A stretch of 38,329 nt of DNA, from positions 1 to 38,329 of the IMG/VR virus record IMGVR_UViG_3300048012_000107. One strand, written 5' to 3'. Origin of the DNA: a virus. The notes beneath the pieces are model-generated. The model was not told the DNA's origin, ran no database searches, and worked only from the letters and a program-made list of their open reading frames with translations. The translations under genes and the position numbers were made by a program. Positions 1-38,329 of the stretch are shown here, one piece after another. Positions within the stretch are counted from its first letter, which is position 1; each line of letters opens with the position of its first letter.

Positions 1-33
1 AAGCTATACCAAGAAGCAAACAAGTAACACCAC

Positions 34-72
34 AAGGGGAACTTAGCGTTTAGGCTAGGTTCCCCTTTTTTT
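34..72 (+). terminator. Strong intrinsic terminator upstream of the RNA polymerase gene
   Basis: A 14-bp stem (34-47 with 54-67, one G·T wobble) closes a 6-base loop GTTTAG and is followed by seven T (66-72). This is a textbook rho-independent terminator. It faces rightward and lies just before the first gene, so with the terminator at 38212-38254 it would stop transcription arriving from the early region if the genome ends are joined. The RNA polymerase gene would then need its own promoter or read-through. Confidence 0.9.
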
Positions 73-117
73 GCTGCGCCTACACACCGCTCGCCCACTG
101 CCCACACCAACGGGCCG

Positions 118-140
118 CCCCTAGCCCCGGCACCCACCCC
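118..140 (-). other. Canonical G-quadruplex motif on the minus strand
   Basis: Plus-strand C runs at 118-121, 125-128, 133-135 and 137-140, separated by 3, 4 and 1 bases, give a minus-strand G4-G3-G4-G4 pattern that fits the usual four-run quadruplex rule. The surrounding 75-155 is C-rich and G-poor compared with the rest of the window. It sits between the terminator and the RNA polymerase gene, on the strand that would be template for rightward transcription. Whether it folds or has a role is not known. Confidence 0.6.
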
Positions 141-178
141 TCCGCAGCCTCCCTCGCTTCGCTCGGTCGGGGACTATC

Positions 179-274
179 ATGATTGAGGCCGGTTCAAACT
201 TTATTCTTGACTGCGGTTTATATATCGCTAGTAGATACGCTTGTGGCCGACCTTACACAAGAATCTTTAAATGA
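179..274 (+). CDS. Possible 31-aa leader ORF before the RNA polymerase gene
   Basis: An ATG at 179, embedded in an ACTATCAT motif, opens a 31-codon frame ending in TGA at 272-274. It overlaps the upstream part of the RNA polymerase frame in a different frame and stops five bases before the ATG at 279. It could be a translated leader coupled to the polymerase gene. It shows no recognisable domain and no Shine-Dalgarno site. It may equally be chance; I cannot tell from one sequence. Confidence 0.2.
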   Translation: MIEAGSNFILDCGLYIASRYACGRPYTRIFK

Positions 275-2660
275 GTCAATGCTCACGCTGGGTGTTGGCA
301 GGTATCGTTCTAAAATTGAGAACTCAAAAGCCAGAAATGCTGAGTTAGAAACAAGATACGGGCAAACAATAATGCGAGAAGCTTTACCTAAGTTTTCTGT
401 TAGCATTAAAGATTGGCTTGAGTCAATAGCAAAATATACCACCCCAGCTCGTTACCAAATAGAACTACAGACACTAAACCCCAAGGTAATTGCTTACATA
501 TCCACCAAGGCAATAATCGACAGCATAACAAAAAAGAGACCAATGTCTCAGGTTGCTATCTTCCTCGGTGCTCGCCTTGAGGATGAGATTAGGTGTAAAT
601 TTCTACTAAATAATAACGAAGAGAAAGCTCAAGGCATTCTACTCGGAGCTAAGCGCAGAAAAGGACTCAACGCTAAAGTCCGTCACGTTCGCTCCTCGAT
701 GAAAAACGAAGCAAGCAAAGGGCTTATGCCTGAGTTTGAGAAGTGGGCAACTAGAGATAAAACTAGTGCAGGATTAACAGCGGTAGAATTATTCAGAAGC
801 TGCACCGGACTGATTGAATACAACTATGTTCTTGAACGAGCTGGGCGCAGGCCGACTAGGTTTGTTGCTCCCACCAAGGAGCTTGTCGATTGGATTGAAA
901 ACTACAATGATAACCGGGAGCTTATGGAACCCTTCTGGTTGCCCACCGTAGAACTACCTGAGCCTTGGACAAACGTTTGGAAGGGAGGCTACCCGGCTGA
1001 CGATAGACTACCAGAGGTTCCTTTCATCAAGACTTCGAACATGGAGTATCTACGTTCGATACCGGGAGAGCTAAAGGAACCTATGGGTGCTGTGAATCTA
1101 ATCCAACAGACTCCTTGGGAAATAAACTCAGCAGTAAAGGATGTCATGGAGTGGTCTTGGGACAACAACGTAGCCATAGGAGACATCCCAAACCGAAAAG
1201 ACGAAGAGTTCCCTCCGCTTCCAAATGACTTCAAAACAAACCCGGAAGCTAACGTTAACTGGAGACGACAGGCCGCGAAGATATACGACATAAATCTTTC
1301 CACTAAATCTAGACGATTGCTGACGGCCAAAGTTCTTCATCTAGCAAACAAGTTCGAAGGTAATCGATTCTTCTTTCCGTCGAATGTTGACTGGAGAGGA
1401 AGGGTCTACAACATACCCTCGTTCCTCAACGTCCAGAACGCCGACCCATCTCGTGGGTTGCTACAGTTTTTTCGTTCTGAGCGTGTCAAAACGGAATCAC
1501 AAGCTGAGTGGTTAGCTATTCATGGGGCTAACACTTATGGCAATGACAAAGTAACCCTTGAAGAGAGAATCCAATGGGCAAACGACTACTCTGACGAGGC
1601 TTGTTTGATTGCGTCCGGTCCTAAAGAAAATCTAAGTTGGACTACCGCAGACAAACCTTGGCAGCACCTCGCTTGGTGCCTAGAATGGGCTACGTATAAA
1701 CAGCAAGGTTTTGTGGATTCTAAACTACCTTGTGCTCAGGATGCAACCAACAACGGACTACAACTACTGGCGTGTTTAACTCACTGCGAAGATACCGCTC
1801 ACGCTACCAACGCCTCCCCCACTGATTACCCTCAAGATATATATTCAGTGATTGCGTCCCGTGTTAACGATAAGCTAAAAGAAGACGCAAGTACGAAAAA
1901 CGTAGTAGCTAAGTCTTGGTTAAGGTTTGGAGTTGACCGCAAGGCAACAAAAAGACCGACGATGGTATTCCCTTATGGAGGAACATTCTATTCGTGCAGA
2001 GCTTACATCGATGAGTGGTATCAAGACCTCATTCGAAAAGACCATGTCACAAACCCATTTTCTGAAAGCGAGCGATACAAGGTTACAGGTTACCTAGCTA
2101 AACTTGTGTGGTATTCTATTCAAGAGGTGTTTGATAAACCCACAAAATGTATGAAATATTTACAAGGAGTAGCCTCTGTTATGACTAGAGCTGGCAAGGT
2201 TGTTGAGTGGGTTACTCCTACCGGGTTCCCCGTTATGCAACATTACGCGAAACAGACATCCAAATCGGTGTCTACTAAGATTGGAGGTGAGGCTACTTGG
2301 GTAAACTTCAGGGACAGCACCGACGAGCTTAGCGTAGCAAGGGCTAAACAGGGTATCAGTCCTAACTTCGTTCACGGTATTGATGCCTCTATCCTCGCTA
2401 GAACTGTGTTAGGTGCTAATTCATTAGGTATATGGGACTTCTCGTGCATCCACGATTCCTTTGGGACGCACTCAACAAAGTCTCACGAACTAGCAGCGTC
2501 AATCAGAAAAGCAGCTTCTGAAATTTTTAGTGTTGACTTACTCGCACAATTCGACCACAACCTTAGGTGTTCTAACCCTGAGTTGGAATTCCCTGAGTTA
2601 CCTGAGTATGGAACATTTGACCCACAAGGGGTTAAACATAGTCGGTATCTCTTTAGTTAA
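243..2660 (+). CDS. T7-like single-subunit DNA-directed RNA polymerase
   Basis: This is the phage polymerase that would transcribe replication and late genes from phage promoters. Numbering from GTG 243 (805 aa; T7 has 883), the palm aspartates are D500 in CAQDATNNG and D738 in IHDSFG. The O-helix carries K570 and Y578 in KRPTMVFPYGG. These match T7 D537, D812, K631 and Y639. The N-terminal helix (TQESLNES followed by GRYRSK) aligns with the T7 start region, which favours GTG 243. TTG 183 extends the frame by 20 residues and ATG 279 would remove part of that helix. No Shine-Dalgarno precedes any of these. A weak promoter-like TTGACT at 207 lies inside the longest version. The gene is first in the replication block and is followed after 25 bases by the SSB gene. 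Function is certain; the start is not. Confidence 0.97.
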   Translation: MADLTQESLNESMLTLGVGRYRSKIENSKARNAELETRYGQTIMREALPKFSVSIKDWLESIAKYTTPARYQIELQTLNPKVIAYISTKAIIDSITKKRPMSQVAIFLGARLEDEIRCKFLLNNNEEKAQGILLGAKRRKGLNAKVRHVRSSMKNEASKGLMPEFEKWATRDKTSAGLTAVELFRSCTGLIEYNYVLERAGRRPTRFVAPTKELVDWIENYNDNRELMEPFWLPTVELPEPWTNVWKGGYPADDRLPEVPFIKTSNMEYLRSIPGELKEPMGAVNLIQQTPWEINSAVKDVMEWSWDNNVAIGDIPNRKDEEFPPLPNDFKTNPEANVNWRRQAAKIYDINLSTKSRRLLTAKVLHLANKFEGNRFFFPSNVDWRGRVYNIPSFLNVQNADPSRGLLQFFRSERVKTESQAEWLAIHGANTYGNDKVTLEERIQWANDYSDEACLIASGPKENLSWTTADKPWQHLAWCLEWATYKQQGFVDSKLPCAQDATNNGLQLLACLTHCEDTAHATNASPTDYPQDIYSVIASRVNDKLKEDASTKNVVAKSWLRFGVDRKATKRPTMVFPYGGTFYSCRAYIDEWYQDLIRKDHVTNPFSESERYKVTGYLAKLVWYSIQEVFDKPTKCMKYLQGVASVMTRAGKVVEWVTPTGFPVMQHYAKQTSKSVSTKIGGEATWVNFRDSTDELSVARAKQGISPNFVHGIDASILARTVLGANSLGIWDFSCIHDSFGTHSTKSHELAASIRKAASEIFSVDLLAQFDHNLRCSNPELEFPELPEYGTFDPQGVKHSRYLFS

Positions 2661-2685
2661 ACAACACAAAGAAAAACCAAAACCA

Positions 2686-3294
2686 ATGAGTACAAACCTA
2701 AAATTAGTCACCCCTATCGGAACCGCAGTCTACCCTAAATTGGTAGAACCCGACACAGCGTTCGATGATGTGGGTGTGTTCACCTGTAAACTTCATGTAT
2801 CTGAGAAAGAGTTTGAAGAGTTCAAAGCTAAGGTCGATGTCTTAGCCACCGCTGCTTACGATTCCGAATGTCAGCGACAAGGTAAGACAGTAAAGAAAGC
2901 CAAGAGCTGCCCTGTTCGAATCACCGAAGATGGCGACTACGAAATCTTAGCAAAACAAAAAGCTAAGGTTACCACCCGCGCTGGAGATGTTATTGAATTT
3001 AACATCCCACTGTTCGATGCTAATGTTAAAGCCATTACCAACAAGCCTAAGATTGGCTCTGGTTCAAAGATTCGCATGAGCGCCGTGTTCAGTCCTTGGT
3101 ATGTCCCTAGTCAGGGATGGGGTTACACTCTTCGTCTCAAGGAAGCACAAATCCTTGAGCTAGTTGAGTATAGCGTCAGCGGCGGTGGAGGTTCCTTCAG
3201 TAGCGAAGCAGGAGGCTACACCACGTCTGGAGAATCACTCAATGAGGCACTGGAGCAAAACCAAGAGGAGCAGGGCCAAGTCGCCCCGTTCTAA
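2686..3294 (+). CDS. T7 gp2.5-like single-stranded DNA-binding protein
   Basis: A 202-aa protein placed where T7 carries gene 2.5, right after the RNA polymerase and before endonuclease I (T7 gp2.5 is 232 aa). The body has the alternating strands expected of an OB fold. A glycine-rich linker (SGGGG, about residues 165-169) leads to an acidic, Gln-rich tail that ends in a terminal phenylalanine. The T7 protein also ends in Phe, which is needed to contact polymerase and helicase. The ATG at 2686 follows an A-rich leader without a Shine-Dalgarno site. A frame extends further upstream but runs into the polymerase gene. Its 3' end overlaps the endonuclease start by 53 bases. The call rests on tail, length and position more than on motifs. 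Confidence 0.85.
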   Translation: MSTNLKLVTPIGTAVYPKLVEPDTAFDDVGVFTCKLHVSEKEFEEFKAKVDVLATAAYDSECQRQGKTVKKAKSCPVRITEDGDYEILAKQKAKVTTRAGDVIEFNIPLFDANVKAITNKPKIGSGSKIRMSAVFSPWYVPSQGWGYTLRLKEAQILELVEYSVSGGGGSFSSEAGGYTTSGESLNEALEQNQEEQGQVAPF

Positions 3295-3640
3295 ATTCCG
3301 TTCGCGTTTCGAGGAGAGGCTCGCCTGTGGCTTAGACAAGCGCGGCGTTGCCTTCTCCTACGAATCGTGTCGTATCGAATACACCGTAGTCCGAAGGTAT
3401 ACACCTGACTTCATTTTCCCAAACGGAGTTATGGTAGAAGCCAAGGGCTACTTTACTTCAGCCGACCGCACCAAGCATCTCCGGGTTCGAGAGTCAAATC
3501 CTCTTTTGGATATTAGATTTTGTTTCCAGAACTCTGAGAACAAACTTAACAAGAAAAGCAAAACGAGTTACGCCGACTGGTGTGACAAGCACGGGTTTCT
3601 TTGGTGCGAGCGGGTGATACCAAAAGAATGGGTTTTATAA
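3242..3640 (+). CDS. T7 endonuclease I-like Holliday-junction resolvase
   Basis: A 132-aa homologue of T7 gp3 (149 aa), which cuts branched DNA and helps degrade host DNA. All four catalytic positions of the T7 enzyme are present: E24 in FRSRFEERL, D56 in YTPDF, and E66 and K68 in VEAKG. The C-terminal signature TSYADWCDKHG and the ending IPKEW also match. The start is ATG 3242, inside the SSB gene in another frame. A longer frame back to 3164 has no homology. The stop overlaps the primase-helicase start by 13 bases, so the three genes look translationally coupled. It probably acts with the exonuclease at 7429 to recycle host nucleotides and to clear junctions before packaging. Confidence 0.93.
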   Translation: MRHWSKTKRSRAKSPRSKFRSRFEERLACGLDKRGVAFSYESCRIEYTVVRRYTPDFIFPNGVMVEAKGYFTSADRTKHLRVRESNPLLDIRFCFQNSENKLNKKSKTSYADWCDKHGFLWCERVIPKEWVL

Positions 3641-5229
3641 ATACACATCAACCATGCGATGAATGTGGAAGCAGCGATGGACTTGCAGTCAACGAAGATG
3701 GCAGCTCAAAGTGTTTCGTCTGTGGAGAATTCACGCCAACAACCAACGAAGAGAACAACCAAATGGAAAACACAACACAACCGACTCCCCGGTTTATACA
3801 GGGAGACTTCATGCCAATACCTAGTAGAGCCATACATGTGGATGTCTGCAAACGGTATGACTACCGCATAGGAGAACACAACGGTGACGCGTGTCACATA
3901 GCCACCTACAGGGACGAGGAGAGAAACATAGTCTCTCAAAAGATTCGTCTTGAAGGTAAGGATTTTAGAAGCATCGGAAGCCCTGCTTGTTTTTGGGGGC
4001 AACACCTATGGCCCAACGGAGGCAAGCGCCTCACCATTACCGAAGGAGAGATTGACTGTCTTACCGTAGCTCAGGTGGTTGGAGAAGGTAAGTGGCCAGT
4101 GGTCAGCTTACCGTCAGGCGCTCAAGGAGCTAAGGGCCTGTTTCAAAAGCAGATGAAATGGCTTGAGAAATTCGAAGAGGTAATCCTCATGTTCGACAAC
4201 GATGAGGCTGGCAACAAAGCAGCCGAAGCTTGTAGCCATGTTCTACCCGCTGGTTCCTGTAAGATTGCTAAGCTCACAGCAAAAGACCCTAACGAACTTT
4301 TAGTCAAAGGTAGGAGCCGGGAGATTGTTGATGCCTACTGGCAAGCTAAGGTCTGGCGACCCGATACTATCATTGACGGCACCGAGCTACTAGACCGACT
4401 AACCGCCACCAAAATAAACGATAGCGTTCCCTATCCTTGGGAGAATTTAAATTCCAAAACTCACGGAATTCGCAAACGCGAAATCGTAACCATATGTGCG
4501 GGTTCTGGTATAGGGAAAAGCGCAGTTACCAAAGAGCTAGCCTACCACCTTCTTACGCACACCGACAAAAAGATTGGTTACATCGCTCTCGAAGAATCTA
4601 TCGAGCGAACCGCTAACTCAATCATCGGTCTAGACATGAACAAGCTCTTACACCTAGAGCCTATTCAAGTTAACGATGATTATCGAAAGAGCTTTGAGAA
4701 GACCGTAGGTAGCGGTCGCGTGTTCTTCTACGACCACTGGGGTTCTCTTGAGTCTAATAACCTCCTTAGTCACATCAGGTATATGGCTAAGGCCCTTGGT
4801 GTTGAATATTTGGTGTTAGACCATTTGTCAATAGTTGTAAGCGGCCTCGATTCTGGAGACGAGAGGCGCATCATAGACAACACAATGACCAAGCTTCGCG
4901 CTCTGGTTGAGGAGTGTAAGATTGGTCTCATCCTTGTGAGTCACCTTAAGCGCCCGGAAGGTCGCGGCCACGAGAACGGAGCAGAGACTAGCCTAGCTCA
5001 GCTTAGGGGCAGCGCCTCCATAGCCCAACTAAGTGACATCGTCTGTGGACTGGAAAGAGACCAACAAAACGCTGAGTCTCGCAACACCACAAACGTCCGG
5101 GTTTTGAAGAACCGCTTCAGCGGAGATACTGGTTTAGCTACCACGTTAAACTACAGCCACATCACTGGTCGGTTATCGGAAGCAGAAATGCTAGACGGAG
5201 AAACCGAAGAAACCGATACCCCATTTTAA
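3628..5229 (+). CDS. T7 gp4-like bifunctional primase-helicase
   Basis: A 533-aa replication protein (T7 gp4A has 566). Order of parts: a zinc ribbon with Cys at 10, 13, 29 and 32; a TOPRIM primase core with EGEIDCL and the metal-binding MFDNDEAG; then a RecA-type hexameric helicase with Walker A GSGIGKS (about 292-298), followed by the Walker-B-like EYLVLDHLS and SHLKRPEG with REG-type downstream elements. ATG 3628 is preferred to the upstream TTG 3601 because it begins just before the zinc ribbon as in T7. An internal in-frame ATG at 3763 (residue 46), directly after the ribbon, could yield a helicase-only form like T7 gp4B. The acidic C-terminus ending in Phe fits a polymerase-contacting tail. 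The stop overlaps the next start as TAATG. Confidence 0.97.
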   Translation: MGFINTHQPCDECGSSDGLAVNEDGSSKCFVCGEFTPTTNEENNQMENTTQPTPRFIQGDFMPIPSRAIHVDVCKRYDYRIGEHNGDACHIATYRDEERNIVSQKIRLEGKDFRSIGSPACFWGQHLWPNGGKRLTITEGEIDCLTVAQVVGEGKWPVVSLPSGAQGAKGLFQKQMKWLEKFEEVILMFDNDEAGNKAAEACSHVLPAGSCKIAKLTAKDPNELLVKGRSREIVDAYWQAKVWRPDTIIDGTELLDRLTATKINDSVPYPWENLNSKTHGIRKREIVTICAGSGIGKSAVTKELAYHLLTHTDKKIGYIALEESIERTANSIIGLDMNKLLHLEPIQVNDDYRKSFEKTVGSGRVFFYDHWGSLESNNLLSHIRYMAKALGVEYLVLDHLSIVVSGLDSGDERRIIDNTMTKLRALVEECKIGLILVSHLKRPEGRGHENGAETSLAQLRGSASIAQLSDIVCGLERDQQNAESRNTTNVRVLKNRFSGDTGLATTLNYSHITGRLSEAEMLDGETEETDTPF

Positions 5230-5585
5230 TGAAATATAACAGTAACTTTAGGTATGACCTCAAGGTCGGGCAAGTAGCTGAGCAAGAGCTTGGCGAGATG
5301 CTCGACAACAAAACCATCGAAGTCAAACGAGACCTTATGGCTAAAGTTACTGGAAACTTGTTTATCGAGTTTGAGTCAAGAGGTAAGCCATCCGGGATTG
5401 ATAAGTCCGAGGCTGACTACTGGTGCTTCGCTCTCGAAACAGTTTTTATTCTTATCTCTTCTGAGAACCTTAAAGCTCTCGTCGAACCCCTAAAGGGAAC
5501 CGACCAAGAGAAAAGAGGAGGAGACAACAACACCTCTGTCGGTGTTCTACTAAAACTCACCGACTTAATACAACACAGAAAATGA
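5229..5585 (+). CDS. Conserved phage protein, possible PD-(D/E)XK nuclease fold
   Basis: A 118-aa protein between primase-helicase and DNA polymerase, joined to both by overlapping stop and start codons (TAATG, then ATGA). I do not recognise it with certainty. Visible elements are an N-terminal helix with E18 (GQVAEQELG), a strand IEVKRD with D35, a strand LFIEFES with E47 and E49, then GKPSGI and ADYW. That arrangement resembles small PD-(D/E)XK nuclease-like proteins found near polymerase genes in marine podoviruses. The usual lysine of the motif is not obvious, so activity is uncertain. A nuclease or structure-specific DNA-binding role during replication would fit the context, but this is inference. 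Confidence 0.8.
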   Translation: MKYNSNFRYDLKVGQVAEQELGEMLDNKTIEVKRDLMAKVTGNLFIEFESRGKPSGIDKSEADYWCFALETVFILISSENLKALVEPLKGTDQEKRGGDNNTSVGVLLKLTDLIQHRK

Positions 5586-7429
5586 AAAAAATAGTAATAG
5601 ACATAGAGACCAACGCCATCGAGTGCTGGGCTACACTCAAAGGGCTGAAGACCATCCACTGCATCAGTATCTTAGATACAGCTACAGGAGAGATGACATC
5701 CTACAACTCCCAGATAAAGGGAGGAATCGACACAGCGTTTTCGGTCATTGGAGCCGCTGACGTTATCATAGGTCATAACTCCATAGGGTTTGACTGGCCA
5801 GCCATGCTCAAGATGGACAAGGAAGGGTCACTAGGCTTGGACCCTCCGTTTGTAATTGACACAAAAATTATGGCCAAGTGCGTTTACCCGGACCTCAAGA
5901 CTGACGATTTCAAAACTAAAAGAGTCGAGCCTAAGTATGCAGGAAGTCACAGCTTGAAAGCTTGGGGAATGAGACTAGGCATACACAAGGACTCACACGG
6001 TGAGACTGAGGACTGGTCAAAGTGGTCTCAAGAAATGCAGGAATATTGTGAACAGGACGTTTGGGTGACCTTTGCTCTGTATAAACACCTTAACACTAAA
6101 GTCCCCAATAAAAGTGTGATGATGCTTGAGCACGACTTCGCTAACGCCATTCGCAATCAGGTAGAGACGGGCTTCCCGTTCGACAACGACAAAGCAGAGA
6201 AACTAGCATCTAAACTAATGACAAGAAGGGTTGAGCTTCAAGATGAGCTACAGAAGTTATTCCCTCCTAAGATTGTTGAGACCAAGACCCCCGCTGGTTG
6301 GGCGGTAGTTGAAGGCGGGGTTACCTACACAGCTCCTACCAAGAAAGAACTAAAGTCTAAACTCAAAGAAGCAGGACTAAAACAAGTCTTAGCTAACCAA
6401 GCTGACAAGACCGGAAACAAAAGCATTGAGGTTCCGTTCAACGCTGGTTCTCGTGACCAAATCTCAGCTAGGTTGATTGAGGCCGGTTGGAAACCTAACG
6501 CTTACGAAGGCAAGCGCCCAGCGATAAACGAGGCGGTTCTAAAAGACATTAACACTCCAGCCTCTCTCGCCCTGCTTGAGTATCTTCTAATTCAAAAAAG
6601 ACTAGGCGCTTTAGCTGAAGGTAGGTATGCTTGGATGGGCATGGTTCAGAACGGACGCATCCACGGTGATGTCGATTCGCTTGGAGCTTACTCTGGAAGA
6701 TGCACTCACTCGAAACCAAACCTTGGTCAGATTCCTGCTACCCGTGCTCCTTATGGAGCTGAGTGTCGAGAGCTATTCACCGCTCCTAAAGGTAAGGTGT
6801 TAGTAGGAGCTGACGCTTCCGGCATCGAGCTTCGCGTGTTGGCCAGCTACTTGTCTAACTGGGACCGGGGGTCCTATGCTAAAACAATCGTAGAGGGAGA
6901 CATCCACACCGCTAACCAAGAGGCGGCTGGATTATCAACGAGAGATGAAAGTAAGAAATTCATTTATATGTGGCTCTACGGCGCTGGTGATGCAGCCATT
7001 GGAGCTATCGTCGGCGGCGGAGAACGCGAAGGCAGAGCACTGAAGAATAAATTCCTTGAGAAGATTCCTGCTGTGCGCTCTTTAATGAACGCCATTGACC
7101 AGCGCGTAAAAACGCAAGGCACAATCAAAGGATTAGACGGTAGGTTAATCCCGGCGCGTAAAGCGTTCAGCGCCCTCAACCTTCTGTGTCAGTCAGCCGC
7201 TGCCGTCATAATGAAGAAAGCTCTAGTGCTCTTCGCTAAACGAGCTAACGGATACGAGATGCACGCCAACGTCCATGATGAGGTTCAGTTCTCCTGTGAC
7301 GCTGACAGAGCTGAAGAACTAGGAGAGCTGTTTGTTGACTGCATCAAAAGTGCAGGATTCGAACTTAACGTTGCCTGTCCTCTAGACGGGGAATACAAAA
7401 TCGGTAACAACTGGAAGGAGACACACTAA
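5582..7429 (+). CDS. T7 gp5-like family A DNA polymerase with 3'-5' exonuclease
   Basis: A 615-aa replicative polymerase (T7 gp5 has 704). The proofreading domain begins with DIE at residues 7-9 and has HNSIGFDWP and the late EYCEQDV. The polymerase domain shows motif A DASGIELRVLA with D411, motif B KKFIYMWLYGAG near residue 458, and motif C NVHDEVQF with D566. It is about 90 residues shorter than T7 gp5. Part of the difference may be the thumb insertion that binds host thioredoxin, which I cannot identify here; processivity may be handled differently. The gene starts inside the preceding stop (ATGA) and ends TAATG into the exonuclease gene, so polymerase, exonuclease and primase are likely co-translated. 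Confidence 0.97.
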   Translation: MKKIVIDIETNAIECWATLKGLKTIHCISILDTATGEMTSYNSQIKGGIDTAFSVIGAADVIIGHNSIGFDWPAMLKMDKEGSLGLDPPFVIDTKIMAKCVYPDLKTDDFKTKRVEPKYAGSHSLKAWGMRLGIHKDSHGETEDWSKWSQEMQEYCEQDVWVTFALYKHLNTKVPNKSVMMLEHDFANAIRNQVETGFPFDNDKAEKLASKLMTRRVELQDELQKLFPPKIVETKTPAGWAVVEGGVTYTAPTKKELKSKLKEAGLKQVLANQADKTGNKSIEVPFNAGSRDQISARLIEAGWKPNAYEGKRPAINEAVLKDINTPASLALLEYLLIQKRLGALAEGRYAWMGMVQNGRIHGDVDSLGAYSGRCTHSKPNLGQIPATRAPYGAECRELFTAPKGKVLVGADASGIELRVLASYLSNWDRGSYAKTIVEGDIHTANQEAAGLSTRDESKKFIYMWLYGAGDAAIGAIVGGGEREGRALKNKFLEKIPAVRSLMNAIDQRVKTQGTIKGLDGRLIPARKAFSALNLLCQSAAAVIMKKALVLFAKRANGYEMHANVHDEVQFSCDADRAEELGELFVDCIKSAGFELNVACPLDGEYKIGNNWKETH

Positions 7430-8160
7430 TGGATTCGATAATAATTGACGGAGACATGGTAGCCTACCGGGCTGCTTTTGCTAGTGAGTATGAGACCAAG
7501 TGGGACGAAGACCAATGGACCCTGCTCTGCTCTGAAACAGACATGAAGCGGGAGGTTGAGACCTTCTTTGGTAACCTGAGAACAAGACTAGACTCTGACA
7601 ATCTAACTCCAGTGTTCTCTCCTTCGTCTAACTACCGCTACGACATCTTCCCGGAATACAAAGCCTCAAGAAAGACAAAGAGAAAACCTCTTGGATTGAA
7701 ATGGTTGTTCGGTTGGATGAAGGAAACCTACGGAGGTATCACCGCTGAGAACATGGAGGCCGACGATTGGATTGGTATCCTCTGCACCAAGGACCCAAAG
7801 AAAACCATTGCTGTATCGGGCGACAAGGACTTCGCTACTCTACCTATTCGTTGGTATAACCCACTGAAGGACGAGCTAAAAGAAGTGACAGAAGAAGAGG
7901 CTAGAAACTTCCACCTTATTCAGACTCTAGCCGGGGACCAAGCTGACGGCTACTCTGGAGCTAAAGGCGTGGGTCTCATTGGGGCTAAAAAACTTATGGA
8001 CAAGAAGGGTTATACATGGGATACCGTGGTAGAAGCTTTTGAGAAGGCAGGGCAAACCGAAGAAGATGCACTGATTAACGCTAGGTTAGCCTACATCCTT
8101 CAATACAAAGACTACGACAAAGATACCAAGAAGATAAACCTATGGAAACCTTCGAAGTAA
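7429..8160 (+). CDS. T7 gp6-like 5'-3' exonuclease
   Basis: A 243-aa FEN-type exonuclease (T7 gp6 has 300) that removes RNA primers and degrades host DNA. Metal-binding motifs in order: IIDGDMVAY at the N-terminus, MEADDWIG, SGDKDF, and GDQADGYSG followed by the helix-hairpin-helix-like GVGLIGAKKL. The ending INLWKP also matches the T7 protein. This is one of very few genes here with a good ribosome binding site, AAGGAG eight bases before the ATG, even though the ATG also overlaps the polymerase stop. The 3' end overlaps the next gene by 19 bases. Confidence 0.95.
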   Translation: MDSIIIDGDMVAYRAAFASEYETKWDEDQWTLLCSETDMKREVETFFGNLRTRLDSDNLTPVFSPSSNYRYDIFPEYKASRKTKRKPLGLKWLFGWMKETYGGITAENMEADDWIGILCTKDPKKTIAVSGDKDFATLPIRWYNPLKDELKEVTEEEARNFHLIQTLAGDQADGYSGAKGVGLIGAKKLMDKKGYTWDTVVEAFEKAGQTEEDALINARLAYILQYKDYDKDTKKINLWKPSK

Positions 8161-8492
8161 ATGACCCAAAAGGGGAAGCTGGCTCAAAGAAAGCTCCCAT
8201 GCACCTGCTTCCTCCGTTTGCCATGGAGGAGGCAGCTTGGGTCCACAGTTTAGGGGCCAAGAAATACGGTCCATACAACTGGAGAAAAACAGGAGTGTGC
8301 GCTACTACGTATGTGTCTGCAATCATTAGACATTTAAACGCTTGGAGGGACGGCGAAGACCTAGACCCTGAGTCCGGTAGGAGTCATATAGCTCACGTTG
8401 TATGCTCAGCTAACATACTATTAGACGCTCAAAAGTGCGAAACTTTACAGGACGACAGGTATAGAGTGGGTATATGTGAAAATAATGAATGA
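8142..8492 (+). CDS. DUF5664-type protein, dATP/dGTP diphosphohydrolase N-terminal-like
   Basis: A 116-aa protein with the pattern GAKKYGPYNWRK, then HLNAWRDGEDLDPESG and SHIAH. That pattern recalls the phage family first called DUF5664 and later linked to the N-terminal domain of dATP/dGTP diphosphohydrolases. Those enzymes hydrolyse purine deoxynucleotides and in some phages help exclude dATP in favour of diaminopurine. No PurZ-like gene is visible here, so a modified genome is not supported; a general role in nucleotide-pool control is the safer reading. The gene overlaps the exonuclease end. Its ATG is preceded only by a weak AAGAAG. Confidence 0.75.
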   Translation: METFEVNDPKGEAGSKKAPMHLLPPFAMEEAAWVHSLGAKKYGPYNWRKTGVCATTYVSAIIRHLNAWRDGEDLDPESGRSHIAHVVCSANILLDAQKCETLQDDRYRVGICENNE

Positions 8493-8498
8493 CTCGAC

Positions 8499-8696
8499 AT
8501 GTTTCCAGAGACTCATTTTCCTTTAAACTCAGAGCTAATCAAGGCTTTGGATGAGAGGTTTCCTATGCGTGATTTTGATACCAAGGTTACGCTACGGGAA
8601 ATCGACTATCATAACGGGCAGCGTTCCGTTGTTAACTTTTTAAGGGATAGACTTGAGGAGCAAGTAGAGAACTCTTTTAATTCAACATTAGAATAA
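8499..8696 (+). CDS. Small hypothetical protein
   Basis: A 65-aa acidic protein starting at ATG 8499, six bases after the preceding stop and four bases before the next gene, so it fits the operon spacing. The sequence has MRDFDTKVTLREIDYHNGQ and then FLRDRLEEQVENSF, which looks helical. I recognise no family and see no Shine-Dalgarno site. Its place at the border between DNA metabolism and virion genes says little. It contains one ACTATCAT 8-mer (8604). Confidence 0.6.
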   Translation: MFPETHFPLNSELIKALDERFPMRDFDTKVTLREIDYHNGQRSVVNFLRDRLEEQVENSFNSTLE

Positions 8697-8700
8697 CACT

Positions 8701-8904
8701 ATGTGCATGTCATCCCCGTCAGCTCCTCCTCCTAGACAGGCCCCGGTTCCACCACCTAGGCCAGCTATGAAGGTAGAACAAATTAAAAATATCAGAACAG
8801 AAAAAAGAAAAAAGACTTCCCGAAGAGGAGGTCAACGCTCACTTACAATCAATCGAACCGCTCCAGCTACCGGAACAACCGGGAGCGGAGCAAAAGCCTA
8901 TTAA
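8701..8904 (+). CDS. Small Pro-rich and basic phage protein
   Basis: A 67-aa protein in two parts: a proline-rich N-terminus after MCMSSPSA (PPPRQAPVPPPRP) and a basic half with KRKKTSRRGGQRSLTINR. Short proteins of this layout, beginning with Met-Cys and ending with an Arg/Ser-rich segment, recur in T7-like marine phages near virion genes. Their function is not known to me. The Cys at position 2 lacks a preceding signal peptide, so it is not a lipoprotein. The gene fits the tight spacing of its neighbours. Confidence 0.65.
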   Translation: MCMSSPSAPPPRQAPVPPPRPAMKVEQIKNIRTEKRKKTSRRGGQRSLTINRTAPATGTTGSGAKAY

Positions 8905-8907
8905 ATT

Positions 8908-9216
8908 ATGAGTTACTACGGAACAACTATAAACGACTTCCAAGCAAGTTCAACACATTCAGTGTCTTGGAACGGAAGCACTGGGATGTTTGCTGTTTCT
9001 GCTTCTAGTTTCAATGGAACAGCAGTTACCCTTAAACACAAAATAGGTAATGTTTTCGTTGATTTGGGAACAGACGCTGTTTTATCCGCAAACGGAGCAG
9101 TTATCTTTTCAACCTCAGCTACAGAACTTCAAGTTTCTGTTAGTGCTGGAAGCGGAAACCCTTCTTCAGGCGCTGTTATTCTCGTTCAGCCGGTTGCTGA
9201 AAACAAAGCCTTTTAA
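8908..9216 (+). CDS. Small beta-rich hypothetical virion protein
   Basis: A 102-aa protein rich in Ser, Thr, Val and Ala with alternating hydrophobic positions throughout (for example ELQVSVSAG and AVILVQPV). This suggests a small beta-sandwich. It has no cysteines, no membrane segment and no catalytic motif. It is followed after two bases by the first large fibre gene. A structural role such as a decoration or fibre-accessory protein is plausible from composition and position only. Confidence 0.6.
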   Translation: MSYYGTTINDFQASSTHSVSWNGSTGMFAVSASSFNGTAVTLKHKIGNVFVDLGTDAVLSANGAVIFSTSATELQVSVSAGSGNPSSGAVILVQPVAENKAF

Positions 9217-9218
9217 AC

Positions 9219-11024
9219 ATGCTTTACAGACCCTCTTTAGTTTCTTCTACCACACGTTCTCCTGTTAGGTCGTTGGTGCAAAAATTGTTTGGGTCTGAAG
9301 GATTTGACCCACTAGCGCTAGACCCTTACCTTTTATTCGACGCGCAGACATCAATGCGCGGCACCCTTGAGGCGTTCACGCTAGACCTTGACCCGGCGAA
9401 TCCATCGACGCTCGACGTTATCACAGCGAACCGCAGCGGCGTTGCCACGTTCACCGATGCCAATGGTAACATAGCGACCGCCCCAAGCGACACGGTGCGC
9501 GTTGACCACACTCAGGGAGCCGAGTTGACTCCGACAGTTTATCAGCACATCGGACACACAGACTTTTCAACGGACTGGACCAAAGCAAATGTTGCACTTA
9601 GCACATCTGAATTTAATGCACCGGATGGAACTTCAACGGCTTATAAAATCACAAACTCTAGTTCGTCTGGTAATCATTTCATAAGAGATTCAATTACTAG
9701 TGGCGCAAATCCTTCAACTGTGGTAAGCGGTCGGTCTTACACCTTGAGCGTGTTTCTCCGCAAAGGCACAAAGGATGTAGTCTCTATCGGCGATGGTTTT
9801 AATGTTAATGTGTTAGCTCGTTTTAACCTGACATCTGGCACTGTAACAAATTTGAGCGCATCAAGTTCAATCATTGAGCAATTTGGCGATTGGTTTCGAT
9901 GCAGCGCAACAATAACAACCACAGGCACAACCCTTGGTTTAATGCTATTTACCGGCAATAATTACGCAGGGCATGACACGTCAGGCGATTTCCACGCCTT
10001 TGGACCACAGCTCGAAGAAGGCACAACCGCGAGCGACTTCGTGGCGAACACAACGGGCAGCCCGAAGTTCACGGGCATCAGCGCAACGTATTCGCCTAGA
10101 GTCCCCATGATTCTGGTGGAGCCGAGTGCGACGAATCTTATCAGCCACACCAATTTTTCTAATTGGGTGCAATCGACTAACACAACTCTTCAAGATGGTT
10201 TAGGTTACGCAGGGCAACCTTCAAAAATATTCACAGCCTCGGCAGGGACACACCGTACTTTTTACTCTAATACGTTTTCCTCCAACTCTGGGACAACTTA
10301 CACAGGCTCCCTGTGGATTAGGCGTGTAACAGGCACTGGCACGGTTCAGATTAACCATCAATCTTCCGCTCAAGGTAATTTAACGAACATTACCAGCGAT
10401 ATAAATGAAGAGTGGACTCGCATTAAAATAAACTTTACTGGCAACGCAACCAGCGGAAATATTTATTTTGGTATTTGGTTGAACGTGCAAGGGGACGCTG
10501 TTGAAATTTCAATGCCTCAAGTTGAAGAAGGCGCAGTGGCAACATCGTTCATACCGACAGCAGGCGGTGACGCCGCAGCAAGAACGCGAGCCGCTGACGA
10601 CCTTAAGATTACCGGCAGTGCCTTTACGGACTTCTTTAACAGCGGAGGAGACGGCACGTTTTACGCTGAGTTCATTACGCGCACTATTACAGAAGAACAA
10701 ATTTATGTTCTAGCAGGTCACAGCAGCGTTCAGCGGTATCTCTATTCTAATACTGTCACCTCAACCTTAAACTCTTATGACGGCTCAACAGGCTCAATTT
10801 CTACCGCCGGTATCCAATCCACTCTGAACCGAGCTTCAATCTCGTATAACTCAAACTCACGGAAAGGCTCATTAAATGGTTCGACGGATTCAAATCACTC
10901 CGGCTCCGGTAATTTAAGAGATTCGACTCGTTTATCTATTGGCCAATCTTGGATTAGTGACAAACAACTCAACGGCCACATCAAGCGTCTCATCTACTGG
11001 CCTACACACTCAGACTCTCTCTAA
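9219..11024 (+). CDS. Large tail-fibre or receptor-binding protein with repeated lectin-like modules
   Basis: A 601-aa protein. After a short N-terminal region with LLFDAQTSMRGTLEAFT come two related modules of about 150 residues. Each opens with a TNFS or TDFS plus Trp signature and closes with PQLEEGTTASDF or PQVEEGAVATSF. This is the common phage pattern of carbohydrate-binding or concanavalin-like domains. A third lectin-like domain (TFYAEFITRT onward) ends in GHIKRLIYWP. The linkers are GC-rich and the module interiors AT-rich, suggesting module exchange. The protein most likely binds cell-surface glycans. It sits outside the usual gp17 position and is followed after three bases by a second, larger fibre gene. 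Confidence 0.75.
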   Translation: MLYRPSLVSSTTRSPVRSLVQKLFGSEGFDPLALDPYLLFDAQTSMRGTLEAFTLDLDPANPSTLDVITANRSGVATFTDANGNIATAPSDTVRVDHTQGAELTPTVYQHIGHTDFSTDWTKANVALSTSEFNAPDGTSTAYKITNSSSSGNHFIRDSITSGANPSTVVSGRSYTLSVFLRKGTKDVVSIGDGFNVNVLARFNLTSGTVTNLSASSSIIEQFGDWFRCSATITTTGTTLGLMLFTGNNYAGHDTSGDFHAFGPQLEEGTTASDFVANTTGSPKFTGISATYSPRVPMILVEPSATNLISHTNFSNWVQSTNTTLQDGLGYAGQPSKIFTASAGTHRTFYSNTFSSNSGTTYTGSLWIRRVTGTGTVQINHQSSAQGNLTNITSDINEEWTRIKINFTGNATSGNIYFGIWLNVQGDAVEISMPQVEEGAVATSFIPTAGGDAAARTRAADDLKITGSAFTDFFNSGGDGTFYAEFITRTITEEQIYVLAGHSSVQRYLYSNTVTSTLNSYDGSTGSISTAGIQSTLNRASISYNSNSRKGSLNGSTDSNHSGSGNLRDSTRLSIGQSWISDKQLNGHIKRLIYWPTHSDSL

Positions 11025-11027
11025 CTC

Positions 11028-13916
11028 ATGGCACTCAATTTATCCACACTGACCAACGCGTCGACATCAGGCACAGTTTTGACCGAGGCGTTAACTACCG
11101 CCGACTTTTTGGACTCGGTGCCGATTTTGTCAAACCTTGCCAACCGAGGAAATAAAGGAGGCGACGCCAAGCAGACGGTGGGCAGCAACCAACCTAAAGC
11201 ACTTCCACTAGTCAACGGTTCAGGGTATGTTTATTTGCCTAACGTGACCGGCAACGCTCCGGCTGTTGACTTTCCAAACGTCCCGTCATCGACGAACTAT
11301 GTGCTGACTATTGTTGCTGACATTCAAAATCCATCAAATTTTCATTTTGTCACTGGTGTTAATTCTGCACATCGCTTTGCTATTTTCACTAATCAATTTT
11401 ACGCACCAAACCGAGGCGGGGTGACCCTAAACTCTGCGATAACGACCGGTCTCTCTACGTTTGTAATTGAAGGAACTGGGTCGGCGATAACTTTAAAACA
11501 AAACGGCGTTACCAAGGCCACTGTGACCGGTTCTACAAATGGGTTTGACGTGACCCATATTTCTTTTAACGGCCAATATGGCGGCACTAGTATTCAATCT
11601 ATTTCAGGACTAGTGAAAAGCGTAGTGTTGACCGTAGGCGGCACTGAGTCCGTTAACATCGACTTCGCGGCCACCAACATCCGCCACGGTGACACCAAGT
11701 TCAAATGCGCGACTGGTCAGGTTGTTACAATCAATCAGTCCGGCAACGACCCCGGGACCATTATCAAGAAACCGGTGCTTCGGTTCGCTAATAAAAGCGA
11801 TGCATCTACTAACATAGCTCTTGCCGGTCTGTTAAACCAGACGGTTACTGGTGGTTACATGTTCGCGGCGTTTAGTGTTCTTGGTGATGGTGGAGAAGCG
11901 CAATCAAGAATCTTTAGTATGAACTCTACAGGTGCGTTTGAATACGAGGCAGGTGGGTTTGACTTGAGAAGAAATAGCGTAGACGGCTCTAACCTTGAGT
12001 TTAGATACAACGGCGCATCAGCCGCAACGCTACACCAAGACGTAATGGACGATAGCCTCGGTGATATTTTGTTCGAGCATCAATTTCAAAACGGCGCACA
12101 AGTCAGCAAGCTAAATAATGCAAACGAAGCGAATGGAACGACAAGTGTTTCAGGTGTTTTAAGTTCTGAAGAATTTAGAATCGCAGAACTCAGTGGCTCA
12201 AACACTACCGGTGCGTTTGACCTAGAATACCTTGCCCTCTTCCCTGCGACCATCACCGACGCCCAAGCTGACTCTGTTCGTAATTATATTAATAATAGGA
12301 ACAACGTATTTAGTCTCATTGACTCACAAGGCTACTATTTCTACGATGCCCAGAAAGCCCCAGTCGGAGCGATAACAACAGGCTCGGCCTCATGGAACGG
12401 ACGTATCATTGGCTCGGACTTTGGGGACTCTGACCGCTATGCCACACAAGGCACAACCAACGAGGAGCCAGTCGGGGACGGCTATGTTGTTACCTTTGCA
12501 GACAACGCTGACCACCTAGATATTCCACAAGTAACCCAAGCTGGCTGGCAAGTCGTCGGCACGTCAATCGGAACCTTTGCGTATCGCGTGGATAACGATG
12601 CGGTCACTGAGTTAAATCTTTTGGGTAACTTTGGTTCACAGCGACAAAGTGGTGATTTGTATGGTATTATATTATTACCAGAATCGGCAACAGGTGCAGA
12701 TATTGAATCTGCGAGGAGACTCTTGATTGATAGAGGTGCGGCAGATGCAACCACACTATCTGATATGTCAGATGCTTGGCAGTATCGGTCAGATTTAACT
12801 GAGTTTAAAAATATTGATTTTTCATCAGTTACGAATTTTGGGTCTTCGTGGTTCAATTGCGCGAGCTTGACCACGTTCAGTGTCGCGAGCTTACCGTCAG
12901 CCACGGCTGTAAATAGCGCATGGAGGAACTGCGGTTCTCTAACCTCATTTAACACAGATTTAGCTGAAGCCACGAATGTAAGTGATGCGTGGTTGAGTTG
13001 TTCAAGTTTGTCGAATTTTGGTCCTGTCGATATTTCAAAAGGAACAAATTTTAGTAACGCTTGGAAATCCTGCTCGTCCCTAACGTCATTCGCGAGTGGC
13101 GCAAAGCTCGGCACGAGCGCACAGAATGTGAACTTTACGAGCGCATGGCGGGACAGTGGACTTACTTCGTTCAGCACTCCGTTGCCGACCGCGACAAATC
13201 TCAACACAACGTGGTATACTTGCACAGCCCTAGCAAGTTTTAGCAGCCAACTTTCAGCGGCAACTCGCGTAGATGCCGCGTGGTATGGTTGTGTTTCACT
13301 TTCAAGTTTTACAACTACCGAGATTCCCAACTGCTCAAATTTCAGCAGTGCGTGGCACAACTGCTCCTCTCTAACGTCATTCGCGAGTGGCGCAAAGCTC
13401 GGCACGGCGGCGAACAATGTGAACTTTACGAGCGCATGGCAAGACAGTGGGCTTACAAGCTTTCCTGCTGACATTGATTTAAGTCAGGGGACAGATTTCT
13501 TTAACACGTGGCGCGGAACAGACTTAACGTCTTTTGAAACTCCCATCACTTCGGCAAAAAGATTCCCGCAAGCTTGGCAATCCTGTGGGAGCCTTACAAA
13601 TTTTAGTAGTGCGGTGTTTCAAAATTGGAATCCTAGCAGTTTACTTACCGGTGTTTTCCATAGAACATGGAAATTCTGCACGGCTCTAACCGCTCAATCG
13701 GTTGAGAACATCCTGACCTCTATCGACGCATCCGGCAAATACGCAACATCCGACGGTGACCCTTATCAAAATACAGTCAATACACAACTGGCTGACGCTG
13801 GCATCGACATTGACTACGATGGAACGACGCTCAGTGCTGCAACTGACAGTGCAATAACATCTCTACGAGTTAAGGGCTGGGTAATTTTTATTAACGGAGT
13901 GGAAAGAATACCATAA
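11028..13916 (+). CDS. Giant receptor-binding-type protein with lectin-like domains and leucine-rich-like repeats
   Basis: A 962-aa protein. Residues 1-220 form one lectin-like domain. Residues 230-430 form a second, with the family ending TDAQADSVRNYINNRN. Residues 430-585 form a third, ending in GADIESARRLL. Residues 585-890 hold about 13 tandem units of roughly 23 residues with the core AWxxCxSLTxF, resembling BspA-type leucine-rich repeats. The C-terminus ends SLRVKGWVIFINGVERIP. Such repeats mediate protein or surface binding, so a role in host recognition is likely. Composition alternates between GC-rich and AT-rich blocks. No reverse transcriptase or template repeat is present, so this is not a diversity-generating retroelement target. 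Confidence 0.75.
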   Translation: MALNLSTLTNASTSGTVLTEALTTADFLDSVPILSNLANRGNKGGDAKQTVGSNQPKALPLVNGSGYVYLPNVTGNAPAVDFPNVPSSTNYVLTIVADIQNPSNFHFVTGVNSAHRFAIFTNQFYAPNRGGVTLNSAITTGLSTFVIEGTGSAITLKQNGVTKATVTGSTNGFDVTHISFNGQYGGTSIQSISGLVKSVVLTVGGTESVNIDFAATNIRHGDTKFKCATGQVVTINQSGNDPGTIIKKPVLRFANKSDASTNIALAGLLNQTVTGGYMFAAFSVLGDGGEAQSRIFSMNSTGAFEYEAGGFDLRRNSVDGSNLEFRYNGASAATLHQDVMDDSLGDILFEHQFQNGAQVSKLNNANEANGTTSVSGVLSSEEFRIAELSGSNTTGAFDLEYLALFPATITDAQADSVRNYINNRNNVFSLIDSQGYYFYDAQKAPVGAITTGSASWNGRIIGSDFGDSDRYATQGTTNEEPVGDGYVVTFADNADHLDIPQVTQAGWQVVGTSIGTFAYRVDNDAVTELNLLGNFGSQRQSGDLYGIILLPESATGADIESARRLLIDRGAADATTLSDMSDAWQYRSDLTEFKNIDFSSVTNFGSSWFNCASLTTFSVASLPSATAVNSAWRNCGSLTSFNTDLAEATNVSDAWLSCSSLSNFGPVDISKGTNFSNAWKSCSSLTSFASGAKLGTSAQNVNFTSAWRDSGLTSFSTPLPTATNLNTTWYTCTALASFSSQLSAATRVDAAWYGCVSLSSFTTTEIPNCSNFSSAWHNCSSLTSFASGAKLGTAANNVNFTSAWQDSGLTSFPADIDLSQGTDFFNTWRGTDLTSFETPITSAKRFPQAWQSCGSLTNFSSAVFQNWNPSSLLTGVFHRTWKFCTALTAQSVENILTSIDASGKYATSDGDPYQNTVNTQLADAGIDIDYDGTTLSAATDSAITSLRVKGWVIFINGVERIP
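12769..13660 (+). repeat. Tandem leucine-rich-like repeat region inside the giant fibre gene
   Basis: About 13 units of 20-30 codons carry the core AWxxCxSLTxF. Two of them are nearly identical as DNA: 13080-13165 and 13371-13456, exactly 291 bases (97 codons, four units) apart. They share 36 identical bases at their start and another 25 identical bases further on. This points to recent duplication or gene conversion of a four-unit block. Confidence 0.85.
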
Positions 13917-13918
13917 TT

Positions 13919-14263
13919 ATGACAGACGAAACCCATAGATTCTTTAGGTTCTCCAACGAGGCATCCTACGAGACACTCACGACTGCTGGTAACACCGCAA
14001 GGAACCTACCAGACGAACAAAGTGACCGGTGGTTAGCTCTTTGGGATAAGACTTTTCTCGACCCTGAGACCAACAGCGACCGCCTGTATTGTGTTAAGCG
14101 CAGTGGCATATTGCCGACCGACGACTTTGACCTAGAGGGCATTGAGGAAATTAACCTAGACACGTATCTCCAACGCCTACGCTGGGAGCCACCTATCGAA
14201 GAAGACCTAGAGCTTCTTGATGAACTACAACTACCTGACCAATGGACCCTGACGCACCCTTAA
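13919..14263 (+). CDS. Hypothetical acidic protein after the fibre gene
   Basis: A 114-aa acidic protein rich in Glu, Asp, Leu and Trp, with LPDEQSDRWLALWDKTFLD and a C-terminal IEEDLELLDELQLPD. I do not recognise a family. It starts two bases after the giant fibre gene and its 3' end overlaps the next gene by 22 bases. Small proteins downstream of fibres are often fibre-assembly chaperones, and that is the most natural guess here, but there is no direct sequence evidence. Confidence 0.6.
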   Translation: MTDETHRFFRFSNEASYETLTTAGNTARNLPDEQSDRWLALWDKTFLDPETNSDRLYCVKRSGILPTDDFDLEGIEEINLDTYLQRLRWEPPIEEDLELLDELQLPDQWTLTHP

Positions 14264-14571
14264 CTGACATTGAGCAATCCCGAGCCGACACGGGCTTCCG
14301 GTATTACGTGGTTCAGCCTGACGAACTTTACACGGGACTTGTTGCAGCCGTAGACGCTGACCGAGGATACCCGACCCCTAACACCTTGACGGGCCTACCT
14401 CCTGTAGAAAACCTTGCAGAAGCTACAGACGGTAGCGGGCGACTTATAGCCATTGACTGCTGGAGATTCACCGCTAACGATGATGCGATGCTTGAGGGGG
14501 CGGATGGAGTGCAAGAGTTAACCCAACTAGAATTTTTATCAATTAAACCTGAAGCAGAAGAAACACTTTAA
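14242..14571 (+). CDS. Hypothetical protein before the portal gene
   Basis: A 109-aa acidic protein with FRYYVVQPDELYTGLVAAVD in its N-terminal third and ENLAEATDGSGRLIAIDCWRF in the middle. No family is recognised. It overlaps the previous gene by 22 bases and the portal gene by one base (TAATG), so it lies in the same translational chain. It may act with the preceding protein in fibre assembly; this is inference from position only. Confidence 0.6.
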   Translation: MDPDAPLTDIEQSRADTGFRYYVVQPDELYTGLVAAVDADRGYPTPNTLTGLPPVENLAEATDGSGRLIAIDCWRFTANDDAMLEGADGVQELTQLEFLSIKPEAEETL

Positions 14572-16142
14572 TGAACGGAACTTCAATCGAGTCTCAATAC
14601 ATTTCTTTAGAGAGTGAGAGGCACTCTTTTTTAGACAGAGCGCGTCAAGCCTCTAAACTTACCCTTCCGTATGTAATGCCGGAAGATGGTCATAATTCTC
14701 ATTCACGTTTAGAAACACCCTTTCAGGGCATTGGAGCAAGAGGGGTCAACAATTTAGCATCCAAGTTACTACTAGCCTTATTGGCTCCTAATGCCCCGTT
14801 TTTCCGTCTTAACTTTGACGAACCAAAACTGCGCCAAGAAGGCGCAACCCAAGAGATTATCTCAGAAATGGAAGTCGCTCTTCAACGTGTTGAGGAGTCG
14901 GTCATGGAAGAGATTAGTAAACAGTCCTACCGTGTAGGCGTTCACGAACTTCTCAAACACTTAATCGTAACTGGTAATGCACTGTGCTACATCCCGGAGG
15001 AGGGGGGTATGCGTGTGTTCCATTTGGACCGCTTTGTTATCAAGCGTGACCCTATGGGTAATCCTTTTAAGATTATCACAAAAGAGACTCTCGACTACAA
15101 TACACTTCCCGACAATGTAAAGGAAGCCGCTGGGCTTATCGACGGCGACACCTTAGGTCGTAACTGTGACCTATTTACCTGTGTTGAACTACAGGGCAAG
15201 AAGTGGTCAGTCCGACAAGAGGTCAAAGGAACGCTTGTAGAAGGCTCTGTGGGAACCTTCAGTAAAGAAAAACTACCGTATATCCCTCTTCGTTTCTCTA
15301 AGATTGACGGGGAAGATTATGGTAGGGGATATGTAGAAGAGTATCTTGGTGATTTAATCAGCCTAGAGACTCTCACCCAAGCTATTGTTGAAGGTTCAGC
15401 AGCGGCTGCTAAAGTGTTGTTCCTAGTTAATCCTAACGGAACCACACGAGCTAAGACTCTCGCTGAAAGCCCTAACGGTGCAATAACCCAAGGAAACACC
15501 AACGATGTTTCTGTGTTGCAGCTTAACAAGGCAGCAGACTTCAGTATCGCAGCGCAAACCGCTGACAGCATCAAAGAGCGACTTGGGCAAGCCTTCCTGC
15601 TCACCTCAGGAGTTGTTAGGCAAGCTGAGCGTGTTACAGCAGAAGAGATTAGAATGCTCACCTTGGAGCTTGAGTCTGCACTAGGTGGACTCTACTCGCT
15701 TCTTAGTAACGAACTTCAGCTTCCTATGGTCAACCGGGTCATGGACATCATGGCCAAGAAGAAGCGCATGCCTAACCTTCCGAAAGACTTGGTTAAGCCT
15801 GTAATCATCACAGGAGTAGAAGCTCTTGGTAGAGGAAACGACCTTCAGAAATTAGATTTGTTCTTGGCTGGAGCTGCACAAGTGGTTGGACCACAAGCTA
15901 TCGGTCAGTTTGTTAATGTTGAAGAATACTTCAAACGCAGAGCTACTAGTCTTGGAATCAAGACCAGAGGACTTATTAAGACGCAAGAAGAACTTCAACA
16001 AGAAGCACAACAAGCTCAGATGATGTCCTTGGCAGAAAAAGCAGCGCCTCAGGGCGTAGCAGCCTTAGGCAACATCGCTAAAGAATCTGTCTCGAACGAA
16101 GCCGCAATGGCTGAGCAAGAGGCACCTCAACAACAACAATAG
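14571..16142 (+). CDS. Portal (head-tail connector) protein, T7 gp8-like
   Basis: A 523-aa protein (T7 gp8 has 536) forming the twelve-fold ring through which DNA is packaged and ejected. The N-terminus carries SRLETPFQGIGARGVNNLASKLLLAL, the connector hallmark here broken as FQGIGARGVNNLASKL plus LLALLAPNAPFF. Later come VEGSAAAAKVLFLVNPNG and the helical ERVTAEEIRMLTLELE that matches the portal stem and wing. The C-terminus is Gln and Glu rich (EAQQAQMM, QEAPQQQQ). It starts at a TAATG overlap and is followed after five bases by the scaffold gene, the T7 order. Confidence 0.95.
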   Translation: MNGTSIESQYISLESERHSFLDRARQASKLTLPYVMPEDGHNSHSRLETPFQGIGARGVNNLASKLLLALLAPNAPFFRLNFDEPKLRQEGATQEIISEMEVALQRVEESVMEEISKQSYRVGVHELLKHLIVTGNALCYIPEEGGMRVFHLDRFVIKRDPMGNPFKIITKETLDYNTLPDNVKEAAGLIDGDTLGRNCDLFTCVELQGKKWSVRQEVKGTLVEGSVGTFSKEKLPYIPLRFSKIDGEDYGRGYVEEYLGDLISLETLTQAIVEGSAAAAKVLFLVNPNGTTRAKTLAESPNGAITQGNTNDVSVLQLNKAADFSIAAQTADSIKERLGQAFLLTSGVVRQAERVTAEEIRMLTLELESALGGLYSLLSNELQLPMVNRVMDIMAKKKRMPNLPKDLVKPVIITGVEALGRGNDLQKLDLFLAGAAQVVGPQAIGQFVNVEEYFKRRATSLGIKTRGLIKTQEELQQEAQQAQMMSLAEKAAPQGVAALGNIAKESVSNEAAMAEQEAPQQQQ

Positions 16143-16147
16143 AAAAA

Positions 16148-16915
16148 ATGGCTGACACCCACATCATTAATGATAAAACAGAAAGCGAGCAAATCTCTTT
16201 AGAAGAGGAAGCAGCCGCTATTCAAGAACAAGAAGTCCAAGCTGACAACCGTCCAGAGTGGCTTCCTGATAAGTTCAAAACACCAGAGGACTTAGCTAAC
16301 GCCTACAACAGCCTTGAAGGCAAGTTAGGTTCTAATACTCAAGAACAACAAGAGGACTTACCTCCAACTGAGGTTCAAGAATCTACAGATGAAGACTCTC
16401 AGACTTCGGCAATCATCGCTGCTTCTGATGAGTTTTCAGACCAAGGTCAACTAAGCGAAGACACCTATAAAACACTTGAGGCTAGCGGTCTTAGCCGCAA
16501 CCTCGTTGACTCGTATATCGAAGGACAACAAGCCCTACAGGCTTCTGGAGAGGCTGAGTTGTTGAGTGAAATCGGAGGCCGTGAGGCTTACGAGCAAATC
16601 TCTGAGTGGGCCTCTGAAGCTCTTAGTGAAAACCAACTTGAAGCATACAACAAAGCACTTGAAACAGGAACTGATGAGCAAGCCTCGTTAGCTCTAGACT
16701 GGATTAAGACTAAGTATGAAGAGGCTAACGGTGTTAGTCCTTCTTCTTTTATTCAAGGAGGAACCAAAGGGTCTGGAGAATCAGCCTTTGAAAGCCGCGC
16801 TCAAGTCTTGGCAGCAATGGCTGAACGAGACGCTAGAGGCAAAAAGCGTTACGAGGTTGACCCTGCGTATCGCAAAGAAGTTGAGCGCCGTCTTGCAATA
16901 TCAACCATGATATAA
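16148..16915 (+). CDS. Capsid assembly scaffolding protein, T7 gp9-like
   Basis: A 255-aa acidic, coiled and low-complexity protein (T7 gp9 has 307). The signature RPEWLPDKFKTPEDLANAYN near residues 35-54 is typical of podovirus scaffolds. The rest is Glu and Gln rich and helical. The C-terminal part is basic (RDARGKKRYEVDPAYRKEVE), which usually contacts the capsid shell. ATG 16148 follows an A-rich leader without a Shine-Dalgarno site. In T7 the major capsid gene comes next; here nearly 1.7 kb of lysis and mini-protein genes intervene. Confidence 0.93.
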   Translation: MADTHIINDKTESEQISLEEEAAAIQEQEVQADNRPEWLPDKFKTPEDLANAYNSLEGKLGSNTQEQQEDLPPTEVQESTDEDSQTSAIIAASDEFSDQGQLSEDTYKTLEASGLSRNLVDSYIEGQQALQASGEAELLSEIGGREAYEQISEWASEALSENQLEAYNKALETGTDEQASLALDWIKTKYEEANGVSPSSFIQGGTKGSGESAFESRAQVLAAMAERDARGKKRYEVDPAYRKEVERRLAISTMI

Positions 16916-16918
16916 AAA

Positions 16919-17107
16919 ATGAATATTATTAATTACCTAATTGACAACAAAGACACCCTCATTAGCACCCTTACCGCTATTGTTGCAGCAGCTTCAGCTA
17001 TTGCAGCTCTAACGCCGACACCGACTGATGACGGGTGGGCCTCTAAGCTATACAAGATTGTTGACTGGCTTGCCCTTAATGTTGGAAACGCCAAGGACAA
17101 AAACTAA
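16919..17107 (+). CDS. Small membrane protein, holin candidate
   Basis: A 62-aa protein with a single hydrophobic stretch (LISTLTAIVAAASAIAALTP, about residues 15-34) and a polar C-terminus YKIVDWLALNVGNAKDKN. Small phage membrane proteins with an ending like IVDxLALNVGxAK recur beside lysis genes, which suggests a holin or antiholin role. The location at the head of a cassette with an amidase supports this. A second holin candidate lies at 33225-33386 in the T7 gp17.5 position, so which one sets lysis timing is unknown. Confidence 0.6.
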   Translation: MNIINYLIDNKDTLISTLTAIVAAASAIAALTPTPTDDGWASKLYKIVDWLALNVGNAKDKN

Positions 17108-17126
17108 CCCATTAACAAGTAATACC

Positions 17127-17240
17127 ATGCCTAAAGTTGGAAAAAAAAAATACCCATACACTCCTGCTGGGAAAAAAGCAGCTAAGAAAGCAGCTAAGAA
17201 AGCAGCTAAGAAGTCTAGTCTTTCTATTAAGAAGAAGTGA
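17127..17240 (+). CDS. Lysine-rich mini-protein
   Basis: A 37-aa protein, MPKVGKKKYPYTPAGKKA followed by three AAKK(A) repeats and SSLSIKKK. Its charge is strongly positive. The MPKVGKKK opening recurs in short proteins of marine podoviruses and myoviruses. Function is unknown; binding to DNA, RNA or the capsid interior would fit the charge. The DNA holds a perfect repeat of GCAGCTAAGAAA units that could slip. There is no Shine-Dalgarno site. Confidence 0.7.
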   Translation: MPKVGKKKYPYTPAGKKAAKKAAKKAAKKSSLSIKKK

Positions 17241-17266
17241 AGAAACAAATAACCTTCAGGTGAAGC

Positions 17267-17425
17267 ATGGCTAAAATATGTCCCAAAGGAATTGCATGGG
17301 CTAAGCGCACGTTCGATAAATATCCCAGCGCCTATGCTAACATGGCTGCTTCAAAATACTGTAAGGACCCTAAATACGGTAAGGGTAAAAGGTCTAAACT
17401 AAAAATTAAAAAGAAACGTGGGTGA
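17267..17425 (+). CDS. Small basic phage protein with CPKGIAWAKRTF motif
   Basis: A 52-aa protein with CPKGIAWAKRTFDKYPSAYA in the first half, NMAASKYCKDPKYGKGK next and a Lys-rich tail. The pattern, including two cysteines, matches a conserved short protein I recall from marine T7-like and T4-like phages; its role is unknown. Upstream CAGGTGAAGC gives a partial ribosome site. The stop overlaps the next start (GTG at 17418) by eight bases. Confidence 0.75.
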   Translation: MAKICPKGIAWAKRTFDKYPSAYANMAASKYCKDPKYGKGKRSKLKIKKKRG

Positions 17426-17663
17426 GTTAGCTAAGTGGCGCAAACAGAAATGGGTGCGTATAGGAACGGACGGTAAGATAAAAGGCCCTTGTGGAACTTC
17501 TAAAAACAAGAAGAACCCAGACAGATGCCTTCCGTTAGCTAAAGCTAAAAGACTCACGATTAAGCAAAGAGCTGCTACCGCTCGCAAGAAAAAGAAACAA
17601 GGAGCTAAAGGTAAGCAGTTTGTATCTAACACCAAGTCTGCTAAAGTTTCCCGTAAGAAATGA
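17418..17663 (+). CDS. Conserved basic phage protein with GPCGTSKNKKNPDRCLP motif
   Basis: An 81-aa basic protein beginning at GTG 17418 (MGELAKWRKQKWVRIGTDG) with a central GPCGTSKNKKNPDRCLP and a Lys/Arg-rich tail. This architecture is widespread in marine tailed phages, often directly after the CPKGIAWAKRTF protein as here. The two cysteines could bind metal. Function is unknown. It starts within the previous gene and its stop TGA overlaps the next ATG (17660). Confidence 0.8.
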   Translation: MGELAKWRKQKWVRIGTDGKIKGPCGTSKNKKNPDRCLPLAKAKRLTIKQRAATARKKKKQGAKGKQFVSNTKSAKVSRKK

Positions 17664-17818
17664 TTAAGCTTATCGTCTCCCTTCTCTTGCATTTCCCTAA
17701 ACTTGCTGACATGTTTTTTGAGATTCGTGACGAATATACCAAACATTATAAAAGCAGCCGCCGCTCTCGTATGGACGACCGTATTGATGAGTGGGTGCGC
17801 GGTGATAAAGAAAAGTGA
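17660..17818 (+). CDS. Small protein with N-terminal hydrophobic helix, possible inner-membrane spanin partner
   Basis: A 52-aa protein. Its N-terminal stretch IKLIVSLLLHFPKLADMFF is hydrophobic enough to insert in a membrane, followed by a charged helical tail (RDEYTKHYKSSRRSRMDDR). The start ATG overlaps the previous stop. A lipoprotein gene is nested in another frame over its second half, the arrangement seen for Rz and Rz1 spanins. It is much shorter than a typical inner-membrane spanin, so the spanin reading is tentative; a lysis-accessory protein is the broader claim. Confidence 0.6.
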   Translation: MIKLIVSLLLHFPKLADMFFEIRDEYTKHYKSSRRSRMDDRIDEWVRGDKEK

Positions 17819-17924
17819 AATTCCAGTTTTTATTGAACGTCTTGAAGCGCATTCTTTCTCTGCTGAAGAAAGGGAGACAATCGGAGACCTTCTACGATAC
17901 GCAGCCGAGCTTGAAGCGCGATGA
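17727..17924 (+). CDS. Small lipoprotein, candidate outer-membrane spanin (Rz1-like)
   Basis: A 65-aa frame from GTG 17727 (an upstream TTG at 17703 is also open). It has one Lys, a hydrophobic core AAAALVWTTVLMSGC and a lipobox with Cys 24. Mature protein is about 42 residues, helical and charged. M at -3 is a little atypical for a lipobox. It overlaps the 52-aa gene (17660-17818) in one frame and the amidase (from 17815) in another. A nested lipoprotein before an endolysin is the signature of Rz1-type outer-membrane spanins, which would imply a Gram-negative host. No Shine-Dalgarno site. Confidence 0.55.
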   Translation: MTNIPNIIKAAAALVWTTVLMSGCAVIKKSEIPVFIERLEAHSFSAEERETIGDLLRYAAELEAR

Positions 17925-18480
17925 ATTAGTCGCTATCTGTGTTGGTCACTCCCGGAAGGGAGACAGAGGGGCTGTTAACGTAAAAGGCGACAGTGAGTGG
18001 AAATACAACAGCAAAGTAGCCAAAGCCCTTAAAAAAGAACTTACCTACCGAGGTATTGACAGTAAGGTGTATTCTTCTTATGAGGGGAAGACTTACCGTG
18101 AGGCTATGGATTTCATAAAGAGTAAGCTAAAAGAAGACGGAGCTGACCTAGCCCTTGAGCTTCACTTTAACGCTTACACAGGCAGAGCCAAAGGATGCTC
18201 TATGCTTTACAACAACCCAAACAGCAAAAGCAAAAGGCTAGCTGAAGAACTACAGTTCTGGGTATTAACAGATTTTGACACAATAGACAGAGGAACTAAA
18301 GGTCTCAACAAAGGTGACCGGGGTTTGTTGTTTGCTGAAAACGACTACATCCCTACTGTTTTATGTGAACCATTTTTCGGAGACAACAGACAAGACTGTG
18401 AGTTGTTCTCTGACTACAGACTGTTAGCGTCTAGTTACGCTAGCGGCATTGAAGAATTTCTAGTTGGGAAAGTTAACTAG
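17815..18480 (+). CDS. N-acetylmuramoyl-L-alanine amidase (Amidase_3-type endolysin)
   Basis: A zinc amidase that would cleave the stem-peptide linkage of murein. Numbered from GTG 17815 (221 aa): zinc ligands H45 in ICVGHSRKGDRGAVN, E61 in SEWKYN, H117 in LELHFNAYTG, and a catalytic Glu in VLCEPFFGDN. The T7 lysozyme is a different amidase family (Amidase_2) encoded near the replication genes, so this is a non-homologous replacement. The start is uncertain: GTG 17815 overlaps the preceding TGA, while TTG 17911 would remove an N-terminal amphipathic stretch that overlaps the lipoprotein gene. No ordinary signal peptide is evident, so export would need a holin. Confidence 0.9.
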   Translation: MKFQFLLNVLKRILSLLKKGRQSETFYDTQPSLKRDELVAICVGHSRKGDRGAVNVKGDSEWKYNSKVAKALKKELTYRGIDSKVYSSYEGKTYREAMDFIKSKLKEDGADLALELHFNAYTGRAKGCSMLYNNPNSKSKRLAEELQFWVLTDFDTIDRGTKGLNKGDRGLLFAENDYIPTVLCEPFFGDNRQDCELFSDYRLLASSYASGIEEFLVGKVN

Positions 18481-18575
18481 TAACCGAAGCGCCCGAAAGG
18501 ATAACGCTAACGAGTGAACGAAACCGTAACTAACGAAGAACCCAAAAAAAACTAAACTCAAACTATTAAAATATT

Positions 18576-19637
18576 ATGGCTAATGGACAAATCGCTCCGT
18601 CACGCTTAGGCCAATCGGCTCTGACTGGCGATGCAAACGCTTTGTTTCTCAAAGTGTTCTCAAACGAAGTTCTAACAACGTTCGAAGAAACAAACGTTAT
18701 GAAGGAATTACATACTGTTCGAACTATTTCGAGCGGTAAATCGGCGCAGTTCCCAACAATGGGTAAAGCTACTGCGAAGTATCATACTCCCGGTGATGAC
18801 ATCTTTGAAAAAGGAATCACTACCGGACCTTCCGGGTCAGAGTATGGCTCAAATATCGAGCACAAAGAGCGCATCATCACCATTGATGACGTTCTCATTG
18901 CAGCGACTTCAATCGCTAACATCGATGAACTAAAAAATCACTACGACGTTCGGTCTGCGTATAGCACCGAGTTGGGACGTGCGCTTTCTAAGCGTTTCGA
19001 CCTAGCGACCATGCGAACTCTCGTGGCCGCTTCTCAGGTTAACTCTGCCGCCCGCGCTAACCCTGATGCTGACCAAGGTATTGTTATCAACTTGGGTACT
19101 ACCGCTGGAGCGCCTGCTGACCTTGGCGATGCTGGTAAGCTTATCCAAACCTTCCGTCTTATTGCACAGAAGTTGGACGAGCAAGACATCCCATCTGAGG
19201 ACCGTTTTGTTATTCTGACACCTGAGCTTTACTACTTGCTTGCGGGTAGCGACAGCGCTGCAATCAACCGCGACTTCGGTGGCGCTGGTAGCATTGCTTC
19301 TGGTAAGGTTCTGGAGCTTGTTGGTATTAAGATTTACAGCTCTAATCACCTTAACGACATTGCTATTACTAGTGTAACTGGAGATGACGTGAACGCAGCT
19401 AACAACCCGTTCGATGACGCTGATGGCGGAACGGCTGGTAAAGGCTACCTTGACGCTGGTCTTAACACTCTTGAGTTCGTTGCTGGACACAAGTCAGCTA
19501 TCGGAACTGTTAAGCTCATGGACCTTGCTGTTGAGTCTGAATACTCGATGTCTAAGCAGTCCACCCTCATGCTTGCTAAGTATGCAATGGGTCATGGTAT
19601 TCTTCGCCCAGAAGGTGCTGTGAGTGTTATTACTTAA
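18576..19637 (+). CDS. Major capsid protein, T7 gp10-like
   Basis: A 353-aa HK97-fold capsid protein (T7 gp10A has 345). The N-terminus has SALTGDANALFLKVFSNEVL and EETNVM, followed by SGKSAQFP, the GKATAKYHTPGD segment, and ITIDDVLIAATSIANIDELK. The C-terminus ends MGHGILRPEGAVSVIT. It has the largest upstream gap in the late region (95 bases, A-rich, ending ACTCAAACTATTAAA before the ATG), which may hold a strong late promoter. It is followed at once by an intrinsic terminator, as in T7. Composition is more GC-rich than neighbours in places, as expected for a highly expressed gene. Confidence 0.97.
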   Translation: MANGQIAPSRLGQSALTGDANALFLKVFSNEVLTTFEETNVMKELHTVRTISSGKSAQFPTMGKATAKYHTPGDDIFEKGITTGPSGSEYGSNIEHKERIITIDDVLIAATSIANIDELKNHYDVRSAYSTELGRALSKRFDLATMRTLVAASQVNSAARANPDADQGIVINLGTTAGAPADLGDAGKLIQTFRLIAQKLDEQDIPSEDRFVILTPELYYLLAGSDSAAINRDFGGAGSIASGKVLELVGIKIYSSNHLNDIAITSVTGDDVNAANNPFDDADGGTAGKGYLDAGLNTLEFVAGHKSAIGTVKLMDLAVESEYSMSKQSTLMLAKYAMGHGILRPEGAVSVIT

Positions 19638-19652
19638 TCAACTAACCTATTA

Positions 19653-19691
19653 GGGGTCTCCTTAGAGTAATCTTTGGAGGCCCCTTTTTTT
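19653..19691 (+). terminator. Intrinsic terminator after the major capsid gene
   Basis: Stem GGGGTCTCC (19653-19661) pairs with GGAGGCCCC (19676-19684) with one G·T pair, loop of 14 bases, followed by seven T. It corresponds in position to the T7 late terminator after gene 10. The GGAGG in its right arm is 14 bases before the next ATG, too far for an ideal ribosome site but one of very few such motifs in the window. Confidence 0.92.
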
Positions 19692-19694
19692 CTT

Positions 19695-19949
19695 ATGAAG
19701 AAAAGAGCAAACCTACGAATCAAACATAAGTCTAAGAAAGGAGGTCTCAACAAAAAGGGACGAGACTACTATAATCGTAAGACTGGCTCTAAACTCAAAG
19801 CTCCGGTAACGGAGAAAAAACCTAAAGGAAAACGGGCTGCTCGTAAGCGTTCGTTTTGCGCCCGCATGTCAGGCGTTAAAGGACCCATGAAAGACAAGAA
19901 GGGTCGTCCTACAAGAAAGGCGTTGGCTCTTAAACGCTGGCGTTGCTAA
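19695..19949 (+). CDS. DUF6321-like small basic protein
   Basis: An 84-aa strongly basic protein with KKGGLNKKGRDYYNRKTGSK, then LKAPV, RKRSFCARMSG and a C-terminal KRWRC. This order, including the two conserved cysteines and the final RW.C, matches the small phage family I recall as DUF6321. Function is unknown. It starts four bases after the T-tract of the capsid terminator, so it depends on read-through or on a start within the terminator. It resembles the lysine-rich mini-proteins at 17127-17663 and, like them, may bind nucleic acid. Confidence 0.8.
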   Translation: MKKRANLRIKHKSKKGGLNKKGRDYYNRKTGSKLKAPVTEKKPKGKRAARKRSFCARMSGVKGPMKDKKGRPTRKALALKRWRC

Positions 19950-19963
19950 CTCTAAATAATCAA

Positions 19964-20554
19964 ATGGCTCTCACTACAGAACTAGAAAGCGTAAACCAAA
20001 TGCTTGGGCATATTGGTGAAGCACCCATAAACTCAATTTCAAATGAAGCAGCACTTCCAATCTCAGCTAGCACCGCTTTAGTTGTTCTCCGTGAAGTTTC
20101 AAAAGAAGTGCAAACCGAAGAGTGGCACTTTAATACCGTAACTGATTACGAACCCGTAAAAGAAGCTTCTGGTAAACTTAAGCTTCCCGACAACACGCTA
20201 TTCGTAGACGCGACAGACACCCGTAATGATGTCGTTCAGAGGGGTTTGTATTTGTATAACCGCAAAGACCGCACTGATGTGTTCACTGAGACAATCAAAG
20301 TCGACCTCACCGTCCAGCTAGACTGGGACGAACTTACAGAAGTTGCTCGACGTTACATCACTTTACGTGCTTCTAGGCTATTCCAAGGCCGCATGGTAGG
20401 CAGCACCGAGCTGCAATCACTCATCGCTCTAGACGAAATGCAAGCTCGCGCTCGTCTTCTTGAGCTTGACTCTCAATCTTCTGACCGCACCATCTTCGAC
20501 AGCGAGGATGTCTATCGGCGTATCGGTGTTCAGCGCAACTACAATATCTACTAA
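19964..20554 (+). CDS. Tail tubular protein A, T7 gp11-like
   Basis: A 196-aa adaptor, exactly the T7 gp11 length, that sits between portal and nozzle. Signatures are ESVNQMLGHIGEAPINSI near the N-terminus, EEWHFNT, and the C-terminal ARRYITLRASRLFQGRMVG typical of podovirus gatekeepers. The start ATG 19964 lies after a short A-rich leader with no Shine-Dalgarno site. The stop overlaps the gp12-like start as TAATG. Confidence 0.95.
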   Translation: MALTTELESVNQMLGHIGEAPINSISNEAALPISASTALVVLREVSKEVQTEEWHFNTVTDYEPVKEASGKLKLPDNTLFVDATDTRNDVVQRGLYLYNRKDRTDVFTETIKVDLTVQLDWDELTEVARRYITLRASRLFQGRMVGSTELQSLIALDEMQARARLLELDSQSSDRTIFDSEDVYRRIGVQRNYNIY

Positions 20555-23500
20555 TGCCCTTAATTAACACTTCTGTAACTAACCTTATCCAAGGGGTTTC
20601 TCAACAGCCTGACGCTGTTCGCTTCTCAGGTCAATGCGAGGAACAACTAAACGCGCTACCAAGCGTTGTGGACGGTCTTCAGAAGCGCCCTTCAAGTGAG
20701 TTCGTTGCACGCATTAGTGATAACTCTGCGCTTAACCAAGCGTCTAAGGTTCACTTTATTCAGAGGGACAATGACGAAAGGTATGTTGTTATAGTTAACA
20801 GTAAGGCCAGCACAACCATAGAAAGCACACAGCATTCTATCTCTGCGTTTAACCTTGAGACAGGAACAAAGGCCACTATCACTGAACGCTACTTAGGTGT
20901 TGTTGATTCTGTAGAAGATTTTGGAACATACGTAATCGCTACGCTAACCCAGCAATGCCCAGTTACTGTTGCCTCTACTGACGCAGCAAGATTAGGGACT
21001 GCTCGTATAATAGAAGGACCCAGCAAAGGAACTACTTCTTATGATGTGTTGTCTGTTGCTTCCGATGCTAACCGAAAACAAGTTAAAATAAGCGGAGGGA
21101 ATATTAATCTCTACGGAAGTGACTCAAAAGAATCACAAAGTGTAATCGAATACACAGTAACTAACACACCTAACTCTGACCTTGAGCTAGACGAAAGGAA
21201 CTACCTTAACGGTATTATTGTTCCATCGACAGAAACCGTACCGGCTGATGACATTAAGATGCATACCACGGGAGATGTTACGTATGTGTTGAACACTAAA
21301 AAGACGGTAGCTAAGGACACCGCCACTAGCTCACCTGTCAGTGATGATGCTTTGGTGTTTATTAAGCAAGGAGACTACGACCGTAAGTATGGAGTCACCG
21401 TAAAGACAGACACAGAGACATACACCAACTGGGTTTACTCAGGAAGTTCTCAGAGCCTACACAGCACCAACACACTTTTTAACCGCCCAAGAGAAGCTAG
21501 AACTGAGTTTATCTTAGGCAACCTTTTTGAGGGTAAACTAGGGTGGGACTCAACTTACTCAGGAAGTCCTAGACACACTCGACCACCTTTCGGTACTGAG
21601 TTCTACTGGGATAAACCCTTAAACATAGTTCCTCCTCAGTCTTTTATAAACACAAGCGTTACTCACTTAGGTTCAGCAGGAGATAACGTAAACAACCCAA
21701 ACTACAGCGAGTTTCCCTCTCTAGCTTCTGACGCCACGTTTACCACGTCTCTTGAGTCAGACTCCTTGGGGGTTATAAGCTCGACCAAAGACTTCACCAT
21801 TACGGTTGAGGATTCTATTGCGGGAGATGGCATGGGAGTGGCTCACAAGAGTGTTCCAAACATTACTGACCTACCGACAGTTGCTCCGCACAACTTTAAG
21901 ATTTTAATTCAAGGAGACCCAGATGCTGGAGAGGACGACAGGTATGTTCAGTTTAGACTAAACGGATACAAAGCCGACACCCCAGATAGCCGCTCAGGTG
22001 AGGGTAGTTGGTATGAGACTAGCGGTGGTAACGTTAACAACCGCATTGACGTTAACACAATGCCGTTAATACTTAAGAGCACCGGGGTTGACACCTTTGA
22101 ATTAGGCCACATGCCTCTCGATAAGCTAGCCACCGGGGACGCTGACACAAACCCTGACCCTTCTTTTGTTGGCTCTAAGATTAACGGAGTGTTCCAATTC
22201 AAAGGGCGCTTGGGTTTCCTCTCTGAGTCTTCTGTGTCCATGAGTGAAGTTAAGTTTGGTAGTTATGACATTGAACTACAAAACCAGAACTACAACTTCT
22301 ACAGGACTACCGTAACCTCTTTGTTGGACAGTGACCCTATTGATGTCAACGTGTCTTCCGACAAGGTCACAAAGCTACGCGCTGCTGTTGCATTCCAAGA
22401 CAACCTAGTGCTGTTCTCTGACTTCTGTCAGTTCGTTCTCAAAGGAGGACAACTGCTGACACCTAAGTCTGTCTCTGTAAACCAAATTACAGAATACGAC
22501 TACAACAAGTCTGTTGAGCCTGTGGCTATTGGTTCTTATATCTATTTCCCATTTAAGCGTGGTGACTTCACTGGTATCCGAGAGTTTACCATTAACTCAT
22601 CCACAGACGTATTCGACGCTAACGAGATAACAGCTCACGTTCCTCAATACATCCCACACGCCGTCTACACAGGGACCTCACTAAAAGGAGGACTCAAGTC
22701 GATGACAGGCAGCAGCGCAGAGAACCTGATGGCTGTGGCTGACGGTAATGACATCTACGTCTACAGATACTTCTTTAGAGGTAACGAGAAGGTTGTTAGT
22801 TCTTGGGGTAAATTTAACCTGAGCCAAGGCGATGTCCGGGCTGTTGGGTTTATTGATTCTGAGTTGTTCATCGTTCAAGCTCTTGAAGGCTCATCTCAGA
22901 CCGTTCTCCTCAAGATTCAGATGGAGAGCAAACGTCGAGACCCCGAAGGCTACAACACTCACCTAGACAGAAGGGTATCGGTTACGTTAAACGCTACCGT
23001 AGCTGAGCCTAGCTTTGTTGTTCCTTACCGCCTAGCTGCTGGAGAGACTCTGTCTGTCTACACCAAGGACGGCCTAGAGATTCAGAACACAGTTCAAGCA
23101 ACCGAGGGAGACACCACGAGAGTGAGCTTCGCTAACAACCTAGTTGGAGGTGGACTCACAGGCTCATCAGAAAAGCTATATGTTGGACTTAAATACACAA
23201 TGAAGTATGTATTCTCTGAGTTGTTGTTCAAAGCTAACGCAGGACAACTAAAGACTCAATCCAACGGTAAGATGCGCGTTAAGAACGGAACCCTGTTCTA
23301 CGAGGACACCGGGTTCTTTGAGGTTAAGGTCACGCCTTACCTAAGGGACACCTTTACAAATGAGTTTAACGCTACCGTTATCCAAGGGACTACAGAAGGT
23401 TCATTACCGCTAGAATCAGGAAGCTTTAGGTTCCCTGTGTTCTCAGACCCTAATAACACTACTATTTCTATAGAAAACTCTACAGCCGCTCCTTGTAACC

Positions 23501-23556
23501 TACAGAGCGCAGAGTTTGAATCGTTCGTTCACCAACGTTCGCGCCGTTATGGATAA
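20554..23556 (+). CDS. Tail tubular protein B (nozzle), T7 gp12-like
   Basis: A 1000-aa tail nozzle protein (T7 gp12 has 794). The N-terminus NLIQGVSQQPDAVRFSGQCE and EQLNALPSVVDGLQKRPSSE is diagnostic. Later the family pattern LKSTGVDTFELG, FKGRLGFLS, then ALVFSDF-like LVLFSDFCQFVLKG appears in the middle, and a beta-rich C-terminus follows. The extra 200 residues relative to T7 suggest inserted beta domains on the nozzle. It should form a hexamer with gp11 dodecamer and carry the fibres. It overlaps the gp13-like start by eight bases. Confidence 0.95.
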   Translation: MPLINTSVTNLIQGVSQQPDAVRFSGQCEEQLNALPSVVDGLQKRPSSEFVARISDNSALNQASKVHFIQRDNDERYVVIVNSKASTTIESTQHSISAFNLETGTKATITERYLGVVDSVEDFGTYVIATLTQQCPVTVASTDAARLGTARIIEGPSKGTTSYDVLSVASDANRKQVKISGGNINLYGSDSKESQSVIEYTVTNTPNSDLELDERNYLNGIIVPSTETVPADDIKMHTTGDVTYVLNTKKTVAKDTATSSPVSDDALVFIKQGDYDRKYGVTVKTDTETYTNWVYSGSSQSLHSTNTLFNRPREARTEFILGNLFEGKLGWDSTYSGSPRHTRPPFGTEFYWDKPLNIVPPQSFINTSVTHLGSAGDNVNNPNYSEFPSLASDATFTTSLESDSLGVISSTKDFTITVEDSIAGDGMGVAHKSVPNITDLPTVAPHNFKILIQGDPDAGEDDRYVQFRLNGYKADTPDSRSGEGSWYETSGGNVNNRIDVNTMPLILKSTGVDTFELGHMPLDKLATGDADTNPDPSFVGSKINGVFQFKGRLGFLSESSVSMSEVKFGSYDIELQNQNYNFYRTTVTSLLDSDPIDVNVSSDKVTKLRAAVAFQDNLVLFSDFCQFVLKGGQLLTPKSVSVNQITEYDYNKSVEPVAIGSYIYFPFKRGDFTGIREFTINSSTDVFDANEITAHVPQYIPHAVYTGTSLKGGLKSMTGSSAENLMAVADGNDIYVYRYFFRGNEKVVSSWGKFNLSQGDVRAVGFIDSELFIVQALEGSSQTVLLKIQMESKRRDPEGYNTHLDRRVSVTLNATVAEPSFVVPYRLAAGETLSVYTKDGLEIQNTVQATEGDTTRVSFANNLVGGGLTGSSEKLYVGLKYTMKYVFSELLFKANAGQLKTQSNGKMRVKNGTLFYEDTGFFEVKVTPYLRDTFTNEFNATVIQGTTEGSLPLESGSFRFPVFSDPNNTTISIENSTAAPCNLQSAEFESFVHQRSRRYG

Positions 23557-24031
23557 TATAGTAGAAAAGACAAAAGAAGGACATTTGATTGTCTTAACTG
23601 AAGATAAGCACGTCAAAGAACTCATCGCTAACATGAGGACCATAGACAAGCTTGAGGTCTCCTGTTTCGGCTATACCCCTAGTAAAGCTGCTGAGATTTC
23701 CGTAGCTGAGAGCGATGTGGTCTTCACTGTGTTATCCAACACGGGAAAGGTTATGGCTATCTTTGGGGCTGGCGTAAAAGACGAAGCTTACATCTGGCTC
23801 CTAGGGACTGACGAACTAGAAAGAAACCCAAAGCCTTTCCTCAGGCACTGTAGGAAATGGGTTAACTCTTTAGTTGAGATGTATGGAAGTGTTTCGAACG
23901 TTATCCACGCAGACAACCTTATTTGTCTTCGTTGGTTACAATGGTGTGGAGCAGAACTCAGTGACCCCGTAAAGATACAGGGAGAGCTTTTAAGAAAATT
24001 TAAAATAACCGTAGATAAAAACAATGTGTGA
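23549..24031 (+). CDS. Internal virion protein gp13-like (DUF2833-type)
   Basis: A 160-aa protein beginning at ATG 23549 inside the gp12-like gene (a longer frame to 23516 is less likely). The signature LLGTDELERNPKPFLRHCRK then YGSVSNVIHADN and LRWLQWCGAEL matches the acetyltransferase-like fold of T7 gp13-type proteins. T7 gp13 (138 aa) is needed for virion assembly and core loading. The stop overlaps the following ATG by eight bases. Confidence 0.85.
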   Translation: MDNIVEKTKEGHLIVLTEDKHVKELIANMRTIDKLEVSCFGYTPSKAAEISVAESDVVFTVLSNTGKVMAIFGAGVKDEAYIWLLGTDELERNPKPFLRHCRKWVNSLVEMYGSVSNVIHADNLICLRWLQWCGAELSDPVKIQGELLRKFKITVDKNNV

Positions 24032-24746
24032 CATGGGACTAACAGCAATGGCTATGTCAGCGGCTTCTCAAGCTGCTAACGTAGGAGCACAACGCCAACA
24101 GGCGAAGGCTCAAGAGGCATCTCAGTTGCAAGCCTCGCTTAGCGAAATGGAACGCTTTCAGCTAGCGCAGAGAGCACAGAGAGAGCGTCAATCCGACGAA
24201 GAAACTACAGCAACTCTTGAGCGTCAGAAAGCAAGACGCGAAGCGACTGAGTCAATAGCGACTACAATTACCGCCGCTGAAGAATCGGGAGTGTCTGGAA
24301 CTTCTGTTGGTCAGGCTGTGGCTGAATATGCAAGAAAAGACGCAGAGTATCAGGCTGCTATAACAATGCAACAAGACATGAATGAAATGTCTCGTAGACT
24401 TGGCATCGAAAGCGCCAGTAACGCCTATGAGAACCGCATGGCTCAAATTAACCAGCCTATAGCTCAACCTAACTATTTAGGAGCTGCTCTAGGTATCGGT
24501 CAAACTATTGCAGGAGGTATGTTTAACTACCAAAAGCAACAAGCCACTGAAGGTTTGATGAAGCTACAAAGAAAGTCAATAAAACAACAGACTAGCTTAG
24601 CTACCCAGAATCTTACGATAGCAAGACAAACATCAGATAACATCGCAGCATCTCTAAGAGCTTCTCAGTTAGGAACTTACAACCTACTAGAGAGACAGAG
24701 ACAGCAGAATTTAGGATATATAACCCCTTCAACAAGAGCACAATAA
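24024..24746 (+). CDS. Internal virion protein gp14-like
   Basis: A 240-aa Ala and Gln rich helical protein (T7 gp14 has 196). It begins MCDMGLTAMAMSAASQAANV and has a long coiled-coil-like stretch over residues 20-130, then YLGAALGIGQTIAGGMFNYQ, a Gly-rich hydrophobic segment suited to membrane insertion. T7 gp14 is ejected first and forms the outer-membrane channel. Order and spacing, one base before the gp15-like gene, support the call. Primary-sequence identity with T7 is low, as usual for this family. Confidence 0.85.
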   Translation: MCDMGLTAMAMSAASQAANVGAQRQQAKAQEASQLQASLSEMERFQLAQRAQRERQSDEETTATLERQKARREATESIATTITAAEESGVSGTSVGQAVAEYARKDAEYQAAITMQQDMNEMSRRLGIESASNAYENRMAQINQPIAQPNYLGAALGIGQTIAGGMFNYQKQQATEGLMKLQRKSIKQQTSLATQNLTIARQTSDNIAASLRASQLGTYNLLERQRQQNLGYITPSTRAQ

Positions 24747-24747
24747 C

Positions 24748-27537
24748 ATGGCAGCTAAGAAAAACCCACTTTCAGCTATGCTTAACTCTGACCGCAGAGT
24801 GCAAGCAAAAGAATTCCAGCGCGACTACACGGTAGCTTCCACTATTAAAGGAATAGGAGACTACGCTGTAGGAGTCACTAAGCCTGTTCCTGTCTCTCAG
24901 ACAAGTATGGGTAGGTTAGCTCAGTCGTTAGGAGCAGCTAGTGGGTTACTTAAGGAGTTCTCAGACTACCAAATCCAAAAGGACCAACTAGACCTACAAA
25001 GCGCAGCGTTAGAAGGCAAGATAGCTACTCAAGAGATTGCAGGACAGAAAGCCCTAATAGACTTAGAGAATGCTAAGCTTAGAGGAGCGGTCACAAACGA
25101 GACAATCAAGCAACAGAACACACAGCTTGAGATGCTACAAGAGCAGACAAGCATGTTAGAGCTTGAAAGGAAGCTTTCAGGGATGACAGACGAAGACATA
25201 GAAACCTTCAATGTTAACCTTGAAAACACTGTAGAAGCCAAAAGTAAATCAAAAGACAAAGCTTTAGGAAACGCTTTAGTTGCAGCAGCGGCTGAAGAGG
25301 AAGCAGCTAAAGGAACAGAAAGAGAAGAAGAAGCGCAAGACCAAAAAGCTAGCTTATCTTCAACCGTTGTCGAACAGAGAAAGGGTCAAAACCTTTTTAA
25401 CGATTATATTCAGTATTACGAAAAGAGGGTAGGCGAGGCGTTGGACGCTTTCAATAAAGAGACAGTAACTAACGCAGAAGCCAATGAAATAATAAATCAA
25501 ATACGCAACGACTACATAGAAGAGAAAGGACTGGAGAGTGGGTCAGAAAAACTAAAAGGTTTCACCGCCGCGACTAAAGGTTTCAACAGACAGAAGTTTG
25601 CTGAATTTAAATCAAGGGTTCAAGCGAAAGCTAAAGCGATTGGTAACGAGCAGTTCATAGTGTCAGTCGTTAACTCAATGAAAGGGGGTGTTGAATTAAG
25701 TGAACCTCAAGTAGCAGAGTTTAAAATTAGAGCTAACGAAGGGACACTTAATTCATTCTTAACAGCTAAAGACGGAATCGTAAACTCCATTAAAAACCTA
25801 AGAGACCCCGAAGCTCTTGAGAACTTTTCTGTTATACTAGAAGAGCAGCTAAGTGACTTGCCTGTTGGCGAAGGCAGGAAGTTAAAAGACACGTTAGTCT
25901 ATTTGAATACGTTTGCTGATATAGAAGAAGCGGCGACTAGTCTTAGAGCAGACATAAGAAATAAAGAAGAGGTTAACGAAGCTATAGCAAGGGATAAGTT
26001 TGAAGATGTTGTGTATAGTTTGTCTATGTCTGGTTTAACCAATAAAGAGATAAGGGCAAAACTCAGCGCAGCAGCTACAGGTAAAAGTAAAGAGGCTTAT
26101 TATGAAACTTTTCCAGAGCAAGCAGATGACATGAAAGAAGTATTTGAGTTATTTACTGAAGATACTTCAATAGAAGAGATTAACGCTTCCCTTAACTCGG
26201 TATCAGAAGCAGTCATAACGGAAAAAAGCGAACAAGCTAACCGATTTATAAAAAGCAACACTAAAAACGACGTTAACCTGTCAGAACCGAAATACGCTGA
26301 AGAGGTGTTTATTGATATTAAAAAGCTTTTTGACCGCCCTAGCCAAAAAGGTGAACAAGCTGATGAGTCAAAGTTCTTATCTGGTTTTCTTAATGACCCG
26401 GTAACAGGAGCTGGTTTGGGATTGAGTGAATATAGAATTGCTCAGTTTGACAGAATGTCAGGAGGTTTGTTTACTCAGTATAGAGAGTCTAGAGAAGCTC
26501 TTCCAGACTTGGTTAAAGAAAGCTATGACCCCGGTTCAGATAAGGCCAAAGAGTTCTTAAACCTTGAGTTAGAGAAGTATAATGAAAGACTTAAAAGCGG
26601 TATTAAGAGTTTCGTAGAGGGTAGAGTAAGGAGAAAAGCTGAAATACTTTCTGACCCTCCTAGTTTTACCGATAGAGGTAAAGTTGAATCAGTAATCGAA
26701 CAAAACCCTTTCCTTCCTATTCCTGAGATTAGAGAGATATTACGCAAGCAATACGAAGAAGGAAAAGAAGCACGCAGAGCAGAAGGCCGTAGGCTTGACC
26801 CCGAAGGTAAGACTAAAAAACTTTTAAATTCAAAAAACCGTTTTGAGACCAACGAGAAGATGCGAGAGGTGCTTTTGGGCAACGATTTGCGCGACAGAAA
26901 TTCTGAAGCTTTTTCTTCTTTTAGTAAAGCGGCTGGTAAGTTGTTTTTCGAAGCTTTTTCCGACCCTTTTGGTATATTAGATGGAAGTCTTAGACAAGAA
27001 AGAGAAGAATACGAAATCTTAAGGAAACAAGCGGAACAAGTCCAACAAGTAAGAATGAAAACTGGCGTAACTGCTAAAGAGATTTTAGACATAGCTCAAA
27101 CGGCAGCTACTCTTCCTGACGCTGAGTTAGTAGGTAACGAACTAATTATACCACTTATAGCTAGAGAAGAAACTTTTAACTTTGGGGACATATCATCTGC
27201 ATATCGTTACGGGTATCCAACAGGGTATAGATACTATAGAGATAAAGAAGCTTACGATAAAATAATGCAAAAAGCTAGAACCGAGCTAAGAGACATTACT
27301 GTCCCTAAGTCCTTTTTCGCTAAGAATAACCCTCCTTTAAGAGACCTTAAGTTAGGCGATAAGGGTTCTAGTAGCTTTAGAATTAAGGAAGCTGACGTTA
27401 AGAAAGCTATGAAAGACCTTGAGATGACAGAAGACCAGCTCTTAGATGTAGCTGAGCTTTACGGGCATAAAGACATCGTTTCGTTCCTAAGAGCGCAATA
27501 TGATACAAATTACCACATAAACCAACGCAATAAATAA
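24748..27537 (+). CDS. Internal virion protein gp15-like
   Basis: A 929-aa largely helical protein (T7 gp15 has 747). The N-terminus MAAKKNPLSAMLNSDRRVQ is followed by coiled-coil segments (QIQKDQLDLQSAAL and EMLQEQTSMLELERKL) and highly charged helices throughout, with no catalytic motif. T7 gp15 stacks in the portal-bound core and forms part of the periplasmic ejection tunnel. Position between gp14-like and gp16-like genes is the main support. There are two bases between its stop and the next ATG. Confidence 0.85.
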   Translation: MAAKKNPLSAMLNSDRRVQAKEFQRDYTVASTIKGIGDYAVGVTKPVPVSQTSMGRLAQSLGAASGLLKEFSDYQIQKDQLDLQSAALEGKIATQEIAGQKALIDLENAKLRGAVTNETIKQQNTQLEMLQEQTSMLELERKLSGMTDEDIETFNVNLENTVEAKSKSKDKALGNALVAAAAEEEAAKGTEREEEAQDQKASLSSTVVEQRKGQNLFNDYIQYYEKRVGEALDAFNKETVTNAEANEIINQIRNDYIEEKGLESGSEKLKGFTAATKGFNRQKFAEFKSRVQAKAKAIGNEQFIVSVVNSMKGGVELSEPQVAEFKIRANEGTLNSFLTAKDGIVNSIKNLRDPEALENFSVILEEQLSDLPVGEGRKLKDTLVYLNTFADIEEAATSLRADIRNKEEVNEAIARDKFEDVVYSLSMSGLTNKEIRAKLSAAATGKSKEAYYETFPEQADDMKEVFELFTEDTSIEEINASLNSVSEAVITEKSEQANRFIKSNTKNDVNLSEPKYAEEVFIDIKKLFDRPSQKGEQADESKFLSGFLNDPVTGAGLGLSEYRIAQFDRMSGGLFTQYRESREALPDLVKESYDPGSDKAKEFLNLELEKYNERLKSGIKSFVEGRVRRKAEILSDPPSFTDRGKVESVIEQNPFLPIPEIREILRKQYEEGKEARRAEGRRLDPEGKTKKLLNSKNRFETNEKMREVLLGNDLRDRNSEAFSSFSKAAGKLFFEAFSDPFGILDGSLRQEREEYEILRKQAEQVQQVRMKTGVTAKEILDIAQTAATLPDAELVGNELIIPLIAREETFNFGDISSAYRYGYPTGYRYYRDKEAYDKIMQKARTELRDITVPKSFFAKNNPPLRDLKLGDKGSSSFRIKEADVKKAMKDLEMTEDQLLDVAELYGHKDIVSFLRAQYDTNYHINQRNK

Positions 27538-27539
27538 AG

Positions 27540-30500
27540 ATGATAATCGGTAACGACAAAGCAGACACTTCTATTATCGGCGAAACTGAAGAAGAGAAAG
27601 AAGAGGATAAAATCATCGGAGCAAGCACACAGGATTCGGTTATAGGGTCTAAGGAGCAGCAACAACCTGTGCGAGAGCCTGTAGCTCGCGAAGCGCAGCA
27701 GCCTGTGCAGGAACCTGTTGATGAGTCTATAAGTGGAGAGCAAACAAGAGAGCAGCAACAGCCAGAACAACAGGCTTCTCCAGAAGAAGACCCAGATTTT
27801 GGTGATTACTTAGCTGACATAGCTTTAGCTCTTCCCAGAGGTGTTGAAGGAGCTTTAGAAGGTTTATACGGTCTTGTTGACTACACCACCGGAGATAGAC
27901 TTACAGACTGGGATAGAGACCAGAATTCTTTCCTTGACGCGTTTGGTATTTCATCAAAGTCAAAGACTACAGTAGGGCGATTTGGAGAAGGTCTTGTTCA
28001 GTTTACTGTTGGTTTTATCCCCGGATTAGGGGTAGCCTCTAAAGCTGGTAAAGTTCTTCAGCTTTCTAAGCTCGGTAAAGCCTCAGGGGCGGCTAGTAAA
28101 GCATTAGGTAAACTAGCTAAGGGCAATAGGACCTTAGACCGCAAAACTTTAAAGACACTCAGTAAGCTTAAGAAGACTACTAAAGTAGGAGTCAGAACAG
28201 CAGCCGCTGGTGCATTCTCTGACTTTCTTGTTTGGAAAGGTGAAGAGCAGAGAATCTCTAACTTACTTAAAAACTACGAAGGTTTAGAAAGCAACGCTAT
28301 TGTTGAGTGGATGGCGTATGACCCGGACAAAGACGAAAGTGAACTTGAGGGGCGATTCAAAAACGCCCTTGAAGGACTTATTGTTGGTGAGTTACTGGGC
28401 GCTGCTTTTTACGGAGCTAAGAAAGGTTACCAAGCGGTCGCTGGAAAGAGCGAGGAAGGTTTTAGAACACCTAAAACAGGAGACCCAAATCAAATACCTG
28501 AGTCTACTAAAGCACTTCAAGGCTTGGAAAAAGTGTTTAGTAAGTTTAGGGAAAAGCAAAAAGCCATAAGTAAACAAGTAGCTAGAGGAGAAGAACCTAA
28601 CGAACTACTAGCGGTGCAAGAAGCTATTAACACTAACAAGCTTGACGAGGATGAAATCAAGGCAATCCTAGAGCTGAACAAGAGAAGTGAAGACGCTAGC
28701 AGGGTCATCGAGGCTGAGTCTATTGCTGGTGTTCCTATTAACAAAATTCCTGTTGCTAATTCAATAAAACGAGGCGAGAGGGCGGTAGGCGAAGCTAAAG
28801 AGGTTCCAGCGGAAATCAAATACGAGGAGATAGACATTGAAAAAGCGTCTGGTGAAGCGATAGACAAATGGCTTCAGGAAAACTCAAACATGATTCCTTC
28901 TGCCATGTCGGAAGCCAATAAAAAGGCGACTATTAAAGACATGTTAAAAGAGCTTAAAAAGGAAGGTCAAGGGGTTGAAGGAGCTATGTTAAGACAGGAA
29001 AATAACCTGTTAAAGAAAATAGCAAAAGTCCAAGGGGCTAGACTAAGAAAAGTAGGTTTTGGCGATGAATCAAGCCCTGAGGCTTTGTTGTCTGGCCTAA
29101 GAGTTGCATCAGATAAACCTGAGCTAAGAACTCTTTTCTCTAAAGTTGCTAGAGTTATCAGGGAAAAAGGTAGACCGGAAAACTTTAATCAGGCAGTTTC
29201 TTCTGAGTTTTACGAAAGCACAAAAGAGTTAGTTAAGTTAGGACAACAAAGCGCGGGAGGAAAACCTAACTTTATTGACATAGAAGCACTAAGAAAAAGT
29301 CCAGAAGACATGAGGAGGTTTCGTATTGAGGCTGAAGTGGCGTTTAAAGGACTTAACGTAGCCAAGGACCAAATATACGAAAATTTACAGAATCTTAAGA
29401 AAGCTTTAGACCCTAATGGACCGGGGTATGTTCAAACAAAGCTAGACGGAGCTGGAGACGTTACCATGAGTTCTGAACAAGCTATGACTGAATTGTTTAG
29501 TTCTCTAGACCGCTTTGCTGCTATACAAGAAATTTGGAATGATTTCGGAACTCAGTATTCCTTAGGATTAAGAGACCGCCAGCTTCTTTACAAAACAGGA
29601 GAAACTTCTATTGGTAGGGACGTTGCTGGTCAAAACTTACCACTAGGGGTTTCTATCGAAAGAGCAAACAGTCACGCCGGTAAAGTTCTTAGACGAGCAC
29701 ACAATCGAGGATACAGACCTGAAAAAATAGTAAAAGACCTTGAGAAGATTTTCAAAAAGACAAGCATAGAGAAAAAAGGAACCGACAATGTAGGCGAGTT
29801 CATCAAAAAGCTTTCAAGTGAAGTAGGTCCTAATAACGCAGTTTCTAAATATAACATCGTAATGCGGAAAGGCTTAGGGGTTTCTCAAGAATGGTATTAC
29901 AACGCTATTCTTAGTTCCCCTCAGACTTGGGCTGTTAACTTCCTTGGCGGCGCTCTTGTGTTGCCTTTGCGTCACATTGAAAGCATTATCGGAGGAGTAG
30001 CAACCGGAAACGTTGACCTCGTAAAAGCTAACATGAGGGCTATGTTTGATTTCCAGTCATTTAGAGACGCAATGAGATACGCGTGGAAATCAGGAGTTGA
30101 CGATGACGCTCGTTCAATTAGCGGATACACAGCTTATAGAGACGACCGTATGTTAGCTCCTCAAGGAGAAATAGCTATAAGAAACCCTGAGGGTAACACT
30201 TTAAAAGGAGCCCTTAACGTTATTGGTAAAGTTGTGCGCTCTCCGTCTAGGATTATGATGGCTGGTGATGAGTTCTTTAAACAAATGTCTTTCCGTTCTA
30301 GAACTAAGACAAGCTTGGCTTTAGAAGGCTACAAAAGAGGACTACACAAAGACCCCAATAAGCTTGCAGAGTTTATTAATGACGGCTTCAACGAGCTGAT
30401 TACTAAAGACGGTAGGTTCAGAAACGAAGATAACGTAAGAAAAGAAGCTCACTTAGCTCTTAACAAAAGAGACAAAGCCGGAGAGATAACCGAAGACAGA

Positions 30501-32006
30501 AGCGGGTTTATTGAACAATACGTAAGCTCTCATTTTCAAAGCAAAAACCTTGTTTTGGAAGACGGTATTATTAGTAATGTTCTTGACCCTGCTGCTAGAC
30601 GAGAATTAGTAGACGTAGGGACTGACTGGGCTTTGGTAAACACCTTTACTAACGAGGTTACAAACAAGTTCTTTAAAGCCACAGGCAAGATGGCTACTAT
30701 GAGTCCTTGGCTTGGGTTTGTTATACCGTTTGTTAGAACTCCGTCAAACATTCTTACGTTTGCTCTTGGGAGAACGCTTCCTCTAGGAGCTGGTAAAGAG
30801 GCTTTAGGTGCTACAAGACTTAAGAGGGGTTTGGAAGTAAGAACTTTAGACGAGGCAATAAGCGACTTTGGTTTAGAAGGCGGAATGCCAGCATCAAGAA
30901 AACAAGCTGAAGAAATGCTTTCTATAATTACCAACGAAGCTGGGATTAAACAAGCAGAAGCGATTGGTAGGTTGTCCTTTGGTGTTATGGCCGCTGGGAC
31001 TATGCTAATGAACATAGAAAGCCTTAGAGATAAAATCACAGGTGGTGAACCCGAAAGTCCCGGCCTTAAGAAAGTCTGGAGAAACACAGGGAAAAGAGCT
31101 TACTCAATTAAGATAGGAGATAAGTGGTATAGCTACCAAAGGCTTGACCCATTTGCCACTATGATTGGAATTATGGCTGACTCTATTCAACTCCACGACG
31201 AAGCAATGGAGCAGGGAGAGAACAGTCAATACAGAAACTCAGAGGAGTACGCTGCTCAGGAACCTTACTTTAAGACTTTATTTGGAATTTTGGCAACAAC
31301 TATGGCTAGAAACGTCAGTAACAAGTCCTATATCGAGAACTTAGGAGAACTCATGGAAATCCTTGAGGAACCAGCTAGGGTTTCCGGTAATATCAGAGAT
31401 AACATATTAAGCTCTATGGCCGTTCCCGGAATATTGAACTGGTCAAACCAGATATTCGAAGAAGACCCTGCTATTCTTGAAGCTAGAACCTTAATGGATA
31501 AAATCAAAAGAAGGCTTCCGTCAGCTTGGCGAGGAGGAAACCCTGTTATGCCAGTAAGAAACTTCCTTGGTGAAATCGAGCGCAGAGAAGGAGGCGGTAA
31601 TCTTCTTAAGGCTATGAACCCTATCTACCAGTCTACAGCTTCTAATGACCTTGTTGACTTGGAACTTGAGCAACATGAAGTAGGTAGAAACATTCCTTCA
31701 TACATTAGACCTATTAACGGACAAGAAGTTGACCTTACCCAAATACGTAACGCAAAAGGTCAAACCGGTTACGACAGGTTTCTTGAGCTTATGGGAACCT
31801 CAACTGCTGGAGAAGATAGCGACACTCTTAGACAAAGACTAAGAAGGGTTATTGAGTCTAATGACTACCAAAACCTACCTCCCGTTACTTCAGCGAACAG
31901 CGACAAAGACCACCCAAGAACTAAGATGCTAACAAGAGCTTTCGGAGCCTACAGACGTGTTGCTCTTAATAGACTTAGAAGGGAACTCAGTGAATTCTCT
32001 AGATAA
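27540..32006 (+). CDS. Internal virion protein gp16-like, giant ejection protein
   Basis: A 1488-aa protein, the largest in the window (T7 gp16 has 1318). Residues 1-80 are Glu and Gln rich and disordered. Then come an amphipathic LADIALALPRGVEGALEGLY and ELEGRFKNALEGLIVGELLG, motifs shared by many marine podovirus ejection proteins. The C-terminal half has SSPQTWAVNFLGGALVLPLR and PFVRTPSNILTFALGRTLPL, likely membrane-active. T7 gp16 starts with a lytic transglycosylase domain; I see no such motif here, so murein opening may need another factor. It is followed after 18 bases by the tail fibre gene. Confidence 0.88.
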   Translation: MIIGNDKADTSIIGETEEEKEEDKIIGASTQDSVIGSKEQQQPVREPVAREAQQPVQEPVDESISGEQTREQQQPEQQASPEEDPDFGDYLADIALALPRGVEGALEGLYGLVDYTTGDRLTDWDRDQNSFLDAFGISSKSKTTVGRFGEGLVQFTVGFIPGLGVASKAGKVLQLSKLGKASGAASKALGKLAKGNRTLDRKTLKTLSKLKKTTKVGVRTAAAGAFSDFLVWKGEEQRISNLLKNYEGLESNAIVEWMAYDPDKDESELEGRFKNALEGLIVGELLGAAFYGAKKGYQAVAGKSEEGFRTPKTGDPNQIPESTKALQGLEKVFSKFREKQKAISKQVARGEEPNELLAVQEAINTNKLDEDEIKAILELNKRSEDASRVIEAESIAGVPINKIPVANSIKRGERAVGEAKEVPAEIKYEEIDIEKASGEAIDKWLQENSNMIPSAMSEANKKATIKDMLKELKKEGQGVEGAMLRQENNLLKKIAKVQGARLRKVGFGDESSPEALLSGLRVASDKPELRTLFSKVARVIREKGRPENFNQAVSSEFYESTKELVKLGQQSAGGKPNFIDIEALRKSPEDMRRFRIEAEVAFKGLNVAKDQIYENLQNLKKALDPNGPGYVQTKLDGAGDVTMSSEQAMTELFSSLDRFAAIQEIWNDFGTQYSLGLRDRQLLYKTGETSIGRDVAGQNLPLGVSIERANSHAGKVLRRAHNRGYRPEKIVKDLEKIFKKTSIEKKGTDNVGEFIKKLSSEVGPNNAVSKYNIVMRKGLGVSQEWYYNAILSSPQTWAVNFLGGALVLPLRHIESIIGGVATGNVDLVKANMRAMFDFQSFRDAMRYAWKSGVDDDARSISGYTAYRDDRMLAPQGEIAIRNPEGNTLKGALNVIGKVVRSPSRIMMAGDEFFKQMSFRSRTKTSLALEGYKRGLHKDPNKLAEFINDGFNELITKDGRFRNEDNVRKEAHLALNKRDKAGEITEDRSGFIEQYVSSHFQSKNLVLEDGIISNVLDPAARRELVDVGTDWALVNTFTNEVTNKFFKATGKMATMSPWLGFVIPFVRTPSNILTFALGRTLPLGAGKEALGATRLKRGLEVRTLDEAISDFGLEGGMPASRKQAEEMLSIITNEAGIKQAEAIGRLSFGVMAAGTMLMNIESLRDKITGGEPESPGLKKVWRNTGKRAYSIKIGDKWYSYQRLDPFATMIGIMADSIQLHDEAMEQGENSQYRNSEEYAAQEPYFKTLFGILATTMARNVSNKSYIENLGELMEILEEPARVSGNIRDNILSSMAVPGILNWSNQIFEEDPAILEARTLMDKIKRRLPSAWRGGNPVMPVRNFLGEIERREGGGNLLKAMNPIYQSTASNDLVDLELEQHEVGRNIPSYIRPINGQEVDLTQIRNAKGQTGYDRFLELMGTSTAGEDSDTLRQRLRRVIESNDYQNLPPVTSANSDKDHPRTKMLTRAFGAYRRVALNRLRRELSEFSR

Positions 32007-32024
32007 AATTAAACTTTAAAAACC

Positions 32025-33221
32025 ATGCCTAATTCATACACCCAATTAACCTTAGTAGCTGGCTCAGCTTCACCTAACGGTACATCTCAACTTAACTACG
32101 GACCCTTTGATTTTGAGTATCTAAACAAAGATGACATCAAGTTTGCTATTCTTACTCCGGGACCTCTTTATGTTGTTGTGCCTATAGCTAGCGTAAATGA
32201 AACAACTAAAATAATAACACTAAGCAGCAGCATCGCAGCTCAATACCCTTCTCTGACAATTACGTCAGCTAGGGTATACAGAGCTACTACTACAAACGCT
32301 CTGGTAGACTTCACGGCCGGTTCTCGTATCTCGGAGGCTGACCTAGACACAGCCTACAGGCAGGGGTTGTTTGCAGCTCAGGAGGCTAGTGAAGACGCTT
32401 CGGGAAGTGCAAGTCGGGTGATTATAACAAACAGCGACATACAGGACGGCGCTGTAGGTGCTAGTAAGTTAGCTACAGATGCGGTAGAAGCAGTTAAAAT
32501 AAAGGATGGAGTTGTTGGTGCTACTAAACTAGCAAGCACACTAAACTTAAGCGGTAAGACACTTACAATACCTACCGCCTCAGTTACGCAAGCAGCGGTT
32601 ACCCAACACGCAACAGCAATTAAAGGCGCTATTGACATCAGCTCAGGAATGACAGGGGTGTTACCAGCAGCTAACGGTGGAAACCCTAACAACCTTCTTG
32701 AAAGCTTTCAGTTACCCTGTGATGGTATTGCTTTTAGTAGACCTAACGGTGTAGCATTTACATCGCAAACAGTAACTTCGCATCAGGATTTAACTAACAT
32801 AGACGCTGTGGTAAACGGCTCTAGTGTTACCTATACTCCTCCTTCTGGAACTAAAATTGTTGTGTATGAGTTTAGCTTTGTTGTCGGCGCTGATTCAGTA
32901 AACGACGACGCTAAGGCTTCTTTTAAACTGTTCTTAGACTCAGACGAAGTGACCGCTTTCTATTCTATGGTTAAAAGCCCCGGTGGTAACGACGGCTTTC
33001 CTCCCGGATGGCAAACAGTAAAATACGCTTTCCGAATAGGAGAGGGAGATAACGCTGGCTCAGGAAGGGTAAACACTTGGACATCAAACAAAACCATAAC
33101 GCTAAAAGGAGTAAGCACTGGTGCTGATGTAGCGACATGTCACAGGACATTTCATTATAACCTTACCGCTGCAAATACTCGTTTCGTAAGGCCCTTAATT
33201 GGAATTACAGCTTTATCATAA
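32025..33221 (+). CDS. Tail fibre protein with T7 gp17-type N-terminus
   Basis: A 398-aa protein. The N-terminal 125 residues match the gp17 attachment domain: FDFEYLNKDDIKFAIL, then VYRATTTNALVDFTAGSRIS, EADLDTAYRQGLFAAQEA. A short coiled region and DGAVGASKLATDAV-type repeats lead to a beta-rich C-terminal domain (from about residue 225) that probably carries the receptor-binding tip or mediates trimerisation. The T7 fibre is longer (553 aa), so this may be a short fibre or adaptor to which the unusual proteins at 9219-13916 attach. That link is inference. Confidence 0.9.
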   Translation: MPNSYTQLTLVAGSASPNGTSQLNYGPFDFEYLNKDDIKFAILTPGPLYVVVPIASVNETTKIITLSSSIAAQYPSLTITSARVYRATTTNALVDFTAGSRISEADLDTAYRQGLFAAQEASEDASGSASRVIITNSDIQDGAVGASKLATDAVEAVKIKDGVVGATKLASTLNLSGKTLTIPTASVTQAAVTQHATAIKGAIDISSGMTGVLPAANGGNPNNLLESFQLPCDGIAFSRPNGVAFTSQTVTSHQDLTNIDAVVNGSSVTYTPPSGTKIVVYEFSFVVGADSVNDDAKASFKLFLDSDEVTAFYSMVKSPGGNDGFPPGWQTVKYAFRIGEGDNAGSGRVNTWTSNKTITLKGVSTGADVATCHRTFHYNLTAANTRFVRPLIGITALS

Positions 33222-33224
33222 GAC

Positions 33225-33386
33225 ATGGACTCAACGTATACACCAGCTTTAGTCGGTATCTTTGGTATTGTAAGCACGTTAACTCTCTCTGACATCAACG
33301 CTTTAGTTGGTATTTGTGTCGGTGGGTTGAGTTTAATTTATTTAATGATTAGAATAGTAAAAGAATGGAGAAACAAGAACACATAG
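33225..33386 (+). CDS. Small membrane protein in the T7 gp17.5 position, holin candidate
   Basis: A 53-aa protein with hydrophobic segments at about residues 8-20 (LVGIFGIVSTLTL) and 26-45 (ALVGICVGGLSLIYLMIRIV), then a basic tail KEWRNKNT. Two short membrane segments and a positively charged C-terminus fit a class II holin, and T7 carries its holin exactly here, between tail fibre and small terminase. It starts three bases after the fibre stop and overlaps the small terminase start by 22 bases. Confidence 0.8.
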   Translation: MDSTYTPALVGIFGIVSTLTLSDINALVGICVGGLSLIYLMIRIVKEWRNKNT

Positions 33387-33589
33387 ACAACCAAGAGGAG
33401 AGGCTAAAGAACCTTCAAAGTCTACTTATCAACGAGTTCATCATGCGGATTGAGTCCGGGGAAGCAGCTCCTAGTGACCTTAACGCAGCTAGGCAGCTCC
33501 TAAAAGACAACGGAATCCACGCTGGGCTATCCAAGGAGAACCCTATGGAAAACCTTGTAAACCTATTACCGTTTGCGGCTAATGAATAA
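33365..33589 (+). CDS. Small terminase subunit, T7 gp18-like
   Basis: A 74-aa protein (T7 gp18 has 89). The core MRIESGEAAPSDLNAARQLL followed by KDNGI is the characteristic small-terminase pattern of T7-like phages, and the C-terminus PMENLVNLLPF also fits. It recognises the concatemer and stimulates the large subunit. It overlaps the holin candidate upstream and the HNH-like gene downstream (eight bases). Confidence 0.92.
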   Translation: MEKQEHIDNQEERLKNLQSLLINEFIMRIESGEAAPSDLNAARQLLKDNGIHAGLSKENPMENLVNLLPFAANE

Positions 33590-33812
33590 AACTAGAAACT
33601 ACCGCAAGGAATACGACGGCTACCACAAGAGCGACACGCAGAAGAAGCGCAGGGCTGGGCGCAACAAGGCCCGTTCCATTATGGTGAAGAAGAAGGGCAA
33701 GAAGGCCCTCAAGGGCAAGGACGTTCACCACGCCGACCGAAACCCCAAAAATAACAACTCGCGTAACCTCAGGATTCAAAGTAAAAAGAAGAATCGAGGT
33801 AACAACAAGTAA
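33582..33812 (+). CDS. Small HNH-like protein
   Basis: A 76-aa very basic protein with an HNH-like core KDVHHADRNPKNNNSRNLRI and an N-terminal RNYRKEYDGYHKSD. The histidine, central asparagine and final asparagine positions are present; zinc-binding cysteines are absent. Similar small proteins lie beside terminase genes in marine phages, and HNH proteins assist packaging nucleases in several phage groups. T7 lacks one here. The DNA uses AAG and GGC codons and is much more GC-rich than the neighbouring small terminase, suggesting different ancestry. The start overlaps the previous gene. Confidence 0.8.
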   Translation: MNKTRNYRKEYDGYHKSDTQKKRRAGRNKARSIMVKKKGKKALKGKDVHHADRNPKNNNSRNLRIQSKKKNRGNNK

Positions 33813-33814
33813 CC

Positions 33815-35467
33815 GTGGTAATCCCTGACAAACTAAAAGACTTTAGGAACTTTCTATACGTTGTATGGAAGCACCTTAACCTACCTGACCCTACACCAAT
33901 TCAATATGAAATCGCAGATTACATGCAACGAGGAGATAGACGAGCTATTATCGAAGGCTTTAGGGGAGTCGGTAAGAGTTGGATTTGCTCTGCATACGTT
34001 GTCCATCAACTCCTCCTCAACCCAAGAAAGAACATACTTGTCGTCTCTGCTTCAAAAACAAGAGCAGACGACTTTAGCACTTTTACACTTAGACTCATAC
34101 ATGAGTTACCCATCCTCGCCCACCTCCGACCCACAGACAAGCAGCGATTTTCCAAAATCTCCTTCGATGTCGGACCAGCCCCCGCCTCCCACGCCCCCTC
34201 CGTCAAATCCTTGGGAGTCACGTCTCAACTGACAGGCTCACGAGCTGACATCATTGTTGCGGATGACATCGAGGTTGTAGGCAACAGCGCCACACAAGGG
34301 ATGCGCGACAAGCTTGGCGAACAGGTCAAGGAGTTCGACGCCATCATCAAACCAGACGCTGACTCTAGGGTCCTCTTTCTGGGAACCCCACAGTGTGAGG
34401 ACACAATCTACAACAAACTGACCGAACGGGGCTACCGTAAACAGATTTGGCCAGCCAAGTATGTTACAACCAAGGTTAACCAAAGCACCTACGACGGCAC
34501 CGTTAGTCCTATCTGTGTGGACGACGAGAGAGCCGGGGACTCCACAGAACCCCTGCGCTTCTCAGACATAGACCTAGCGGAGCGAGAAGCTTCCTACGGA
34601 CGCACTGGGTTCTCCATGCAGTTCATGCTGGATACCCGGCTAAGCGACCTAGACAGATACCCTCTCAAGACCAGCGACCTCATAGTGATGTCTGTTGACC
34701 CTGAGATGGCTCCTGAGAAGCTTGTGTGGGCCAGAGACCCAAAACTAGAGTGGGACTCCTCAGTGCCAAACGTGGGCCTCTCAGGGGACCGTTTCTACCG
34801 CCCTCTGGAAACCATAGGAGACTACATCCCCTACACAGGCTCTGTGATGTCCATTGACCCCTCCGGGCGAGGCCGAGACGAGACAGCGTTTAGTATCGTT
34901 AAGATGCTCAACGGCTATCTCTTCGTTACTGACGGAGGTGGCCTACAGGGTGGCTACGACGACACAACAATGAAGGCCCTCGCCATGAAGGCCAAACAAC
35001 ACAAGGTAAACGCCATCGTGGTCGAGAGTAACTTCGGAGATGGTATGTTTGTTGAGTTATTCAAACCAGTGCTCACTAAAGTCCACCCCTGCACCATCGA
35101 AGAGGTCAGACACAACATCCAAAAGGAACGAAGAATCATAGACACCCTAGAGCCAGTAATGAACCAGCACAGGCTCGTGGTTGACCCCAAGGTAATCCAA
35201 GATGACTACGAGAGCGCACAGCGGTATCCTAACGACTCCCAGCTCAAATACCAACTCATCTACCAACTCTCAAGACTCACAAGGCACCGAGGTGCAATAA
35301 CCCACGATGACCGCCTAGACGCCCTTAGCATGGCTGTAGCCTACTGGACAGAGCAAATGGCTCAAGACGTAGACAAACGCATCGTGGACCGCAAGGAGGA
35401 CCTCTTAAAAGAGGAACTAGAGCGGTTCCTTGGTAACTTTAACAACAACAACCCCAAATGGATGTAA
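33815..35467 (+). CDS. Large terminase subunit, T7 gp19-like
   Basis: A 550-aa packaging motor (T7 gp19 has 586). ATPase: Walker A GFRGVGKS at about 48-55 and Walker B IIVADDIEV near 147-155, with VSASKTRAD between. SFDVGPAPASHAPSVKSLGV and SQLTGSRAD match T7 nearly residue for residue. Nuclease: acidic D in SIDPSGRGRDE (about 348), ESNFGDGM, and HDDRLDAL. The start is GTG 33815, two bases after the HNH-like stop, with no Shine-Dalgarno site. Codon use is C-rich and GC-rich at roughly 34080-34210, unlike the AT-rich gp15 and gp16 genes. Confidence 0.98.
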   Translation: MVIPDKLKDFRNFLYVVWKHLNLPDPTPIQYEIADYMQRGDRRAIIEGFRGVGKSWICSAYVVHQLLLNPRKNILVVSASKTRADDFSTFTLRLIHELPILAHLRPTDKQRFSKISFDVGPAPASHAPSVKSLGVTSQLTGSRADIIVADDIEVVGNSATQGMRDKLGEQVKEFDAIIKPDADSRVLFLGTPQCEDTIYNKLTERGYRKQIWPAKYVTTKVNQSTYDGTVSPICVDDERAGDSTEPLRFSDIDLAEREASYGRTGFSMQFMLDTRLSDLDRYPLKTSDLIVMSVDPEMAPEKLVWARDPKLEWDSSVPNVGLSGDRFYRPLETIGDYIPYTGSVMSIDPSGRGRDETAFSIVKMLNGYLFVTDGGGLQGGYDDTTMKALAMKAKQHKVNAIVVESNFGDGMFVELFKPVLTKVHPCTIEEVRHNIQKERRIIDTLEPVMNQHRLVVDPKVIQDDYESAQRYPNDSQLKYQLIYQLSRLTRHRGAITHDDRLDALSMAVAYWTEQMAQDVDKRIVDRKEDLLKEELERFLGNFNNNNPKWM

Positions 35468-35754
35468 TCAACATTGCAGGACAAGACATACCCATCAACA
35501 TCGTTGAGGAGTTCGGGGACGAAAGGTTAGCTGAATACGACTCAACACACCGTTGTATCAACATAGGAAAAGAAGTCCTAAAGACTAAAGAACTCTTTAG
35601 GTCAACCCTAGTACACGAGATTATCCACTGTGCTCTAGACCTCTCAGGTGCCAATTACAACATGCCCGTAAAGACTGAAGAACAAATAGTTATGGCCGTA
35701 GAGGCTTTAGCTGTTCCTGCGGTGGTTAAGGTATGGGGTTTGTTGTCAGATTAG
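35458..35754 (+). CDS. Small HExxH zinc-metallopeptidase-like protein
   Basis: A 98-aa protein with HEIIH at residues 53-57 (TLVHEIIHCALDLSG), the zinc-binding helix of many metallopeptidases, and an acidic stretch TEEQIVMAVEAL that could supply the third ligand. Similar short proteins occur just after the large terminase in marine podoviruses. The substrate is unknown. It overlaps the terminase end by ten bases, so it is a co-expressed late gene and the last before a 332-base gap. Confidence 0.75.
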   Translation: MDVINIAGQDIPINIVEEFGDERLAEYDSTHRCINIGKEVLKTKELFRSTLVHEIIHCALDLSGANYNMPVKTEEQIVMAVEALAVPAVVKVWGLLSD

Positions 35755-35774
35755 AGGTGGTATATATGGAAGCG

Positions 35775-35931
35775 CTGAAGGGTACACTTAGAGTTAACCT
35801 CTAAGCTGCCTTAAAAGACTTATAACAACACTCATAACCTATGACTGATGTGGAATGTGTATTCTTAGTGGGTTATGCGCTTATAAGGCACGCTTAACCA
35901 CTCACTGACACACTCTAAGTACACCCTCAGG
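35775..35931 (+). other. Nested inverted repeats in the gap after the last late gene
   Basis: The 332-base gap 35755-36086 has no gene I can support. Its first half has nested arms: AGGGTACACTTAGAG (35779-35793) pairs with CTCTAAGTACACCCT (35913-35927) with two mismatches; CTTATAA (35819-35825) pairs with TTATAAG (35881-35887); CATAACC (35833-35839) pairs with GGTTATG (35871-35877). A second CTCTAAG (35799-35805) can instead pair with CTTAGAG (35787-35793) in a 7-bp local hairpin, so two folds compete. It may be a structured RNA, a terminator or processing site, or part of the packaging or terminal-repeat region. Confidence 0.6.
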
Positions 35932-35968
35932 AACCCCTTGTCAAGCGTATAAAAAAGAAACTTTCCCG

Positions 35969-35996
35969 TTGACCTTAAGTGTCAAACCCTTAATTT
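35969..35996 (+). promoter_or_regulatory. Candidate sigma-70 promoter overlapping a palindrome
   Basis: TTGACC (35969-35974), a 16-base spacer and TAATTT (35991-35996) form a plausible host-type promoter pointing into the early small genes. The -35 box is the left arm of an inverted repeat TTGAC/GTCAA (35969-35985) around CTTAAGT, which looks like an operator. A shorter palindrome CTTGTCAAG lies upstream at 35937-35945. In T7-like phages host RNA polymerase reads the early region, so a promoter here fits the layout. There is no experimental support. Confidence 0.45.
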
Positions 35997-36016
35997 CGTT
36001 GTGTGTGTTGTGTAAA

Positions 36017-36069
36017 GCTCTCCTAGCTTGCGTGTTTTCATTGGTTGTTCATAGGTAGGCTAGGAGGGC
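36017..36069 (+). promoter_or_regulatory. 5' leader hairpin containing AGGAGG before the gene at 36087
   Basis: GCTCTCCTAGC (36017-36027) pairs with GCTAGGAGGGC (36059-36069), an 11-bp stem with one wobble and a 31-base loop. The right arm contains AGGAGG, the strongest Shine-Dalgarno-like string in the window, which would be paired in the hairpin. It ends about 17 bases before the ATG, so it is not ideally placed as a ribosome site. It could be a regulatory leader. Confidence 0.4.
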
Positions 36070-36086
36070 AACACTAAAAAAGAATC

Positions 36087-36278
36087 ATGAAAAATAAAAC
36101 AATAAGTAAGTCCTGTGACATTTGCTCACACTGGAATTCTGATTCAGTTGAAACCGGAGAATGCCGCCGGCACGCTCCTCAAAGCATTGTCTTTAAAGTA
36201 AACGAAGAAATCAGTGTTAAATCGCAGTTCCCAAGCACCACTAAATCTGATTGGTGCGGTGATTTTGATACCAAGTAA
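36087..36278 (+). CDS. Small Cys-rich zinc-binding-type protein
   Basis: A 63-aa protein with CDICSHW, GECRRHAP, and QFPSTTKSDWCGDF. Cysteines at CxxC, a CxxH and a final WCG with conserved FP suggest a small metal-binding domain; proteins of this pattern occur in bacteria and phages without a known role. It is the first gene after the late block and its probable promoter, so it may be an early host-interaction protein. ATG 36087 follows an A-rich leader. Confidence 0.7.
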   Translation: MKNKTISKSCDICSHWNSDSVETGECRRHAPQSIVFKVNEEISVKSQFPSTTKSDWCGDFDTK

Positions 36279-36705
36279 ACTTTAGGGTTCCTTTAGTAGT
36301 TTTACTACAAAAATCTGAGGGGGTAGCGTTACACGCTCTGAGCCCGGCTTCCCCCGTATACCCCGTTCGTTTCTCTCAAGGTATACATTAGTCGCCGTGG
36401 CCCAGACTCCAGAGGCAAACTAAATGTTTTCTGCGGTATTCGTAGCTTTTAGAGAGCTTTTAGTTAGCTACCGGTGGGACTTTGGGTGAGTTCTTGTGTT
36501 CTTCTTTTTGCTGGTGTTTTTTGGTTACACACATAGCCACACTCATAGACTCACCACTGCCACACACATAGCCACACTACATAACACCTACTCTTCCAAC
36601 ACTCAGCCCATCCCTAACTACCTCGTAAGCGGAACTAAGTGTTGGCTCAGTGCGGGCTACTAACCCACCCTACTATCATCCACCTAGTGTTATCTAGTTG
36701 TTTGT
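36279..36705. other. 427-base non-coding region with hairpins and direct repeats
   Basis: No convincing gene or tRNA. Structures seen: GTAGT/ACTAC hairpin (36296-36308); GGGGG and AGC (36319-36327) pairing with GCT and CCCCC (36347-36355); a perfect GTATACC/GGTATAC hairpin (36356-36386) with 17-base loop; two 17-bp direct repeats ACACACATAGCCACACT; an inverted repeat CCAACACT/AGTGTTGG (36596-36645); and an ACTATCATC motif at 36672. Positions 36523-36630 are C and A rich and poor in G. An origin, terminal repeat or structured RNA are all possible. Confidence 0.6.
36527..36578. repeat. 17-bp direct repeat pair
   Basis: ACACACATAGCCACACT occurs at 36527-36543 and again at 36562-36578, 35 bases apart, with a related CACTCATAGACTCACC between them. 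Spaced direct repeats in a non-coding CA-rich tract resemble iteron-like or protein-binding arrays. Confidence 0.85.
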
Positions 36706-36948
36706 ATGAATATGCAATCCATCACAATCAACTTGTATCAACGTGACAATGAAGCTATGTCTGACGAAAAGACAATAGGTCACTTCTCATCTATCGGTGA
36801 CGCAATAGAAGCTGTAGTCGATGAGTTAAACCTCAACGAGACCAACAACTTCAGCATGGAGATGTGGTCAAAGAATCCAATCAAGCTTATCGACAAGTAT
36901 TACGGCATGCACATAGAAGTCGAATACACTCAAGGTTGCAAAGGCTAA
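36706..36948 (+). CDS. Small hypothetical early protein
   Basis: An 80-aa acidic protein with an alternating pattern SITINLYQRD, then HFSSIGDAIEAVVDELNL and a C-terminal YGMHIEVEYTQ, suggesting a small alpha-beta fold. No family is recognised. ATG 36706 lies 26 bases after an ACTATCATC motif; ATG 36712 is an alternative. Its TAA forms the start of another ACTATCATC copy (36948). It probably belongs to the early set that alters host metabolism in T7-like phages. Confidence 0.6.
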   Translation: MNMQSITINLYQRDNEAMSDEKTIGHFSSIGDAIEAVVDELNLNETNNFSMEMWSKNPIKLIDKYYGMHIEVEYTQGCKG

Positions 36949-36983
36949 CTATCATCCCTCCTATGTTGTTTTATTTACCTGTT

Positions 36984-37082
36984 ATGAATAGACTCCTCTT
37001 CCTGCTCAAGGTTCACCTCTACGCTGAACTCAGAGCCCTCACCTACACCCTACGCAAGCGAAGCAACAAGCGTAACGACTAA
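36984..37082 (+). CDS. Very small basic protein with hydrophobic N-terminus
   Basis: A 32-aa frame from ATG 36984 (MNRLLFLLKVHLYAELRALT then a basic tail ending KRSNKRND). ATG 36963 would add seven hydrophobic residues, MLFYLPV. It has a hydrophobic start and arginine-lysine tail, so a membrane-associated micropeptide is possible. It follows an ACTATCATC motif by 28 bases, as the previous gene does. No family and no Shine-Dalgarno site; coding status is uncertain. Confidence 0.4.
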   Translation: MNRLLFLLKVHLYAELRALTYTLRKRSNKRND

Positions 37083-37428
37083 CTACCCGCAATACACTTA
37101 CTAGCCCAAGCATCAAGAACAAAAGGTTCAAAACGGCAAACGCCATTAGTTTAGCTTTGTGTTAGCCTCTAGGACTGCTATGACTATCATCTCTTTTCTT
37201 CTTGACCCTTGTTCTAGCAAGATGTTAAGTTCTTTATCTTTTTCGGTTTCGCCCTTTGCTTCCTGCGGTCGCGCAGTTCGACCCTTCAAAATGTCTTGCA
37301 AACCAAGCCCACCCACCGCCCCAAGGATAAGTTCCTTTCATGTTGTTTATTAGTGTATTTAATGCACTTTATCCTTTATTTATTTATGTTTTGTGCGAAA
37401 TTTCTTTCGTTCTAAAGAACAACCAAAT
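37083..37428. other. 346-base region without a supported gene
   Basis: A weak frame at 37159-37353 has Ser/Pro-rich, atypical composition and I do not call it. Visible elements: an ACTATCATC motif (37183); TTGACC at 37202 without a good -10; a CTGCG/CGCAG hairpin with GTCG loop (37263-37276); an AT-rich stretch (37336-37390); and a 12-base palindrome just before the next gene. Likely a regulatory gap of the early region. Confidence 0.5.
37409..37420. promoter_or_regulatory. 12-base palindrome GTTCTAAAGAAC just upstream of the gene at 37429
   Basis: GTTCT and AGAAC are perfect inverted arms around AA, eight bases before ATG 37429. It could be an operator or a small hairpin that influences initiation. 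An AT-rich stretch at 37336-37390 precedes it. No known repressor site is matched with confidence. Confidence 0.35.
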
Positions 37429-37698
37429 ATGAAAACCAATACCCAGCCCATTGAGGCCACTATCATTGAAAACACCACAGTTACCACCCGCCAAGGAGAA
37501 GCCCTCCTTTTCAAAGGATGGTCAGAAGATTCCTCAACCGTCTTGTCGGTGTGGACAGACGCAGACAATCCTTCGCCCTTCCTAGCAGGAAAACGAGTTG
37601 GTGACTCCATGCGAGTTATCCCAGAGTCCCGGACGGTCACCGACCTTCACGGCAAAACCACCAACACCACTTACTACACCCCAATACCAAGCGCATAG
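37429..37698 (+). CDS. Hypothetical early protein
   Basis: An 89-aa protein, beta-rich, with LLFKGWSEDSSTVLSVWTD and RVGDSMRVIPESRTV. It starts MKTNTQPIEATIIEN, similar to the next gene's MKTTAPTPFQATIINRAL. Both carry the ACTATCAT 8-mer at codons 11-13 of the gene. The upstream GTG 37393 is possible but crosses the palindrome. Codons are C-rich compared with the structural genes. Function is unknown. It is followed by the next gene after a one-base gap. Confidence 0.6.
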   Translation: MKTNTQPIEATIIENTTVTTRQGEALLFKGWSEDSSTVLSVWTDADNPSPFLAGKRVGDSMRVIPESRTVTDLHGKTTNTTYYTPIPSA

Positions 37699-37699
37699 C

Positions 37700-38194
37700 A
37701 TGAAGACCACAGCACCAACACCGTTTCAAGCTACTATCATAAACCGCGCACTGAACGCGCGTCGATACACAGACCGCCACCGCGCATTATGGTCCGCGCT
37801 TTACGCTCAAGCAAAGGCCACGGTCCAAGCCCATCGTCTCACTTGGACCCCTGAGGAAGTCGTTTCCTATTGGCTCGACCTAGCCCAGACAGAAGAGCCA
37901 ACCAGCTCAGGCAACACCGTAATGCTTGACGACATCGCAACAGGCTTCCAGACCATCAGTCAAGAAGCCGGCTCTGTAGTTGTTCCTATCGACTCCCTCG
38001 AGGAGTTTGGCGATACTTGGAAAGAAGCCCCAAGCATCTCGGATACCGAGCAGCTTTCAGACCTTCTCGACTGGTCAAGAGATGTTCACCCAGTTACACA
38101 GAGGGACCACCTACCGCGATGGTGTGACGGAACAAGCGACCCGGACCCAGAAGCACACCTAGAGCCCGCCGAGCCTGTGTTGATGCTCATTTAA
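37700..38194 (+). CDS. Hypothetical acidic early protein
   Basis: A 164-aa protein with a basic helical N-terminal part (NRALNARRYTDRHRALWSAL) and an acidic C-terminal half (SDTEQLSDLLDWSRDVHP, then DGTSDPDPEAHLEPAEPVL). ATG 37700 is chosen because the longer frame to 37598 overlaps the previous gene. No family is recognised. The acidic C-terminus could mimic nucleic acid, as several early phage inhibitors do, but this is only a guess from charge. It is the last gene before a strong terminator. Confidence 0.6.
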   Translation: MKTTAPTPFQATIINRALNARRYTDRHRALWSALYAQAKATVQAHRLTWTPEEVVSYWLDLAQTEEPTSSGNTVMLDDIATGFQTISQEAGSVVVPIDSLEEFGDTWKEAPSISDTEQLSDLLDWSRDVHPVTQRDHLPRWCDGTSDPDPEAHLEPAEPVLMLI

Positions 38195-38211
38195 CTATCA
38201 CCAAATCAATC

Positions 38212-38254
38212 TTGCTCTAAGTGTTGCTTTTGCTGCACTTAGGGCAATTTTTTT
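38212..38254 (+). terminator. Intrinsic terminator at the end of the early region
   Basis: TTGCTCTAAGTG (38212-38223) pairs with CACTTAGGGCAA (38236-38247), a 12-bp stem with one wobble and 12-base loop, followed by seven T. It closes the early transcription unit, 18 bases after the last stop codon. Confidence 0.92.
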
Positions 38255-38329
38255 CGCCTCGCTTCGCTCGGTTTTATCCACTATTCGTTTCACTCATAGT
38301 CTCTTCGCTTCGCTCAGAATAACTATCAC
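38255..38329. repeat. Right-end tract with CGCTTCGCTC repeats
   Basis: TCGCTTCGCTC elements lie at 38259-38269 and 38304-38314, and a third copy is at 154-164 at the left end. The 15-base string CTCGCTTCGCTCGGT is shared by 38258-38272 and 153-167. No gene is present. If the ends are joined, the three copies fall within about 235 bases, between two terminators and the RNA polymerase gene. Confidence 0.6.

Follow-up and report, generated by a model that had tools for sequence, protein, structure and literature searches.

Changes of host recognition in phages are usually attributed to point mutation, swaps of whole tail fibers, or retroelements. In the distal tail-fiber adhesins of T-even phages, recombination at conserved glycine-rich motifs exchanges the recognition segments. 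Among leucine-rich repeat (LRR) proteins, the BspA-type or TpLRR family (Pfam LRR_5, PF13306; structures 4fs7 and 6mlx) is built from units of 22-24 aa that form a solenoid. Marine phages carry host-recognition islands that vary within populations (PMC3909814), and a tail module is common to distantly related Alteromonas phages, across families (PMC10579305). As far as excerpts of these reports go, they involve tail fibers, C1q, and carbohydrate-binding proteins, and the passages from PMC3909814 contain neither an LRR array nor a repeat anchor.

We analyzed a window comprising all 38,329 nt of the IMG/VR virus record IMGVR_UViG_3300048012_000107, which encodes a 962-aa candidate adhesin (Table 1). 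A full-length homolog with 49% identity and the same gene neighborhood, BAQ94261, is found in uncultured phage MedDCM-OCT-S45-C18 (AP013544, Ayaqvirus); it differs in having 10 repeat units with a single AKLGT unit (see below) and is annotated only as a hypothetical protein. The window protein has unit length and a predicted solenoid in common with BspA-type proteins, which also give its best fold matches and a weak profile match; however, W replaces the usual F and F replaces I at core positions, a 28-aa AKLGT unit is inserted, the score falls below the Pfam cut-off, and the array is phage-encoded and joined to two LamG-like domains in one protein. With the marine systems, as excerpted, it shares population-variable recognition genes and a module found in distant phages. 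The likeness to T-even adhesins lies solely in how the system would work, with short conserved motifs as crossover points, whereas the anchor here would itself be a solenoid repeat that also alters array length. We propose, with a probability of roughly 0.7, that the locus is a host-recognition cassette exchanged horizontally, whose LRR array is remodeled by recombination at the embedded, conserved AKLGT unit.

Table 1. Features of the window discussed in the text, with the basis for each assignment.
Feature	Position (nt)	Strand	Basis or remark
gp2.5-like ssDNA-binding and annealing protein	2530..3294	+	phrog_112 E 7e-20; GTG start; scanned from 2605
Endonuclease I, gp3-like	3164..3640	+	PF05367 E 3e-42
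5'-3' exonuclease, gp6-like	7429..8160	+	PF02739; phrog_107 E 2e-58
601-aa LamG-like tail-type protein, upstream cassette gene	9219..11024	+	phrog_5939 tail protein E 4e-37
962-aa LamG-LamG-LRR protein, candidate adhesin	11028..13916	+	ORF; full-length homologs in AP013544 and dozens of IMG/VR contigs
Two predicted jelly-roll (laminin-G/ConA-like) domains, ~aa 77-410	11256..12257	+	moderate-confidence model; Foldseek matches to laminin LG4-5 pairs
13-unit LRR array, aa 583-889	12774..13694	+	PSSM unit scan; model; LRR fold matches
First 28-aa AKLGT unit, aa 678-705	13059..13142	+	contains first 36-nt tract and most of first 25-nt tract
Second 28-aa AKLGT unit, aa 775-802	13350..13433	+	contains second tract copies
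Conserved C-terminal cap 3' of array	13695..13916	+	QSVENIL anchor; model: two helices and strands
114-aa cassette protein	13919..14263	+	present at 22 loci of the family, aa identity averaging 82%
109-aa cassette protein	14242..14571	+	present at 23 loci of the family, aa identity averaging 86%

The initial annotation had described about 13 leucine-rich-like repeats and called for structure prediction. A PSSM scan mapped 13 units, starting at aa 583, 607, 631, 654, 678, 706, 728, 751, 775, 803, 827, 849, and 880 (spacings of 24, 24, 23, 24, 28, 22, 23, 24, 28, 24, 22, and 31 aa), with a family-wide consensus of AWQNCSSLTEF over the first 11 positions. Modeled alone with AlphaFold2, the array is confidently predicted to be a solenoid (pLDDT 88.7, with most of the array above 90; pTM 0.87), and a PDB fold search with this model placed LRR proteins on top, the BspA-type 4fs7 first (E 1.6e-4, TM 0.37-0.38; 6mlx, a TpLRR protein, TM 0.51 by target). 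The predicted fold thus bears out the LRR-like reading and has what defines the LRR superfamily, namely repeated 20-30-aa units forming a solenoid. By Pfam LRR_5, both the whole protein (15.1 bits) and the array (18.6 bits) remain below the gathering cut-off of 27.7 for the BspA type. In the N-terminal part, AlphaFold2 placed two jelly rolls at moderate confidence, with laminin LG pairs as the best PDB matches. Searches with the 962-aa protein gave no match by sequence in the PDB or among NCBIfam profiles, two genome-collection scans found no bacterial homologs, and our literature searches turned up no publication describing LRR adhesins in phages of such type.

Taken together, we infer a putative host-recognition protein in which two N-terminal jelly rolls bear a C-terminal LRR solenoid; its adhesin-type domains and gene context make a virion location and receptor binding plausible. 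This reading is weakened by a separate T7-type tail-fiber gene at 32025-33221, which we count against it. Related arrays are found as stand-alone proteins near structural genes in the cyanophages S-SKS1 and S-CBWM1. Among relatives (designated by L numbers), L027 (5998-8025) keeps the N-terminal part (window aa 1-430) and has no LRR units, the entire LRR part seemingly having been swapped for a different C-terminal region. The adhesin genes of L001 and L006 have an extra domain of ~250-360 aa beyond the cap, in their 3' part, and the C-terminus therefore appears to be modular too. A 330-aa antisense ORF over the array (12482-13474, minus strand) was rejected as a gene: its length is within the codon-shuffle range and explained by repeat codon usage, and an equally long open frame is missing in most relatives.

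The 601-aa gene upstream of the adhesin, whose product matches the RcapMu tail fiber, has homologs in 24 loci. Few neighbors of the adhesin are conserved as well as the 114-aa and 109-aa genes, which accompany it from lineage to lineage; among annotated phages these two genes have matches in AP013544 only, and an adaptor or chaperone role is a possible guess. This four-gene cassette is common to at least two phage lineages, and probably three, as judged from marker genes. The window phage, with a T7-type RNA polymerase (PF00940 E 3e-86) and a T7-type portal (phrog_449 E 3e-176), belongs by these markers to the Autographiviridae, in agreement with its earlier description as a podovirus. T7-type polymerases also occur in L025, L026, L003, L013, and L166, and every portal found on these polymerase-bearing contigs, including the window, is T7-type. 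L008, L153, L157, and L024, contigs that may be incomplete, have a distant portal only and no T7-type polymerase; the L008 portal matches BPP-1-type phages, and L008 has a distinct set of head and tail genes together with genes of RecT/RecE type. L009, L156, and L169 are contigs of 55-61 kb, possibly incomplete, with neither the polymerase nor the portal marker; L009 has a different polymerase family, and a large ORF in its structural region had no match in phages. Roseobacter phage CRP-171 has a portal with 54% identity and lacks the cassette at the corresponding place.

Window positions 10551-11752, from the end of the 601-aa gene to the start of the adhesin gene, are 98% identical to L024 over 1202 nt, which likely reflects a recent exchange across lineages. 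Similarity drops on both sides of this block, and L024 has no RNA polymerase or close portal. L014 and L016 are the two ends of one 37.5-kb contig (IMGVR_UViG_3300037635_003524) with differing copies of the adhesin gene: either one phage has two adhesin genes, or the assembly was joined inside the gene. Elsewhere in the window, positions 17175-17212 hold a perfect 12-nt tandem repeat of 3.2 copies (AAAGCAGCTAAG). AP013544 is placed by its title in group G8, which includes one pelagiphage-like genome (PMC3861242); nevertheless, a SAR11 host for the window phage is doubtful because its G+C content is ~46%.

Arrays of the family range from 5 to 16 units among 63 ORFs, truncated ORFs included, and three copy-number events can be read directly from the sequences. 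L008 has three 291-nt modules in tandem. At all diagnostic sites its middle module equals the third module up to the AKLGT tract and the first module beyond that tract, changing over in ~52 identical bases inside it; by these sites it is the product expected from unequal crossing-over between two AKLGT tracts 291 nt apart, the spacing also present in the window. L005 corresponds to L020 with three units (222 nt, 74 aa) removed, and the register shifts inside an AKLGT unit. In L166, a nearly perfect 69-nt tandem duplication of one unit, absent from L169, is the one event of the three that lies outside AKLGT units. Copy-number change by recombination, suggested by the initial annotation for the window, is thus strongly supported in these relatives by sequence comparison, although not for the window pair on which the suggestion rested.

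Exchange between phages is also visible at this unit. The similarities upstream and downstream of it are uncorrelated (r = 0.07); L005 and L015, for example, are 99% identical upstream and 24% downstream. We defined near-identical blocks between phages as at least 150 nt at 95% identity or more. AKLGT units occupy 16% of the array and contained 32 of 57 interior breakpoints versus 9.3 expected (3.4-fold), counts that share phylogeny and whose binomial value ignores shared ancestry. Two mosaics illustrate the pattern: L120 resembles L099 before the unit and L153 after it, and L005 changes there from L153-like to L008-like sequence. At these two junctions the parents compared are identical over just ~12 nt, which we count against recombination at the AKLGT unit.

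The AKLGT unit, LTSFxxGAKLGTxAxNVNFTSAW plus a lead-in, spans 28 aa and is present in one to three copies per relative, and its DNA varies unusually little from phage to phage. In the window, two segments 291 bases apart had been reported to share identical tracts of 36 and 25 bases. Both were located exactly, at 13080 and 13371 (36 nt) and at 13125 and 13416 (25 nt), within a 155-nt repeat of 77% identity. Shared DNA ancestry of the two copies follows from their codons, since 28 of the 37 codons for the same amino acid are identical in DNA versus 13.7 expected (P = 3e-7); the remaining unit pairs of the array show no excess (57 of 209 versus 68.7). This codon excess would fit a 291-nt duplication or a gene conversion of recent date in the window, and the tracts had been read as a recent internal duplication, but we consider such an event highly improbable. 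Among 549 AKLGT-unit pairs from different phages, with a mean identity of 0.81, the core identity of the window pair (0.897) is equaled or exceeded by 9.5% and its 36-nt exact run by 7.3%. The window pair is thus no closer than ~9% of different-phage pairs, and each copy has a longer exact run in common with another phage than with its partner (52 nt between the second copy and L020, 41 nt between the first and L009). Likewise, the nearest relative of each copy is a unit of another phage. No strain-level copies of two window units were found in IMG/VR, from which near-window records may have been left out. By these comparisons, the tract pair reflects a family-wide conserved unit rather than a late event in the window.

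It is unlikely that the locus is an ordinary divergent LRR array, with AKLGT constrained at the protein level and units changing by slow duplication and drift. The invariant residues of the AKLGT unit would be expected there, as would the L166 duplication outside it, but that explanation leaves no special role in recombination for a unit with an excess of breakpoints and three clean junctions (L008, L005, and L120). Codon identity cuts both ways: it is 0.75 in the AKLGT core versus roughly chance in adjoining units, yet the best N-terminal windows of the gene match that value and other conserved stretches are comparable, and the uniformity is therefore no proof of selection on DNA. That the unit is partly maintained as a DNA-level recombination anchor, its uniform sequence letting lineages that share a host trade and resize arrays, is accordingly a tentative and rather doubtful extension of our proposal. 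Assembly artifacts must also be weighed, given that every relative is an assembled metagenome contig, that one contig has differing adhesin copies at its two ends, and that contig ends are commoner in the adhesin region than toward the portal. Of the 27 contigs that reach 20 kb, 10 stop within 3 kb of the 114-aa gene on its upstream (adhesin) side and 2 within the same distance downstream, an excess consistent with population variability without proving it. Identical overlaps of ~12 nt are too short for k-mer joining, which makes chimerism unlikely for L005 and L120, and L006-type and L120-type junctions recur in L042 and L099, from two separate metagenomes. We therefore regard mosaics arising as chimeras joined at the repeated tract as very unlikely.

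The sequences show that the four-gene cassette has passed between phages of differing lineages. Under the proposed remodeling at the AKLGT unit, intragenic crossovers between AKLGT units would add or remove multi-unit modules, and inter-phage crossovers at the unit would swap the sequence up- or downstream of it. Solenoid length and surface would vary while frame and fold are preserved, and an altered solenoid could shift which host surface is bound. The process would be homologous or homeologous recombination at the unit, presumably performed by annealing proteins and exonucleases that the phages themselves encode; the gp2.5-like, gp3-like, and gp6-like products of the window correspond to the set responsible for recombination in T7. 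Other routes to variation found no counterpart here, with no RVT_1 match indicating a diversity-generating retroelement in the record, which may be a fragment, and no PF00239 (serine) or PF00589 (tyrosine) match indicating a site-specific recombinase switch in the genome.

The occurrence of one cassette in several lineages suggests that these phages meet in the same hosts. If the anchor reading were true, arrays would be resized without loss of frame or fold, and recognition modules would form a shared pool. The family offers a natural record in which repeat-number change and cross-lineage exchange are legible as crossover products within one marked repeat, and marine phages may use such repeat reshuffling to track changing host surfaces.
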